NCBI RefSeq assembly: GCF_001542855.1
Contig: NZ_LNBY01000001.1
Span: 248,001-312,000, forward strand
Origin: Erythrobacter sp. AP23
GTDB taxonomy: Bacteria; Pseudomonadota; Alphaproteobacteria; Sphingomonadales; Sphingomonadaceae
Reading direction: 5' to 3'
DNA: 64,000 bases
In this document: positions 1-64,000 of the stretch, in pieces
Numbering within the stretch: the first letter of the stretch is position 1
Layout of the letters: the number at the start of each line of letters is the position of its first letter
Translations under genes and position numbers: made by a program
The notes under the pieces: generated by a model
The model's input: only the letters and a program-made list of their open reading frames with translations
Databases searched by the model: none
What the model was told of the DNA's origin: nothing

Positions 1-479
1 CCTGGTGGGTGCTGGCCGCATTCGGGCTCGGGACGCTGGCGGCGACCTATCCGCTCGCCTTCCGCATGCTGGCCTTCGCCGGGATCGGCTATCTCGCCTG
101 GCTCGGCGTGCAGGCGATCCGCCACTCCTTCCATCCGGAGGGCGACGCGCCATCACCCGCCCGGCAGCCATCGCGCCATGCCTTTCGCGACGGGATATTC
201 ATCGCCATCGGCAATCCTAAATCGCTGATCTACATGGTCGCGATCATCCCGCCCTTCGTCGATCCAGGCTCGGCAATCGGCCCGCAGATCGTGATTTTAG
301 CGGTGCTGGCGCTGGCGATCGATCTGCCGATCGGCGCGCTCTACATCGTCGCCGGCCAACGGCTCGCGCGCCTGATGGAGCGCGCCGCGACCCGCCGCTG
401 GATCGATCGTGGCATCGGAGCGCTGTTCCTGGTGATCTCGGCACTGGTTCTGGCCGAACTGCTGGAGAGCGGGTTGTGA
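1..479 (+). CDS. LysE/RhtB family amino-acid exporter, 5' truncated by window edge
   Basis: Inner-membrane exporter of the LysE/RhtB family, which pumps out amino acids or their derivatives. The visible part holds the later membrane segments, the motif GIGYLAWLGVQAIR typical of the family's middle region, and then NPKSLIYMVAIIPPFVDP, matching the conserved N-P-K segment of LysE proteins. Roughly 157 codons are present and the reading frame is open to the first base, so the start lies upstream of the window; a GTG at base 9 is internal. The stop overlaps the GTG start of the extensin-like gene (GTGA), suggesting co-transcription. The substrate cannot be read from the sequence. Confidence 0.85.
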   Translation, partial: WWVLAAFGLGTLAATYPLAFRMLAFAGIGYLAWLGVQAIRHSFHPEGDAPSPARQPSRHAFRDGIFIAIGNPKSLIYMVAIIPPFVDPGSAIGPQIVILAVLALAIDLPIGALYIVAGQRLARLMERAATRRWIDRGIGALFLVISALVLAELLESGL

Positions 480-1201
480 AGCTGACGATATCGCGGAGTA
501 TCGGGACATTCGCCGGCGACCGGCGCATGGTCCTGCTGCTGATACTCGCAGCCTGCCTGCTTGCCGGACGCGCATGGCTGGCCGCACATCCGCAGCACGA
601 TCCCTGGGCTCCGCTCGACCTGCGCCACCCGGTGGGCTGGGCGACCGAGGCCAAGCTGCGCGCGCTGCGCGACGACGTTCGCGCATGCCGCGCGGTGCTC
701 GAACGCAGCGATATCGCGCACGAGGTGCTCGAACCGGCGGGCGAGGGCGCGTGCCGCAGAGAGGACCGCACCCGGCTCGGCGACTTACCGCTCTCGCCGG
801 CGACCACGCCGGTCACCTGTCCGGCCGCGATCGCGCTGCTCCTGTGGGAACGAGACTTTCTCGACCCGTCAGCACGACGCATCTTCGATTCGGGAATTGC
901 CGAAATAGAGCACCTTGGCGCCTATTCCTGCCGCCGCCTCTATGGGCGCGACGAGGGTCCGTGGAGCGAGCACGCCACCGCCAATGCGCTGGATATCGCC
1001 GGTTTCGTGCTTGAGGATGGCACGCGCATCAGCGTGCTGCGCGACTGGCGAGGCGAGGGCGACGAGGCGCGCTTCCTGCGCGAGGTGCGCGACGGGGCCT
1101 GCGGCAGCTTCGCCACCGTCCTCTCGCCCGACTACAACGCCGCGCATGCCGACCATTTCCATTTCGATATGAGCCCGCGCTGGCGTGGGGTGTGTCGCTA
1201 G
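476..1201 (+). CDS. Extensin-like C-terminal domain protein
   Basis: 241-residue protein with an N-terminal membrane anchor or signal segment (about residues 17-35) followed by an extensin-like C-terminal domain. The family hallmarks are visible: the segment GAYSCRRLYG, then SEHATANALDIAGFVLEDG, and near the end the HADHFHFD histidine/aspartate cluster. These resemble the metal site of peptidoglycan-acting D-Ala-D-Ala peptidase-like folds, so cell-wall function outside the inner membrane is plausible but unproven. The GTG start overlaps the preceding stop and has GGAG about eight bases upstream. It converges on the META-like lipoprotein gene; the 62 bases between them hold no clear terminator. 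Confidence 0.8.
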   Translation: MKLTISRSIGTFAGDRRMVLLLILAACLLAGRAWLAAHPQHDPWAPLDLRHPVGWATEAKLRALRDDVRACRAVLERSDIAHEVLEPAGEGACRREDRTRLGDLPLSPATTPVTCPAAIALLLWERDFLDPSARRIFDSGIAEIEHLGAYSCRRLYGRDEGPWSEHATANALDIAGFVLEDGTRISVLRDWRGEGDEARFLREVRDGACGSFATVLSPDYNAAHADHFHFDMSPRWRGVCR

Positions 1202-1263
1202 CCGGGCGAAGCGCAATCGACCTCGTTGGTTTCAAAGCGATCGTCCGACTGTTCCATCGTCCA

Positions 1264-2178
1264 TTACGGAGCGCGCGATAGCACCAGGCCGATACTGTCG
1301 GTCGATATGAGGATCTCCTCCGGTCCGGCCCATTCGACCAGCGGACTCGCGTGGAGAACCCTCAGCGCATCCCACTGGACCGGCATCTCGGCCGAACCCT
1401 GCCGCTTTTCGCCAAGCTCGTTGCAATCCGTCGGTGTGGACGGAACGGCAGGGCCAGAGGTTTTCAGTAGACGCCCCTCTTCGGAATAGCTGTAGGCGAA
1501 ATCATATTGCACGCAGCGCGTGTAGCTGGCCCGGCCATCGGCGAAGCGCACGCGTCCGGGCACGTCCGACAGGCCGATGCCGGCATAGCCGTTGCCGTCG
1601 AGATAGCGCGTTACGCCGACCATGCGCCAATTGCCTTCGAGTTCGGCAGGGCGCGGCAGGAATTCGAGCCTGCGCTCGTCTGGGCGCTGAAGCAGGAGTT
1701 CCTTCCCGTTTGCCCTCAGGAGGAGCTTGCCGTCTGGCAGTCGCTCGACCGTCGGTGATTTCCGGAAGAAGCCGAACAGCGCAGCATCGCGCGCCTCGCG
1801 TTCTTCGCCGCAGCCCATGGCGGTCTGAATGCCTTCGTCGGGTCTGGGTTCGAACCTGCCATCGACGACTACGCCTGCTGCGCCCGAATAATTGCATTCG
1901 ATCCGCAGCGAGACTCCGCTGTCGCCGAAATCGGCAAAGGCGACACGGGTCGCGCCGCGAAGCCGCGCGGGCTCGTAATCGTCGAAGCTGACGATGTCCC
2001 ATTTACCCTCGATTTCGCGACTGCTGGCGACTGGCACGGCCGAGGGAGCCGGCGAAGAGCCCGCACCCGAGGCGAGCTCGCCTTCGGTGCTGTCGCCTTC
2101 TTGGACCGCGGGAATGCATGCTAAGACCGCGGCCGTGCAACAGCACGCCATCAGGGCGGCAAGGGGCTTCTCGAACAT
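1264..2178 (-). CDS. Putative lipoprotein with two META/HslJ-like repeats
   Basis: 304-residue predicted lipoprotein. The N-terminus has a short basic/hydrophobic signal ending in the lipobox VLAC, so the mature protein should begin at Cys near residue 20 and be lipid-anchored. A Ser/Ala/Pro-rich linker leads to two internally similar segments, one starting IEGKWDIVSFDDYEPA and one starting LEGNWRMVGVTRYLDG. These opening lines resemble META (HslJ-type) domains found in periplasmic stress proteins, but the match is by eye only. It lies 63 bases downstream of phoB on the same strand, so it might be expressed with the phosphate cluster, though nothing links it functionally. Confidence 0.6.
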   Translation of the reverse strand: MFEKPLAALMACCCTAAVLACIPAVQEGDSTEGELASGAGSSPAPSAVPVASSREIEGKWDIVSFDDYEPARLRGATRVAFADFGDSGVSLRIECNYSGAAGVVVDGRFEPRPDEGIQTAMGCGEEREARDAALFGFFRKSPTVERLPDGKLLLRANGKELLLQRPDERRLEFLPRPAELEGNWRMVGVTRYLDGNGYAGIGLSDVPGRVRFADGRASYTRCVQYDFAYSYSEEGRLLKTSGPAVPSTPTDCNELGEKRQGSAEMPVQWDALRVLHASPLVEWAGPEEILISTDSIGLVLSRAP

Positions 2179-2241
2179 ACGTGTTCTCCGTAAGCGAAGA
2201 ACGTTAGGGCAAGCTACCTGTTTCCGTGCTGAACCGGCGAT

Positions 2242-2967
2242 CTAAGCTTCGAGCGAGTATCCGGCGCTTCGGACCGTGCGGACGGGATCCTTGGCCCCCT
2301 CGATCTCGATGGCTTTGCGCAGGCGGCGGATATGGACATCGACCGTGCGCAGTTCGATCTCGCTCTCGGTGCCCCACACGCCGTCGAGCAATTGCCCGCG
2401 ACTGAATACGCGGCCCGGACTTTCCATGAAGAATTTGAGCAGGCGGTATTCCGTCGGGCCGAGCTGGAGCGTGCGGCCACGCCGTGTCACCTTGTGCGCC
2501 ACCGGGTCGAGCGTGATGTCACCCACTTCGATGCTTTCGCCCGCAAGCGCCGGGCGGATGCGGCGCATCACGGCAGCAACGCGGGCGAGCAATTCGCGCG
2601 GCGAAAAGGGCTTCGTCAGATAATCGTCGGCCCCGGTATCGAGTCCGCGAACGCGATCGTCCTCGGCCTCGCGCGCGGTCAGCATGATGATCGGGACGTG
2701 CGCGGTTTCCTTGTCGCGGCGCAGGCGACGGCAGACCTCGATCCCGCTGGTCCCCTCGATCATCCAGTCGAGGATGACGAGGTCGGGAACATCCTCGGAA
2801 GCGAGCAGCAGAGCTTCATCGCCATCGGAAGTCGTGCGGACCTGATAGCCTTCGTTGGTGAAGCGATATTCGAGCAGTTCGGAGAGGGCCGGATCGTCCT
2901 CTACCAGGAGCAGTTTGGCGGCGTGCAAGTCCTTGCCTTTCCGGGAAGTTTCAACTTCGGTCTGCAA
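2242..2967 (-). CDS. phoB: Phosphate regulon response regulator PhoB
   Basis: 241-residue OmpR/PhoB-type transcription factor that, once phosphorylated by PhoR, activates phosphate-starvation genes. The receiver domain shows the acidic pair D24/D25, phospho-acceptor D67 in LVILDWMIEG and K119 in YLTKPF. The C-terminal winged helix ends with RTVDVHIRRLRKAIE and VRTVRSAGYSLEA, the usual PhoB DNA-recognition region. It follows phoU by 31 bases and closes the pst-phoU-phoB unit, the standard alphaproteobacterial order. Assignment as PhoB rather than another OmpR-family regulator rests on both sequence and this neighbourhood. Confidence 0.95.
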   Translation of the reverse strand: MQTEVETSRKGKDLHAAKLLLVEDDPALSELLEYRFTNEGYQVRTTSDGDEALLLASEDVPDLVILDWMIEGTSGIEVCRRLRRDKETAHVPIIMLTAREAEDDRVRGLDTGADDYLTKPFSPRELLARVAAVMRRIRPALAGESIEVGDITLDPVAHKVTRRGRTLQLGPTEYRLLKFFMESPGRVFSRGQLLDGVWGTESEIELRTVDVHIRRLRKAIEIEGAKDPVRTVRSAGYSLEA

Positions 2968-2998
2968 GGCTTTATGACCTCCGCACTACAATTTTGTG

Positions 2999-3679
2999 TC
3001 AACCATCCTCGTCGACCGGATAGTTGCCGGTTGCCGCGAAGTGCACCATTTCGGCGACATTGGTCGCATGGTCGCCGATACGCTCGAGATTGCGCGCGAT
3101 GAACAGCATCTGTGCAGCACTCGAAATGGTCGAAGGATTTTCGACCATGTGGCTGACGAGGTTGCGGAAAATCGAATTGTAGAACGCATCGACCTTCTCG
3201 TCCGCCGCGATCACTTCGCGCGCCAGTTCGGCATCGCGCGCAGCATAGGCGGTCAGCACGTCGTGAACCATTTCCGCAGCGACCTCGGCCATGGCCGGAA
3301 GCAGGGTAAGCGGCTCGAACTGCTTGCGATTGCCGCCGATTTGCTTGCTCGCCTTGGCGATATTCTTGGAATAGTCGCCGATACGTTCCACGACGCCAGC
3401 GATCTTTAGTGCGGCGATCACTTCGCGAAGATCGTCGGCCATCGGCGCACGCAGGGCAATGATCCGCACGGCGAGCTTGTCGATCTCGCTCTCGAGAGCG
3501 TCGATCTTCTTGTCGCCTTTTATGACCTTGTCCGAAAGCTCGTCGTCGCCTTTGACTAGCGCTTCGAGGGACCGGGCGATCGCGGCTTCGGCAAGGCCGC
3601 CCATTTCGGCGATCAGCCCGCGCAGACGGGTGATGTCCTCGTCGAAGGCCTTTACAGTGTGTTCGTGCATCGAGTTCAT
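2999..3679 (-). CDS. phoU: Phosphate signalling protein PhoU
   Basis: 226-residue cytoplasmic helical protein that links the Pst transporter to PhoR and represses the Pho regulon when phosphate is plentiful. It has the two homologous three-helix halves of PhoU; conserved lines include GDYSKNIAK in the first half and NLERIGDHATNVAE in the second. I chose the ATG coding MNSMHEHTVKAF because it follows the pstB stop by four bases; the frame stays open further upstream, but only inside pstB. A second ATG three codons in is also possible. Confidence 0.95.
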   Translation of the reverse strand: MNSMHEHTVKAFDEDITRLRGLIAEMGGLAEAAIARSLEALVKGDDELSDKVIKGDKKIDALESEIDKLAVRIIALRAPMADDLREVIAALKIAGVVERIGDYSKNIAKASKQIGGNRKQFEPLTLLPAMAEVAAEMVHDVLTAYAARDAELAREVIAADEKVDAFYNSIFRNLVSHMVENPSTISSAAQMLFIARNLERIGDHATNVAEMVHFAATGNYPVDEDG

Positions 3680-3683
3680 AATC

Positions 3684-4472
3684 TTATCCGTAGCGGCCCG
3701 TGATGTAATCCTGGGTGCGCTGCTCGTGCGGATTCGTGAATATGTCAGAAGTCCGGCCATATTCCACCATTTTTCCCAGGTGGAAGAACGCAGTACGCTG
3801 GCTGACCCGAGCAGCCTGCTGCATCGAGTGGGTCACGATGACGATCGCGAATCGACCGCTCAGTTCGGCAATCAGCTCTTCGATTTTCGCGGTTGCGATC
3901 GGATCCAGCGCCGAACAGGGTTCGTCCATCAGGATGACTTCGGGATCGACCGCGATGGCGCGCGCGATGCACAGGCGCTGCTGCTGACCGCCCGACAAGG
4001 CAGTGCCACTGTCCTGCAGCCGGTCCTTCACCTCTTCCCACAAACCGGCGCGCTTGAGCGACTTCTCGACGATCGCATCGAGTTCGTCCTTGCCTTCGGC
4101 CAGTCCGTGGATCTTCGGCCCATAGGCGATATTGTCGTATATCGATTTGGGGAAGGGATTGGGTTTCTGGAACACCATTCCCACACGCGCGCGCAATTGC
4201 ACGACATCCATGCCCGAACGGTAGATGTCCTGGCCGTCGAGATCGATCTCGCCTTCGACCCGCGCCGTGGGAATCGTATCGTTCATGCGGTTGAGCGTGC
4301 GCAGGAACGTCGATTTGCCGCAGCCCGACGGGCCGATGAACGCGGTGACGTATTCGGTCGGGATGTCGATCGAAACGTCGTCGATCGCCTTTTTGTCGCC
4401 GTAGAAGACGGAGACACCCTTCGCGCTCATCTTCGCTTCGGTCTTCTCGAGGTTGTCGTGGACTACGGTCAC
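3684..4472 (-). CDS. pstB: Phosphate ABC transporter ATP-binding protein PstB
   Basis: 262-residue ATPase that powers high-affinity phosphate import by PstSCAB at the inner membrane. Walker [10 protein letters not shown] lies at about residues 47-55, the signature LSGGQQQRL follows, and Walker B reads [13 protein letters not shown]. The GTG start forms a GTGA overlap with the pstA stop, giving the usual PstB length; an open extension upstream lies within pstA and is unlikely to be used. The C-terminus, YITGRYG, is typical of PstB. Confidence 0.96.
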
Positions 4473-5719
4473 CAGGTTTTCTCGAATTTGTTGCGCAGGT
4501 AGATAGCGAGCCCGTTCATAACGAGCAGGAACAGCAATAGCACGATGATCGCCGCGCTGGTGCGTTCCACAAAGCCGCGGTCGATTTCGTCGGACCACAG
4601 GAAAATCTGCATAGGCAGCACCGTGGCCGGCGATGTGAAGCCGTCGGGCGGGGTGGCGACGAATGCGCGCATGCCGATCATCAGCAGCGGGGCGGTTTCG
4701 CCCAGCGCGCGGGCCATACCGATAATCGTGCCGGTCAGGATGCCGGGCAGCGCCAGCGGCAGGACATGGTGGAACACGACCTGCACGGGCGATGCGCCCA
4801 CCGCGAGTGCCCCGTCGCGGATGCTGGGCGGCACCGCCTTGATTGCGTTACGGCCCGAAATCACGATTACGGGCATGGTCATGAGCGCGAGCGTCATCCC
4901 GCCGATGACCGGCGCAGATCGCAGGTTCGGGAACAGGGTCAGAAATACGGCGAGACCGAGCAGGCCGAAAATGATCGAGGGAACTGCCGCGAGGTTGTTG
5001 ATCGACAGCTCGATGAAGTCGGTCCATTTGTTCTTTGGCGCATATTCTTCAAGGTAAAGCGCCGCGAGGACGCCGATCGGGAAGGCCAAGAGCAGCGTGA
5101 CGATCATCGTCAGCATCGAGCCCTTGAGCGCACCCCAGATGCCGACCTGCTGGGGATTGGTCGCGTCCGAGCGGGTCAGGAACCCGCCATCGAAATTCTT
5201 CTCGATCTGGCCGCGTTCGTAGAGCTGGGTCGCGAGCGCCTGCATATCTTGCGAGCCTTCGCCCTCATAACCCGAGGCAAGATCCGCCGATGCGGGGAGA
5301 GAGAAAGTTACCTCCTCGCGCAGGATCGACGGATCGGCCATGATCGCCGCAGCCACATCGCGCCAGGCCTGCGAGCCGACTTGCTGCGCCGCTTCCTCGC
5401 CCAATTCCTCTTCCGCGAAGAAGCGCACGACATCGCGGAGGCCCTGCGCTTCTAGCGTGGCGAGGGCACCGGACTGCTCCATGGATGCAGGGTCGACCGC
5501 GATCCCGGCCTCTGTGAAATCCACCGGAACCTGCAGTTCCACTCGCTGGAAACCGCCGATCCCGTTGAAGGTCATCGTCGCCAGGAGGAACAAGAGCACT
5601 GCAACCGAGAACAGGATCGCGGTCAGGCCGATAGCCTTGAACCGCCGTTCGGCAGCATAGCGTTTCTTGAGCCGCGCCTCGAAGGCGGGCGTGCGGGTAG
5701 GGGCGACGCGCTCACTCAT
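4469..5719 (-). CDS. pstA: Phosphate ABC transporter permease PstA
   Basis: 416-residue inner-membrane permease of the phosphate transporter. A short cytoplasmic N-terminus and one membrane helix (about residues 28-50) precede a long, mostly soluble segment of about 150 residues that is probably periplasmic. The binding-protein-dependent permease core follows, with a typical coupling segment around [21 protein letters not shown]. coli PstA is about 296 residues; the long N-terminal region is common in alphaproteobacteria. The ATG (MSERVAPT) overlaps the end of pstC by eight bases, and the stop overlaps the pstB GTG, implying translational coupling. Confidence 0.95.
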
Positions 5720-7097
5720 AAGCTTCGCGATACCTTTTGACCACGCTGAGCGCGATGAAGTTGAGGCCGAGCGTGACCATGAACAGCACGAATCCCAGTG
5801 CGAATGCGCTGAGCGTTGCCGGGTGATCGAAGCTGCCTTCACCGGTCAGCATCTTGACGATCTGGACGGTCACCGTGGTCATCCGATCGAGAGGATTGGC
5901 CGACAGGTTGGCGGCGGTCGAGGCGGCCATCACCACGATCATCGTTTCGCCGATGGCGCGGCTGATGGCGAGCATGATCCCGGCGACGATGCCGGGCAGT
6001 GCAGCGGGCACAAGAACGCGGCGGATGGTCTCGCTGGTGGTTGCGCCCATGGCAAGGCTGCCGTCACGCATTGCTTGCGGGACCGCGGTGATGCTGTCGT
6101 CGGCCATCGAGGAGACGAAAGGAATGATCATCACACCCATGACGAGGCCGGCCGCCAGCGCGCTTTCGGTCGAGGGATTGCTTGCACCGAGCGAGAGGGC
6201 GATGTCGCGGATCGCAGGCGCAATGGTGAGTGCGGCAAAGTACCCATAGACCACGGTCGGAACGCCGGCGAGAATCTCGAGCGTCGGCTTGATCCACTTG
6301 CGCAGCGTCGGATTGGCATATTGGGTGAGGTAAATCGCGCTCATCAAGCCGAGCGGGATCGCCACGATCATCGCGATTATCGCGCCGATGAAAAGCGTAC
6401 CCCAGAATAGCGGAACGGCGCCGTAGCGGGTCGGATCGGGATTGTCCGGATTGGCCATGGGGTCGGGGCCCCAATGCGTCCCGAACAGGAAGTCGATCGG
6501 CGAAACCATCCCGAAGAAGCGGGCGGTCTCGAATACGAGGCTTGCAAGGATACCGATCGTGGTCAGGATCGCCACCAGCGAGGCGGCCAGCAGGATCGCC
6601 ATCACGATCCGTTCGACCTTGGTCCGCGCCGCGAAATCGGGTTTCAGGCGGAGGAAGGCATAGGTCCCCCCGAGAAACGCAATCAGTGCGGTGACCGCAA
6701 TCCCGATCAGATTGTAATGCGACAGCGCCTCGCGATAGGGTTCGACAAGCGCGGCGGCTTGTGGGTTGAACACGGCCGGAGCGGCGCCGGTCGCAACGGC
6801 GCGCGCTTCATTGAGAATGGTCTGGCGCTGGAACCCGAAATCGGGAAGATCGGCAGCTGCCGGGCTGGCCAGTACCGATTGGCCTACAAGGCCGGGCGCG
6901 ATCACGCTCCACAGCGCGACGAATGCCAGGACGGGAAGAATGATCCAGAGCGCGACATACCACGCGTGATAATTCGGCAGACTGGCGATTCTGCCGTTGG
7001 CGCTATCGCGCCGAAAGGTCCATGCACGAGCGCGAGCCGCCAACCATCCGGCGAGCCCGAGCCCGAGGGCCAGGAAGAGCAGGATAGCTGGCGACAT
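5712..7097 (-). CDS. pstC: Phosphate ABC transporter permease PstC
   Basis: 461-residue partner permease of PstA. Extra N-terminal membrane helices and a loop precede the transport core, making it longer than E. coli PstC (about 319 residues), as is usual in this class. The coupling segment around SITAVPQAMRDGSLAMGATT is clear, as is ISRAIGETMIVVMAA, a conserved PstC helix. It starts 15 bases after the pstS stop and overlaps pstA, so pstSCAB form one transcription unit with phoU and phoB. Confidence 0.95.
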   Translation of the reverse strand: MSPAILLFLALGLGLAGWLAARARAWTFRRDSANGRIASLPNYHAWYVALWIILPVLAFVALWSVIAPGLVGQSVLASPAAADLPDFGFQRQTILNEARAVATGAAPAVFNPQAAALVEPYREALSHYNLIGIAVTALIAFLGGTYAFLRLKPDFAARTKVERIVMAILLAASLVAILTTIGILASLVFETARFFGMVSPIDFLFGTHWGPDPMANPDNPDPTRYGAVPLFWGTLFIGAIIAMIVAIPLGLMSAIYLTQYANPTLRKWIKPTLEILAGVPTVVYGYFAALTIAPAIRDIALSLGASNPSTESALAAGLVMGVMIIPFVSSMADDSITAVPQAMRDGSLAMGATTSETIRRVLVPAALPGIVAGIMLAISRAIGETMIVVMAASTAANLSANPLDRMTTVTVQIVKMLTGEGSFDHPATLSAFALGFVLFMVTLGLNFIALSVVKRYREAYE

Positions 7098-7112
7098 GCG
7101 TTACATTCAACC

Positions 7113-8159
7113 TTACTTGAGCTGCGCGCCGTCGAGCGTCGTGAACTCGGTGGCTGCCTTCAGGTTGGCCGCCATAACGTCATCGGGCGAAGCCACAAGG
7201 CCGATCTTGGCAAGATCACCATCCTTCGACCACATCTTGGTCCACTGGAGGAGATATTCCTTCAGGCCCGGGATCGCATCGAGGTGTGCCTTCTTGACGT
7301 AAACGTAGAGCGGACGGGCACCGGGATATTCGAAGCTCGAAATGTTTTCGTAGGTCGGGGCGACGCCATTCATGTTGAGGCCCTGCACCTTGTCGGCATT
7401 CTCTTCGAGATAGCTGTAGCCGAAGACACCCACGGCGTTGGGATTGCCCTCGATCTTCTGGACGATCAGATTGTCCTGTTCGCCCTGGTCGACATAGGCG
7501 CCGTCCGAACGGACTTCGGTGCAGATCTGGGTGTAGCGATCCTCGTCGCTCTCCTTGAGAGCCTCCAAGTCCTCATTGGTCTCGCAACCGGCTTCAAGGA
7601 CGAGTTCCTTCAACGCGTCGCGGGTGCCCGACGTCGAGGGCGGACCGTAGACCAGAATGGGCTGGTCGGGCAGCGACGGGTCGACATCCGACCAGGTCTG
7701 GTTGGTCTGCTCGCCGCCATAGGGCGATGCGGCAAGCGCTTCGTAAACCTGCTTGGGCGTCAGGTTCATCTCGATGCCGCCCTGTGCCGAAGCGAAAGCG
7801 ATTCCGTCGAGGCCGACCTGCAATTCGATCACATCGGTCACGCCATTGTCCTGGCAGTCGGCGAATTCGCTCGCTTTCATGCGGCGCGAGGCATTGGTCA
7901 TATCGGGAGTGTCGGCGCCGACGCCCGAGCAAAACAGCTTCATGCCGCCCCCGGTGCCGGTCGATTCGATGATCGGCGACTTGAATTCGGGATTCGAACG
8001 CACGAAGGCTTCCGAGACCGCCTTGGCGAAGGGGAAGACGGTCGACGAGCCGACGGCGCGGATCGAATCCCGCGACGCGGAGTCACCGCCATTGCTGCCG
8101 CATGCGGCGAGAGCAGCGGCCGAAACCGCAGCGAAGATAAGGGATTTGGTCTTGGTCAT
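7113..8159 (-). CDS. pstS: Phosphate-binding lipoprotein PstS
   Basis: 348-residue periplasmic phosphate-binding protein that delivers phosphate to PstCA. The signal peptide ends in the lipobox LAAC (Cys20), so it is probably a lipoprotein. Family motifs include IRAVGSSTVFPF after the signal, ESTGTGGGMKLFCSG and YGPPSTSGTRDALKELV, which supply phosphate-binding Ser/Thr/Arg residues. I chose the ATG giving MTKTKSL, with AAGAGG six bases upstream. The start is about 46 bases downstream of a candidate Pho box, consistent with PhoB induction. Confidence 0.95.
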   Translation of the reverse strand: MTKTKSLIFAAVSAAALAACGSNGGDSASRDSIRAVGSSTVFPFAKAVSEAFVRSNPEFKSPIIESTGTGGGMKLFCSGVGADTPDMTNASRRMKASEFADCQDNGVTDVIELQVGLDGIAFASAQGGIEMNLTPKQVYEALAASPYGGEQTNQTWSDVDPSLPDQPILVYGPPSTSGTRDALKELVLEAGCETNEDLEALKESDEDRYTQICTEVRSDGAYVDQGEQDNLIVQKIEGNPNAVGVFGYSYLEENADKVQGLNMNGVAPTYENISSFEYPGARPLYVYVKKAHLDAIPGLKEYLLQWTKMWSKDGDLAKIGLVASPDDVMAANLKAATEFTTLDGAQLK

Positions 8160-8205
8160 GAGATGCCTCTTGGGTTTGTAGCTAGCGGCGCAAAAGCGAC
8201 TCAAT

Positions 8206-8223
8206 GTTACATGGTTGCGACAA
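8206..8223 (-). promoter_or_regulatory. Candidate Pho box upstream of pstS
   Basis: On the minus strand the site reads TTGTCGCAACCATGTAAC. Two TGTNN half-sites (TGTCG and TGTAA) start exactly 11 bases apart, the spacing PhoB requires. It agrees at 12 of 18 positions with the site before the porin gene. It lies 46 bases before the pstS ATG. The half-sites are imperfect against the enterobacterial consensus, so PhoB binding is an inference from spacing and context. I see no convincing -10 element. Confidence 0.55.
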
Positions 8224-8276
8224 TAATCTGACCCGGTCCGTCATATGGCGGGTTTCGATCGCATGAGGGCCAGCGG

Positions 8277-9620
8277 TCAAAAGTCGATCTGGGCGCGCAG
8301 GCCGACAGCATCCACGCCATAGGACGTGTCGCCAGTGGACGTGGCCAGCACGGCGTCGGTGTAGTCAAGCCGGCCGTAGTTGACCATGAATGCGGTATAG
8401 TCGGTCGGCTTCCAGATCAGCGAGGCGAAATAGCCTGCCTGTTTTCCGCCGAGGATACCGGCATCGTTGAGATCGAGGTGGTCGAAGCGCAGGTTGAACT
8501 GAACCGAGCCCATGCCGCCTTCGCCGACCGGGGCATTCGGCTTGGTGCGGTCGAACTTGCCGCCCTTGTATCCACGCGAATCGTCGGTGAGAAACACGCC
8601 CGCCTCGACATATCCGCCGAAGAAGGTCGGATCGATGGCCATGCCCGGCATATCGACCTTGTGCCAGTACCCCTCGGCCGCAGCGTGGAAGCGACCCACA
8701 ACGGCGGCACCTTCGAGGCCGAAGCCCATTTCGCTATCCGCGCCAAGCCGGTCGGTGTTTACGAACCGCTCCGAAGTGAAGTGCACCAGCGGACGCTGGC
8801 GGTACCTAACGGTTGCCGCGGGATCGTCGATATCGTTGTAATGGAACGAGCCGCCGAAATGCAGCTGCGCATCGCCGGCCTTGGGCATGAAGACGAGGCG
8901 TGCGTCGACGCCGCGATTCTTGCTGTCGGTGTCGTCGAAATTGTCGGTAAAAACACCGGCCTGTGCGAGCAGCGGGCCATTGGCGTACTGTATCGAAGCG
9001 CCGATACGACGTTCGAAACCGAAGGCATCCGTGAAGGCGGCGCGTTCGATGAAGGTGGTGTGCAGGCTGCTGGTCAGCTCTTCGAGCGACTGGAAATTGT
9101 TGTGATGGCCGATGGCGATCTTGATCGGGCCGTCCTCGTAGGAGAGAATGGCGTCGGCGACCTCGACTTCGTTACCGGCGAAATCGACCTCGAATTTGTA
9201 ACCGAAACCGCCAGGGATATCGCCCGATGCGCCGAGGCGTGCGCGGCGAACTTCGTTACCGAAACCATCGCTTGCGCCGGTCGATTCAGGAGCATCGGTC
9301 CAGCCTGCATCGTACATCAGGCGGCCTCGCGGCTTGAAGCTCCATCCGTCGCGCTTTTCAAGGGTCGCCACGACGGGGTCGGGCTTCGCTGCCACGGCTT
9401 CTGCGTGGGCAGCGATGGTCGCGTCCTGCGCTTCGTTCGCGGCTTTGGCGGATTCCAGCGCATCTTCAAGCTGGTCGACACGGGCACTCATCGCGGCGAG
9501 TTGATCGCGCAATTGGGCCAATTCTTCGGCCGAAACGGTTGCATCCTGAGCAAGCACCGGTGTGGCCATGGTGCAGCAAAGCGCCGCAGCCGCCACGGAG
9601 AGGCGGTGGGTACGGGTCAT
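8277..9620 (-). CDS. OprO/OprP-type phosphate-selective porin
   Basis: 447-residue outer-membrane porin of the Porin O/P family, channels that admit phosphate or polyphosphate. A signal peptide ends at VLAQD (about residue 24), a coiled-coil stretch rich in Leu/Ala/Glu spans about residues 30-62 and may trimerise or tether the protein, and a beta-barrel follows, ending in the outer-membrane signature RAQIDF with C-terminal Phe. The ATG used has AAAGGAA upstream. Its position between phoR and pstS and its own candidate Pho box indicate the outer-membrane step of phosphate uptake. Substrate preference is inferred from context. Confidence 0.85.
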   Translation of the reverse strand: MTRTHRLSVAAAALCCTMATPVLAQDATVSAEELAQLRDQLAAMSARVDQLEDALESAKAANEAQDATIAAHAEAVAAKPDPVVATLEKRDGWSFKPRGRLMYDAGWTDAPESTGASDGFGNEVRRARLGASGDIPGGFGYKFEVDFAGNEVEVADAILSYEDGPIKIAIGHHNNFQSLEELTSSLHTTFIERAAFTDAFGFERRIGASIQYANGPLLAQAGVFTDNFDDTDSKNRGVDARLVFMPKAGDAQLHFGGSFHYNDIDDPAATVRYRQRPLVHFTSERFVNTDRLGADSEMGFGLEGAAVVGRFHAAAEGYWHKVDMPGMAIDPTFFGGYVEAGVFLTDDSRGYKGGKFDRTKPNAPVGEGGMGSVQFNLRFDHLDLNDAGILGGKQAGYFASLIWKPTDYTAFMVNYGRLDYTDAVLATSTGDTSYGVDAVGLRAQIDF

Positions 9621-9677
9621 CGAAGCGGTTCCTTTGAAGGGAAAGTTGCGTTTCGGCGACGCCTCTATGACCACTAA

Positions 9678-9695
9678 ATTACATTAATGTGACAC
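9678..9695 (-). promoter_or_regulatory. Candidate Pho box upstream of the porin gene
   Basis: On the minus strand it reads GTGTCACATTAATGTAAT, with TGTCA and TGTAA half-sites starting 11 bases apart. A possible -10 hexamer, TCATAG, follows after seven bases, a plausible geometry for a PhoB-activated promoter lacking a -35 element. It lies 57 bases before the porin ATG. Binding by PhoB is inferred. Confidence 0.6.
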
Positions 9696-9755
9696 TTCGG
9701 CACTGACTTTGTGACGTCTGATACAACCGCATGAAAAACAGCCAATTGCGTCGGA

Positions 9756-10943
9756 TCAAGTTTCTGCCTCCTCGCGTTCCAGCGGTAGGGTAACCGTGAC
9801 GCGCGTGCCCTCGCCAAGCGTGCTGTCGATGTCCAACCGTCCGCGATGGCGTTCGACGATATGCTTGACGATGGCGAGCCCGAGGCCCGTGCCCCCCGAG
9901 GCGCGGCTTCGGCCGGGATCCGTGCGATAGAACCGACGGGTGAGGTGGGGAATGTGCTCGGGCGCAATTCCATCGCCGCGGTCGGTGACCGTCATTCGCA
10001 GGCGATTTTGTCCCTTGGGATGCAAGCGGACGGTAACGGGCTGGCTTGGCGAGCCATATTTGAAGCCGTTGTCGACCAGGTTGCGAACGAGTTGTTCGAG
10101 CTGCTGCTGGTCACCGCGAATCGTGAATTCGCCCGTCGCTTCGAAATCGAGCCACTTGCTGCGATTTCCACCAGCCGCATCATGTGCCGCGCGTTCTGCG
10201 AGCTTGGCGAATTCGAGCGTGTGTTCGGGTAGATCGTGCTTTTCTGCTTCGATCCTAGACAGCGACATCAGATCGCTGACGAGGTCCTGCAAACGCTTGG
10301 CTTCGCGCTGGATCGTGCCGAGAAATTTGTCGGCCATCTTGGGATCGAGGTTCTCGACATCTTCGCGCAGCGTTTCGACGTAGCCGATGATCGCGGCCAG
10401 CGGCGTGCGCAATTCGTGGCTGGCATTTGCGACGAAATCGGTGTGCGCGCGGGCGATATCGGCTTCGGCGGTCTTGTTGACGAACTCGATGACGGCGAGT
10501 TCGCCTGGCAGGGTCTTGCGGTTGATCCGCCAGATGTCGGTCCGGCGGGCGAGGCCGCGGACCACCGCGCCGCCTTCTGCATTGCGCTCGAGCAGGCGGA
10601 TGGCTTCCGGCTGGCGCAGCGCCATTCGCACGTCCTGTCCGACGATGTGGCCGCCCAACAGCTTGCGCGCCGAGAGATTGGCGATGACCACGCGGTCGCG
10701 CTCCGTGATTACGACGGGCGTCTCGGAGTGCTCGAAAAGGTCGGCCATATTGTCCCGGGTGAAGGCACGGCCCGACGACACTTCTTTGACCTCTGGCGGA
10801 CGCGCCGCAACGAGATAGAGCGAGCCGATCCAGACTATCAGGACAAGGCCGACATAGACGAGGTCGATCTCTAGCGTTGCAAGGATCGTGCAGGCGGCGA
10901 CTGCCAGCACGAATCCGGACCAGGGAAAGCTTCGCTTGCTCAT
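9756..10943 (-). CDS. phoR: Phosphate regulon sensor histidine kinase PhoR
   Basis: 395-residue membrane kinase that phosphorylates PhoB under phosphate limitation. Two close membrane segments lie in the first 47 residues with almost no periplasmic loop, as in PhoR proteins that sense through Pst/PhoU rather than by ligand binding. A PAS-like region (about 65-155) precedes the HisKA domain with the phospho-acceptor His176 in ASHELRTPL, and the HATPase domain with N-box LVRNLVDNGFKYGS and G-boxes DRGDGIAPEH and GGTGLGLAIVKHI. It is the first gene of the phosphate cluster, separated from the porin by 135 bases that contain the Pho box. Confidence 0.94.
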   Translation of the reverse strand: MSKRSFPWSGFVLAVAACTILATLEIDLVYVGLVLIVWIGSLYLVAARPPEVKEVSSGRAFTRDNMADLFEHSETPVVITERDRVVIANLSARKLLGGHIVGQDVRMALRQPEAIRLLERNAEGGAVVRGLARRTDIWRINRKTLPGELAVIEFVNKTAEADIARAHTDFVANASHELRTPLAAIIGYVETLREDVENLDPKMADKFLGTIQREAKRLQDLVSDLMSLSRIEAEKHDLPEHTLEFAKLAERAAHDAAGGNRSKWLDFEATGEFTIRGDQQQLEQLVRNLVDNGFKYGSPSQPVTVRLHPKGQNRLRMTVTDRGDGIAPEHIPHLTRRFYRTDPGRSRASGGTGLGLAIVKHIVERHRGRLDIDSTLGEGTRVTVTLPLEREEAET

Positions 10944-11005
10944 GGCCGCGCGGCTTAGCGAGGGGCGGCACTGCGCGCCAGCGGCTTTTCGAAACTTGGG
11001 GAAGG

Positions 11006-11080
11006 TGGTGACCCGTACGGGAATCGAACCCGTGTTTCAGCCGTGAAAGGGCCGCGTCCTAACCGCTAGACGAACGGGCC
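11006..11080 (-). tRNA. tRNA-Glu (anticodon TTC), copy 1
   Basis: A 75-base tRNA including an encoded 3' CCA. The acceptor stem pairs GGCCCGT with ACGGGTC (one G-U pair), the T-arm has GGTTCGATTCC, and the anticodon loop reads CTTTCAC, giving TTC for Glu. The sequence is identical to the copy 121 bases away. Confidence 0.97.
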
Positions 11081-11126
11081 ACATGCGTGGCGCTTTTCGC
11101 GGATTGCCAAGGCAATACCGCCACCG

Positions 11127-11201
11127 TGGTGACCCGTACGGGAATCGAACCCGTGTTTCAGCCGTGAAAGGGCCGCGTCCTAACCGCTAGACGAACGGGC
11201 C
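11127..11201 (-). tRNA. tRNA-Glu (anticodon TTC), copy 2
   Basis: Second copy, identical over the mature 72 bases and with encoded CCA. It is transcriptionally upstream of copy 1 and probably shares a precursor with it. The 46 bases between the copies are unrelated to the tRNA. Confidence 0.97.
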
Positions 11202-11285
11202 ACACCCGCTTGGCGGGTCGGTGGCGTGGCGGGCCAATTAGGCGCGGGGGTGCGGGCCGTCAACCCTCGAATGCGTGCATTTTCG

Positions 11286-13064
11286 TCAATCGGCCCAGGC
11301 GGCATCCTCGAGGTGCAGCTCGGCCTGCGGTCTGCTACCCCAATCGTCGATCTTGACCCGCCCCGCAAGCCACAGTCGGCGACCGCGCGAGCCGTGCAGG
11401 AGGGCTTGACCCATATCGCTGTCGGCGGCGCGAAAGGCGATGCCCTTGAAACTCTTGCCATCGTCGCCGGCCGCGATCAGGCGAACATGGTCCATCCCCA
11501 CGATATCGCATTTGACGAGCCGGACCGGTCCCACGGCGACGCGCGGACCGGGCCAGCCGACGCCATAGGGTCCGGCTTGTTCGAGCGACTGCACCAACTC
11601 GGGCGTCAATCCGCCTGGGGCGACCGCGAGGTCGAGCGCCATTGCGCGGTTTGCCGAGGCGCGCGCGACCTGGCTTTCGAGTGCCGCGTCGAGCCATTCG
11701 GCGAGCGCGTCGACCTTGTCTGCGGCCACGGTCAGTCCGGCGGCCATCGCATGTCCGCCGCCCGCGACCAGCAATCCCTCGTCGCGTGCGCGGATTATCG
11801 CAGCGCCAAGGTCGACCCCGGCGACCGAGCGCCCGGAACCCTTGCCGGTCTCGCCATCGAGGGCCACCACCAGCGAGGGCTTGCCAGTCTTTTCCTTGAT
11901 CCGGCCGGCGACGATGCCGATCACACCGGGGTGCCAGCCTTCGCCCGCGAGCAGGTGGACGGCACGGTTGTGTTGCGCTGCCAGTTGTTCTTCAGCCGCT
12001 TCCTGTACCGCCGCCTCGATCGTGCGGCGCTCTTCGTTGAGGGCGGACAATTGCGCGGCGATTTCGCGCGCTTCCTCGGGATCTTGCGTGGTCAGCAGGC
12101 GAACACCCAGAGTGGACTCGCCTACGCGTCCGCCGGCATTGATGCGCGGTCCTAGGGCAAAGCCGAGGTCGGAACAGGCGGGAGCGCGCTTGAGCCGGCT
12201 CGCATCGATCAACGCGCCCATGCCGATATTGTCGCGCCGGGCCATAACCTTGAGGCCTTGCGAAACGAATGCGCGGTTGAGGCCGTGCAAAGCGGCGACA
12301 TCGGCCACCGTACCCAGCGCCACGACATCGAGCAGGGACAGCAGGTCGGGCTCTTTGCGCTGCGCGAAAAAGCCGCGTTCACGCAAGGTGCGGACCAATG
12401 CGATCGCAAGCAGGAAGGCGACGCCGACAGCGGCGAGGTGGCCATGCGCCGCGGCCTCGTCTTCTTCGTCCAGCCGGTTGGGATTGACCAGAGCGACCGT
12501 CTTGGGAAGTTCGGCGGAGCATTTGTGGTGGTCGACCACGATAACGTCGATGCCGGCTTCATGCGCCATACCAAGCGCCTCGTGCGCCATGGCCCCGCAA
12601 TCGACTGTCACGATCAGGCTGGAACCGGCCTCGCCGAGCTTGACCAGCGCCTCGCCGGAGGGGCCATAGCCTTCGAGCAGGCGGTCGGGGATGTAGTATC
12701 CCGCCTCCGTTCCCAGATCGCGCAACAGGCGGATCAACAATGCCGAACTGGTCGCCCCGTCGACGTCGTAATCGCCGTAGATCGTGATCGTCTCGCCCGC
12801 GATGACCGCCTGCGCGATCCGGTCTGCGGCAACATCCATGTCACGGAACACCGATGGGTCGGGCAGGAAATTGCGAAGTGTGGGATTACGATGGCGCTCG
12901 AGATCCTCGGGCTCGACCCCGCGCGACAGCAAGAGCTGCCGGACGATATCGTCTTCCAATGCGGATCGGCTACCCAATTCCATATTCCCCCCCCGCCAGC
13001 GCCAGGCGCGACCGGTGAGAGAAGAGGAAACCCCGAAAACATGCGAGAGGGCCTGCGATGCCAT
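11286..13064 (-). CDS. recJ: Single-stranded-DNA-specific exonuclease RecJ
   Basis: 592-residue 5'-3' single-strand exonuclease of the DHH superfamily, acting in RecF-pathway recombination and mismatch repair. Metal-binding motifs are clear: YGDYDVDGATSS (motif I), VDCGA, and VVDHHKC (the DHH motif). The DHHA1 segment carries the GGGHAMAAG motif, and an OB-like C-terminal region follows. I chose the ATG giving MASQALSHVFGVSSSLTGRAW because the next residues match the usual RecJ N-terminus; a GTG 32 codons upstream would crowd the divergent flavodoxin gene. Confidence 0.93.
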   Translation of the reverse strand: MASQALSHVFGVSSSLTGRAWRWRGGNMELGSRSALEDDIVRQLLLSRGVEPEDLERHRNPTLRNFLPDPSVFRDMDVAADRIAQAVIAGETITIYGDYDVDGATSSALLIRLLRDLGTEAGYYIPDRLLEGYGPSGEALVKLGEAGSSLIVTVDCGAMAHEALGMAHEAGIDVIVVDHHKCSAELPKTVALVNPNRLDEEDEAAAHGHLAAVGVAFLLAIALVRTLRERGFFAQRKEPDLLSLLDVVALGTVADVAALHGLNRAFVSQGLKVMARRDNIGMGALIDASRLKRAPACSDLGFALGPRINAGGRVGESTLGVRLLTTQDPEEAREIAAQLSALNEERRTIEAAVQEAAEEQLAAQHNRAVHLLAGEGWHPGVIGIVAGRIKEKTGKPSLVVALDGETGKGSGRSVAGVDLGAAIIRARDEGLLVAGGGHAMAAGLTVAADKVDALAEWLDAALESQVARASANRAMALDLAVAPGGLTPELVQSLEQAGPYGVGWPGPRVAVGPVRLVKCDIVGMDHVRLIAAGDDGKSFKGIAFRAADSDMGQALLHGSRGRRLWLAGRVKIDDWGSRPQAELHLEDAAWAD

Positions 13065-13144
13065 GTGGTCGACAATAGCTGCTGCGTGCGGGCGGCGATA
13101 GTTCCGCCGATTGACAATCGACAGGCGCTGGCGATGCTTCATCG

Positions 13145-13630
13145 ATGTCCACAGACCCACTGCTCATCATCTGGCACAGTCGTACCGGAACCAGCGAACA
13201 GATCGCTCGCGCGGCAAACCGGGGTTCGGGGGAGGGCGGTCGCCTAATGCGCGCCGCCGACGTCTCGCCGGAAGATCTCCTCGCGGCCGGCGGGTATCTG
13301 TTCTGTTGCCCGGAAAATCTAGCCAGCATGAGCGGTGAAATGAAGGAGATGTTCGACCGCTGCTACTACCCCGTCCTCGGGCGGATCGAAGGCAGACCCT
13401 ATGCCACGGTCATCGCCGCCGGTTCCGATGGGGAAGGCGCCCAGCGGCAGATCGATCGAATCGCAACGGGTTGGCGGCTCAAGCGCGTGACCGAACCGTG
13501 GATCGAGATGATGGATGCGCAGGAGCCGGAAGAAATCCTGGCCCCGAAGACGGTCGATGAAGCGTCGCTGGACAGGGCGGCCGAACTCGGAGCGGCGCTG
13601 GCCGAAGGGATTGCGCAGGGCATCTTCTGA
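13145..13630 (+). CDS. Flavodoxin-family protein
   Basis: 161-residue protein with a flavodoxin/NADPH-dependent FMN reductase-like fold. The N-terminal WHSRTGTSEQIARA segment is the FMN phosphate-binding loop, GGYLFCCPENLASMSGEMKEMFDR matches the region that covers the flavin, and TVIAAGSDGEGAQRQIDRI follows as in FMN reductases. Cytoplasmic; partner and substrate are unknown. It is divergent from recJ with 80 bases between the starts. Confidence 0.8.
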   Translation: MSTDPLLIIWHSRTGTSEQIARAANRGSGEGGRLMRAADVSPEDLLAAGGYLFCCPENLASMSGEMKEMFDRCYYPVLGRIEGRPYATVIAAGSDGEGAQRQIDRIATGWRLKRVTEPWIEMMDAQEPEEILAPKTVDEASLDRAAELGAALAEGIAQGIF

Positions 13631-13731
13631 AGTTCATCCGATCTCGATCATAAACCCCATGCGGACTCGACGGGGTATCGGATTGCGGTCAAGGTTGCGG
13701 TCATGGGGGAGAAGGGCGGCGGCAAACGGTG

Positions 13732-14535
13732 ATGGACCACGCGCGAAGCGGCAGAAAGCATGCGCCGGCCGCGCGCGGCTTGGTGCTCTTGTTCGAACAT
13801 GGGAGCCGGCCCGACCGCGAAACCATTCGAGCGGCATTGGCGCATCACCCCCGCATCTCGATCAGCCACGATCCCGCCATCGCTGCGCATGCGCCGCATG
13901 TCGTGGTTCGAAAGGATCCTTCGGAAGACGATTCCGATTGGCTCGAATTGCTTGCCGATGGATTGACCTTCGACCTGTTCGGCATGTGTCCGGGGCCCGG
14001 AATCGCCATTCCGGAAATCGAATATCTGTTCAATTGCGAAGTCGAAAGCGAGGCGTCGGGCGAAGCGCTCGGGCTCTTTCCCGGTCCGCATATCGCGCAT
14101 GGTGCGAAGGCTCTGCCCATCGTGCGCACACTCCTGGGCCTGGGTGCCGCACTGACCAGGTCACTCGACGGCATCAGGACCGTCTGCTGGCCACCCGCGC
14201 GTTCGGCGATTGCTCCGAGATTCTTCGCCCGGACTGTCGATGCCTGGCTTGCCGGCGGGCCGTTCCCCGCTCTCGGCATGCTCGGTATGCGCTTCGACGA
14301 GCGAGGGGCGCTGACCACCGAGGGGCTGGATTTTTTTATCGGCAGCGAAATGGCGATCGAGCCCGGCTTGTGCACCGATAGAACCGCGGCAACGCGTCTC
14401 GCCGTGCGTGTCGTACACGAACTGGTAGGTCGCGAATGCTTGTCGGCCAGCCGCGAATTCGTAACCGAGGCCGGCGACACGCTATTGCTCGTACCCGATC
14501 CCGACGCAGGACTTATCCGGATCACCCGCGCTTAG
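13732..14535 (+). CDS. Conserved-looking hypothetical protein
   Basis: 267-residue protein that I do not recognise. It has no signal peptide or membrane helix, a hydrophobic N-terminal strand (GLVLLFEHG) and a recurrent Asp/Glu/Pro-rich composition. The middle contains LFGMCPGPGIAIPEIEYLF and a long ALPIVRTLLGLGAALTRSL helix, and the end reads LLLVPDPDAGLIRI. An in-frame GTG sits one codon upstream of the chosen ATG. It ends seven bases before the AHH nuclease gene and probably shares its transcript. Codon use matches its neighbours, so it looks resident rather than newly acquired. Confidence 0.65.
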   Translation: MDHARSGRKHAPAARGLVLLFEHGSRPDRETIRAALAHHPRISISHDPAIAAHAPHVVVRKDPSEDDSDWLELLADGLTFDLFGMCPGPGIAIPEIEYLFNCEVESEASGEALGLFPGPHIAHGAKALPIVRTLLGLGAALTRSLDGIRTVCWPPARSAIAPRFFARTVDAWLAGGPFPALGMLGMRFDERGALTTEGLDFFIGSEMAIEPGLCTDRTAATRLAVRVVHELVGRECLSASREFVTEAGDTLLLVPDPDAGLIRITRA

Positions 14536-14541
14536 GCTCTC

Positions 14542-15075
14542 GTGAAGGGACGGGCACCAAACCAAGCAACGATCCCTCGAAAACGTCTCCCGTTTCGGGC
14601 GGTCAACCGGCGCGGTTCGCCGCAACACGATCCCGGTCTGCAGAGGCATCATCTCCTACCCCGCCAATTGCTGGGTGAGGCGTGTTTCGAGCCGCTGTTC
14701 GATATTCTGGGCGCAGATCGAATCGGCTTCGACGATTTTCGCCTGAACGGTCTGCTGTTGCCAGCGAGCGAAGAAGCCGCCCTGCGGCTCGCGCTACCGC
14801 TTCACCGGGGGCCGCATCGCAATTACAACCAGATGGTCATCGAACGCGTTGGCAGCGTCGAAAGGCAATGGTCGCGCCAGAATCTTGCCGACCCGCACGG
14901 GGCGGCGCAGATGGCGCTGATGCGGCTCGCCGTGCTCCAGCGCGCCCTGCGTCGGCGGCTGCTCGACGAACGCAAACCGCTGCGGCTCAACCGCAGGGAC
15001 CCGCTCGGAAGGGGAATCGATTTCTCCGACCTCGATGCGATGGCCGAAGTCTTGTGGGGCGCGACTGCGCCCTAA
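14542..15075 (+). CDS. Stand-alone AHH-family HNH/endonuclease VII-like nuclease
   Basis: 177-residue protein carrying the AHH nuclease signature of the HNH/Endo VII superfamily: LQRHHLLPRQLL at about residues 33-44 (paired His36/His37), FDDFRLNGLLLP, and LHRGPHRNYN with the second His set. AHH domains are usually the toxic C-terminus of large polymorphic toxins; here the domain is nearly the whole protein, without a secretion leader or an obvious immunity partner. A cytoplasmic house role is therefore as likely as a toxin role. The GTG start follows the previous stop by six bases; the stop shares CTAA with the convergent nitronate monooxygenase gene. Confidence 0.75.
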   Translation: MKGRAPNQATIPRKRLPFRAVNRRGSPQHDPGLQRHHLLPRQLLGEACFEPLFDILGADRIGFDDFRLNGLLLPASEEAALRLALPLHRGPHRNYNQMVIERVGSVERQWSRQNLADPHGAAQMALMRLAVLQRALRRRLLDERKPLRLNRRDPLGRGIDFSDLDAMAEVLWGATAP

Positions 15076-16040
15076 GCGGTCGCCTTGGCCAGTGCTTCCT
15101 TGGCCGCGACGTATTCACGCTCAAGGCGAGCGACGGTGTCTTCGACGGGAGCGCTTTCCCTGACCGTACCGATACCCTGGCCCGATCCCCAGATATCCTT
15201 CCACGCCTTGGCCTTGGTGTTGCCGCCGCTGCCGAAATTCATTTTGCTGGGATCGCTCTCGGGCAAATTTTCGGGATCGAGGCCCGCGCCTTCGATGCTC
15301 GAGCGCAGGTAATTGCCATGCACTCCGGTGAAGAGATTGGTGTAGACGATGCCATCGGCGCTGCCTTCTACGATGGCCTGCTTGTAGCGTTCGTCGGCAT
15401 TGGCCTCGGTAGTGGCGATCCAGGGGGAGCCGATGTAAGCGAAATCCGCACCCAGCGCCTGTGCGCCCAGGATCGAGCGGCCGTGTCCGATCGAGCCCGA
15501 CAGCGCGACGAGGCCGTCGAACCAGTCACGGATTTCCTGCATCAGGGCGAATGGGCTGAGCACGCCGGCATGTCCGCCGGCACCCGCAGCAACCGGGATC
15601 AGGCCGGTCGCGCCCTTCTCGATCGCCTTTCGCGCGAAGCGGTTGTTGATGACGTCGTGCAAGGTAATGCCGCCCCAATTGTCTACCGCCTGGAAGACTT
15701 CCTCGCGCGCCCCGAGCGAGGTGATGACCATCGGCACCTGCCATTTGGCGCAGGTCTGCATGTCCGCATCGAGCCGGTCGTTCGACTTGTGGACGATCTG
15801 GTTGACGGCATAAGGGGCCGCCGGGCGATCCGGATTGTCGCGATTGTGCGCCGCGAGCTCTTCGGTAATCTGGTGCAGCCATTCGTCGACCTGGCTCTGC
15901 GGACGGGCATTGAGCGCCGGGAAGGCGCCCACGATCCCCGCCTTGCACTGCGCGATGACGAGTTCCGGCCCCGAGACGATGAACAGCGGCGAACCGATGA
16001 CGGGCAGGCGCAGCCTGTCGAAAGGGGCGGGCAGGGTCAT
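15072..16040 (-). CDS. Nitronate monooxygenase family flavoprotein
   Basis: 322-residue TIM-barrel FMN enzyme of the nitronate monooxygenase (2-nitropropane dioxygenase) family, which oxidises alkyl nitronates. The N-terminus RLRLPVIGSPLFIVSGPELV, the AGAGGHAGVLSPFALMQEI flavin-phosphate loop, and the ALSGSIGHGRSILGAQALGADFAYIGSPW segment are typical. Cytoplasmic. A 19-base perfect-arm palindrome lies 66 bases upstream and may be its operator. The physiological substrate is unknown; in this class such enzymes sometimes sit with fatty-acid or acyl-CoA catabolism. Confidence 0.88.
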   Translation of the reverse strand: MTLPAPFDRLRLPVIGSPLFIVSGPELVIAQCKAGIVGAFPALNARPQSQVDEWLHQITEELAAHNRDNPDRPAAPYAVNQIVHKSNDRLDADMQTCAKWQVPMVITSLGAREEVFQAVDNWGGITLHDVINNRFARKAIEKGATGLIPVAAGAGGHAGVLSPFALMQEIRDWFDGLVALSGSIGHGRSILGAQALGADFAYIGSPWIATTEANADERYKQAIVEGSADGIVYTNLFTGVHGNYLRSSIEGAGLDPENLPESDPSKMNFGSGGNTKAKAWKDIWGSGQGIGTVRESAPVEDTVARLEREYVAAKEALAKATA

Positions 16041-16106
16041 GTCGGGCAGATCCTCTCTGATGTCGTGAGAGGCGGGCGTATGGTGCGTTTACCCGCTTGT
16101 CGAGGG

Positions 16107-16125
16107 TGACGTTACGTAAACGTCA
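16107..16125 (-). promoter_or_regulatory. Palindromic operator candidate TGACGTT-N5-AACGTCA
   Basis: Seven-base perfect inverted arms around ACGTA. It overlaps the stop codon of the amidohydrolase gene and lies upstream of nitronate monooxygenase on the same strand. Its TTTACGTAA core resembles MerR-type LiuR or TetR-type acyl-CoA regulator sites as I remember them; the regulator here is unknown. Confidence 0.4.
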
Positions 16126-17172
16126 AGCGTCGGGCAGGATGTGTTCGATGTCGTAGATCCGGGCTGCCGTACCGGCGAAGAGAGCGCGTTTTTCCTCCGC
16201 GCTATGCCCCTTGGCGAGCCGCTTGAACGCATTCCACAACACCGGATAGCTGGCCCCCCAGCGATCGACGGGATAGTTCGATTCGAACATCGCCCGATCC
16301 GCTCCGAACGCCTCGATGCAAGTTTCGATATAGGGGCGCCAAAGCCCTGCCACATGTTCCGAGCCGTAACCTTTTGCAGGGCCTTCGTCCGGCAATCCAC
16401 AAAATGCCATGGCGAGACCGCCCAGCTTGACGGCCACGTTGGGGCATTCGGCGATGGCATGGATCGAGCGCCGCCAACTGTCGAAGCGCTCGTGCAGCTT
16501 GCCACGATAGGAGGCGATGCCGAGCGGCGTGCCGCAATGGTCGAGGATGAACTGCTGATCGGGAAAGGCCCTGGCCAGATCGAGCACGTCGCCGAGTTGC
16601 GGCTCGAGCAGCCAGGCGTCGAATGTGAGGCCGTACTCGGCATAAGCTGCCATGCCGGCGCGAAATTCGTCCGAGCCGTATAGCCCTTCGGGCGCATGGA
16701 AGGGCGGGCCGAGCACTTCGGGATCCGCGTCCCAGGCCGCTGCATGGCGGATGCCCTTGAAGCGGCCATTACCTGCGGCCACCAGCGCCTCGATTACCGG
16801 CTTGACCGCATCGCCCAGCGTCAGGTCCGCATGTCCGACAATTGCCGCGCAGGGCCGGTAATCGCCATAGAGTCCGCTGGCCCCCTGCGCCGCCACGCCA
16901 TTGACGAATTCGACTTCGCCGACGGGTTTCATTGCCTCGTCTCGGCTCGCATCGTAGAAGGCGCCGCATTCCATGAATACCGTACCGACGATGTTGTGAC
17001 CGGTGTGCGTATCCGCATGCAGTTGGTCGAAGGTGTAATAGGCCGCGCCGGCAATGGCTTCGATGAAATCGTGACGTGGCTCGGGAAAGGCCGACACCAG
17101 AGGTCGCAAGTCCCACAAATGGTGGTGCGGATCGATAATCGGCAGTTCGGATTCGAGGATATCCTCACTCAT
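16123..17172 (-). CDS. Amidohydrolase-2 family metal-dependent hydrolase
   Basis: 349-residue TIM-barrel hydrolase of the amidohydrolase-related (Amidohydro_2) family, which includes 2-pyrone-4,6-dicarboxylate lactonase and related lactonases. The metal-binding IIDPHHHLWDL sits right after the start, FILDHCGTPLG supplies a further conserved His, and FESNYPVDRWGASY carries the late Asp region. The ATG coding MSEDILES was chosen because the metal motif follows within 15 residues; the open frame upstream encodes nothing family-like. The substrate is probably a lactone or carboxylated ring compound, but nothing nearby specifies it. Confidence 0.85.
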   Translation of the reverse strand: MSEDILESELPIIDPHHHLWDLRPLVSAFPEPRHDFIEAIAGAAYYTFDQLHADTHTGHNIVGTVFMECGAFYDASRDEAMKPVGEVEFVNGVAAQGASGLYGDYRPCAAIVGHADLTLGDAVKPVIEALVAAGNGRFKGIRHAAAWDADPEVLGPPFHAPEGLYGSDEFRAGMAAYAEYGLTFDAWLLEPQLGDVLDLARAFPDQQFILDHCGTPLGIASYRGKLHERFDSWRRSIHAIAECPNVAVKLGGLAMAFCGLPDEGPAKGYGSEHVAGLWRPYIETCIEAFGADRAMFESNYPVDRWGASYPVLWNAFKRLAKGHSAEEKRALFAGTAARIYDIEHILPDA

Positions 17173-17486
17173 CGGCTGCTTACTCCCCTTCGCTGCCGTT
17201 AAGGTCACATGTCGAAGCCCCGCAAGCGAGGCCTGCGGGATGGAACACGTGGAGCGGAGGTCTGACAAGAGAAATTAGGGGGCGACCGCCCTGATTGCCA
17301 ATTGTGTTCGATGGAGCGGTGAGGGAAGCAGGTTCAACCTTCCGGGCGATTCTTCGGCATGGCGATCGAGCAAGCTCACGGATCATATCCCCTCGGCGGC
17401 GCCCACTAGGTGATTTTACTCATCCATGGTCCTTCGTGCCGTTAACCCTGCCCGGCTAACGCCGTCCTAAGGGGGTGACCGATCGA
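17173..17486. other. Divergent intergenic region
   Basis: About 310 bases between the amidohydrolase and the diguanylate cyclase starts. It must hold both promoters. The only clear element is an AAGGGGG Shine-Dalgarno-like run ending 12 bases before the cyclase ATG. I see no credible small gene, repeat or terminator. Confidence 0.6.
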
Positions 17487-19304
17487 ATGACGTTTCCAAT
17501 CGGACGGATTGCCGTCTATGCGGCGATATTCTTCGCCGTAACATCCTTGACGATCTTCTGGACGCGATTTGCAGGTGGATTGGCACTCGTATGGCCCGGC
17601 ACCGCAATCGCGGCCGCGCTGTTTCTCTCCATCCCGCGTAGCAAGCATTTCGTTGCGGCTGCCGTCCTCATCGTGCTCAGCACGCTTGCGACCAGCCTAT
17701 TCGGATTCGGGCCGGAATGGGCATTCCCTCTCGCCCTGATAAACATATTCGAAGCCTGGCTCATCGCCTGGCTGCTTGTACGGTTCCGGCCGCAGCGCGA
17801 CTATATCGAGAGCGAGGGCGGCGTCGTCTCGCTGGGACTTCTGGCAGGGATCGTGGGGCCTTCCGCGGCAGCGATCCCCGGCGGTATCCTGGTCACCCGG
17901 ATCGTAGGCGGGGGCTGGCACGATCATGCCTTCTCATGGCTGGTCGGTCACGGTCTCGGGACATTGCTGGTGCTCCCGCTGGCTCTGCTGCTTGCGTCCT
18001 ACAAGAAACCCGACTTCGCGCGAGTGCGCGAACCGGGTCGGGTCCTGCCTTTCATCGCCATGATCTTGCTCACGCTGGGAATCTCGGCGATCGCCTTCCT
18101 GCAATCGACCGTGCCGTCGCTTTTTCTTCCGATCGTTCCGCTGGTCGTTGCCAGTTTCCGCTTGGAGCGGTTCGGCGCTTCGATCGCTGTGCTTATCATA
18201 TCGGTGGCCGCGGCCGGATCGTTGGGCATGGGTGTCGGCGTCTTCGCGGAACTCGGGATCCCGCTGTGGCAAAAGGCGCTGTTCCTGCAATTTTATCTCA
18301 GCATCCTGCTGTTAATGGCTTTCCCGCTGGCAGTCGCGCTCAAGCAACGTCAGCGCCTGATGGAAGCACTTGCAGACCGCGAGGCCATGCAGCGCCTGAT
18401 CGCGGACCATTCCGACGATGCTTTGCTGCACCTCGACCGGGAGGGCATGATCCGTTTCGCTTCGCCCGCTTCCAACCGCCTCAGTGGACGCGATGCAGTG
18501 GAGGGACTGCATCTGGCTGCTTTCTTCAGCGATTACGACCGGGCGATAGTGGATGGCACGCTCGATTCCGCGGCGCGATATCCGGGACATACGGAAATTA
18601 TGGAGCGCTCGGTCGAAAGGCGTGGCCAGACTCGCTGGCTCGAAGCCAAGCTGCGTGCGATCGAGCCGTCGAAACAGCAGGCATCCACGTTCGTCGTGAC
18701 AATCCGCGATGTCACCGAACGCAAGCTCGAAGAGCTCCAGGCTTCGTGGGAAGCGCGGACCGATTCGCTGACCGGGCTTCCCAACCGCCGGGCGCTTCTC
18801 GATATCCTCGAGGCCCAGCTCGAATTCGCAGACGAGCAACCCTTCGCTTTCGCGCTGGTCGATCTCGACCATTTCAAGCGCGTCAATGATTCGTACGGGC
18901 ACGCGGTCGGCGATCTCGTGCTCAAGCAGATCGCCCAGCTCATGCGCGAGAATGCCACCGATGATTGCTTCTTCGCACGTCTCGGCGGAGAGGAATTCGG
19001 AATGATCGCGGTGGGCCCGGCGATGGAACACGCCTCGATAATCTGCGAACGCCTGAGGTTGGCAATTCAGCGGCATGTCATGACCGACAATGACGGTGGG
19101 ACATTCAACGTCACCGCCAGCATCGGCATCGCGCGGATCGCCGAACGGTGCAGTTCTTCGATGGCGATGCAGGCTGCCGACGGACCGCTCTATTCGGCCA
19201 AGGCAGCGGGTCGCAACTGCCTGCGCTATGCACAGGACATGGGGCGCTACGGTGGCATCTCGTCGGGCGACGAGAAATCGCCTCCTTTCGCTGTAGCGAA
19301 CTAA
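17487..19304 (+). CDS. MASE1-PAS-GGDEF diguanylate cyclase
   Basis: 605-residue inner-membrane protein that should make cyclic di-GMP. About eight hydrophobic helices form a MASE1-type sensory domain (residues about 5-285; WPGTAIAAALFL is typical), followed by a PAS domain (about 310-420) and a GGDEF domain whose active-site loop is RLGGEEF with LTGLPNRR and DLDHFKRVNDSYGH upstream. The inhibitory RxxD site that normally precedes the loop is absent, so product inhibition may be lost. An in-frame GTG lies 12 bases upstream, but the purine-rich run abuts it; the ATG has better spacing. The stop shares CTAA with leuA. Confidence 0.9.
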   Translation: MTFPIGRIAVYAAIFFAVTSLTIFWTRFAGGLALVWPGTAIAAALFLSIPRSKHFVAAAVLIVLSTLATSLFGFGPEWAFPLALINIFEAWLIAWLLVRFRPQRDYIESEGGVVSLGLLAGIVGPSAAAIPGGILVTRIVGGGWHDHAFSWLVGHGLGTLLVLPLALLLASYKKPDFARVREPGRVLPFIAMILLTLGISAIAFLQSTVPSLFLPIVPLVVASFRLERFGASIAVLIISVAAAGSLGMGVGVFAELGIPLWQKALFLQFYLSILLLMAFPLAVALKQRQRLMEALADREAMQRLIADHSDDALLHLDREGMIRFASPASNRLSGRDAVEGLHLAAFFSDYDRAIVDGTLDSAARYPGHTEIMERSVERRGQTRWLEAKLRAIEPSKQQASTFVVTIRDVTERKLEELQASWEARTDSLTGLPNRRALLDILEAQLEFADEQPFAFALVDLDHFKRVNDSYGHAVGDLVLKQIAQLMRENATDDCFFARLGGEEFGMIAVGPAMEHASIICERLRLAIQRHVMTDNDGGTFNVTASIGIARIAERCSSSMAMQAADGPLYSAKAAGRNCLRYAQDMGRYGGISSGDEKSPPFAVAN

Positions 19305-20983
19305 CCGGCTTCGACTGCAGAATTGGCCACACTCAACACCGCCCTGACGCTCGCCGTGGCGACGTCCTCGTCGATCCCGCAGCCCCAGATGGTACGACCG
19401 TTGGCGTCGCGGCACTCGAGATAGGCGGCAGCGCGGCTGTCACGGCCGGTGGTCAAAGCGTGCTCGGTGTAGTCGATCACTTCGAGTTGCAGGCCGAATG
19501 CGTCCTCGATGGTCGTCAGTACCGACGAGATCAGGCCGTTGCCGCGGCCCGAAACGGTCTGCTCCTGTCCCTTTACCGCTATCGTTCCGGTGAATAGGCG
19601 GGTGCCGTCGTTGGCGCGACGTTCTTCGTAATCGACAAGTTGGAAATGCTTGTCGGCGGTTTGGACGTGATAGGCGTGCCTGAATGCTTTCCAGATGTCG
19701 GCAGCGTCGAGTTCGCGGCCCAGTTCGTCCGCCATCCGTTGGACGTGGGGGCTGAAATCGGCCTGCATTTTCTTGGGCAGTTTGAGACCCTGGTCCTGTT
19801 CGAGCACCCAGGCAAAGCCCCCTTTGCCGGATTGCGAGTTGACGCGGATCACTGCCTCATAGCTGCGTCCGAGATCGGCCGGGTCGATCGGCAAATAGGG
19901 TACGCGCCAATGCGAATCGTTTTGCGTTTCGAGCGCCGCGAAGCCCTTCTTGATCGCATCCTGGTGGCTGCCGGAAAAGGCGGTATAGACCAGTTCGCCG
20001 CCATAGGGGTGGCGCTGGTGTACGGGCAATTCGTTGCAATATTCGACGGTTTCGATGACCCGGTCGATGTCCGAAAAATCGAGCTTCGGATCAACGCCTT
20101 GCGTGTACATGTTGAGCGCCATCGTCACGAGGCAACAATTGCCCGTGCGCTCGCCATTGCCGAACAGGCAGCCTTCGACGCGGTCGGCGCCAGCCATCAG
20201 CGCCAGTTCCGCCGCAGCGACGCCCGTGCCGCGATCGTTGTGAGTATGCAGGCTGATAACCGCGCTCTCGCGATGGGGCAGGTTGCGGATGAAGTACTCC
20301 ACCTGGTCGGCATAGATGTTGGGCGTCGCCGCCTCGACCGTCGCCGGAAGGTTGAGGATAATCGGATGCTTGGGCGTCGGTGCCAGCACCTCCATCACCG
20401 CTTCGCAAACCTCCAGGCTGAAATCGAGCTCGGCGGTCGAGAAGGTTTCGGGTGAATATTGGAAGTGCCAGTCGGTATCGGGCTGCTTGCCCGCTTCGTC
20501 GCGCATGACTGTTGCGCCCTGCACGGCAATGTCGCGCACCTGTTCCCGCGTCATGCCGAAAACCGCCTCGCGCCAGGCCGGGCTGACCGCATTGTAGAGG
20601 TGAACGATGGCCTGTTTCGCACCCGTCAGGCTGGCGAAGCTGGTGCGGATCAGATCCTCGCGGCTTTGGGTGAGCACTTGCACCGCCACGTCGTCCGGTA
20701 TCCGGCCCGACCGGACCAGGCCCGAAATGAAATCGAATTCGGTCGCGCCTGCGCTGGGGAAGCCGACCTCGATTTCCTTCACGCCGACCTCGACCAGCAG
20801 GTCGAAGAAGCGGATCTTCTTATGCGCATCCATCGGGTCGACGATCGCTTGATTGCCATCGCGCAGGTCGGTGGACAGCCAACGTGGCGGCGCGGTGATC
20901 GTGCGGGTGGGCCAATGCCGGTCGGTCAGGGGAACCTGCGGGAAGGGCGCATATTTGCTGCTCGGTTCGCGGAGCATGGGCAT
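19301..20983 (-). CDS. leuA: 2-isopropylmalate synthase LeuA
   Basis: 560-residue enzyme condensing acetyl-CoA and 2-ketoisovalerate, the first committed step of leucine synthesis. The catalytic barrel shows LSTDLRDGNQA and the metal-binding SLHTHNDRGTG; the C-terminal part (about residues 430-560) is the LeuA regulatory domain that binds leucine. Length and N-terminus (MPMLREPSSKY) match the long form also found in actinobacteria. A leucine-rich leader peptide is encoded 84 bases upstream, suggesting control by attenuation in addition to feedback inhibition. It is unlinked from the ilv genes by about 4 kb. Confidence 0.95.
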   Translation of the reverse strand: MPMLREPSSKYAPFPQVPLTDRHWPTRTITAPPRWLSTDLRDGNQAIVDPMDAHKKIRFFDLLVEVGVKEIEVGFPSAGATEFDFISGLVRSGRIPDDVAVQVLTQSREDLIRTSFASLTGAKQAIVHLYNAVSPAWREAVFGMTREQVRDIAVQGATVMRDEAGKQPDTDWHFQYSPETFSTAELDFSLEVCEAVMEVLAPTPKHPIILNLPATVEAATPNIYADQVEYFIRNLPHRESAVISLHTHNDRGTGVAAAELALMAGADRVEGCLFGNGERTGNCCLVTMALNMYTQGVDPKLDFSDIDRVIETVEYCNELPVHQRHPYGGELVYTAFSGSHQDAIKKGFAALETQNDSHWRVPYLPIDPADLGRSYEAVIRVNSQSGKGGFAWVLEQDQGLKLPKKMQADFSPHVQRMADELGRELDAADIWKAFRHAYHVQTADKHFQLVDYEERRANDGTRLFTGTIAVKGQEQTVSGRGNGLISSVLTTIEDAFGLQLEVIDYTEHALTTGRDSRAAAYLECRDANGRTIWGCGIDEDVATASVRAVLSVANSAVEAG

Positions 20984-21032
20984 GGGAAAATCTCGGAGCT
21001 TGTGGAATTCTGCGACGGCGGTGGGGTCCCCT

Positions 21033-21082
21033 GGGCGCTCAGCGCACCCGGGCAGGCACGCAAGCTATCACGCCCAAGGGCG
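21033..21082 (-). promoter_or_regulatory. Hairpin-forming leuA leader region
   Basis: Between the leader peptide and leuA the transcript can fold CGCCC-TT-GGGCG, overlapping the leader's last codons, and then GGGTGCGC-TGA-GCGCCC, with a third small GGGGACCCC palindrome closer to leuA. The arrangement suits alternative structures governed by ribosome position. No U-run follows the second hairpin, so it is not a classical intrinsic terminator; Rho-dependent or translational attenuation would be needed. Confidence 0.4.
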
Positions 21083-21121
21083 TGTAAGTCGCAGGATAAT
21101 CAGTCCGAGTGCACGTTGCAT
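21068..21121 (-). CDS. Candidate leuA leader peptide
   Basis: A 17-codon frame encoding MQRALGLIILRLTRPWA directly upstream of leuA on the same strand. Four of 17 residues are Leu and two are Ile, clustered as LGLIILRL, as expected for a peptide whose translation senses leucyl-tRNA supply. The Leu codons are CTC, CTG, CTG and CTT. The stop is 84 bases before leuA and two GC-rich hairpins follow. The ribosome-binding site is weak (AAGAG). Function is inferred from composition and position. Confidence 0.6.
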   Translation of the reverse strand: MQRALGLIILRLTRPWA

Positions 21122-21209
21122 GGCTCTTGCTATGATGCGCCTTACCGGGGTTGTAAAGCAAAAGAAGCTTGGGCATCGCGAGACATATTGTTTCACGAAG
21201 GGAGAGAGC

Positions 21210-21632
21210 ATGGCCGAAGCGCATTCGCTGTACGAGACGATGGGGTTGATCCGCATCGTTTCGACGAACCCCGAAGGGCGGGCGAGTCTCGAGTACGAGG
21301 CCAAGCGCGAACAGTGCCATTCGGGCGGGGTCGTGCAAGGCGGCTTCATCAGCGGGTGGATCGATGCAGCGATGGCGCATGCGGCGATGGCCAGGAACGG
21401 GCAGGACATCGTACCCATGACGCTGGAACTCAAGGTCAGTTTCTTCGCGCCCACGCGGCCCGGCCCTGTGATTGCCGAGGCGTGGGTCGAACGGCACGGC
21501 AAGCGGACCAGTTTCTACGAGGGACATCTCAAGGATGCGACCGGTACGGTCTTGGCCAAGGCGACCAGCACCATCCTGCTTGCCGACGCCGGCCGTGTCG
21601 TGGCGGCCTCGAAGAAGGCGGCGGGAGAGTAG
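21210..21632 (+). CDS. PaaI-family hotdog thioesterase
   Basis: 140-residue hotdog-fold acyl-CoA thioesterase of the PaaI/4HBT type. Typical segments are EQCHSGGVVQGGFISGWIDAAMAHAA, with the His-Gly-Gly active-site line and the following helix, and PMTLELKVSFFAPTRPG. The ATG has GGAGAG four bases upstream; the open frame before it spans the leuA promoter region and is not used. Cytoplasmic. The next gene, an epoxide hydrolase, starts three bases after this stop, so the two are co-transcribed, perhaps to clear reactive acyl or epoxide intermediates. Confidence 0.85.
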   Translation: MAEAHSLYETMGLIRIVSTNPEGRASLEYEAKREQCHSGGVVQGGFISGWIDAAMAHAAMARNGQDIVPMTLELKVSFFAPTRPGPVIAEAWVERHGKRTSFYEGHLKDATGTVLAKATSTILLADAGRVVAASKKAAGE

Positions 21633-21634
21633 AT

Positions 21635-22762
21635 ATGAGCGAGGTGCGGCGATTCGAGCTGAACATTCCAGAAGGCGAGTTGGTGGCGCTTGCCGACCGG
21701 CTCGACCACGTCCGCTGGCCCGAGAAGGAGCCGGTCGAAGATTGGTCTCAGGGGACCAAGCTTGCGGCTCTGAGGGAACTCGTCGCCTACTGGAGGATCG
21801 AATACGACTGGCGGCGCTGCGAGGCGCGGCTCAACGCGATCGGTCAGTTCGTGACCGAGATCGATGGTCTCGACATCCATTTCCTGCACAAGCATTCCTC
21901 GCGCGAGGATGCGATGCCGCTGGTCATAACCCATGGCTGGCCGGGATCGGTGGTCGAATTCCTGGGCGTGATCGACGAGCTGGCGGAGCCGTCCGACCCT
22001 GATGCGATGGCGTTCCATGTCGTCGCACCCTCGCTTCCGGGCTATGGCTTCTCGGGCAAGCCGGAAGGCACCGGATGGGGTGTGGAACGGATCGCGAGCG
22101 CCTGGGTCGAGCTCATGCAGCGGCTTGGCTACACCCAATGGGTCGCGCAGGGCGGCGACTGGGGCGCGGCTGTGACCACCGCCATAGGTCAGCTTGCGCC
22201 GACAGGGTGCAAGGGTATCCACCTCAACATGCCTATCGGGCGTCCGGGGCCGGAGGACATGCAGAGCAAGGATCCGAAAGTCCTGAAGGCGATGCAACGG
22301 CTCGGTTTCTACCAGGAATGGGACTCGGGATACTCCAAGCAGCAGAGCACGCGGCCGCAGACGATCGGCTATTCGCTCGTCGATTCCCCCATCGGGCTCG
22401 CCGCGTGGATCCTGGAAAAGATCCATTACTGGACCGACAATGCCGGATCGCCCTGGGATACGCTGTCGATGGACCAGGTGCTCGATGACATCATGCTCTA
22501 CTGGCTTCCCGCGACCGGCGCTTCGGCGGCGCGGCTCTACTGGGAAAGCTTCGGCAAGATCGGGCAGGGCAAGGTGACCATCCCCGCCGGGGCAAGCGCG
22601 TTTCCCAAGGAAATTCTGCCCGCGCCACGCGCCTGGGTGGAGCGCACGCTGACCAATCTCGTCTACTGGAACGAGCTCGACCGAGGCGGCCATTTCGCCG
22701 CGTGGGAGCAGCCGGAGCTATTCGTCGACGAATTGCGCGCCTGCTTCGCCAAGATGGTTTGA
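21635..22762 (+). CDS. Epoxide hydrolase (EHN domain, alpha/beta hydrolase)
   Basis: 375-residue epoxide hydrolase. An N-terminal EHN lid region (about residues 5-105; FELNIPEGELVALADRL, RWPEKEP) precedes the alpha/beta-hydrolase core with oxyanion-loop HGWPGS at 100-105, nucleophile Asp175 in QGGDWGAAV and a terminal catalytic His in GGHFAAWEQPE near residue 353. This layout matches microsomal-type bacterial epoxide hydrolases, including limonene- and juvenile-hormone-like members. The natural epoxide is unknown. It directly follows the thioesterase and ends before a palindromic repeat. Confidence 0.9.
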   Translation: MSEVRRFELNIPEGELVALADRLDHVRWPEKEPVEDWSQGTKLAALRELVAYWRIEYDWRRCEARLNAIGQFVTEIDGLDIHFLHKHSSREDAMPLVITHGWPGSVVEFLGVIDELAEPSDPDAMAFHVVAPSLPGYGFSGKPEGTGWGVERIASAWVELMQRLGYTQWVAQGGDWGAAVTTAIGQLAPTGCKGIHLNMPIGRPGPEDMQSKDPKVLKAMQRLGFYQEWDSGYSKQQSTRPQTIGYSLVDSPIGLAAWILEKIHYWTDNAGSPWDTLSMDQVLDDIMLYWLPATGASAARLYWESFGKIGQGKVTIPAGASAFPKEILPAPRAWVERTLTNLVYWNELDRGGHFAAWEQPELFVDELRACFAKMV

Positions 22763-22774
22763 ACCTCGGTTTCA

Positions 22775-22874
22775 GTCATTGCGAGCGGTGAAGCCGCGCG
22801 GCAATCCATCTTCCGAGCTCACGGCAAGCTAAGAGTCATGGATTGCCGCGTCGCCTGCGGCTCCTCGCAATGAC
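22775..22874. repeat. Palindromic extragenic repeat (REP-like)
   Basis: Two inverted arms, GTCATTGCGAGCGG...GCAATCCAT and ATGGATTGC...CTCGCAATGAC, surround a spacer of about 28 bases between two convergent genes. The whole can form a long imperfect hairpin and recalls a chromosomally scattered repeat common in sphingomonads. It may end both transcripts. No other copy is present in this window. Confidence 0.65.
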
Positions 22875-22886
22875 CGGGGCTGAAAG

Positions 22887-24035
22887 CTAGCGCCAGCGGA
22901 GGCGGTCGGGTGTCAGCTGGTCGACGGACGTCACCCCCATCAGGCGCATGCCGCGCTCTATCTCTTCCTTGAGGATTCGGACCGCGCGCTCGACGCCGGG
23001 CTGGCCTGCCGCCGCCAGCGCGTAGAGGTAGAGACGCCCGCCCGAGGCAGCGGTCGCGCCTGCGGCGAGGCTTTTCAAGACATGCGTCCCGCGCCGTACA
23101 CCGCCATCGAGGACGATTTCGATTTCGCCGCCTACCGCATCGACGATCTCGCGCAGCTGGTCGAATGGCGCGCGGCTGCCGTCCAATTGCCGGCCGCCGT
23201 GGTTGGAAATCCAGATCGCATCGGCGCCGATCTCGACCGCGCGCCGTGCGTCGGCGGCGCTCATCACGCCCTTCAACGCGAAGGTGCCGCCCCAATCCTG
23301 CCGGATGCGCGCCGCGGTGTCCCAGTCCATGCCGGTGTCGAGCATAGTGTTGAAATAATCCTGGATGCTGACCGCCTTGCCCGTGCCTTCCTGCACATGC
23401 CCGTCGAGGTTGGGCAGGCGGAACTTGGGGCCGAAGACATAGTCCAGCGTCCAGCGCGGCCGCGTCGCGTAACTCCACAGCGCGCTAGCGGTAAACCGCG
23501 GCGGGGTGGTGAAGCCCGAACGCAGGCACCGCTCGCGCTTTCCCGAAACGATCGTATCCACCGTCAGCGCGAGTGCATCGAAGTTCGCCGCCTGGCACCG
23601 TTCGATCATGCTGGCGTTCAGCCCCCTGTCCTTGTGGACGTAGAGCTGGAACAGCTTGGGCCCGCCGGTGAGCGCCGCGATCTCCTCGATTGAATGCGTG
23701 GCGAGGCTGGAGATGCCGAACCACACACCGAATTTCTCGGCAGCCTTGGCCACCGCCCGTTCGCCATCGCGGTGGAAGGCGCGTTGGAGCGCGGTGGGGC
23801 TGAGCATGAGCGGCAATCCGCTCTTGCGGCCCATGATCGTGCAGGAAGTGTCGATCTCGGCGACGCCCGCGAGCACGTCGGGCACCAGATCGACTTCGTC
23901 GAAGGCGCCGGTATTGCGCGCCTTGGTAATCTCGTCGTCGGCCGCCCCGTCGATATAGTCGAACACCGGCCAGGGCAGCCTGGCCCGGGCAAGGCGGCGG
24001 AAATCGTCGATATTGTGACAGTCTGACAAGCGCAT
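22887..24035 (-). CDS. FMN-dependent alpha-hydroxy-acid oxidase/dehydrogenase
   Basis: 382-residue FMN enzyme of the LldD/glycolate oxidase family, oxidising L-2-hydroxyacids such as lactate. It begins with CHNIDDFRRLARARLPWPVFDYIDGAADDE, a typical LldD opening, contains the active-site ISNHGGRQLDGSRAPFDQL with the catalytic His and Arg, and the phosphate-binding LDGGVRRGTHVLK. Whether it acts on lactate, mandelate or another acid cannot be decided. The ATG giving MRLSDCHN was chosen because family similarity begins there. It follows the YceI gene by 43 bases on the same strand. Confidence 0.88.
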   Translation of the reverse strand: MRLSDCHNIDDFRRLARARLPWPVFDYIDGAADDEITKARNTGAFDEVDLVPDVLAGVAEIDTSCTIMGRKSGLPLMLSPTALQRAFHRDGERAVAKAAEKFGVWFGISSLATHSIEEIAALTGGPKLFQLYVHKDRGLNASMIERCQAANFDALALTVDTIVSGKRERCLRSGFTTPPRFTASALWSYATRPRWTLDYVFGPKFRLPNLDGHVQEGTGKAVSIQDYFNTMLDTGMDWDTAARIRQDWGGTFALKGVMSAADARRAVEIGADAIWISNHGGRQLDGSRAPFDQLREIVDAVGGEIEIVLDGGVRRGTHVLKSLAAGATAASGGRLYLYALAAAGQPGVERAVRILKEEIERGMRLMGVTSVDQLTPDRLRWR

Positions 24036-24078
24036 GCGACGGGTCGTGACGCGTCGCGACGCGCTTGTCGAGAGGACT

Positions 24079-24723
24079 CTACTGGCGTTCGAAGGCGGCG
24101 CTGATGTCGAGATCGACTTCGGCACCGACGATCGGCGCGGCATAGTCGATGCCCCACTGAGTGCGGTCGATCGTGGCGCGCGCGTGGAAGCCGACTGTCG
24201 ACTTCTGGTTCATTGGGTTCTGGCCGGCGCCGGAGAACTCGACCAGCATGGTTACGGGGCCGGTCGCACCGTTCATGGTCAACTGGCCGGTAACGACCGC
24301 GGTCGTATCGGAGGTCTGCCGGACCGAAGTCGAGACGAAGCGCGCGGCATCGGGATCGGGACCGAAGAAATCGGGCTCGGCGCCATCCTGGCCGGGACGC
24401 AGAAGGTGATCTCTCAATTCCGCGCTCGGCACGGCGACGCTCGTGATCGGTATCGCGATGTCGAATTCGGACGCTTCGATATTCGCTGGATCGAGCGTCA
24501 TCGTACCCTCGATATCGCCGAATACGCCCAAATAGTCATTGAAACCGAAGTGGCTGACCCGCCAGCCGACCAGCGTGTGAGCGGGATCGAGCGCATAGGT
24601 ACCGGCCTCGACACGGCTGACGTCCGTCGTACCCGGGATTTGCGGTCGCTCCTGCGCGGAAATGGCCGTTACGGCGAGAGTTGCGCTGGCCGCAAGCGCC
24701 GCGGCGATGATCGTCTTTTTCAC
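24079..24723 (-). CDS. YceI-family periplasmic lipocalin-like protein
   Basis: 214-residue secreted protein of the YceI family, which bind isoprenoid-like ligands in a beta-barrel. The GTG start gives a signal peptide (KKTIIAAALAASATLAVTAISA, cleaved near residue 24). The mature part shows YALDPAHTLVGWRVSHFGFND and the late VGFHARATIDRTQWGI, both family hallmarks. Periplasmic. It lies upstream of the hydroxyacid oxidase on the same strand. The ligand is unknown. Confidence 0.85.
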   Translation of the reverse strand: MKKTIIAAALAASATLAVTAISAQERPQIPGTTDVSRVEAGTYALDPAHTLVGWRVSHFGFNDYLGVFGDIEGTMTLDPANIEASEFDIAIPITSVAVPSAELRDHLLRPGQDGAEPDFFGPDPDAARFVSTSVRQTSDTTAVVTGQLTMNGATGPVTMLVEFSGAGQNPMNQKSTVGFHARATIDRTQWGIDYAAPIVGAEVDLDISAAFERQ

Positions 24724-24807
24724 GTCTGACCTCCTGTTGGTGCTCACAAACGAAAAACCGGCGGGAAACGCCTGTTCCCGCCGCGACCATCGCAAATTGC
24801 GATCACA

Positions 24808-25410
24808 CTAAGACAGGCTGTTGCGCTGTTCGGGCGAGAGCCTGATCGGTTCGGCGATCGGTTCGAGCGTTTTCGGATCGAACAAGGCGCTGCGTCGCCT
24901 ATCGCCAGCCAGGAGATCCCTGATCATCCGACCGAAAAAGCGCCGCATCAACCGGCTGAAGGGCATGAGCTCCAGTTCGCTTGCATCGCCGGTCGCCTGT
25001 TCGGCGAAGACATGCCCGACAGGAGCGCCGAGCAACGCATCGCGGCGCGCCGGATCGGCATTGGCGAGGATCGTGGTTACGTAAGGCACCTTGCCGTTGG
25101 CATAGGTGTTGAACATCGGCGAATTGCAGCAGCTGGCGTACCAGCGCAGCGTCTTGCCCTCCGTCATGTAGAGGCTGGCGAGCTTGTCCCGGCCCGAATG
25201 CAGCTTCACCCGTGCACAGCGCGACTGGTAGAGGTCGGTGCCGCCGAGATCGTCGAGAACGCGCTACTCCTGTCCAAGGTACCGTACGAGGTCGCGGCAG
25301 TCGACGCAGTGGCAGACCACACGGTCGCCCTCGCGCGCGCTCGCCTGTTCGATGACGCCGGTTACCGTTCCGCATTGGCAGGCAAAGGGCAGGGTGTCGG
25401 GCGCGCTCAT
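24808..25410 (-). pseudogene. DUF6151-like Cys-rich protein interrupted by an in-frame TAG
   Basis: Translating from the ATG at the upper end gives MSAPDTLPFACQCGTV, then VCHCVDCRDLVRYLGQE, then an amber codon at 25264-25266, after which the same frame continues with RVLDDLGGTDLYQSR, LRWYASCCNSPMFNTYANGK and on to a natural stop, 201 codons in all. CxC, CHCxxC and CC pairs suggest a zinc-binding fold like the CENP-V/GFA group. The two halves belong together, so one base change (most simply CAG to TAG) has disabled the gene, unless it is suppressed or the base is a sequencing error. The downstream half alone lacks most metal ligands. Confidence 0.75.
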
Positions 25411-25440
25411 GGTCTCTCCCTCCATGAGCGCGACCCTAGC

Positions 25441-26604
<1,164 letters not shown>

Positions 26605-27120
26605 CTACTCCGCGCCTACCCCGCGCATCATTCCCACGATCCCCGAGCGGCCGACCTCGACGAGGCCGAGTTCGCGCATCAGGGCGATGAAACTTGCGAT
26701 CTTGTCCGGCGAGCCGGTAATCTCGAAAACGAAGCTTTGCGTCGTGGTGTCGACCACATTGGCACGGAACAGTTCGGCGATGCGCAGTGCCTCGACTCGG
26801 TTGTCGCCTTTGCCGGCGACTTTCACCAGTGCGAGCTCGCGTTCGACATGCGCGCCTTCCTCGGTCAGGTCGATGACCTTGTGCACGGGTACAAGCCGTT
26901 CGAGTTGGGCGCGGATCTGGTCGATCACGGGCTCCGGCCCGCGCGTCACGATCGTGATGCGGCTGATCGCGTGGTCTTCGGATATGTCGGCCACCGTCAG
27001 GCTGTCGATATTGTAGCCACGCGCCGTGAACAGCCCGGCGATCTTCGCGAGAATGCCCGCCTCGTTGTCGACGATGACATTGAGGACATGCCGTTCTTCG
27101 GCCTGCTGCGCGATCTTCAT
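26605..27120 (-). CDS. ilvN: Acetolactate synthase small subunit IlvN/IlvH
   Basis: 171-residue regulatory subunit of acetohydroxyacid synthase; it stimulates IlvB and confers valine inhibition. The N-terminal ACT domain reads HVLNVIVDNEAGILAKIAGL and GYNIDSLTVA, and the C-terminal domain includes TGSPDKIASFIALMRELGLVEVGRSG. The ATG giving MKIAQQAEERHV overlaps the stop of the small upstream gene (ATGA), so I prefer it to a start six codons earlier. It resembles the long IlvH-type subunit. Confidence 0.95.
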   Translation of the reverse strand: MKIAQQAEERHVLNVIVDNEAGILAKIAGLFTARGYNIDSLTVADISEDHAISRITIVTRGPEPVIDQIRAQLERLVPVHKVIDLTEEGAHVERELALVKVAGKGDNRVEALRIAELFRANVVDTTTQSFVFEITGSPDKIASFIALMRELGLVEVGRSGIVGMMRGVGAE

Positions 27121-27416
27121 TTCTTTCGGTCCTGCCACACGGGCTCGAACATGCGACCTTCGCCGTCGTACTCACGGAGAAAATCGCGACCGCGGCGCAC
27201 GGCTTCGAAATTCTCGGTCTGGCGACTGAGGTCGAGGCTGTCGGGCAGAAGGATCCAGGCATCGCCCTCCTGCTTCTGCGCGACATCCATGCCCAAGAAC
27301 CGTTGGCCGCTGTCCTCGATCCAGTCGAGCAGCCTTTCGGCGTCCTCGCGCGTGAACCACACTCGGCGTTCCGCGCGATCCGCAAACTGCGGCGGGATTC
27401 TCTGCTCCATACCCAT
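27117..27416 (-). CDS. Small hypothetical protein inside the ilv operon
   Basis: 99-residue soluble protein, [20 protein letters not shown] onward, rich in charged and aromatic residues, with the line WFTREDAERLLDWIEDSG and many Arg/Asp/Glu. It has no signal, metal motif or known domain that I recognise. Its ATG overlaps the ilvB stop (TGATG) and its stop overlaps the ilvN ATG (ATGA), so it is locked between the two subunits of one enzyme and is surely translated with them. A role in AHAS assembly or regulation is possible but only by position. Confidence 0.7.
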   Translation of the reverse strand: MGMEQRIPPQFADRAERRVWFTREDAERLLDWIEDSGQRFLGMDVAQKQEGDAWILLPDSLDLSRQTENFEAVRRGRDFLREYDGEGRMFEPVWQDRKK

Positions 27417-29167
27417 CACACCAGCGCCTTCGCTTCGTCGTCCATAGTGCCGCCAACCTGGTCGCCGTAGAGCAACATGTCGGTATGCGCCGCGCCGCTC
27501 GGGATCATCGGAAAGCAGTTGGCTTCCTTCGCGACCTGGCAATCGACCATCACCGGGCCGTCATGCGCGAGCATCGCCTCGATTCCGACGTCGAGCTGGC
27601 TATCGTCCTCGATCCGGATTCCCTTCCAGCCATAGGCTTCGGCGAGCTTCACGAAATCGGGCAGGCTGTCCGAATAGCTGTTCGAATAGCGGCTCTCATA
27701 GGTAAGCTCCTGCCACTGGCGGACCATGCCCATGTATTCGTTGTTGAGGATGAATATCTTGACCGGCAGGCGGTACTGGCTCGCTGTGCCGAGTTCCTGG
27801 ATGTTCATCTGGATGCTGGCCTCGCCTGCAATGTCGATCACCAGGCTGTCGGGATTGCCCAGCTGAGCGCCGATGGCTGCGGGCAGTCCGTAACCCATCG
27901 TGCCGAGGCCGCCGCTGGTGAGCCACTTGTTCGGGCCCATGAAGCCGAAATACTGCGCCGCCCACATCTGGTGCTGGCCGACTTCGGTGGTGATGATCGG
28001 ATCGCGGTCTTTCGTCAGTGCGAACAGCCGTTCGACGCTCTTTTGCGGCATGATAAGATCGCCGCCGCGTTCGGGATAGGCAAGGCAGTCGCGCGCCTTC
28101 CAGCCGAGGATGCGGGCCTTCCATTCCGAGAGGTCTTGAGGCTTTCGACCGCCCCAGGCTTCCACGAGCTGTTCAAGCACATGCGCGCAGTCGCCGACGA
28201 TGCCGAGATCTACCGGCACGATCTTGTTGATGCTCGCGCGGTCGATGTCGATGTGGATTTTCTTCGCCTGCGGAGCGAAGGCATCGAGGCGGCCGGTAAC
28301 GCGATCGTCGAACCGCGCCCCGATCGCCACGATCAGGTCGGCGCGGTTCATCGCCATATTGGCTTCGAAAGTGCCGTGCATGCCGAGCATCCCGAGCCAG
28401 TCGGGATGGTCGGCGGGAAAGGCGCCGAGGCCCATCAGCGTGCTGGTGACGGGCGTGCCGGTCATGTTCTGGATTTGGCGAAGCAATTCGCTTGCTCTGG
28501 GCCCTGCATTGATGACCCCGCCACCGGTGTAGAGCACCGGACGCTCGGCCTTGGCGAGCATGTCCACGGCCTCGGCGATTTCGTCCGCCGCGCCGACCAT
28601 GCGGGGCTGGTAGCGATGCGAGGGCAGGGGTGTGTCGTCCTGCGAATCCCAGCTCGCCAGCGCGATCTGCACGTCCTTCGGGATATCGACGACAACCGGG
28701 CCGGGGCGGCCCGTCGTGGCGATGCGAAAGGCCTCCTCGATCGTCGCGCCGAGCCGCTCGGGATCTTTCACGAGATAGTTGTGCTTGGTGCAGTGGCGCG
28801 TCAGGCCGACCGTGTCGGCTTCCTGGAACGCATCGGTCCCGATGAGCGCGGTCGGCACCTGGCCGGTGATCACCACCAGCGGAATCGAATCCATATAGGC
28901 ATCGGCAATGCCCGTGACCGCATTGGTTGCGCCCGGGCCACTGGTGACCAGCACCACGCCGGGCTTGCCCGTCGAGCGGGCATAGCCCTCCGCGGCATGC
29001 GCTGCGCCCGCTTCGTGGCGAACGAGGATGTGGCGGATGTCATCGTCGGCGAAGAGTTCATCGTAGATCGGCAGCACCGCACCGCCGGGATAGCCGAAAA
29101 CGAATTCGACACCCTGCCGCTTGAGGCATTCGATCAGGATTGCGGCGCCGCTGCGCTCGGTACTCAC
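27416..29167 (-). CDS. ilvB: Acetolactate synthase large subunit IlvB
   Basis: 583-residue ThDP- and FAD-dependent catalytic subunit of acetohydroxyacid synthase, forming acetolactate from pyruvate. The catalytic Glu is in [25 protein letters not shown] and FAD-binding regions follow. The ThDP/Mg motif reads [16 protein letters not shown]...FILNN, with Glu where most family members have the metal-binding Asp. I chose the GTG giving [11 protein letters not shown] because GGAGG lies five bases before it; an ATG 13 codons upstream is possible. First gene of ilvB-unknown-ilvN-ilvC. Confidence 0.95.
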
Positions 29168-29207
29168 TCCACCCTCCGACCCGTTTCGGGCATTTGAGAG
29201 AAACAAA

Positions 29208-29242
29208 TCGGCCCGGCGCTGGGGTCTGGAGCGCCGGGCCGA
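29208..29242 (-). terminator. Strong hairpin between miaA and ilvB (terminator or attenuator)
   Basis: Thirteen base pairs, TCGGCCCGGCGCT with AGCGCCGGGCCGA, around a nine-base loop. On the minus strand it is followed by ATTTGTTTCTC, a broken T-run. It sits 33 bases after the miaA stop and 40 bases before ilvB, so it can terminate miaA or attenuate the ilv operon. No convincing leader peptide was found. Confidence 0.65.
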
Positions 29243-29275
29243 CTGGTTCCCGAATACGCCCGATAGATTGCGTGG

Positions 29276-30217
29276 TCAACCACCTGAGTGAAACAAAGAA
29301 ACAAAATAATCGCACTCCACGATAGTTTTGTTATCAGCGCGCGGCCACGCCTCCGGCGGTTGGTTGCGGAACCAGGTATACTGCCGCTTGGCGTACTGAC
29401 GCGTGGCCGTCTGGCCAGCAGCGATAGCTTGCGCACGCGATAGATTGCCTTGGATAAAGCCGCGGATTTCGGGCACACCGATTGCGCGCATCACGGGAAG
29501 CGAGGGATCGAGACCGCGCGCCTCGATCGCTTCGACTTCCTCGATCGCTCCGGTATCCATCATGCGTTCGAAGCGCAGATCGCACCGCGTGAACAGCCAC
29601 TCACGCTCCGGCAGGAGCACCAGCGGGTGCAATTCGATCGCGGTCCCAATGCCGCCGCGCTTGAGGGCCTGCCATTCGGCCAGCGTCCTTCCTGTCGAAC
29701 GCACCACCTCGAGAGCCCGCGTCGTGCGTGAAACATCGGCCGGGGCGAGCCGGGCGGCGGCAGCGGGATCTTCTTGCTCCAGCGCCGCGCGCGCATCGGG
29801 CTGACCGAGCGCGCGAACGCTGTCCCGGATATCCGGATCGATTTCGGGTACCGGCGCAATGCCATCGAGGAGCGTGCGGATGTAAAGCCCGGTCCCGCCG
29901 CACAGGATCGGCACGCCTCCGGTGGCATGCACATCGGCAATTTCGCGCTTGGCGGCTTCCGCCCATTCCGCTGCCGAGCACGCCTCGGCTCCGTCCCAAG
30001 TGCCGAACAAGCGGTGCGCGATCCCGCCCATTTCCTCTTCGGTCGGGCGCGCGGACAGGATGCGCAGGTCGCGATAGACTTGCTGGCTGTCCGCATTGAT
30101 CACCACACCGCGCCGGCCATCGCGCCCGAGCCTCTGTCCGAGCTGGACCGCGAGATCGCTCTTGCCGCTAGCGGTCGGCCCTGCAATGAGCGCGACCGGT
30201 TGCAAATCTGGAGACAT
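29276..30217 (-). CDS. miaA: tRNA dimethylallyltransferase MiaA
   Basis: 313-residue enzyme that adds a dimethylallyl group to A37 of tRNAs reading UNN codons. The P-loop [14 protein letters not shown] is near the start, [19 protein letters not shown] is the conserved substrate line, and [11 protein letters not shown] plus [14 protein letters not shown] are the C-terminal tRNA-binding motifs. The ATG giving [10 protein letters not shown] leaves four bases to the divergent serB GTG; a start four codons upstream (MSTNMS) would overlap serB. Confidence 0.94.
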
Positions 30218-30221
30218 ATTG

Positions 30222-31118
30222 GTGCTCATCGCCCGGCTGATAGCAGACATGGACGGCGTGGAAACACGGCTCGACGCGGCGATGGAGGCCTGCGCCGCGG
30301 CGGACATGCCGGTGGCGATGGCAGGCATGCTCGATTTCTGCGGCGACGTGCTCCAGCTCTCGCTGCCGCAGGGCGATCATGCTGCGCTGACCGCCACGCT
30401 CATCGAGCATTTCGGAGAATGCGACCTGCTGGTGGCCGACCACGAGATCGAGGTCCCACGGCTATTTGTCTCGGATATGGATTCGACCATGATCGGGCAG
30501 GAATGCATCGACGAGCTCGCCGATTTTGCCGGGATCAAGGACAGGGTTGCAGCAATAACCGAGCGCGCCATGCAGGGCGAGCTCGATTTCGAAAGCGCGC
30601 TGAGGGAGCGAGTGGGCCTGCTCGAGGGGCTGGAGGAAGGTGCGATCGATCGCTGTCTGGGCGAACGCATCCGCCCGGTGGCGGGTGCCCGCACGCTTGT
30701 CGCGACGTTGCGCAACCGGGGGTGTCGGACCGTGTTGGTGACGGGCGGTTTTCACCACTTCGCCGATCCGGTGGCCGATCAGCTGGGCTTCGAACGCGTC
30801 GTAGGCAATCGGCTTGCCGTCACAGGCGGAGCGTTGACCGGGCTGCTCGCCGGCCCAGTCAGCGATGCCTCGACCAAGCTTGCGACGCTGCAGGAGGAAC
30901 GTGCTCGACTGGGCGAGGGCGCGCGCGTGCTCGCCACAGGTGACGGGGCCAACGACATCCCGATGATGGCGGCGGCGGATTACGGCGTTGCCTATCGGGC
31001 CAAGCCCAAGGCGCGCGAGGCCGCGAACGGGCGCATCGCCGGGGAGAGCCTGACGTCGATCCTCAAACTTCTCGGCATTCCGGAAAGCGAATGGACCGAC
31101 GAGGTCGCGAATGCGTGA
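30222..31118 (+). CDS. serB: Phosphoserine phosphatase SerB
   Basis: 298-residue HAD-superfamily phosphatase, last step of serine synthesis. An N-terminal ACT-like region (about residues 1-75) precedes the catalytic motif [18 protein letters not shown] (nucleophile Asp), the [12 protein letters not shown] motif II and the [21 protein letters not shown] motif IV. The start is the GTG of [12 protein letters not shown] with GGAGA upstream; that ribosome site lies within the first codons of the divergent miaA gene. Cytoplasmic. Confidence 0.93.
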
Positions 31119-31175
31119 AACTTGGCGCGCTTGTCCAATCCTGTAGGGTGAGTTTCTGTTAAGGACCTACCCACT

Positions 31176-32021
31176 ATGAACAAGCCCATGACTAGCAGCG
31201 CCTTCGACATCGCCGACTTCGAAACCGCTCGCGATGGAACGCCGCTGCGTCATCCGCGCCGCCCCAAGGCGCGCTATCGGCCGGTGACCGCGTTCAAACA
31301 CTTTCGCGAGCTGTTGAAGGACAAGGAGAACACGGTCGAGGTATTCAAGATCTATGACGCGTTGCCATCCGGCCAGTTCATTCCCCGGGTGCGCGCTCTG
31401 ACGCTGAGCCCGCATGGCGAGGCGCTCCGTGCCAGCGAGCCCTTCCTTCCTCCGATCCTCGACGATCACGAAGCGCTGCGCCAGCTGCCGGAAGGCTCGG
31501 TTGCACATGCCTATTGCGACTTTATGGAACGCGAAGGCCTGTCTGCGGCAGGTCTGGTAGAAGAGTCGGAGAAGGCGCAGCGCCCGACCTATGACGATCT
31601 CATTCAGTGGTTTGGCTATCGCCAGCGCGACACGCACGATCTCATGCATGTGCTGACCGGCTATGGCCGAGATGCGCTGGGCGAACAATGCGTGCTGCTG
31701 TTCACCCACGGCCAGAGCCCCAGCCAGGGGCATTTACTGCTGGGCTATGCCGGGTCGCTGCATCTCAAGAAGCTGGTCAAGAGCAAGGCGCCGGTCATGA
31801 AAGCAGTGCGCCAGGCCCATCGGACCGGGCGGGCCTGTCCGCCATTGGTCGAGCTGTCGATCCGCGAATTGCTGGGCAAGGATCTGCGGCAGGCGCGCGC
31901 CGAACTGAACATTCCCGAACCGGATCTCTATCGCGAATGCCATCGTGTATGGCGCGAAGAAGGGATCGATCCCTACGATCTTCTCGCCCCGCGCAAGGCG
32001 CCTGAGATGGCCGCGGCCTGA
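31176..32021 (+). CDS. COQ4-family ubiquinone biosynthesis protein
   Basis: 281-residue protein of the COQ4 family. The HDLMHVLTGYGRDALGEQCVL motif contains the conserved HDxxH and downstream Glu zinc-binding residues. Mitochondrial COQ4 scaffolds or catalyses a ring step of coenzyme Q synthesis; alphaproteobacterial relatives are assumed to act likewise. No signal peptide; probably peripheral at the inner membrane. The ATG has AAGGA about ten bases upstream. It is followed by a small hairpin and the convergent nitroreductase. Confidence 0.88.
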   Translation: MNKPMTSSAFDIADFETARDGTPLRHPRRPKARYRPVTAFKHFRELLKDKENTVEVFKIYDALPSGQFIPRVRALTLSPHGEALRASEPFLPPILDDHEALRQLPEGSVAHAYCDFMEREGLSAAGLVEESEKAQRPTYDDLIQWFGYRQRDTHDLMHVLTGYGRDALGEQCVLLFTHGQSPSQGHLLLGYAGSLHLKKLVKSKAPVMKAVRQAHRTGRACPPLVELSIRELLGKDLRQARAELNIPEPDLYRECHRVWREEGIDPYDLLAPRKAPEMAAA

Positions 32022-32034
32022 CGTCAGGGGCAAT

Positions 32035-32052
32035 TTCCCGCATAAGCGGGAA
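32035..32052. repeat. Short hairpin TTCCCGC-ATAA-GCGGGAA between convergent genes
   Basis: Perfect seven-base arms with an ATAA loop, 13 bases after the coq4-like stop. It matches the core of REP elements widespread in this group and could serve as a bidirectional transcription end. No T-run. Confidence 0.5.
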
Positions 32053-32106
32053 TCTCAGGAAGATTGGAACCGCATGGACCTCTGTCGTCCCCGCCAGTCC
32101 CGCATT

Positions 32107-32778
32107 TCAGAGCCAGCTGGCGATTTGTTCCAGCGGCTTCTTCTTCAGCGCATGGGCGGGCACGGTCGCTCCCTCTGCGGGATGGCCGACCACAATAACC
32201 ATCAGGGGTTTTTCATGATCGGGACGCCCGCACAGCTCGCGTAGGAATCCCATGGGGGAGGGTGTGTGGGTCAAAGTGGCGAGCCCCGCCTCGTGCAGCG
32301 TCGCGATCAACATGCCGCAGGCGATGCCGACGCTTTCGTTGACGTAGTAGTTCTGCGTCTTGCCGTCTTCCTCGATGCCGCCCTTGCGCTGGGCGAACAC
32401 GACGATCAGCCAAGGTGCGGTTTCGAGGAAGGGCTTGTCCTCGTCGGTCCCCAGCGGCGCCAGCGCCTCGAGCCATTCCTCGCTGGCCTTGCCGGCGTAG
32501 AAATTGCGCTCCTCTTCTTCCGCCGCCTCGCGTAGGGCACGTTTTTTTTCGGGCGATGACACCACTGCGAAATGCCAGGGCTGGTGGTTGGCGCCGTTGG
32601 GCGCCGTTCCCGCAGCCTCGATCGCTGCCTCGATCACGGCGCGCGGAACCGGCTCGTCCGAGAAATAGCGGCAGGTGCGCCGCTGCTTGAGCCTGTCGCG
32701 CAAGGCCTGCGCCCGGGCGATGCTTTCCTCGTCCGGGATCCGGGGGAGCGAATAGGGAACGGTTTCATGATCGCGCAT
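32107..32778 (-). CDS. Nitroreductase-family flavoprotein
   Basis: 223-residue FMN enzyme of the nitroreductase superfamily. [41 protein letters not shown] is the FMN-binding opening, and [19 protein letters not shown] with the later HTPSPMGFL are typical of the BluB/iodotyrosine-deiodinase-like branch. Cytoplasmic, probably a dimer. It most likely reduces quinones or nitro/halo-aromatics; the substrate is unknown. Confidence 0.88.
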
Positions 32779-32817
32779 GACACTGTTCCTACCGCATGAT
32801 TGCGAGTGTCTCGACCC

Positions 32818-33195
32818 CTAGCTCGATGCGGTCAGGTGGGTATCCCCGGTTCGCGCATTGTAGAACAGTTCGAAGTGCCAGTCCTCGCACAGGTCGAGCC
32901 CGTGCCAGATCGCATCCGAACCGTCGCTGTAGACTACCTTGAGATCCCAGTCGCAGGTATTCTCGGCGCGGCGGAAATCGACCTCGAACTGCTGCCCGTC
33001 GTCGAGCACGTCCCAGTCGAGCACATCTTCTTCCCAGCTATCCGACGTTGCGGGCGAGATGTAGATCTGCGCGATCGTATAGCCGGTCGAATTCACCAGC
33101 ATGATCTTCTCGTACATCTGCGCGAGCGCCCCGGTGGCGCCCGTAAATGCCAGCGCGGCCCCTGCACAAAGTCCCAGCCATGTCCGATTGCTCAT
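32818..33195 (-). CDS. Small secreted hypothetical protein
   Basis: 125-residue protein with a clear signal peptide ending ATGALAQ (about residue 26). The mature part opens YEKIMLVNSTGYTIAQIYIS, a pattern seen in small beta-rich periplasmic proteins, and has two Cys (one in NTCDWDLKV, one in LDLCEDWHFEL) that may form a disulphide. It is acidic and Trp-rich. I know no function. It lies between the nitroreductase and a DUF3052-like gene on the same strand. Confidence 0.75.
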   Translation of the reverse strand: MSNRTWLGLCAGAALAFTGATGALAQMYEKIMLVNSTGYTIAQIYISPATSDSWEEDVLDWDVLDDGQQFEVDFRRAENTCDWDLKVVYSDGSDAIWHGLDLCEDWHFELFYNARTGDTHLTASS

Positions 33196-33275
33196 GTCGC
33201 CGTCTCCCCTTCTGGCGAGCGCGACCCTGAGACCTCTCTAGGGCGGAACCCGCCGATATGGAAAGGAGAATCGGT

Positions 33276-33683
33276 TCAGCGCAGTTCCTTGCGGATGACC
33301 AGCTTCAGCCCCGACCAGACTTCGTCGACCGCGCAGACCTTGGTATCGACCAGCCCCATCGGCAGAGCGACATCGCGAATGGTGTCCTCGGTAATATCGG
33401 TCGGGACCTTGGATGCCCGCTTGGGCCAGCTCACCCAGACATGGCCGTCGCGTGCCATATGCTCCTTCAGGACGGCCAGCTTGGCCGCCAGATCTGCGCG
33501 CTCGGTGACAAACAGATGCGCAGCGTCGGGGCCTTCTTCGGGACCGCCGACAAAAGTCAGTTCGAGTGCATATTCGCCGATCTCGTCCTGCACACTTTCG
33601 GGCATGCTGTCGAACCATACACGCTGGCCGTCGCGCAGGCTGAGCTTCTTGGCGAGCGGTGTTCCGGAATATCCAGCGGTCAT
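33276..33683 (-). CDS. DUF3052-like small protein
   Basis: 135-residue soluble protein starting MTAGYSGTPLAKKLSLRDGQ, the characteristic opening of the DUF3052 family, with HVWVSWPKRASKVPTDITED and DTKVCAVDEVWSGLKLVIRK further on. These proteins are small alpha/beta proteins of unknown function. An open extension of 14 codons upstream has no family similarity, so the internal ATG was chosen. Confidence 0.8.
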   Translation of the reverse strand: MTAGYSGTPLAKKLSLRDGQRVWFDSMPESVQDEIGEYALELTFVGGPEEGPDAAHLFVTERADLAAKLAVLKEHMARDGHVWVSWPKRASKVPTDITEDTIRDVALPMGLVDTKVCAVDEVWSGLKLVIRKELR

Positions 33684-33773
33684 GCCAGGCCTCTTGAACC
33701 ATTCGCCGGATCTGGTCGACTCCATTCCATCAGGCGAATCCCATGAAGACAGAGGGCGCTCACCCTCCGTCGA

Positions 33774-34193
33774 TCACATATTCGGCAAAGTGACCGGCAT
33801 CCAGTTGCGAGCGCGGCGCGCGAGACGATCGCCCGTACCCTCGCCATCGAAATCGCTCAGAGCATCCGGTTCCGGCCACCCGCCAGTCCTTTCGAAGCAA
33901 TTGAGATTCACAATCCCATATGCCGCATCCTCGATCGTACAGATTGCTGCGACGATCACGCCGCATTGGGCGCAGAGCAGGAAATCCGCAGTTTTGGTGC
34001 CGAACCGATAGCGCGTCGGTTCGGCTGCGAAGGACAGCGTCAGGCGTCCATGCGAATCTGCGAACCATTTTGCGGGATGCTTGCGGCAGAAACCGCAACC
34101 GCACATGCGCGGCGTGATGGCACCCACGCTCGAGGGCGTTTCAAGCTTCACTGCGATCGTGCCGCAATGACAGCCGCCCTCGAGGGTCGTCAC
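33774..34193 (-). CDS. GFA/CENP-V-family zinc protein
   Basis: 139-residue protein of the glutathione-dependent formaldehyde-activating (GFA) family. Zinc ligands appear as GGCHCG, CGCGFC and CAQCG, the standard Cys pattern. Members bind glutathione adducts or act on amines; the specific reaction here is unknown. The GTG start overlaps the purL stop (GTGA); an ATG four codons upstream is the alternative. This intact gene contrasts with the broken Cys-rich gene at 24.8 kb. Confidence 0.85.
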
Positions 34194-36436
34194 GCCTCCA
34201 TCCACTCGCTGAAGAAGCTGCGGTGGGCGCTGCGCATCTCGTCGATCGACTTGCCGAACAGCGTATTGCCGCCGGTCTTGCCGATGCGGCGGAAGCCGAT
34301 CGAGGCGGTCTCGTCGTTCTCCGTGCCCTTGGCGAGCGCCTCGTTGAGCGCCTGCGTATCGGGGACGGTCACGACATAGCGGCCCTGGTCTTCACCGAAC
34401 CACCATGCAGCCTTCGAATACTCCTCGTTCCACTCGACATCGGCGCCAATGCCGCCGGCCATGGCCATTTCGGCAAGCGCGATGGCGAGACCGCCGTCTG
34501 AGACGTCGTGCACCGCGCTGACGAGACCGTCGGCGATCAGCTGCAGGACGATCTTGCCCGCGTTCTTCTCGACCGTGAGGTCTGTCGGTGGAGTGCGACC
34601 TTCGTCGCGACCGTGAATTTCGGATAGCCAAAGCGATTTGCCGAGGTGCGAACGCTCCGGGTCGGCGGTGGCCCATTCCTCGGCGTGGATGAGGTAGATT
34701 GCCTCGCCCTCGGCCTTGAACGGCATCGTCATCATGCGATCGTAATCGTCAATCAGGCCGACACCCCCAATGGCGGGCGTTGGCAGGATGGCCGAGCCGC
34801 CGCCGGTCGCCTTGCTTTCGTTATAGAGGCTGACGTTGCCGCTCACGATCGGGAAGTCGAGCACACGGCAGGCGCGGCCCATGCCTTCGAGAGCATGAAC
34901 GAACTGCGCCATGATTTCCGGGCGCTGCGGATTGGCGAAATTGAGGCAGTTGGTCACCGCCAGCGGACGCGCGCCGACCGCGCACAGGTTCCGATAGGCC
35001 TCGGCAATCGCCTGCTTGCCGCCTTCATAGGGATCGGCATGGACATAGCGCGGGGTGCAATCGGTGCTGATCGCCAGCGCCTTCTTGGTGCCGTGCACAC
35101 GGACCACGCCCGCATCGGCGCCGGTCTGGAGCGTGTCCGCGCCGACCTGGCTGTCGTACTGCTCCGAAATCCATTTGCGCGAGGACAGGTTCGGCGAAGC
35201 GAGCAGCTTCATCAAATCGCCGCCAACATCGTCGGTGTCCGGTCGCTCGGCCATCGGTTTGATACCGGCCCAGGCGGTGTAGTCTTCCTTCGAGAGGTAG
35301 GGGCGGTCGTATTCGGGCGCATCGGCCGCGAGCGGGCCGAGCGGGATGTCGCACACGACCTCGCCGCCGAATTCGAGCACCATGTGCTGCGTGTCGGTGA
35401 CTTCGCCGATGACCGCGAAATCGAGTTCCCACTTCTCGAAGATGGCTGCGGCCATCTCTTCCTTGCCGGGCTTGAGCACCATGAGCATCCGCTCCTGGCT
35501 CTCGCTCAGCATCATCTCGTAGGGCGTCATGCCCTCTTCGCGGCAGGGGACCTTGTTCATGTCGAGCCGGATGCCCGCCTTGCCATTGGTCGCCATTTCG
35601 ACCGAGGACGATGTCAGCCCCGCCGCGCCCATGTCCTGGATCGCAACGATCGCATCGGTCGCCATCAGCTCGAGGCAGGCCTCGATCAGGAGCTTCTCGG
35701 TGAAAGGGTCGCCCACCTGCACCGTCGGGCGCTTCGCGTCGGCATCTTCCTCGAAATCGGCAGACGCCATGGTCGCGCCATGGATTCCGTCGCGTCCGGT
35801 CTTGGAACCGACATAGACGATCGGGTTCCCGACCCCGGTCGCGGCCGAATAGAAGATCTTGTCGGCATCGGCGACGCCCACCGTCATCGCATTGACGAGG
35901 ATATTGCCGTCATAGGCGGGATGGAAATTGGTCTCGCCCGCCACGGTCGGCACGCCGACGCAATTGCCGTAGCCGCCGATGCCCGAAACCACGCCTTTGA
36001 CCAGATGCTGCATCTTGGGGTGGTCGGGCCGCCCGAAGCGCAGCGCGTTGGCGTTGGCGACCGGTCGCGCGCCCATGGTGAAGACGTCGCGCAGGATGCC
36101 GCCGACGCCCGTCGCCGCACCCTGGTAGGGTTCGATGTAGCTCGGGTGGTTGTGGCTCTCCATCTTGAAGATGGCGGCCTGCCCGTCGCCGATGTCGATC
36201 ACGCCCGCATTCTCGCCCGGACCGCAGATCACCCACGGCGCCTCGGTCGGCAGTTTCTTCAGGTGGAGGCGCGAGCTCTTGTAGCTGCAATGCTCGGACC
36301 ACATGACCGAGAAAATGCCCAGCTCGACAAGATTGGGCTCGCGGCCCAGCGCGTGCAGGACGCGTTCGTATTCCTCGGGGCTGAGGCCGTGCTGTGCGAC
36401 GACCTCGGGGGTGATTGCGGATTCGACAGTTGCCAT
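34190..36436 (-). CDS. purL: Phosphoribosylformylglycinamidine synthase PurL
   Basis: 748-residue ATP-dependent synthetase for the fourth step of purine synthesis, the bacterial three-subunit type needing PurS and PurQ (not in this window). [43 protein letters not shown] and the two AIRS-like halves are clear, as is [18 protein letters not shown] near the end. The ATG giving [13 protein letters not shown] was chosen over an unrelated open extension. Cytoplasmic. Confidence 0.96.
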
Positions 36437-36446
36437 GCGCGCGCGC

Positions 36447-37127
36447 TTAGCGCCGCACGGTCGGCACCGCCAGTCCCACCTTGTTTTTGTGCCACCGCGT
36501 CGAATGCACCCAGAAGGCAAGTGCGGTCAAAAAGGCGAAGGCGAGCATGCCGACGAAGTACAGGCCGAATCCCGACCGCACGGGTTGTGGGCCGAACCAG
36601 TCGATCGCCTGGAAGAGCAGCATCGCCGAGAGCAGGATCAGCGGCGGGATCAGCGGGCCCTTGGTGCGGCTGATGTAGAACCAGTAGGCCAGCAGGACGA
36701 TGCCGATCTCGAGCGGCATCGCTATCGAAGGCAGGTTCCACAGGCCGAGACCGTAGCGCGCTTCGCCGCCCGCGATGGTAAGGTCCGGCCGATGGGTCAA
36801 CAGGTCGAGCAGCCAGTGGCTGAGCACCACGATTCCGCCCCAGGTCGCCGCGACGACATTACGCGAGAGGAACCAAACCACCGCGGCGAATGCCAGTGCC
36901 CAGCATGCGGTGCCGAGCAGGCTGTGCGTATAGGGCATGTGGTACAGGTCGAACGCATTCATTTCGGTAATACCGGGAACGACGCGCATCCTTTCGATCC
37001 CGATGATCGCCAGCGCGAAGAACGCCCAGTCGACGAGTTGTGCGCCAATGAACAAAACCCCGAGCCGTGGCGCTTCGTCAGTGACTCCGCGGGCCAGAAG
37101 GGCAGGGGCGAAGTGGCCGATGAACAT
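36447..37127 (-). CDS. Membrane metal-dependent hydrolase-like protein (YdjM type)
   Basis: 226-residue integral membrane protein with about six helices. It opens [14 protein letters not shown], has [14 protein letters not shown] and [15 protein letters not shown]; the conserved His/Asp residues ([16 protein letters not shown]) mark the YdjM/DUF457 group of putative membrane hydrolases. Function is unproven; some relatives respond to DNA damage. It ends ten bases upstream of purL and follows the DUF2177-like gene by three bases. Confidence 0.8.
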
Positions 37128-37130
37128 CGG

Positions 37131-37526
37131 CTATGCGAACCTCTCGGCGGCATATGTCGCCGCGCTCGCCGCTACGGCAGTGGCGAAGGCGCCCCAGGCG
37201 ATGTCGGTAATCGTGACCGTGGTCGACCAGGTCCGCAAAGTCGCCTGGTTGGTCAAGTCGTAGGTCGCATAGCAGATCGCGCCGAGCAGCGCGCCGTTGA
37301 GCGCGGCGGTGCCAAGGCCATTTGCAAGGCCGGGGCGCACGGCGAACCAGACTATGGCGGCGATATAGGCGGCGTAGAACACCAGCGCGGGTGCCATGCG
37401 AAAACTGTCGGCCAGCATATCGCCTAGCCTGGGCCGGTAGAAATTGGGTCCCGCCCAGCTCAGCCAGACCGCATCGAGTGCCCCGAAAACCAGTGCAGCG
37501 GCGATCGCTGCGACAATCCACGTCAT
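37131..37526 (-). CDS. DUF2177-like small membrane protein
   Basis: 131-residue protein with four hydrophobic helices. LDAVWLSWAGPNFYRPRLGDML and NGALLGAICYATYDLTNQATL are typical of the DUF2177 family, small inner-membrane proteins of unknown function. It is directly upstream of the YdjM-type gene, and both probably share one transcript with purL. Confidence 0.82.
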   Translation of the reverse strand: MTWIVAAIAAALVFGALDAVWLSWAGPNFYRPRLGDMLADSFRMAPALVFYAAYIAAIVWFAVRPGLANGLGTAALNGALLGAICYATYDLTNQATLRTWSTTVTITDIAWGAFATAVAASAATYAAERFA

Positions 37527-37589
37527 AATCGCGTCCCCCTCTGGGGCTTACTTGACCGCACGCAGGCGGGCCGTCAATGCTGGCCCGCG

Positions 37590-37847
37590 ATGGCAGAGGA
37601 TCAGTCACAAATTTCCGACCTGAGTTTCGAGCAGGCGTTACGCGAACTCGAAAGCGTCGTCCGGCGGCTCGAAAGCGGCGACGTCCCGCTCGATGAAAGC
37701 ATCGACCTTTACGAACGCGGTGAACAGCTGCGCAAGGCATGCCAGGCGCGGCTCGATACCGCGCAGGCGCGGATCGAGAAAATCGTTGCTGGGGCCGATG
37801 GCAAGCCCGCGCGCACCGAGCCCTTCGATGCGGACGGCAACGCGTGA
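37590..37847 (+). CDS. xseB: Exodeoxyribonuclease VII small subunit XseB
   Basis: 85-residue small subunit of exonuclease VII, which degrades single-stranded DNA to oligonucleotides. LSFEQALRELESVVRRLESGDVPLDESI and LYERGEQLRKACQARLDTAQARIEKI form its two-helix hairpin. The large subunit XseA is not in the window. The stop overlaps the GTG of ispA, a coupling of xseB and ispA common in bacteria. Confidence 0.93.
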   Translation: MAEDQSQISDLSFEQALRELESVVRRLESGDVPLDESIDLYERGEQLRKACQARLDTAQARIEKIVAGADGKPARTEPFDADGNA

Positions 37848-38752
37848 CGGTCGTGGCGGCTATGCCCGACTTGCTTGGCGAGGCCTTCGAACGGATTCAG
37901 GGCGAGATCGACAGCGCATTCGACGCTTTCCTCCCGGTGCCGCAGGATACCAGGGCCAGGTTGGTAGAAGCCATGCGCTACGCGGCAATCGGCGGTGGCA
38001 AGCGCGTGCGTCCGCTGCTGCTCGCGGCGACGGCGGACCTGTTCGGTGTCAATCGCGATGCCGCGATCAATGCGGGCTGCGCGGTAGAGGCGATCCATGC
38101 CTATTCGTTGATCCATGACGATCTGCCTTGCATGGACGACGACGAGCTGCGGCATGGTAAGCCCACGCTCCACAAGGCCTTCGACGAGGCGACCGCGGTC
38201 CTGGCGGGCGATTGCCTGCATGCGCTCGCCTTCGACATCCTGACCCAGCCCGATACCAGCACCGACCCCTTCGTGCGCGCCGAACTCGTTGCGACCCTCG
38301 CGCGCGCCAGCGGTCATGACGGCATGGCCGGCGGACAGATGATGGACATCGTGTCCGAAGAACAGCACTATGACCTGCGCCAGATCACACGCCTGCAGCA
38401 ACTCAAGACCGGTGCGCTCTTGGCGGCAAGTGTCGAAATGGGCGCAGTGCTTGGACGCGTGCCCCCCGAAGGGCGGACGCATCTGCGCGCCTATGCCCGC
38501 GACATCGGGCTTGCCTTTCAGATCGCCGACGATCTGCTCGATGTGGAAGGCGACGAAGAGAAGGCCGGCAAGGCGCTGCGCAAGGACGAGGGGCAGGGCA
38601 AGCAGACATTCGTCACTCTCATGGGGGTCGAGCAGGCCCGCTCGCAGGCAACCATGCTTGTCGAGCAGGCGGGACGGCACCTGGCCGGACATGGTGAAGA
38701 CGCGCGCCTGCTTGTCGATCTCGCGCATTTCATCGTGAAGAGGGATCATTGA
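37844..38752 (+). CDS. ispA: Farnesyl diphosphate synthase / polyprenyl synthetase IspA
   Basis: 302-residue trans-prenyltransferase making farnesyl (or geranyl) diphosphate for quinones, carotenoids and undecaprenyl lipids. The first aspartate-rich motif is LIHDDLPCMDDDELRHG, the second is FQIADDLLD, and GGGKRVRPLL binds the allylic or homoallylic substrate. The GTG overlapping the xseB stop is preferred; an ATG six codons later is possible. Cytoplasmic. It could feed substrate precursors for the carotenoids cleaved by the oxygenase at 41.7 kb. Confidence 0.92.
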   Translation: MTVVAAMPDLLGEAFERIQGEIDSAFDAFLPVPQDTRARLVEAMRYAAIGGGKRVRPLLLAATADLFGVNRDAAINAGCAVEAIHAYSLIHDDLPCMDDDELRHGKPTLHKAFDEATAVLAGDCLHALAFDILTQPDTSTDPFVRAELVATLARASGHDGMAGGQMMDIVSEEQHYDLRQITRLQQLKTGALLAASVEMGAVLGRVPPEGRTHLRAYARDIGLAFQIADDLLDVEGDEEKAGKALRKDEGQGKQTFVTLMGVEQARSQATMLVEQAGRHLAGHGEDARLLVDLAHFIVKRDH

Positions 38753-39261
38753 TGGCCAAGCGCATCGGAATCTACCCGGGCACGTTCGACCCCATAACGC
38801 TCGGCCATATGGATATTATCGAGCGCGGTGCGAAGCTCGTCGACGAGCTGATCATCGGCGTTACCACAAATATCGCCAAATCGCCCATGTTCGACGATGA
38901 CGAACGCATCGCGATGGTCGAGCGCGAGGTCGCCGGCGTAGCCTCTGACAGCATACGCGTGGTCGGCTTCAATTCGCTGCTGATGGATTTCGCCGAGCGC
39001 ATGAACGCCGGGATCGTCATTCGCGGCATTCGCGGCGTCACCGATTTCGAGTACGAATATCAGCTGACCGGCATGAACCGGCAGCTCAACGACAAGATCG
39101 AGACCGTGTTTCTCATGGCCGATGTCGAACTCCAGCCCATCGCCAGCCGCCTGGTCAAGGAAATCGCCCTCTATGGCGGGCCGATCGAGAAATTCGTGAC
39201 GCCCGCGGTGCGCGCCGATGTCGAAGCGCGGGTCGAGAAAATCGGTCGGCGCGGGGGCTGA
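38752..39261 (+). CDS. coaD: Phosphopantetheine adenylyltransferase CoaD
   Basis: 169-residue nucleotidyltransferase for the penultimate step of coenzyme A synthesis. The nucleotide motif IYPGTFDPITLGHMDII is at the N-terminus and RGIRGVTDFEYEYQLTGMNRQL is the conserved middle. The ATG overlaps the ispA stop (TGATG). Confidence 0.95.
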   Translation: MAKRIGIYPGTFDPITLGHMDIIERGAKLVDELIIGVTTNIAKSPMFDDDERIAMVEREVAGVASDSIRVVGFNSLLMDFAERMNAGIVIRGIRGVTDFEYEYQLTGMNRQLNDKIETVFLMADVELQPIASRLVKEIALYGGPIEKFVTPAVRADVEARVEKIGRRGG

Positions 39262-39338
39262 GAGCCACGCCTAACCTATTCATTGAACGGACAGTCACGC
39301 CTCGCTAGAGGGTCCGCAATCCAGGACATTGCTACGGA

Positions 39339-40016
39339 ATGACGATGCTCAAGACTTCGCTTGCCCTTGCTGCCGCGCTTACGTTTGCCGCGACGCCCTT
39401 CGCCGCCCAGGCGCAGGATGAGACCGCGACCGCCGAGACCCGCGTGTTCACGCCGGTCAATTTCAATGTGAACGAAGATCTCGAGAACATTCTACTGCTC
39501 GATCTGTCGAATGGCGAACGGGTGGCGATCCGGCTGAAACCCGATTGGGCGCCCAACCATGTCGAGCGGATCAAGACGCTCACCCGCCAGGGTTTTTACG
39601 ACGGCGTGATTTTCCACCGCGTCATCGATGGGTTCATGGCGCAGACCGGCGATCCGACGGGCACCGGAACCGGCGGGTCCGAGCTGCCGGATATCGCGGA
39701 GGAATTTCACCGCATGCCGCATGTCCGCGGTACGGTGTCGATGGCCCGTGCGGCCAGCCCCGACAGTGCGAACAGCCAGTTCTTCATCGTCTTCTACCCC
39801 CGCTTCAACCTCGACAATACCTATACCAATTTCGGGCGGGTGATTTCGAACATGGCGGCGGTGGACGCGATCCAGCGCGGCGAGCCGCCTGCAAATCCGA
39901 CGCGTATCGTCCAGGCGTCGATCGCGGCGGACAACAAGCCGGTGCCGGTCAATACCGCACCGCGCGTGGCCGACGAGATCAGCGTCGACGATCTGAACGC
40001 ACCGATCCAGGAATAG
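39339..40016 (+). CDS. Periplasmic cyclophilin-type peptidyl-prolyl isomerase
   Basis: 225-residue cyclophilin with a signal peptide (MTMLKTSLALAAALTFAATPFAAQAQ). The core shows FYDGVIFHRVIDGFMAQTGDPTGTGTGG and MARAASPDSANSQFFIVF, the conserved active-site lines. It should help folding of periplasmic or outer-membrane proteins. It ends 41 bases before queA on the same strand. Confidence 0.92.
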   Translation: MTMLKTSLALAAALTFAATPFAAQAQDETATAETRVFTPVNFNVNEDLENILLLDLSNGERVAIRLKPDWAPNHVERIKTLTRQGFYDGVIFHRVIDGFMAQTGDPTGTGTGGSELPDIAEEFHRMPHVRGTVSMARAASPDSANSQFFIVFYPRFNLDNTYTNFGRVISNMAAVDAIQRGEPPANPTRIVQASIAADNKPVPVNTAPRVADEISVDDLNAPIQE

Positions 40017-40057
40017 CAATTGCGCCTTTCGGGCCGCGTCCCTAAGCGGCGCTGGCC

Positions 40058-41086
40058 ATGAAAGTCGACCTTTTCGATTTCGAACTTCCGCCCGAACGCA
40101 TCGCGCTGCGTCCGGCGCGCCCGCGCGATGCCGCGCGTATGCTGGTGGTGCGGGGCGAGGGCCCGTTCGAAGATTGCGGCGTGCGCGACCTGCCGCAGCT
40201 GCTGCGTGCCGGCGACGTGCTCGTCTTCAACGACACGCGCGTCATTCCTGCGCAGCTCGAGGGGCGCCGGGGCGAGGCGAAGATCGGCGCGACATTGCAC
40301 AAGCGGATCGATTTGCGCCGATGGCAGGCTTTCGTGCGCAATGCCAAGCGCCTGCGGATCGGCGACGTCGCGGAATTCGGCGGGGGAGTAACGGCGATTG
40401 CCGAAGAACGGCTCGCCGATGGCAGCTTCGTGCTCTTCTTCGAAGGCGACGAGCCGGTCGAGGTGCTGCTCGAACGCGCGGGGCGGATGCCGCTGCCGCC
40501 CTATATCGCGGGCAAGCGCGCGACCGACGAGCAGGATCGCGAGGACTACCAGACCATGTTCGCTCAGGAAGACGGTGCGGTCGCCGCGCCGACCGCCGCG
40601 CTGCATTTCACGCCCGAACTGATCGCTGCGCTCGATGCGGCGGGGATCGCGCGCGAAACGCTGACGCTGCATGTGGGCGCGGGAACCTTCCTTCCGGTCA
40701 AGGCCGAGGATACCGACGATCATGCGATGCATGCCGAATGGGGCCGGATAGAGCCCGATGTCGCCGACTGCCTCAATGCCGCGCGCAAGGCCGGGGGCAG
40801 GGTGATCGCGGTCGGCACGACCAGTCTGCGCCTGCTCGAGAGCGCGACGGGCGAAGATGGCGTTATCCGGCCCTTTGCGGGCGACACCGATATCTTCATC
40901 ACGCCCGGCTATTCATTCCGCGCGGTCGACGGGTTGATGACCAATTTCCACCTGCCCAAATCGACGTTGATGATGCTGGTCAGTGCCTTGATGACCCGCG
41001 AACGGATGATGGCCGCTTACGACTATGCCATCGCGAATGAGTATCGCTTCTACAGCTACGGCGATTCCTCGCTGCTGCTGCCCTGA
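40058..41086 (+). CDS. queA: tRNA S-adenosylmethionine ribosyltransferase-isomerase QueA
   Basis: 342-residue enzyme making epoxyqueuosine in tRNA from preQ1 and the ribosyl part of [56 protein letters not shown] and [21 protein letters not shown] are diagnostic. tgt, the preceding enzyme of the pathway, lies 4.8 kb downstream beyond an unrelated block. Its stop directly abuts the stop of the convergent TetR gene, with no intergenic base. Confidence 0.95.
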
Positions 41087-41653
41087 TCAGGGGAACACGC
41101 TCTTGGTATCGAGCATTCGCTCGATCAGCGCATCATCGGCTGGAATCCGCCCGTCGAGCATGAGCATGGCGATGCCATGCGCGATCGACCATGCCTGGAG
41201 AGCGAGAAGCTCCGCGCGTTCCGGATCGCTTGCCAGCGCCTGCGTATTGGCGGTCAGCAGCGCGCGCGCCTCGTCGGGCGCTTCGCCATCGCCGACCGGA
41301 TGGCCCTGCGTGAACATCAGGCGGAAAAGCGCGGGATGGGCGAGCGCGAAGCGCACGTAGGTACGGCCCGTCGCGGCAAATCCCGCAGCGCCGCCCCCTG
41401 CCTCCTTCGCGGCGACCGCCTGCTCGTTGCCGAGCAGCTTCAGTCCCTCTCTCGCCAGCGCCTTGTCGAGCGCGTGCTTGTCGGGAAAGTGGCGATAGAC
41501 GGCCGTCGGCGAAACACCCACTGCGCGCGCCAGTTCGCGCAACGAGGGGGCTTTGCCCCCGGGCCCTTCGAGCGCCTGCAGCCCAGCGGCCAGCAGCGCG
41601 TCGCGCAGGTTCCCGTGATGGTAGGCGGCAGGCGATGTTGACACTGTTACCAT
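41087..41653 (-). CDS. TetR-family transcriptional regulator
   Basis: 188-residue repressor-type regulator. The N-terminal helix-turn-helix reads YHHGNLRDALLAAGLQAL, then LRELARAVGVSPTAVYRHFPDKHAL, followed by a C-terminal helical ligand-binding domain of the TetR_C33/WHG-like kind (RTYVRFALAHPALFRLMF). It is divergent from the carotenoid oxygenase with 45 bases between the starts, in and beside which two related operator-like 15-mers occur. It most likely represses itself and the oxygenase/ABC operon. Ligand unknown, perhaps an apocarotenoid or lipid. Confidence 0.85.
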   Translation of the reverse strand: MVTVSTSPAAYHHGNLRDALLAAGLQALEGPGGKAPSLRELARAVGVSPTAVYRHFPDKHALDKALAREGLKLLGNEQAVAAKEAGGGAAGFAATGRTYVRFALAHPALFRLMFTQGHPVGDGEAPDEARALLTANTQALASDPERAELLALQAWSIAHGIAMLMLDGRIPADDALIERMLDTKSVFP

Positions 41654-41677
41654 GACCTCTATGTTTACAGTGTTTAC
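41637..41677. promoter_or_regulatory. Paired operator candidates for the TetR regulator
   Basis: GTTGACACTGTTACC (41637-41651) and, on the other strand, GTAAACACTGTAAAC (41663-41677) form inverted copies sharing ACACTGT exactly. The second is itself near-palindromic. They flank the TetR start codon and lie upstream of the oxygenase, so one regulator could control both genes. Confidence 0.5.
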
Positions 41678-41698
41678 TTTAACCGGAGCGAGTCGGTC

Positions 41699-43129
41699 AT
41701 GGCAAGCGTCATCGAGAAAACCATCCGCAAGGCAGTCACTCCCGCGATCCAGGCTGTGTCGACGATCAATCGGGCGCGGCTGCCCGGCGCGGACACCAAT
41801 CCTTTCCTGCGCGGTGTCCATACGCCGCTCGCCGAGGAATTCACGCTTGATGATCTCGAAGTGACCGGCACCATCCCGCCGGAGCTCGACGGTCGCTATG
41901 TCCGGATCGGTCCCAATCCCTACGGCGATGGCGCCAAGGGGCACCACTGGTTCATCGGTGACGGGATGGTCCACGGTGTGCGGCTGAAGAACGGCAAGGC
42001 CGAGTGGTACCGCAACCGGTTCATCCGCTCGCGCGAACTCGAAGGCAAGGGCGGCCCGCCCGCGGTCGGCGGCCCGCGTCGCGGCTTCGGCGATACGGTC
42101 AATACCAACGTGCTCGACATCGGCGGGAAGATCATGGCCCTGGTCGAAGCGAGCAGCTTTCCGGTCGAGCTCGATGGCAATCTCGAATCGGTCGCCTATT
42201 CCGACTTCGGCGGCGGGCTGACCGGCTCCTTCACGGCGCATCCGCACCAATGCCCTGCGACCGGCGAATTCCACGCGATCTGCTACGAGGCGACCTCGCA
42301 GGACACGATCCGCCATGTTGTCATGGCCGCCGACGGCACGGTCCAGCGCGAAACCGCCATCCCGGTGCGCAACGGTCCCTCGATCCACGATTGCGCCCTG
42401 ACCGAGAACTACGTTGTGATCCTCGACCTGCCGGTGACATTTTCGGTCTCGGCGCTGCTGGCCGGCTACAAGTTCCCCTATCGTTGGAACCGCGAGCACG
42501 AGGCCCGCGTCGGCTTGCTGCCGCGTGGCGGGTCGAGCGAGGACATCGTCTGGCATGCCGTCGATCCGGCCTATGTCTTCCATGTCGGCAACAGCTTCGA
42601 AGATACAAATGGCCGCGTGGTGATCGACCTGTGCGCCTACCAGACCATTTTCGATGGCGACATGCCGGGACCATATGGAAAGTCGCTCGGGCTGGAACGC
42701 TGGACGCTCGACGGAAAGGGCGGAAAGGTCGAGCGCAAGACGATCGATCCTTCGGGCCAGGAGTTTCCTCGCCCGGACGAACGCTTCTTCACGCGCGCCT
42801 ATCGCTATCTCTGGGTGACCGGCCTGCCCGAGGATGGCGACCTTGAATTCGTCGCGCCCATGCCGCTTTACCGCCACGACCTCGAAACGGGAAAGCGCGT
42901 GCAGCGCGATTTCGGCGAGGGGCGCATTCCCGGCGAATTCGTGTTCGCGCCGCGCAGCCTGGATGCGCCCGAAGGCGATGGGTGGGTGATGGGCTACGTC
43001 ATCGACCGCAATCAAGGCGCCAGTGCGCTCGAAATCCTCGATGCGACCAGCCTCGAACTGATTGCGGCGGTCCATCTCCCGCATGTGATCCCCCCGGGGT
43101 TCCACGGCAACTGGATCGCCGCTAGCTAG
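41699..43129 (+). CDS. Carotenoid cleavage oxygenase family protein
   Basis: 476-residue non-haem iron oxygenase of the carotenoid cleavage dioxygenase family (seven-bladed propeller). LEVTGTIPPELDGRYVRIGPNP and FIGDGMVHGVRL are classic openings. Four iron-binding His candidates are in TAHPHQ, SIHDCAL, VFHVGNSFED and PPGFHGNW. It should split a double bond in a carotenoid, apocarotenoid or stilbene. No signal peptide; cytoplasmic or membrane-associated. The ABC ATPase gene begins six bases after its stop, so it heads a three-gene operon divergent from a TetR gene. Confidence 0.9.
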   Translation: MASVIEKTIRKAVTPAIQAVSTINRARLPGADTNPFLRGVHTPLAEEFTLDDLEVTGTIPPELDGRYVRIGPNPYGDGAKGHHWFIGDGMVHGVRLKNGKAEWYRNRFIRSRELEGKGGPPAVGGPRRGFGDTVNTNVLDIGGKIMALVEASSFPVELDGNLESVAYSDFGGGLTGSFTAHPHQCPATGEFHAICYEATSQDTIRHVVMAADGTVQRETAIPVRNGPSIHDCALTENYVVILDLPVTFSVSALLAGYKFPYRWNREHEARVGLLPRGGSSEDIVWHAVDPAYVFHVGNSFEDTNGRVVIDLCAYQTIFDGDMPGPYGKSLGLERWTLDGKGGKVERKTIDPSGQEFPRPDERFFTRAYRYLWVTGLPEDGDLEFVAPMPLYRHDLETGKRVQRDFGEGRIPGEFVFAPRSLDAPEGDGWVMGYVIDRNQGASALEILDATSLELIAAVHLPHVIPPGFHGNWIAAS

Positions 43130-43135
43130 GAGCGC

Positions 43136-44077
43136 GTGGATTCGATTCTCGAACTTTCCGGCCTGTCGAAGGTCTATCCCGGCGGGCTGAAAGCGCTCGA
43201 TGACGTCGATCTAACCATTCGCAAGGGGGAAATTTTCGCGCTGCTCGGGCCCAATGGCGCGGGCAAAACCACGCTGATCGGCGCGGTCTGCGGACTGGTG
43301 CGGCCGACATCGGGCACGATCCGCGCCTTCGGCCACGACATGGCGGGCGACTGGCGCAAGGCGCGAAGCCGGATCGGCCTCGTCCCGCAGGAACTCAGCA
43401 CGGATATGTTCGAGCCGGTCCACCGCGCGGTAAGCTATTCGCGCGGGCTGTTCGGGCTGGCACCGGACCGGGAGCGGATCGAGGAGATCCTGCGATCCCT
43501 GAGCCTGTGGGACAAGCGCGACGAGCGGATCATGGCGCTGTCCGGCGGGATGAAGCGCCGCGTGCTGATCGCCAAGGCACTCGCGCATGAACCCGACCTG
43601 CTTTTTCTCGACGAGCCCACCGCGGGCGTCGACGTCGAACTGCGCAAGGGCATGTGGGCGATCATCGACGAAATGCGCGAACGCGGCGTCACTATCATTC
43701 TGACAACGCATTACATCGAAGAGGCCGAAATGATGGCCGACCGCGTCGGGATCATCAATCGCGGCAAGCTGCTGATGGTGGACGAGAAAGAAGCCATGAT
43801 GAAGCGGCTTGGCCGGACCGAGGCGCATATCACGCTGGCCAAGCCGCTGGTGGGGCTGCCACCCGAAATCGGGCGCTTTCCCGTCGAACTGGAACAGGGC
43901 GGCACCTCGCTGTGCTATCGGGGAGGCGATGGGACCGGACTGGGCAAGTCGGAGGTTGCCGATCTGACCAAGGCACTGATCGCCGCCGGGATCGATTACA
44001 CCGGCATCGACACGCGCGAGAGCAGCCTCGAAGAGATCTTCGTGTCGCTGCTGGGCGAGGGGGAGGGCGCGGCATGA
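43136..44077 (+). CDS. ABC-2 transporter ATP-binding protein
   Basis: 313-residue ATPase of an ABC-2 exporter. Walker A is LGPNGAGKTTLIGAV, the signature is LSGGMKRRVLIAKAL and Walker B is LLFLDEPTAGVDVELR; EEIFVSLLGEGEGAA closes the C-terminal extension typical of DrrA/YadG-type exporters. The GTG start has AGGAG just upstream, overlapping the oxygenase stop region. It overlaps the permease gene (ATGA). Confidence 0.92.
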   Translation: MDSILELSGLSKVYPGGLKALDDVDLTIRKGEIFALLGPNGAGKTTLIGAVCGLVRPTSGTIRAFGHDMAGDWRKARSRIGLVPQELSTDMFEPVHRAVSYSRGLFGLAPDRERIEEILRSLSLWDKRDERIMALSGGMKRRVLIAKALAHEPDLLFLDEPTAGVDVELRKGMWAIIDEMRERGVTIILTTHYIEEAEMMADRVGIINRGKLLMVDEKEAMMKRLGRTEAHITLAKPLVGLPPEIGRFPVELEQGGTSLCYRGGDGTGLGKSEVADLTKALIAAGIDYTGIDTRESSLEEIFVSLLGEGEGAA

Positions 44078-44838
44078 TCTCCTGGCGCTCCACCTGGTCG
44101 ATCTACACGCGCGAGTTGATGCGTTTTCTGCGCACCGCCTTTCAGTCGGTACTCGCGCCGGTGCTGACGACGTCGCTCTATTTCATCGTTTTCGGCGCGG
44201 CGATCGGAAATCGCATGCCCGACCTCGGCGGGGTCGAGTACGGCGCCTTCATCATTCCCGGCCTGCTGATGCTCACCTTGCTGGGCGAGACAACCAGCAA
44301 TTCGAGCTTCGGAATCTACATGCCGCGTTTCACGGGCACGATTTACGAACTGCTCAGCGCCCCCGTTGGCGTGGCGGAAACGCTGATCGGCTTCGTCGGT
44401 GCGGCGATGACCAAGAGCCTCATCCTCGCCACGATCATCCTGCTGACCGCGCGCCTGTTCGTCGATTATTCGATCGCGCATCCGCTGCTGGCGGTATTCT
44501 ACATCATGCTGGTCGCGGCGGCTTTCAGCCTGTTCGGCTTCATCCTCGGCATTTGGGCCGACAATTTCGAGAAACTGGGCATCATTCCGATGCTGTTCCT
44601 CACCCCGCTCACTTTTCTGGGCGGGACCTTCTACTCGATCGACATGCTACCCGAGCCGTGGGACACGATCGCTCTGGCCAATCCGATCGTCTATCTGGTC
44701 AGCGGACTTCGCTGGACCTTCTATGGCAGCAGCGATGTCGATATCTGGCTTAGCTTCGGCATCACATTGGGCTTCCTGGCCTTCTGCGTCGGCGTGATCG
44801 GCTATATCTTCAAGACCGGGTGGCGCCTGCGCGCGTAA
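44074..44838 (+). CDS. ABC-2 transporter permease
   Basis: 254-residue inner-membrane permease with six helices, of the ABC-2/YadH type. It opens ISWRSTWSIYTRELMRFLRT, contains NSSFGIYMPRFTGTIYELLSAPVG and the late PLTFLGGTFYSIDMLPEPW signature. With the preceding ATPase it forms a half-and-half exporter. Substrates of this family include lipids, polyketides and drugs; here none is known. The ATG overlaps the ATPase stop. Confidence 0.92.
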   Translation: MISWRSTWSIYTRELMRFLRTAFQSVLAPVLTTSLYFIVFGAAIGNRMPDLGGVEYGAFIIPGLLMLTLLGETTSNSSFGIYMPRFTGTIYELLSAPVGVAETLIGFVGAAMTKSLILATIILLTARLFVDYSIAHPLLAVFYIMLVAAAFSLFGFILGIWADNFEKLGIIPMLFLTPLTFLGGTFYSIDMLPEPWDTIALANPIVYLVSGLRWTFYGSSDVDIWLSFGITLGFLAFCVGVIGYIFKTGWRLRA

Positions 44839-44894
44839 GGCTTGCATTCGATTGCGGACTGGCGAGCGGGCCGACAAGAGGCTAGGCGCGCGGC

Positions 44895-46969
<2,075 letters not shown>

Positions 46970-46995
46970 GGCAGGACGGATATAGTCTGCCGGAC

Positions 46996-47757
46996 ATGGA
47001 GAAAAACACCCAGTCGCTCGTCGTGCCCGCCAAGTGGGGCCTACCCTACGCGGAGGACGAAGTGAAACCTACGATCCAACGCGAGCAGAGCTATATCGTC
47101 GCCATCGCGGTGCTGACGATCATCGCCTGGCAGACCGAAATCGGAACGCTCGCCCTCCTGCCGTTTACGCTGTTGGCAACGTGGTTTCACGAAATGGCGC
47201 ACGGGCTTGCAGCGGTCGCGCTGGGCGCCGATTTCGAACGGCTCGTGATCTACGCAAACGGTTCGGGATTTGCCGAGTATTCGGGCCGCATGTGGGGTAT
47301 CGGGCAGGCGATCGTGGCTGCCACCGGACTGCTCGGTCCGACGATCGCCGGGTGCCTGATGATCATCGCCTCCCGTTCGCGACGCGCTACCCGGTGGGTG
47401 TTGCTGGCTCTGGGGGCGGCGCTTGCAGTTTCCACGCTGATCTGGGTCCGGTCGATCGTCGGATGGATCGTGCTGCCGGCGATTGCGGTCGTCTCGCTTT
47501 ACATAGCGCTGCGCGGAAACGAGAAATGGCAGCGGATCGCGGTCGAATTTCTCGGCGTGCAAGGAGCGGTGAGCGTCTACCAGGACCTTGGCTACCTGTT
47601 CAGCCCGGGCGGTTATGTCGGGGGACATCTGGTCCTCTCGGACACGGGGCGGATCGCCGATGCGTTGTTCCTGCCCTACTGGTTCTGGGGCGGGGCGATC
47701 ACCGTCGCCATCGTCGCGATGGTCTGGAAATCCCTGCAGATCGCGAGTCGCTACTGA
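46996..47757 (+). CDS. M50-like membrane metallopeptidase
   Basis: 253-residue inner-membrane protein. The zinc motif TWFHEMAHGLAAVALG lies in the second helix, and several further helices follow with QDLGYLFSPGGYVGGHLVLSDTG late in the chain, resembling M50B peptidases. Target unknown. It ends just before a strong terminator shared with rpsD. Confidence 0.82.
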   Translation: MEKNTQSLVVPAKWGLPYAEDEVKPTIQREQSYIVAIAVLTIIAWQTEIGTLALLPFTLLATWFHEMAHGLAAVALGADFERLVIYANGSGFAEYSGRMWGIGQAIVAATGLLGPTIAGCLMIIASRSRRATRWVLLALGAALAVSTLIWVRSIVGWIVLPAIAVVSLYIALRGNEKWQRIAVEFLGVQGAVSVYQDLGYLFSPGGYVGGHLVLSDTGRIADALFLPYWFWGGAITVAIVAMVWKSLQIASRY

Positions 47758-47778
47758 CGCCCGCCATACCGCTATGCG

Positions 47779-47812
47779 AAAAGGGCGGCCCCGCTAGGGA
47801 CCGCCCTTTTTT
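47779..47812. terminator. Bidirectional rho-independent terminator
   Basis: AAAAGGGCGG...CCGCCCTTTTTT with a GC-rich loop lies 22 bases after the M50 gene and 25 bases after the rpsD stop on the other strand. The T-run on the plus strand and the A-run on the other side let it stop transcription in both directions. Confidence 0.9.
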
Positions 47813-47836
47813 CAATCTCGCTTTCCTTGCGGCTTA

Positions 47837-48451
47837 TTAGCGCGAGTAGAACTCGACCACGAGGTTCGGTTCCATGGTGACCGGATAGGGCACTTCGTCG
47901 AGCTTCGGCACGCGGGTGAAGGTCACCTTGTCGTTGCCGTCGGGCGCGACGTAGTCGGGAATGTCGCGCTCGGGCAGGCTCTGCGCTTCGATGACCAGCG
48001 CCATTTCCTTCGCCTTGCTACCGAGGCTGACGACATCGCCGACCTTCACGCGGGCCGAGGCGATGTTGGTCTTCACGCCGTTGAGGTAGATGTGGCCGTG
48101 GCTCACGATCTGGCGGGCGGCAAAAATGGTCGGCGCGAACTTGGCGCGATATACGACCATATCGAGGCGCTGTTCGAGCAGGCCGATCAGGTTCTGGCCG
48201 GTGTCGCCCTTCATGCGCGAGGCTTCCTGGTAGGTGCGCTTGAACTGCTTCTCGGTGACGTCGCCGTAATAGCCCTTGAGCTTCTGCTTGGCGCGCAGCT
48301 GCAGACCGAAGTCGCTCATCTTGCCCTTGCGGCGCTGGCCGTGCTGGCCGGGGCCGTAGGAACGCTTGTTGACCGGGGAGTTCGGGCGACCCCAGATGTT
48401 TTCACCCATCCGGCGGTCGAGCTTGTACTTGGCGCGGGTGCGCTTCGTCAT
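47837..48451 (-). CDS. rpsD: 30S ribosomal protein S4
   Basis: 204-residue primary 16S rRNA-binding protein, nucleator of the 30S body. The N-terminus [30 protein letters not shown] [20 protein letters not shown] and the S4 domain ([31 protein letters not shown]) are unmistakable. Here the gene stands alone rather than in the alpha operon. Upstream lies a nine-base-arm palindrome. Confidence 0.97.
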
Positions 48452-48511
48452 AGATATTTCCTTCAATTTGCTGGGCCACCCCATCGGTGACCATCCAACC
48501 CGGCATAGCAC

Positions 48512-48530
48512 CGCTGATCGTCGATCAGCG
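48512..48530. promoter_or_regulatory. Near-perfect palindrome upstream of rpsD
   Basis: CGCTGATCG-T-CGATCAGCG, nine-base arms, 61 bases before the rpsD ATG and within the divergent spacer shared with the chorismate mutase gene. It could be an operator or an rpsD leader hairpin; neither can be decided. Confidence 0.4.
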
Positions 48531-48656
48531 CGGCTTCCGCTTCACCGGGGTGCGGAGCCAATTCGCGAAGGCGCGCTCCTAGCAATATCGTGCAGCGCGT
48601 CAAGCGGTAACATAGGCGCTCGACAAGCGGGTTCAAGCGCGGCAGGGCGCAGTGCC

Positions 48657-48968
48657 ATGAGTGACGAATTCAAACTGCCTGAAGACTGCACGAACATGAC
48701 CGAAGTGCGTGTTGGGGTGGATACCACCGACCGCGAGCTGATGGAACTGCTCGACCGCCGTTTCGGCTACATGCGGGCCGCCGCCCGGATCAAGACCGAC
48801 CGCAGCGTGGTGCGCGACGAAGGGCGCAAGGCGGAGGTTATCGCCAACGCCCGTGCGGATGCGGAGGGCAGGGGACTTCCTGCGGACGGGATTGTGAAGA
48901 TCTGGGAAGAGCTCGTCGAGACCTCGATCGCCTACGAACTGGTCGAATGGGATCGGATCAGAACTTAG
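48657..48968 (+). CDS. Chorismate mutase type II (AroQ class)
   Basis: 103-residue all-helical chorismate mutase-like protein: DTTDRELMELLDRRFGYMRAAARIK provides the first-helix Arg and Lys, and a second Arg/Lys set is in RSVVRDEGRKAEVIANARADA. It would convert chorismate to prephenate, or act in isochorismate metabolism as PchB does. Its 3' end overlaps trmJ by 11 bases in convergent orientation. Confidence 0.85.
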   Translation: MSDEFKLPEDCTNMTEVRVGVDTTDRELMELLDRRFGYMRAAARIKTDRSVVRDEGRKAEVIANARADAEGRGLPADGIVKIWEELVETSIAYELVEWDRIRT

Positions 48969-49686
48969 GCTCGCGCTGGAGCGAGGACAGCACACCGCGC
49001 AGGGTGCGTACTTCGAGGTGGTTCCAGCCCGGTTTGGTCAACACACCGCGTAAGGTGCGTCTCGTGGCTTCGGCGCGGGACTCGGGTCGGAAATAACCCT
49101 TTGGCTCGAGCATCGCCTCAAGATGGGCGATGAGCCCGTCGAGGTCCTCCTGCGGCGCGGGGGGCAGCAGCTCTTCCTGCGTGGGCTGCACCAACGCCTC
49201 GTGCTTCGACCATTCATAGGCGCACAGGATCACCGCCTGGGCGAGATTGAGCGAGCCGAATTCGGGATTGATCGGGACGGTTAGGATCGCGCGGGCCAAC
49301 GCCACGTCCTCGGTTTCCAGCCCCGAGCGTTCGGGGCCGAACAGGATCGCGCTGCGCCCTTGCGCCCCTGCCATCTCGCGGCTCGCTTCCTCGGGCGTGA
49401 CGACCGGTTTCGTCACGCCGCGCTTGCGGACCGTGGTGGCGTAGACATGCGCGCAATCGGCGACCGCTTCGGCGGTCGAGGCATAGACCCGCGCGCGTTC
49501 GAGCACGGTATCGGCGCCCGATGCTGCCGGCCCCGCGGAAGGGTTGGGCCAGCCGTCGCGCGGCTCGACCAGCCGCATTTCGGTCAGGCCGAAATTGAGC
49601 ATCGCGCGCGCAGCCTTGCCGATATTCTCGCCCAGTTGCGGGCGGACCAGCACCACGATCGGCTTGCGGGTGTCAGCCTCGCTCAT
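48958..49686 (-). CDS. trmJ: tRNA (cytidine/uridine-2'-O-)-methyltransferase TrmJ
   Basis: 242-residue SPOUT methyltransferase modifying position 32 of tRNA. The knot motifs are clear: [41 protein letters not shown] and [20 protein letters not shown] [18 protein letters not shown]. The ATG giving [12 protein letters not shown] overlaps the nrdR 3' end by 14 bases; this start yields the usual length. Confidence 0.92.
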
Positions 49687-50143
49687 TGGCGGCCGCTTCA
49701 TGGACGGTGCTGGCGAATTCCTCGAAATCGCGCGCCTCGCTGAAATCCCGATATACGCTGGCGAAGCGGATATAGGCGACGCTGTCGAGACCCTTGAGCC
49801 CATCCATCACCATCTCGCCGATGCGTTGCGACGGCACTTCCGCTTCGCCGGCAGTTTCGACCTGCCGCTGGATGCCCGATACGAGTTGGTCGATGCGTTC
49901 CTGCGGCACGTCGCGCTTACGGCAGGCGAGCGAAATCGACTGCTCGAGCTTGCTGCGATCGAAGGGCTGGCGACGGTCGCCCGACTTGACCACGGTCACC
50001 TCGCGCAGCTGCACGCGTTCGAAGGTCGTGAAACGTGCGCCGCAGCTCGAACATTGGCGGCGGCGGCGGATCGAGGTCGAATCCTCGGTGGGACGACTGT
50101 CCTTTACCTGGCTGTCGTCATGGGCACAGAATGGGCAGCGCAT
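49673..50143 (-). CDS. nrdR: Transcriptional repressor NrdR
   Basis: 156-residue zinc-ribbon/ATP-cone repressor of ribonucleotide reductase genes. The ribbon is [20 protein letters not shown] with [12 protein letters not shown], and the ATP-cone follows ([20 protein letters not shown]). It lies between the small membrane-anchored gene and trmJ in a glyA-associated cluster, a conserved arrangement in alphaproteobacteria. Confidence 0.95.
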
Positions 50144-50383
50144 TTACGGTCGGAGGCGCTTGTACAGCATGAAGCCCGCGCCCGCGACGAGGCCGATGGG
50201 CCAGGTCACGACCGGCAGGATGCCGCCCGCGATCGCACCGACTGCGGCACCGGTCAGAACCGGCTTGGTAGACGGATGGTTGAGACCCTGCTTGGCCATG
50301 CCCTTGATTTCGTCACCGGCGTCGGAAACCAGATCGTGATCCTGATACCGGTTTTCGTGCCCCTGGGGTTCCTTGTCGTCCAT
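50144..50383 (-). CDS. Small hypothetical protein with C-terminal membrane hairpin
   Basis: 79-residue protein: an acidic, Asp/Glu/His-rich first half (MDDKEPQGHENRYQDHDLVS), then a Gly/Ala-rich hydrophobic stretch (TGAAVGAIAGGILPVVTWPIGLVAGAGFMLYKRL) able to span the membrane once or twice. Its stop is directly adjacent to the nrdR ATG and its start is 11 bases after glyA, so it is co-transcribed with both. Function unknown. Confidence 0.7.
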   Translation of the reverse strand: MDDKEPQGHENRYQDHDLVSDAGDEIKGMAKQGLNHPSTKPVLTGAAVGAIAGGILPVVTWPIGLVAGAGFMLYKRLRP

Positions 50384-50394
50384 CGTCTGTCTCC

Positions 50395-51708
50395 TTAGCG
50401 GCCGGGATAGACGGGGAAAGCGGCGCACAATTCGGCGACCTTTCCGCGCACCTGCTCTTCGACCTGGCCATCACCTTCGGGGCCATTGCGCGACAGACCG
50501 TCTACCACTTCGCAGATCAGCGCGCCAATCTGGCGGAACTCGTCAGGTCCGAAACCGCGCGTGGTGCCGGCCGGGGTGCCGAGCCGGATGCCGCTAGTCA
50601 CGAACGGGCTGCGGGTGTCGTAGGGGATGCCGTTCTTGTTGCAGGTCAGCCACGCGCGATCGAGCCCGGCTTCGGCGGCCTTGCCGGTGACGTCCTTGGG
50701 CGTCAGGTCGACCAGCATCGAGTGATTGTCGGTGCCGCCCGAGACAACGCGCAGGCCGTTTGCCTCGATGCCCTCGGCCAACGCGCGGGCGTTTTCGACC
50801 ACACTATTTGCATAATCCCTGAAATCGGGGCGCAGCGCCTCGCGGAAGGCGACCGCCTTGGCGGCGACAACATGCATCAGCGGGCCGCCCTGCATTCCGG
50901 GGAACACCGCCATGTTGATCGGCTTGGTCAGCTCTTCGTCGTCCCACAGAATTACGCCCGAGCGCGGCCCGCGCAGGCTCTTGTGCGTGGTCGATGTTAC
51001 GACATGCGCATGCGGGAAGGGCGAGGGATGTGCGCCGCCCGCGACGAGCCCCGAAATGTGGCTCATATCGACCATCAGATAGGCGCCAACCTCGTCCGCC
51101 ACCTTGCGGAACGCCGCCCAGTCCCAGACGCGCGAATAGGCCGTGCCGCCGGCGATGATCAGCTTGGGCTTGTTGGCCTTCGCGATCGCCATGACTTCGT
51201 CCATGTCGATCAACTCGTCGTCCTTGCGCACGCCGTAGCTGACCGGATTGAACCACTTGCCGCTCATGTTGACCGGCGAGCCGTGGGTAAGGTGACCGCC
51301 CGAATTGAGGTCGAGACCCATGAAGGTGTCGCCCGGCTGCAGCAGCGCAAGGAACACCGCTTGGTTCATCTGGCTGCCCGAATTGGGCTGGACGTTGGCG
51401 AAACTGCATCCGAACAGCTGCTTCGCGCGTTCGATGGCCAGCGTTTCGACCACATCGGCATAATCGCAGCCGCCGTAATAGCGCTTGCCCGGATAGCCCT
51501 CGGCATATTTGTTGGTGAACACCGAACCGGTTGCTTCGAGCACTGCGGTGGAAGCGATATTCTCCGACGCGATCAGTTCGATCTTGTCCTGCTGGCGGGC
51601 AAGTTCCTTGCGAATCGCTGAGTGGATCTCGGGGTCGGCCTCGGCGAGCGTGTCGTGCCAGAAACGGTCCATCGGGTCGCGGTCGGTGTTTGCGGGCTGG
51701 GTGGCCAA
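50395..51708 (-). CDS. glyA: Serine hydroxymethyltransferase GlyA
   Basis: 437-residue PLP enzyme interconverting serine and glycine with tetrahydrofolate. The Schiff-base Lys is in [15 protein letters not shown], and [29 protein letters not shown] and [12 protein letters not shown] are canonical. The start taken is a TTG with GGAG eight bases upstream and close to the rpiB stop; an ATG 12 codons later (MDRFWHDTL) would also give a complete enzyme. With rpiB, nrdR and trmJ it forms a nucleotide/one-carbon cluster. Confidence 0.95.
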
Positions 51709-51709
51709 A

Positions 51710-52147
51710 TCAGATCTCCGGATTGGAAAGCTTGTCGACGCGGCGCTGGTGGCGACCGCCGGCGAATTCGGAATCGAGGAAGGCGGTAAGGCACGCCTTG
51801 GCCATGTCGCTGCCCGTCAGGCGCGCACCCATGGCGATACAGTTGGCGTTGTTGTGTTCGCGCGCGAGGCTGGCGGAGAGTGGTTCCGAGACCAGCGCGC
51901 AGCGCACGGCGGGGTTGCGGTTGACGCTCATCGAAATACCGATACCCGAGCCGCACAGCGCGACACCGCGCTCGGCTGTGCCATCTGCAACGACGCTCGC
52001 CAGCTTGTAGCCGAAGTCGGGATAATCGACGCTCTCGGTGGTCTCGGGGCCAAGGTCCGCGACCTCGTGGCCCTGCTCGATCAACCAGTCGCGCAGCTCG
52101 GCCTTGAGGTCGATGGCGGCATGGTCGGAGGCAATGGCGATACGCAT
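51710..52147 (-). CDS. rpiB: Ribose-5-phosphate isomerase B
   Basis: 145-residue RpiB-type sugar-phosphate isomerase of the pentose phosphate pathway. [14 protein letters not shown] contributes phosphate-binding residues, [14 protein letters not shown] carries the catalytic Cys/Ser loop, and [14 protein letters not shown] is conserved. The ATG giving MRIAIASDH was preferred to an upstream open extension. One base separates its stop from glyA. Confidence 0.93.
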
Positions 52148-52221
52148 GGGTGCCACATAGGGATTTACGGACCGGCAATCCACCGTCTTGAGTGGTCATC
52201 CACGGGTCACTCCGGTGGAGT

Positions 52222-52572
52222 TCAGGTCAGGCGCGTGATCGCATCGCGGATATGCTGGATAGAATAGGGCTTAGTGATGGTGGGAACCCGCTGGAAATCG
52301 GGAGGATGCTCCGCATCGCCATAACCGGTGGCGAAAATGTAGCCGATGCCTCTTCCCTCAAGGTCGGATGCGAAACCGTAGCTCTTCGTGCCCCGCAAGT
52401 TGACATCGAGAATAGCCCAATCAGGCTTGATATCGGCCAGCAAATCCTCGGCCTCGTCCAGCGCTGTCGCGACCGATACACTCGCACCTTCGGCAACCAG
52501 CATGTCCTCGAGTCCGAACGCAATGATCGGCTCGTCTTCGACAATCAGTACATGGCGCCCATCGAAATTCAT
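52222..52572 (-). CDS. Single-domain response regulator
   Basis: 116-residue CheY-like receiver without an output domain. The acidic pair is in LIVEDEP, the phospho-acceptor Asp in WAILDVNL and the Lys in ITKPYS. Its ATG overlaps the stop of the HWE kinase (ATGA), so the two form a cognate pair. Receivers of this kind in alphaproteobacteria often act as phosphate sinks or shuttles for stress or light responses. Confidence 0.9.
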   Translation of the reverse strand: MNFDGRHVLIVEDEPIIAFGLEDMLVAEGASVSVATALDEAEDLLADIKPDWAILDVNLRGTKSYGFASDLEGRGIGYIFATGYGDAEHPPDFQRVPTITKPYSIQHIRDAITRLT

Positions 52573-54104
52573 GGCGATGCCTCCAAGTGGCAATGTAGCC
52601 CGTCGCGGTTGTATTCGAGAGAAACCCGATCATCGCGATTGCCGAAGCCGCGTGAAATCAGGCGCGACCCGAAACCCGGTTGATCGGGTTGCTCGACAGG
52701 TGGGCCGCCACTTTCGCGCCAATCCAGGATGAGGCGTGGCGAACCGTCCGCTTCGTGCAATTCCCAGTCGATGGCTACGCGTCCCTTATCGTTGGATAAC
52801 GCGCCGTATTTCAGGGCATTGGTTGCCAGCTCGTGGATTATCATGGCCAGTGCGACCGCCTCTTGCGGGTGGAGGGTTACGATTGGCCCCTCTACGGAAT
52901 AACGCGTCGTGTCGCTGCCGGCCGTAGCGGCCAGTGACTGCTGGACGATCGTTTCCAGATCGGCCATTTTCCAGTTGCAGTCGGTCAGAAGATTATGCGC
53001 GCTGGCCAAAGCTGCCAATCGTGCAAGGAAGATGTCGAGGCCTGCCCTCTCCCCAAGCTTACCAAAGGATTGCTGGGCCAGGCTTTGTACGATCGCCAGC
53101 GTGTTTTTTACCCGATGGTTCAGCTCGTTGATCAGCAGTTTCTGGCGGTCCTGCGCCTCTACTTCCTCCGTGACGTCGTAACCCTGGACGAAGACGCCGG
53201 TCACGTCGCCCGAGGGTTCGGAAATGGGTTGGAAGATGAACTCCAGATGGAATTCCTGTCTTGCTCCCGTATCGGGCTGGGTCAGCGCGACAAGTTCGCG
53301 GTTCCCGAAGTAAGGGCGGCCGGTATTCATGACCTTGTCGAGTGTATCGACAAACCCCTGTTCCACGATTTCCGGGATTGCTTCCGATACGGTGCGTCCC
53401 ACCAGTTCGCGATTGCCGAGCAGGGAGCGATAAGCGGCGTTGGCCAGGAGAAATCGGTGTTCCGGGCCGGTAAGGACCGCAACGAAACCGGGTGCTTGCT
53501 CGATGAGGTTCTTCACGCGAACCAATTCGTCCGCGGCGCTCTGATACCGCTTCTCCACGCTTCGAGCGCGTTCGACGACACCTGCGGTATCGCGTAGGCG
53601 GCGCAATTCCTCGAGCTCGGTGATGTTGACGGTATGCTGGAGGATACATGCCACGCTTCCGTCGGGATTGCACAACGGTGTGTGGGTCGCGCTCCAGTAG
53701 TGCGTGTCGTAGGTGCCGTAGGGGTTGGCGATGTCATAGCGTATATGCGCAATCTCGTCGGACTTCCCGGTCTCGATTACGCGGCGCAGCGATCCGTTCA
53801 GTTTGCGAAAGCTTTCGCCCTCACTCGGAAAAGCTTCGAACAAGTTACGACCGATAATCTCCTCACGATCGCGCATGGTGACCGTGAGGTAGGCCTCGTT
53901 CATCCAGACTATCGCGTAATCGCGGTCGAACAGGACATAGGGATTGGGCGAACTCGCAAGGAGCTCCTCGAAGTCGATTGCTGAAACGGTGTCGAGAATG
54001 CGCGTGTCCCCCGAGGCTGGCTCCACTCGCCTTGCGGGCCGCCGTCCATCTACATCACGCAATCGCTTACTGAGCGGGTTGTTCCCGACAATCACAGCGA
54101 TCAC
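52569..54104 (-). CDS. PAS-PAS HWE-family sensor histidine kinase
   Basis: 511-residue soluble kinase (no membrane helices). Two PAS domains span about residues 45-165 ([22 protein letters not shown]) and 205-325 ([28 protein letters not shown]). The HWE/HisKA_2 dimerisation box [23 protein letters not shown] carries the phospho-acceptor His, and [16 protein letters not shown] is the family's ATP-binding line. The second PAS lacks the NCRFL motif of LOV domains, so blue-light sensing is unlikely. The partner receiver is co-translated downstream. Confidence 0.92.
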
Positions 54105-54168
54105 CGAGAAAGGCAGAAGGCCTTCGGCTCGCGGCCAAAGATGTGGCGCCGTGGGTCGGGCTTGTCCC

Positions 54169-56181
<2,013 letters not shown>

Positions 56182-56233
56182 AGAGATTTCAAATCCAGTC
56201 TAATACTTCCGGCGGGCCGCGTTCCCGCCAAGA

Positions 56234-58111
56234 TCATGCATCCGATTCGCCGTCTGCCGCAGCTTTCCTGCGACCGAAACGCTTCAACCGCTCGTTTAGT
56301 GCCAGCAACCGCTCGCGCAATCGGGCCTGTTCGGCGATGGAACCTTCCGGATCGCGTTCGAAACGCGCTGTTGCTTCCGCCAGGGCGGATTCCAGCGCCG
56401 GCCTTTCGACCAGCAGCGACACGGCCTCGGCCAGATCCTCGCGCGCGTCACCTGGGTCTGTGCCTTCATCGAGGAAGGCGAAATGAGCTTTTTCCGGTGG
56501 GGCAGGAAGGCCTCGTTCGAGCGATATGGTCGATTGCGCGGACAAATCAAGCGTCTCGGCGGCTTCAAGCAACGAATCGAGCGCGGGGCCGACATTTTGG
56601 TCACGCCGCGCGAGATCGGAAAGCGCGTCCTCGTGGCGCAGGATCTGGTCGGGAAACTTGACCAGTCCCGCAATGACGGCGCGGGTGAATGCGTCGCGTG
56701 CACCGCCCTTCATCGCGCGAGTCAAACTATCCCGCGCATCGGGCGAAAGCGTGGGCGCCGGCTGCCTGATCCCGCCTTTCTTCCATTCACCCCGAGGCCG
56801 GAATTCGCGCGGCGCTCTGGGCGGGAAAGCGAAAGCGGAAAACCGTTCGAGCAGTTCGCGCTTGTAGAGCGCGCGGATATCGGGATGCTGGATGCTGTCT
56901 ACGTGGTCGAGCAGGCGCGCTTTGAGACCCGCCTTTTCTTCCGGAGAATCGAGCGGGGCGTAGGACTTCTCGAACTCCCACAGCGTGTCGAGCAGGCTGG
57001 CAGGTCGCGCGAGCAAATCCTCCAGCGCACCGACGCCTTGCTCGCGCAGCAGGTCGTCCGGGTCGAGACCGGCAGGCAGACGGACGATCGACAGCGAATG
57101 GCCCGGGCGCAGCATCGGCAGCGCGCGCGAGATTGCCCGCATTGCGGCGCGCTGGCCGGCATTATCGCCATCGAAGCACAGGATCGGTCGCTCGACCTGG
57201 CGCCACAACAATTCAATCTGGTTTTCCGTCAGCGCCGTGCCAAGCGGAGCTACCGCTTCGCCGATACCGGCGTTCGCCAGCGCGATCGCGTCCATATAGC
57301 CTTCGACCACGATGATGCGCCCGCTCTGCCGCGCGGCGGGCGCGGCGCGGTGGAGATTGTAGAGCGTGCGCCCCTTGTCGAACAGCGGTGTGTCGGGACT
57401 GTTGAGGTATTTGGGCGCCTTGGGATTGGCCTCGCTGTCGAGGATGCGGCCGCCGAAGGCGATCACGCGCCCGCGCGTATCGTGGATCGGCAGCATCAGC
57501 CGCCCGCGAAACCGGTCGTAGGGTTCGTTGCCTGCCCTGGACCCCGATCCGGGGTCATCGATCCTGATCCGCATGCCCGCTTCGATCAGCATGGGCTCTT
57601 CGAATCTACTCAGCGCCCGCTTCAACGCCTGCCGGTCCTCGGGCGCATAACCGAGGCCGAATTCGCGAATGGTGGCATCTGAAAAGCCGCGGCGCCCGAG
57701 ATACTGGCGCGCCTGCGCACCCTCGGCCCCGCGCAAATTGCCTTCGAACCACTCCTGCGCGGCGGCGGTGACATCGTGCAGGCTGGCACGCTTCTCCGCC
57801 CGTTGCGCGGCACGTGGATCGGGCGCGGGGACTTCCATTCCGGCTTCCGCCGCCAGCTCTTTCACCGCGTCCATGAAGGGCATGCCGCGCTGGTCGGTCA
57901 GCCAGCGGATCGCGTCACCATGCGCCTCGCAGCCGAAGCAGTGGTAGAAGCCTTTCTCGTCATTGACGTAGAAGCTGGGCGTCTTCTCATTATGGAACGG
58001 GCAACACGCCTTGAACTCGCGCCCGGCCTTGGTCAGCCGCAGGGTACGACCGATCACTGCGGACAAGGTGGTCCGCATGCGCAATTCGTCGAGCCATTGG
58101 GGGCTTAGCAC
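56234..58111 (-). CDS. dnaG: DNA primase DnaG
   Basis: 625-residue primase making RNA primers at replication forks. The zinc finger CPFHNEKTPSFYV...GFYHCFGCEAHGD is at residues about 37-62, the TOPRIM core includes IIVVEGYMDAI and LCFDGDNAGQRAA, and the C-terminal DnaB-binding region is divergent as usual. It forms with rpoD and yqeY the macromolecular-synthesis neighbourhood, interrupted upstream by the GIY-YIG and lipoprotein genes. Confidence 0.95.
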   Translation of the reverse strand: MLSPQWLDELRMRTTLSAVIGRTLRLTKAGREFKACCPFHNEKTPSFYVNDEKGFYHCFGCEAHGDAIRWLTDQRGMPFMDAVKELAAEAGMEVPAPDPRAAQRAEKRASLHDVTAAAQEWFEGNLRGAEGAQARQYLGRRGFSDATIREFGLGYAPEDRQALKRALSRFEEPMLIEAGMRIRIDDPGSGSRAGNEPYDRFRGRLMLPIHDTRGRVIAFGGRILDSEANPKAPKYLNSPDTPLFDKGRTLYNLHRAAPAARQSGRIIVVEGYMDAIALANAGIGEAVAPLGTALTENQIELLWRQVERPILCFDGDNAGQRAAMRAISRALPMLRPGHSLSIVRLPAGLDPDDLLREQGVGALEDLLARPASLLDTLWEFEKSYAPLDSPEEKAGLKARLLDHVDSIQHPDIRALYKRELLERFSAFAFPPRAPREFRPRGEWKKGGIRQPAPTLSPDARDSLTRAMKGGARDAFTRAVIAGLVKFPDQILRHEDALSDLARRDQNVGPALDSLLEAAETLDLSAQSTISLERGLPAPPEKAHFAFLDEGTDPGDAREDLAEAVSLLVERPALESALAEATARFERDPEGSIAEQARLRERLLALNERLKRFGRRKAAADGESDA

Positions 58112-58114
58112 GGC

Positions 58115-58435
58115 TCACCCATCTCCGTTCGTGTCGAGCGCAGTCGAGACACGCTCGCGCGGCGGTTTGGCGAAATAGGATAGTCGATCCCAATCTCCTG
58201 CCGCGAGCGCTTCCTTCTTGGCACGCGACCATTTCTTCACGCGCAATTCGCTTTCGAGAGCTTCGTCACGCGTTGGGAATTCGTCGGCCCAAATCAATGT
58301 CACCGGTCGACGGTGAGTCGTGAATTTGCAGTATCCGCCATGGTGATGTTCCGCGATGCGGCGCTCGAGATCGTCGGTATGGCCGGTATAATACTTCCCG
58401 TCAGCGCATTTCAAAATGTAGCACCAAAAGGGCAT
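58115..58435 (-). CDS. GIY-YIG nuclease superfamily protein (UPF0213-like)
   Basis: 106-residue GIY-YIG domain protein related to E. coli YhbQ. The fold's first strands read CYILKCADGKYYTGHTDDLERRI, with the paired Tyr residues, Arg in the helix and Glu in ESELRVKKWSR. The last 13 codons (ERVSTALDTNGDG) are written by a palindromic repeat whose exact inverted copy lies just upstream of the ATG. It ends three bases before dnaG. Relatives cut damaged DNA in vitro; the role here is unknown. Confidence 0.85.
   Translation of the reverse strand: MPFWCYILKCADGKYYTGHTDDLERRIAEHHHGGYCKFTTHRRPVTLIWADEFPTRDEALESELRVKKWSRAKKEALAAGDWDRLSYFAKPPRERVSTALDTNGDG
58125..58152 (+). repeat. 28-base palindromic repeat, copy 1 (3' end of GIY-YIG gene)
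   Basis: Begins CCGTTCGTGTCGAGCGCAGT and ends CGAGACAC. It can fold on itself (GTGTCGA against TCGAGACAC). It is the exact reverse complement of copy 2 over all 28 bases and supplies the C-terminal codons of the GIY-YIG protein. Confidence 0.85.
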
Positions 58436-58454
58436 CGCGGATATCCAGGCCAGT

Positions 58455-58482
58455 GTGTCTCGACTGCGCTCGACACGAACGG
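58455..58482 (-). repeat. 28-base palindromic repeat, copy 2 (5' side of GIY-YIG gene)
   Basis: Perfect inverted copy of copy 1, 28 of 28 bases, placed 19 bases upstream of the GIY-YIG ATG. Together they enclose the gene like terminal inverted repeats, about 358 bases edge to edge. Confidence 0.85.
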
Positions 58483-58506
58483 ATGTTTTGGGATTCAACC
58501 AGTGTG

Positions 58507-58534
58507 CCGTTCGCCTCGAGCGAAGTCGAGGGCC
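58507..58534 (+). repeat. Diverged copy 3 of the palindromic repeat
   Basis: CCGTTCG-CCT-CGAGCG-AA-GTCGAG-GGCC. The core CCGTTCG...CGAGCG...GTCGAG matches copies 1 and 2, while the arm bases change together (TGT/ACA to CCT/AGG-type), as in a repeat maintained for its folded form. It ends eight bases before the lipoprotein gene's stop. Confidence 0.75.
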
Positions 58535-58542
58535 CCTAGCAA

Positions 58543-59238
58543 TTAGTTACGCGAACCCTCCACAGGCTTATCCTCAGGCGGGAAGGGGCCGGTGGCGGCG
58601 ACTTGGTTGCCTTCGATCTCGAGGAGATAGGCTTCTGCCGGCCCCTGCGGGGGCAGGGTGGACTGCCACCAGAAAGTCATCGTGCTGCCCGGCTTCCATC
58701 CGGATCCACGAACCACGCGCCAAATCAGGCTGCCATTGTCGCTGCTGATCGAAATTGCATCGGGATCGCCCAACGCGGCCTCGGCTTCGGCGGTCGAATA
58801 ACCGATCGATTGGTTGAACCCGCTTGCCTTGCGGATCGTGCGGAAGAGGGTGGGCGCAGTTTCGACCACCTCGGGACCATCGGTAGGCGCGGCCTCGGCG
58901 GTCTCGTCCGCGTCGGCAAGCGTGATCCGGTGGACGTAGGTATAGGCGGTTTCTGCGGGCATCTCGCTGGGATTGCACGCCGCCACTCCCGCGGGGCAGG
59001 CGACATAGCTGACGAGCGTCCCGATCTGGCGATTGCCGGCACTCAGCACGGTTTCGACTTCCGGCCCCTGCGGCCCGACGATCTTCGCGCCCAGCGTCGA
59101 AAGGTCGAGATCGGCACCGACAAGGGTTCGGGGGGCGGCGATGGTTGGCGAGGGAGTGGGCGCGGGTTCGGGTTCGGCAGACCCGCAGGCGGCGAGCATC
59201 AAGACCCCGGCGGAGATCGCAATCGTCGACAGGCGCAT
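58543..59238 (-). CDS. Predicted lipoprotein, paralogue A
   Basis: 231-residue lipoprotein with lipobox LAAC near residue 18 and a Pro/Thr/Ala-rich linker. The mature domain shares with its upstream neighbour the lines LGAKIVGPQGPEVETVLS, SYVACPAGVAAC, AYTYVHRI, SGFNQSIGYS and MTFWWQSTLPPQGPAEAY. Paired Cys suggest a disulphide. I know no family name; periplasmic-face outer or inner membrane anchoring is expected. The internal ATG giving MRLSTIAIS was chosen for its signal peptide. Confidence 0.75.
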   Translation of the reverse strand: MRLSTIAISAGVLMLAACGSAEPEPAPTPSPTIAAPRTLVGADLDLSTLGAKIVGPQGPEVETVLSAGNRQIGTLVSYVACPAGVAACNPSEMPAETAYTYVHRITLADADETAEAAPTDGPEVVETAPTLFRTIRKASGFNQSIGYSTAEAEAALGDPDAISISSDNGSLIWRVVRGSGWKPGSTMTFWWQSTLPPQGPAEAYLLEIEGNQVAATGPFPPEDKPVEGSRN

Positions 59239-59260
59239 CGTCAGGACATCCTTCCTCGCC

Positions 59261-59992
59261 TCACAGGGCAGGGGCGTTGCAGGCGTTGGCCGCGCCCGGA
59301 GCATCGCCGGGATAAGGCCCGGCGCCGGTCGCGCGGGTGTAATTGGCATTGATCGCATAGGCCGGTGCGGGACCGGCGGGGGGCACGGTGGACTGCCACC
59401 AGAAGGTGAGCGGTTCGGCCTGTTCCCACTGGTCGCCGCCATCGCCGGCGCTGACGGTCCACACCAGCGCACCGTCGTCGCAGGTGACGACGACATCGGC
59501 CTTGGCCCCGATCGCGGCCATCGCTTCGTCCTTCGAATAGCCGACCGCGCCGGTGAATCCGGTGGCGGGACGCGTCATGCGGAAGGCGGTCGCGCGCTCG
59601 ACATCCGAAGAATCGGCGCCTTCCCCGCTGCCGCTGTCGGGCTCGTTGTCCTCGCCGGGATAGACCACATGGACATAGGTATAGACCGTGCCCTCGGGCG
59701 CGGTTGCCGGGTCGCATTCGGCCATGCCCGCCGGGCAGGCGACATAGCTGCGCATATCGGCGAAATTGCCTTCCGGATTGGATAGCGCGGTTTCGACTTC
59801 GGTGCCCTGGGGGCCGACGATCTTCGCACCCAACTCGAGATCGAGGAAGTCGACCGCTTCGATATTGCGCGCCAACGCCTCCGCTTCGCCATCGCTCGCT
59901 GCCGTTTCAAGGTCGGTCGGCGGATCGTCCGCGCCGGAGCCGCAGGCGGCAAGCACGAGTGCGAAGGAGAGGGCGACGGGCGTCTTGGTCAT
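59261..59992 (-). CDS. Predicted lipoprotein, paralogue B
   Basis: 243-residue lipoprotein with lipobox LAAC near residue 17. It aligns with paralogue A through LGAKIVGPQGTEVETALS, SYVACPAGMAEC, VYTYVHVV, TGFTGAVGYS and LTFWWQSTVPPAGPAPAY, so the two arose by tandem duplication and have since diverged. An acidic Asp/Gly/Ser insert replaces part of the middle. Its ATG overlaps the yqeY stop (ATGA). Confidence 0.75.
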   Translation of the reverse strand: MTKTPVALSFALVLAACGSGADDPPTDLETAASDGEAEALARNIEAVDFLDLELGAKIVGPQGTEVETALSNPEGNFADMRSYVACPAGMAECDPATAPEGTVYTYVHVVYPGEDNEPDSGSGEGADSSDVERATAFRMTRPATGFTGAVGYSKDEAMAAIGAKADVVVTCDDGALVWTVSAGDGGDQWEQAEPLTFWWQSTVPPAGPAPAYAINANYTRATGAGPYPGDAPGAANACNAPAL

Positions 59993-60441
59993 GACAGTGC
60001 TTCCTTTACGAGGCCGCTGGCCTTGCTCATGTCGAGGGTAGCGCCATGGCGGGCTTTCAGTTCCCCCATCACCCGGCCCATGTCCTTCATCCCTTCGGCG
60101 CCAAGCTCTTCCTTGATAGCGGCGATCGCGGCGCGGGTTTCCTCCTCGCTCATCTGCTTGGGCAGGAATTCCTCGATCACCGCCAGTTCGGATTTTTCCT
60201 TCTCGGCAAGTTCGGTGCGGCCGCCGCTTTCGTACATTTCGATCGATTCGCGGCGCTGCTTGGCCATTTTGAGCAGCACGTCGGTGACCATCTCGTCGTC
60301 CTCGGGTTTCTTGTCGGCGGTGCGCAGTTCGATATCGCGATCCTTGATCTTCGCGCCGATCAGCCGGAGCGCGGCAGTGCGGTCCTTGTCCTTGGCCTTC
60401 ATGGCGGTGACGGTCTCGGACTGGATTTTTTCGCGGAGCAT
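59989..60441 (-). CDS. yqeY: GatB/YqeY domain protein
   Basis: 150-residue helical protein, MLREKIQSETVTAMKAKDKD onward, matching YqeY, which resembles the tRNA-binding tail of GatB. AALRLIGAKIKDRDIE and GRVMGELKARHGATLDMSKAS are family lines. It may contribute to tRNA-dependent amidation or another tRNA task. It is divergent from carA with 150 bases between the starts. Confidence 0.92.
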   Translation of the reverse strand: MLREKIQSETVTAMKAKDKDRTAALRLIGAKIKDRDIELRTADKKPEDDEMVTDVLLKMAKQRRESIEMYESGGRTELAEKEKSELAVIEEFLPKQMSEEETRAAIAAIKEELGAEGMKDMGRVMGELKARHGATLDMSKASGLVKEALS

Positions 60442-60591
60442 GCTGCCTCTTTGCGCTAAGCTGTGGATGGTTGGCGCCACATTTAGAAGAAGCTGGCGCA
60501 AAGCCAAGTGTTCCGCTTGACGGAACCGGTCCACGGCTCTAGCGGCTGAGGCTTAGCAACATCGCTGGAAACCCTCTTACCCGGAGCGCCC

Positions 60592-61770
60592 ATGGCCCTG
60601 TCCGCATCTTCGCACGCGCAACCTAAAGATGCCACGGGAGTCCTGGTGCTGGGAGATGGCACCGTCATCTGGGGCAAGGGCTTCGGCGCCAGCGGCTCGG
60701 CGGTGGGCGAGGTCTGCTTCAACACCGCGATGACAGGTTACCAGGAAGTGATGACCGATCCTTCCTACGACAGCCAGATCGTCACCTTCACCTTCCCGCA
60801 TATCGGCAATGTCGGCGCGAACGAGGAAGACCATGAGAGTCGGGGGCTGGGTGCGGTCGGCTGCGTGACGCGGCAGGAAGTGACCCCGCATTCGAACTTC
60901 CGCGCGCAGAACGAATTCGTCGAATGGATGAAGGATCATGGCAAGATCGGCCTGTCGGGGGTCGACACCCGTGCGCTGACTCGCCGCATCCGGCTGTCGG
61001 GCGCGCCCAATGCGGTGATCGCGCACAGTCCGCGGGGTGAATTCGATCTCAAGGCACTGAAGAAGCAGGCCGCCGAATGGAGCGGGCTCGAAGGGCTCGA
61101 CCTCGTCCCCGGCGTGACGCGCGAGGGACAGGAAGACTGGACCGGCGGCCACTGGCAACTCGGTTTCGGTTATACCGAGGGCGGGGCGGAGAAGCCGCAT
61201 GTCGTCGCGATCGATTACGGCGCGAAGGACAATATCTTCCGCAATCTCGTGAAGGTGGGAGCGAAGGTCACGGTCGTGCCCGCGCGCACCTCCTTCGACG
61301 AAATCATGGCCTTGAGCCCCGACGGCGTGTTCCTATCGAACGGTCCGGGCGATCCGGCGGCGACGGGTGAATACGCCGTGCCGGTGATCAAGGCGCTGCT
61401 CGAGGCGGATGTGCCGCTGTTCGGCATCTGCCTCGGCCACCAGATGCTCGGCCTCGCGGCGGGTGCGAAGACCGCCAAGATGTTCCAGGGCCACCGCGGC
61501 GCCAACCACCCCGTCCAGCGCGTCGGGGAAGGGTGGGGCGAGAGCACCGGGCTCGTCGAGATTACCAGCATGAACCACGGCTTCGCGGTCGACGGCGAGA
61601 CGCTGCCCGAAACGGTCGAACAGACCCACGTCTCGCTCTTCGACGGCACCAATTGCGGCATTGCGATCAAGGGCAAGAAGGCGTTTGGCGTCCAGTACCA
61701 CCCCGAAGCAAGCCCCGGCCCGCAGGACAGCTTCTACCTGTTCGAGAGATTCGTGGGGATGTTGGGGTGA
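60592..61770 (+). CDS. carA: Carbamoyl-phosphate synthase small subunit CarA
   Basis: 392-residue glutaminase subunit that feeds ammonia to CarB for arginine and pyrimidine synthesis. The N-terminal domain has VLVLGDGTVIWGKGFG-type sequence and FNTAMTGYQEVMTDPSYDSQIV; the amidotransferase domain has the nucleophile Cys in FGICLGHQMLGLAAG and the catalytic His/Glu in GVQYHPEASPGP. Its TGA overlaps the ATG of a foreign-looking gene instead of leading to carB. Confidence 0.96.
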   Translation: MALSASSHAQPKDATGVLVLGDGTVIWGKGFGASGSAVGEVCFNTAMTGYQEVMTDPSYDSQIVTFTFPHIGNVGANEEDHESRGLGAVGCVTRQEVTPHSNFRAQNEFVEWMKDHGKIGLSGVDTRALTRRIRLSGAPNAVIAHSPRGEFDLKALKKQAAEWSGLEGLDLVPGVTREGQEDWTGGHWQLGFGYTEGGAEKPHVVAIDYGAKDNIFRNLVKVGAKVTVVPARTSFDEIMALSPDGVFLSNGPGDPAATGEYAVPVIKALLEADVPLFGICLGHQMLGLAAGAKTAKMFQGHRGANHPVQRVGEGWGESTGLVEITSMNHGFAVDGETLPETVEQTHVSLFDGTNCGIAIKGKKAFGVQYHPEASPGPQDSFYLFERFVGMLG

Positions 61771-62387
61771 TGGCTATCCGCATCGCTAAACTGAAGGACG
61801 ATATTCTACTTATCCTCTATGATTACATGCTGACCTCTGATCATGAAGGTTTTTGGTTCAGTATCCCAGCTATAACGGAGGCGCTACCGCCTTCGGCGTC
61901 CGGTGCGTTTGTGCAGAGGTCACTCGATGCGTTGATAGCCGAAAAGTTGGTCGAGCAGGGCGGTTCGGACGTTCTCAAATCAGATCTATTTGCTTTGACT
62001 GAACATGGGATCGCAAAGGCTGAGAGCTTGATCGAAGAGCGCGGGGTGGACATTGATGATTACGAACCTGCCCCAGATGCGGATTTGATCCTGTCTCGGC
62101 TGCATGAGCCGGAGAAGTTCTCGGCGGTTGCTGAGAACCTCAAAATGCTCGGGCGTGAAATTGATAAAAGCAATTCATTCGCCGAAGAGACAGCCGAAAA
62201 CGACGATCTAATCCGGGGTGAGATTGAAGCAGCCAATACGCTGATGACTGCGAGCCGTGTCCGGGTTTCTCGATTGCGGGCACTCGTTCTCCCAACACTT
62301 CGTTACCTCGCAAAAACTTTTGCTGATAAATCGATAGGCGAGCTAGCAACCCGACTAATCGCTCTTCTCATTGGTCTGGATTCCTAA
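61770..62387 (+). CDS. Foreign-looking hypothetical protein inserted after carA
   Basis: 205-residue protein I do not recognise by name. Residues about 5-95 look like a winged-helix module ([45 protein letters not shown]); an acidic linker follows, and the C-terminus ([42 protein letters not shown]) is an amphipathic to hydrophobic helix pair. One 60-base row within it has 47% GC against 67% in a carA row, and AT-ending codons are frequent. Its ATG overlaps the carA stop (TGATG), so it rides on the car transcript. Accessory regulator or defence role is speculative. Confidence 0.75.
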
Positions 62388-62494
62388 TGCCGAAACGTAC
62401 TGACATCTCCTCGATCCTCGTCATCGGTGCCGGTCCGATCACCATCGGCCAGGCCGGCGAGTTCGACTATTCGGGCACGCAGGCCCGCGTCTGA
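62387..62494 (+). pseudogene. Truncated duplicate of the carB 5' end
   Basis: Encodes [20 protein letters not shown] and continues to TQARV, then TGA: 35 codons. The first 33 residues equal the true CarB start except T for I at residue 19 and G for C at residue 24. Over about 98 bases I count eight differences from the real carB, so the copy is not fresh. Its ATG overlaps the preceding stop (TAATG) and its TGA overlaps the next ATG (TGATG). No function is expected of the peptide. Confidence 0.9.
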
Positions 62495-63102
62495 TGCGTG
62501 TCGCGGCCCTTTTTGCGGTGGGGCTGGCGACGGCTGCCGTCGCGCAAGAGCCCGACCCACATGAAGTGCAGCTCACGCCCGGCGTCACCTTCACCGGCGA
62601 CGGCGGGATCGAGCGGCTCGAAGGTGTCGATGGCACCGTGATCGCAACCTTCTGGCGTCCGATGCAGTACGAAACCGCCGCCGGGCCCGTGGCCGGCCGC
62701 ATGGATTGCCGCGCAACCGCGGGATGGTCGCCTTTCTCGGCAGCGCTATTTGCGCTCGACGGGGTTCACGCGGCACAGGAAGACCGCCTCTCCTCACGCG
62801 GACTGACCGAGATCGAGCGGCATGAACAGGATGGCGAGCAGGTGCGCCAGCTCGACGTCACCATGCGTGGTACCGGCCCGCTGCGCTATCATGTGCTGAC
62901 CTACATCGCAGTGCGGACGGGCGACGATATCGTCTCGATCCGTCGCGATTGCGTTTTTCCGCGTCGCAGCGGCGTGAGCAAGGCGGATTATCGCCGGCTC
63001 GCGCGGCTGCATACCGATTTCACCGTCGTCCTCCCGCCACCCGCCTCGCCGCTGGCGCAGGATACGCCCAGTCTCGAAACGCTTTCGGAAGTTCCTCTCT
63101 GA
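62494..63102 (+). CDS. Secreted hypothetical protein between carB fragments
   Basis: 202-residue protein with a signal peptide ([18 protein letters not shown]). The mature part is beta-rich with [20 protein letters not shown], two Cys (RMDCRA and RRDCVF) likely forming a disulphide, and a Pro/Ala-rich tail. GC-rich with typical host codon use, unlike the gene two places upstream. Function unknown. It is bounded by the truncated and the intact carB starts and overlaps each by TGATG. Confidence 0.75.
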
Positions 63103-64000
63103 TGCCCAAAAGAACCGACATCTCCTCGATCCTCGTCATCGGCGCCGGTCCGATCATAATCGGCCAGGCCTGCGAGTTCGACTATTCGGGCACGCAGGCG
63201 ATCAAGGCGCTGAAGGAGGAGGGCTACCGGGTCATCCTGGTCAATTCCAACCCGGCCACGATCATGACCGATCCGGAAATGGCCGACGCGACTTATGTCG
63301 AGCCGATCACGCCCGAGATCGTAGCCAAGATCATCGAGAAGGAGCGACCCGACGCGGTGCTGCCGACGATGGGCGGGCAGACGGCGCTCAATTGTGCGCT
63401 CGACCTTGCAAACCAGGGCGTGCTTGAGAAATTCGGCGTGCAGATGATCGGCGCCAATGCCGATGCCATCGACAAAGCCGAGAATCGCCAGCGCTTTCGC
63501 GAAGCGATGGACAAAATCGGCCTCGAAAGCGCGCGCAGCGGGGTGGCGAACACGGTCGACGAGGCCTTTGCGGTGCTCGAACGCACCGGCCTGCCTGCGA
63601 TCATCCGCCCCAGCTTCACGCTGGGCGGCACGGGCGGCGGCATCGCCTACAACAAGGCCGAGTTCGATCGCATCGTGCGTGAAGGTCTCGATGCATCGCC
63701 CACCACCGAAGTCCTGATCGAGGAATCGCTCCTCGGTTGGAAAGAATACGAGATGGAGGTGGTGCGCGACCGCGCGGACAATTGCATCATCATCTGTTCG
63801 ATCGAGAATGTCGATCCGATGGGTGTGCATACAGGCGATTCCATCACCGTCGCGCCGGCGCTGACGCTGACCGACAAGGAATATCAGATCATGCGCACCG
63901 CCAGCATCAACGTGCTGCGCGAAATCGGCGTGGAAACAGGTGGTTCGAACGTACAGTTCGCAGTCAATCCCAAGGATGGCCGCCTGATCGTGATCGAGAT
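63102..64000 (+). CDS. carB: Carbamoyl-phosphate synthase large subunit CarB, 3' truncated by window edge
   Basis: First 299 codons of the roughly 1,080-residue large subunit, which makes carbamoyl phosphate from bicarbonate, ammonia and two [23 protein letters not shown] begins the first carboxyphosphate domain; [39 protein letters not shown] and [18 protein letters not shown] are conserved ATP-grasp lines, and [13 protein letters not shown] follows. The frame is intact to the end of the window. The ATG overlaps the preceding stop. Confidence 0.96.

Follow-up and report, generated by a model that had tools for sequence, protein, structure and literature searches.

What separates carA from carB in Erythrobacter sp. 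AP23, and how did a piece of carB come to lie between the two genes? In the 64,000 nucleotides that we analysed (the window), all the genes concerned lie on the + strand. carA (60592..61770; Pfam CPSase_sm_chain and GATase) forms the left flank of the interval, and its TGA stop codon overlaps the start of a first cassette gene, X (61770..62387), which has 205 codons and a GC content of 0.51 against 0.65 for carA. X is followed by a 98 bp segment, carB' (62387..62484), that resembles carB positions 63102-63199 with 8 differences. The segment opens a reading frame of 35 codons (62387..62494) that overlaps X as TAATG and, at its other end, overlaps a second cassette gene of 202 codons, Y (62494..63102), as TGATG. 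carB itself (63102..64000) forms the right flank and continues past the window end. This order had been proposed in a first-pass annotation of the sequence, and both the coordinates and the match of the remnant to the carB N-terminal domain (Pfam CPSase_L_D1, E=4.9e-10) confirm that it is real. Also borne out were the four head-to-tail overlaps leading from carA through to carB (TGATG at 61768, TAATG at 62385, TGATG at 62492 and TGATG at 63100) and the divergence of the remnant from its own carB, at 8/98 bases with CGT/AGA among them. The similarity to carB ends inside the slot near 62484, with Y-proximal sequence beyond, and we place a putative recombination junction between carB-derived and Y-proximal sequence at that point (62484..62485, strand not applicable). 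The window assembly contains both the remnant and an intact carB. An artefact confined to this assembly is unlikely, since carB 5' remnants recur in other loci and records, namely in 12 further loci of the 159 described below (three of them weak) and in L082 and L083.

The carA-carB interval was therefore compared across relatives (genomes are numbered with G and loci with L). Sixty genomes of the genus were searched, of which three (G006, G047 and G052) had no usable carB start and 57 were fetched; G038, a fragmented assembly with 5% contamination, was entered twice for its two loci, giving 58 genus loci. In the wider family, 129 genomes were searched, 126 matched outside the genus and 100 were fetched. 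Together with one added relative (L072) these make 159 loci, and counts over them share ancestry and do not represent independent events. A broader genome survey, in which at least 80 loci were listed, mostly from distant relatives, served for broad survey only. carA and carB flank the interval in 159/159 loci, the loci having been selected by carB. The gap between them ranges from -1 to 2202 bp: it is 5 bp or less in 16 loci, holds an insert in the other 143, and reaches at least 200 bp in 131. One single ORF makes up the insert in 107 of the 143 occupied slots. Where the gap is at least 200 bp, the insert has a mean GC content of 0.546 compared to 0.656 for carA, and is the lower of the two in 127/131 loci. 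The window arrangement is not common to all close relatives: in the ten genus loci whose flanks are most identical to its own the gap has a different size, and none among them has a Y match or the window-type 35-codon remnant pattern. Strains with only one of the two inserts, which the first-pass annotation had suggested looking for, do exist, with a Y-family gene alone in G002 and X-family genes alone in, for example, L006.

The inserts vary widely between loci. By phmmer single-linkage, the 165 insert ORFs of at least 40 aa fall into 63 families, 42 of them singletons, and different cassettes occur in genus members whose flanks are 94% identical (e.g., L063/L064 and L046/L047). On a tree of the flanks of 58 loci (57 genus loci, with L069 excluded, plus L072), 25 cassette states require 34 changes, against a minimum of 24 and a range of 36-45 in 300 shuffles. 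Turnover is thus high, with some vertical signal (for example in the c4 clade), since the changes are fewer than in the shuffles. Two other gene pairs served as controls. PPIase and queA had parts no more than 103 bp apart in 60/60 genus genomes, as read by eye, and the domain hits of nuoC and nuoD lay 1268-1427 bp apart in 56/59 genomes and closer in the other three.

The boundaries of the inserted ORFs match the codons that flank them. We defined a chain permissively, as ORFs of at least 8 codons (ATG, GTG or TTG starts) in which the next start lies -30 to +12 bases from the preceding stop. By this rule an unbroken chain of coupled ORFs from carA to carB is possible in 139/143 occupied slots and is broken in 4/143, whereas dinucleotide shuffles of the inserts gave one in 478/2860 cases and reverse complements in 18/143. 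In the 127 loci whose first chain ORF is at least 40 aa, this ORF starts one base before the carA stop codon in 104 (the GTGA/ATGA form, TTG included) and on the final base of that codon in 11 (the TGATG form). At the other end, the stop of the last ORF overlaps the carB ATG by one base in 63/130. In several loci the chain includes an antisense frame of a DUF559 gene. From this geometry, with cassettes mostly starting in the carA stop and ending at the carB start, we infer that a ribosome finishing carA can continue by way of the cassette into carB. The carA/carB interval is a hypervariable slot in this family, with ORF boundaries fitted to the flanking codons.

X and Y had been described as unrelated genes, and X as foreign-looking. 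The composition of X (GC 0.51) agrees with such a look; however, homologs of X and Y share the same slot in other genera. Among 397 genomes searched with X, nine others matched, and in 8/9 the homolog lies between carA and carB. Slot members were also combined into a family profile of 13 rows; among 298 genomes, 20 others matched it, and 18/20 matches were flanked by carA and carB, the two non-slot exceptions being the weakest matches; because 7/20 of these genomes had supplied profile rows, the independent figure is 11/13. The X family occupies the slot in 19 genera, and X belongs to a cluster of 25 slot ORFs, which was formed by single linkage, so that some members are joined via the C-terminal part only (L042, by eye). 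Searching the 397 genomes with Y gave matches in eight others, 8/8 in the slot, and the matches within the genus are G028 and G002. Homologs of X and Y thus lie almost only in the slot, but this confinement is not general, as a third family, c5, was found in the slot in 2/9 matches and elsewhere in 7/9.

X is probably a winged-helix protein, a reading based on the match of its family profile, with a winged-helix-like N-terminus and a helical C-terminus, to solved MarR- and PadR-type regulators (best E 8e-4). X gave no match at E 0.01 in Pfam, PADLOC, NCBIfam or PHROGs, nor among plasmid or phage records, and its single-sequence AlphaFold2 model had a pLDDT of 58. For Y, Pfam gave nothing at E 1; the protein is probably exported, judging by eye from its signal-peptide-like N-terminus. 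dN was lower than dS in all 10 usable cassette pairs of 11 compared. Values of dN/dS were 0.111/0.705 for Y in G000 and G028, 0.034/0.331 for L027/L028, 0/0.09 for L064/L067, and 0.083/0.153 for the least constrained pair, L059_2/L060_2. Both X and Y are probably functional genes of the slot.

Several vehicles and origins were also considered for the cassettes. A search of 53 cassette proteins from the genus matched no transposase or integrase family at E 0.01 and gave a single weak Retrotrans_gag match (E 0.0052). For the same 53 proteins, PADLOC gave one match (E 9e-4) and PHROGs five families with one member each, one of these strong (phrog_13799, E 2.6e-13) and with no stated function; a defence or phage origin is not supported for X but may apply to others. 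The gene transfer agent marker GTA_TIM was present in 0/60 genus genomes and lends no support to that vehicle.

The first-pass annotation had explained the locus by recombination between two versions of a carA-cassette-carB arrangement. That proposal survives as the best account, relatives offering many alternative versions of the locus, and we consider it probable in the following form: the carA/carB junction would be a cassette slot subject to recombinational exchange, and the remnant in the window would be the scar of a one-sided, additive event. Species of the family carry different, mostly single, genes at this junction, with cassettes that mostly start in the carA stop codon and finish at the carB start codon; exchange would proceed by recombination in the conserved carA and carB flanks. 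In the lineage of the window, one such event may have been homologous in carA or carB and illegitimate at the opposite end. Being one-sided, this event would have brought in a further cassette without displacing the existing one. The resulting order would be carA-X-carB'(98 bp)-Y-carB, with the carB 5' remnant as the scar left at the illegitimate junction. The frame of the remnant would take translation onward from X into Y, which would explain why the remnant is tolerated.

Similar remnants are present in 13/159 loci, five from the genus and eight from the wider family, with three copies in L211 and two in L240; an 11-bp match in L162 was left out as chance. Their alignments span 21-117 bp and all lie within the first 127 bp of carB. 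Nine of the 13 have E-values of 1e-5 or better and L015 has 1e-4. The three weak ones (L069, E 0.006; L165, E 0.001; L234, E 7e-4) have E-values no better than those of six carA 3' matches across the 159 loci, which are only 11-14 bp long (best E 4.5e-4) and which we take as chance. Selection for coupling could account for the lack of carA' scars, as a fragment from the 3' end of carA would supply no start codon. Among the matches listed in the broad survey, L082 and L083 also have a remnant. By eye, the carB-like start begins or lies within another exported-looking ORF in L165, L192, L211 and L240, this call being weak for L165 and for the third copy in L240.

The affinities of the remnants are mixed. 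Of ten compared, those of L240 (3/106 differences) and L211 (3/44) are nearest to their own carB and that of L174 ties; by eye, the L083 remnant is also closest to its own carB. Others are more like the carB of other loci: L033 (14/94 differences to its own against 3/94), L227 (9/49 against 3/49) and L015 (6/39 against 2/39), and, slightly, L192, L019 and L248. The window remnant has 6/98 differences to the closest carB of another locus against 8/98 to its own, a comparison over a short 98 bp, and among the loci compared no carB is clearly nearest as a donor (best 6/98). G037 is the most suggestive case. Nucleotides 1-60 of its carB are nearest to L068 (6/60) and nucleotides 120-399 to its own tree clade, which suggests a tract boundary between nucleotides 60 and 120, although the differences are few and the source of L068 is G038, the contaminated assembly. 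Nor are the final 60 bp of carA in G037 closest to its own clade. Its remnant differs from its own carB at 14/94 positions and from that of L029 at 3/94. It seems that here the remnant is the old carB start, and that a new start was brought by incoming DNA.

A more far-reaching version of this idea, which we hold only tentatively, is that the junction acts as an integrase-free capture site gated by translation, which would accept any DNA that lets ribosomes travel between carA and carB. The carB start left by each addition would be adopted by later cassettes as a start codon and N-terminus, so that arrays grow and new fusion genes arise within an essential operon. Up to three carB' copies in L211 would be an example of array growth.

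The main rival, which we regard as unlikely, holds that a mobile element, chiefly a DUF559 nuclease element with palindromic ends, produced the remnant as a long target duplication on insertion, and that the element in the window was lost or replaced by Y. DUF559 genes are found in the slot in 14/159 loci and remnants in 13, and the two coincide in seven (p=1e-5). In L015, L019, L033, L069, L211, L227 and L240 a remnant copy ends no more than 21 bp from a palindromic CCCTTCCCC-type end (7/16 copies in all), and G028 has the order X-type gene, carB', DUF559, Y, carB. However, the association falls to p=0.10 within the 22 gaps of at least 900 bp, neither the window slot nor five other remnant loci hold a DUF559 gene, and no such palindrome lies within 60 bp of 9/16 remnant copies. 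The Kobayashi group reportedly described insertion with long target duplication, in which the inserted gene is flanked by copies of the target; unlike those insertions, the copies here are 5' fragments of one gene, and the same 9/16 do not abut the palindrome of a DUF559 element. Repeats were also sought at the flanks of DUF559 genes in 30 loci, 27 of them outside the slot. The flank matches at these 27 were mostly palindromic, and among the DUF559 loci examined a clear copied gene start was present only at L256, a slot locus. Outside the slot, the exceptions were L262, L274 and L275, with matches of 16-21 bp, and L276 and L279, whose GC-rich repeats were longer (138 bp at 80% and 53 bp at 87%, respectively). 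The direct-repeat search therefore does not support DUF559 as a general cause of duplication. We retain it as a rival because of the statistical association and the longer GC-rich repeats at two non-slot loci, and it is possible that DUF559 is a helper in slot events.

Less probable again is a tandem duplication within one genome that copied the carB start, followed by divergence, with X or Y arriving separately. The remnants nearest to their own carB in L240, L211 and, by eye, L083 are what this would predict, but those of L033, L227 and L015 resemble other carB genes more, and tandem duplication alone leaves the cassettes on both sides unexplained. With respect to the slot model itself, no transfer has been seen and no donor found for the window event, some remnants (L240, L211) have their own carB as the closest match, and the DUF559 link means that some scars may differ in origin. 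Finally, we consider it least probable that the cassettes are ordinary operon members inherited vertically, their differences reflecting fast divergence and loss with no exchange, as clade-wide cassettes (family c4, and three empty slots together) and a number of changes below that of the shuffles (34 against 36-45) are outweighed by the 63 families, the differing cassettes between flanks of 94% identity, the presence of the X family in the slot of 19 genera, and the suggestive mosaic carB of G037.

Variable DNA between the same two genes has a reported precedent: Lawson et al. in 1995 are said to have described a variable carA-carB intergenic region in Neisseria, consisting of repeat-rich DNA without coupled single-gene cassettes. 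For the exchangeable slot that we favour, the closest known idea is the minimal mobile element (MME) of Neisseria, as defined in PMC3082526, and we read the slot as resembling an MME in which translational coupling may act as the gate. In common with the MME, two conserved genes flank the slot (159/159) and different whole-gene cassettes occupy it (63 families), here between species only; the mosaic carB of G037 and the tree discordance would fit homologous recombination in the flanks. MME cassettes are without mobility genes; in the slot, the 53 genus cassette proteins matched no transposase or integrase family, and DUF559 nuclease genes are present in 14/159 loci. Differences are that the flanks encode two subunits of one enzyme in the same operon, that the cassette fits a stop-start overlap and ORF continuity is kept, that additions appear to leave carB' scars, and that our comparison is across species rather than strains. 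For the orphan immunity arrays of Vibrio T6SS clusters, an origin by homology-facilitated illegitimate recombination has been put forward (PMC5361080), in which one end is anchored by homology and the other is illegitimate, and a module is added while part of the old locus is retained. The non-homologous junction at one end of the window remnant (near 62484) would match such a product. Unlike those arrays, the slot shows no visible effector-immunity logic, and what it retains is the beginning of an essential gene and not an immunity gene. Within titles and the beginnings of abstracts, with few subscription papers, we found no variable carA-carB slot described for this family, nor the combination of an essential operon, a stop-start fit and carB' scars.

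If the slot model is correct, accessory genes are exchanged within an essential biosynthetic operon, a place in which insertion should be harmful, and a simple and testable rule, unbroken translation, would govern what the slot accepts. The slot would also point to a set of uncharacterised families, X and Y included, that are nearly confined to one chromosomal address over many genera. Such address-bound families would make it directly testable whether their function is tied to the address or to the exchange.

A gene for a DUF559 endonuclease occupies the interval (slot) between carA and carB in 14 of the 159 loci compared (L015, L019, L033, L049, L068, L069, L156, L157, L161, L169, L177, L211, L227 and L240), while each genome of the genus contains just 1–6 DUF559 matches. 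Several DUF559 copies have palindromes at their ends (CCCTTCCCC..GGGGAAGGG). The product of c5, the third cassette family checked for confinement to the slot, is a small protein with a hydrophobic stretch at its N-terminus, and 7 of the 9 c5 matches (L312–L320) lie outside the carA-carB slot.

On the minus strand of the window, two ORFs within 58543-59992 were judged by eye to encode related exported-looking proteins, both of which contain LGAKIVGPQG.EVET; the two are likely a tandem pair. An ORF at 58115-58498, also on the minus strand, is a candidate for a GIY-YIG nuclease domain protein, again on resemblance noted by eye. In the control gene pair nuoC-nuoD, the distance between domain hits in three genus genomes (G027, G004 and G052) is 324–635 bp below that of the 56 other genomes, which suggests that a small gene was lost or gained there.

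Within the slot itself, a carB-like start at four loci (L165, L192, L211 and L240) constitutes, or is contained in, the N-terminal part of another, exported-looking ORF, as if a new gene had adopted the duplicated start of carB.
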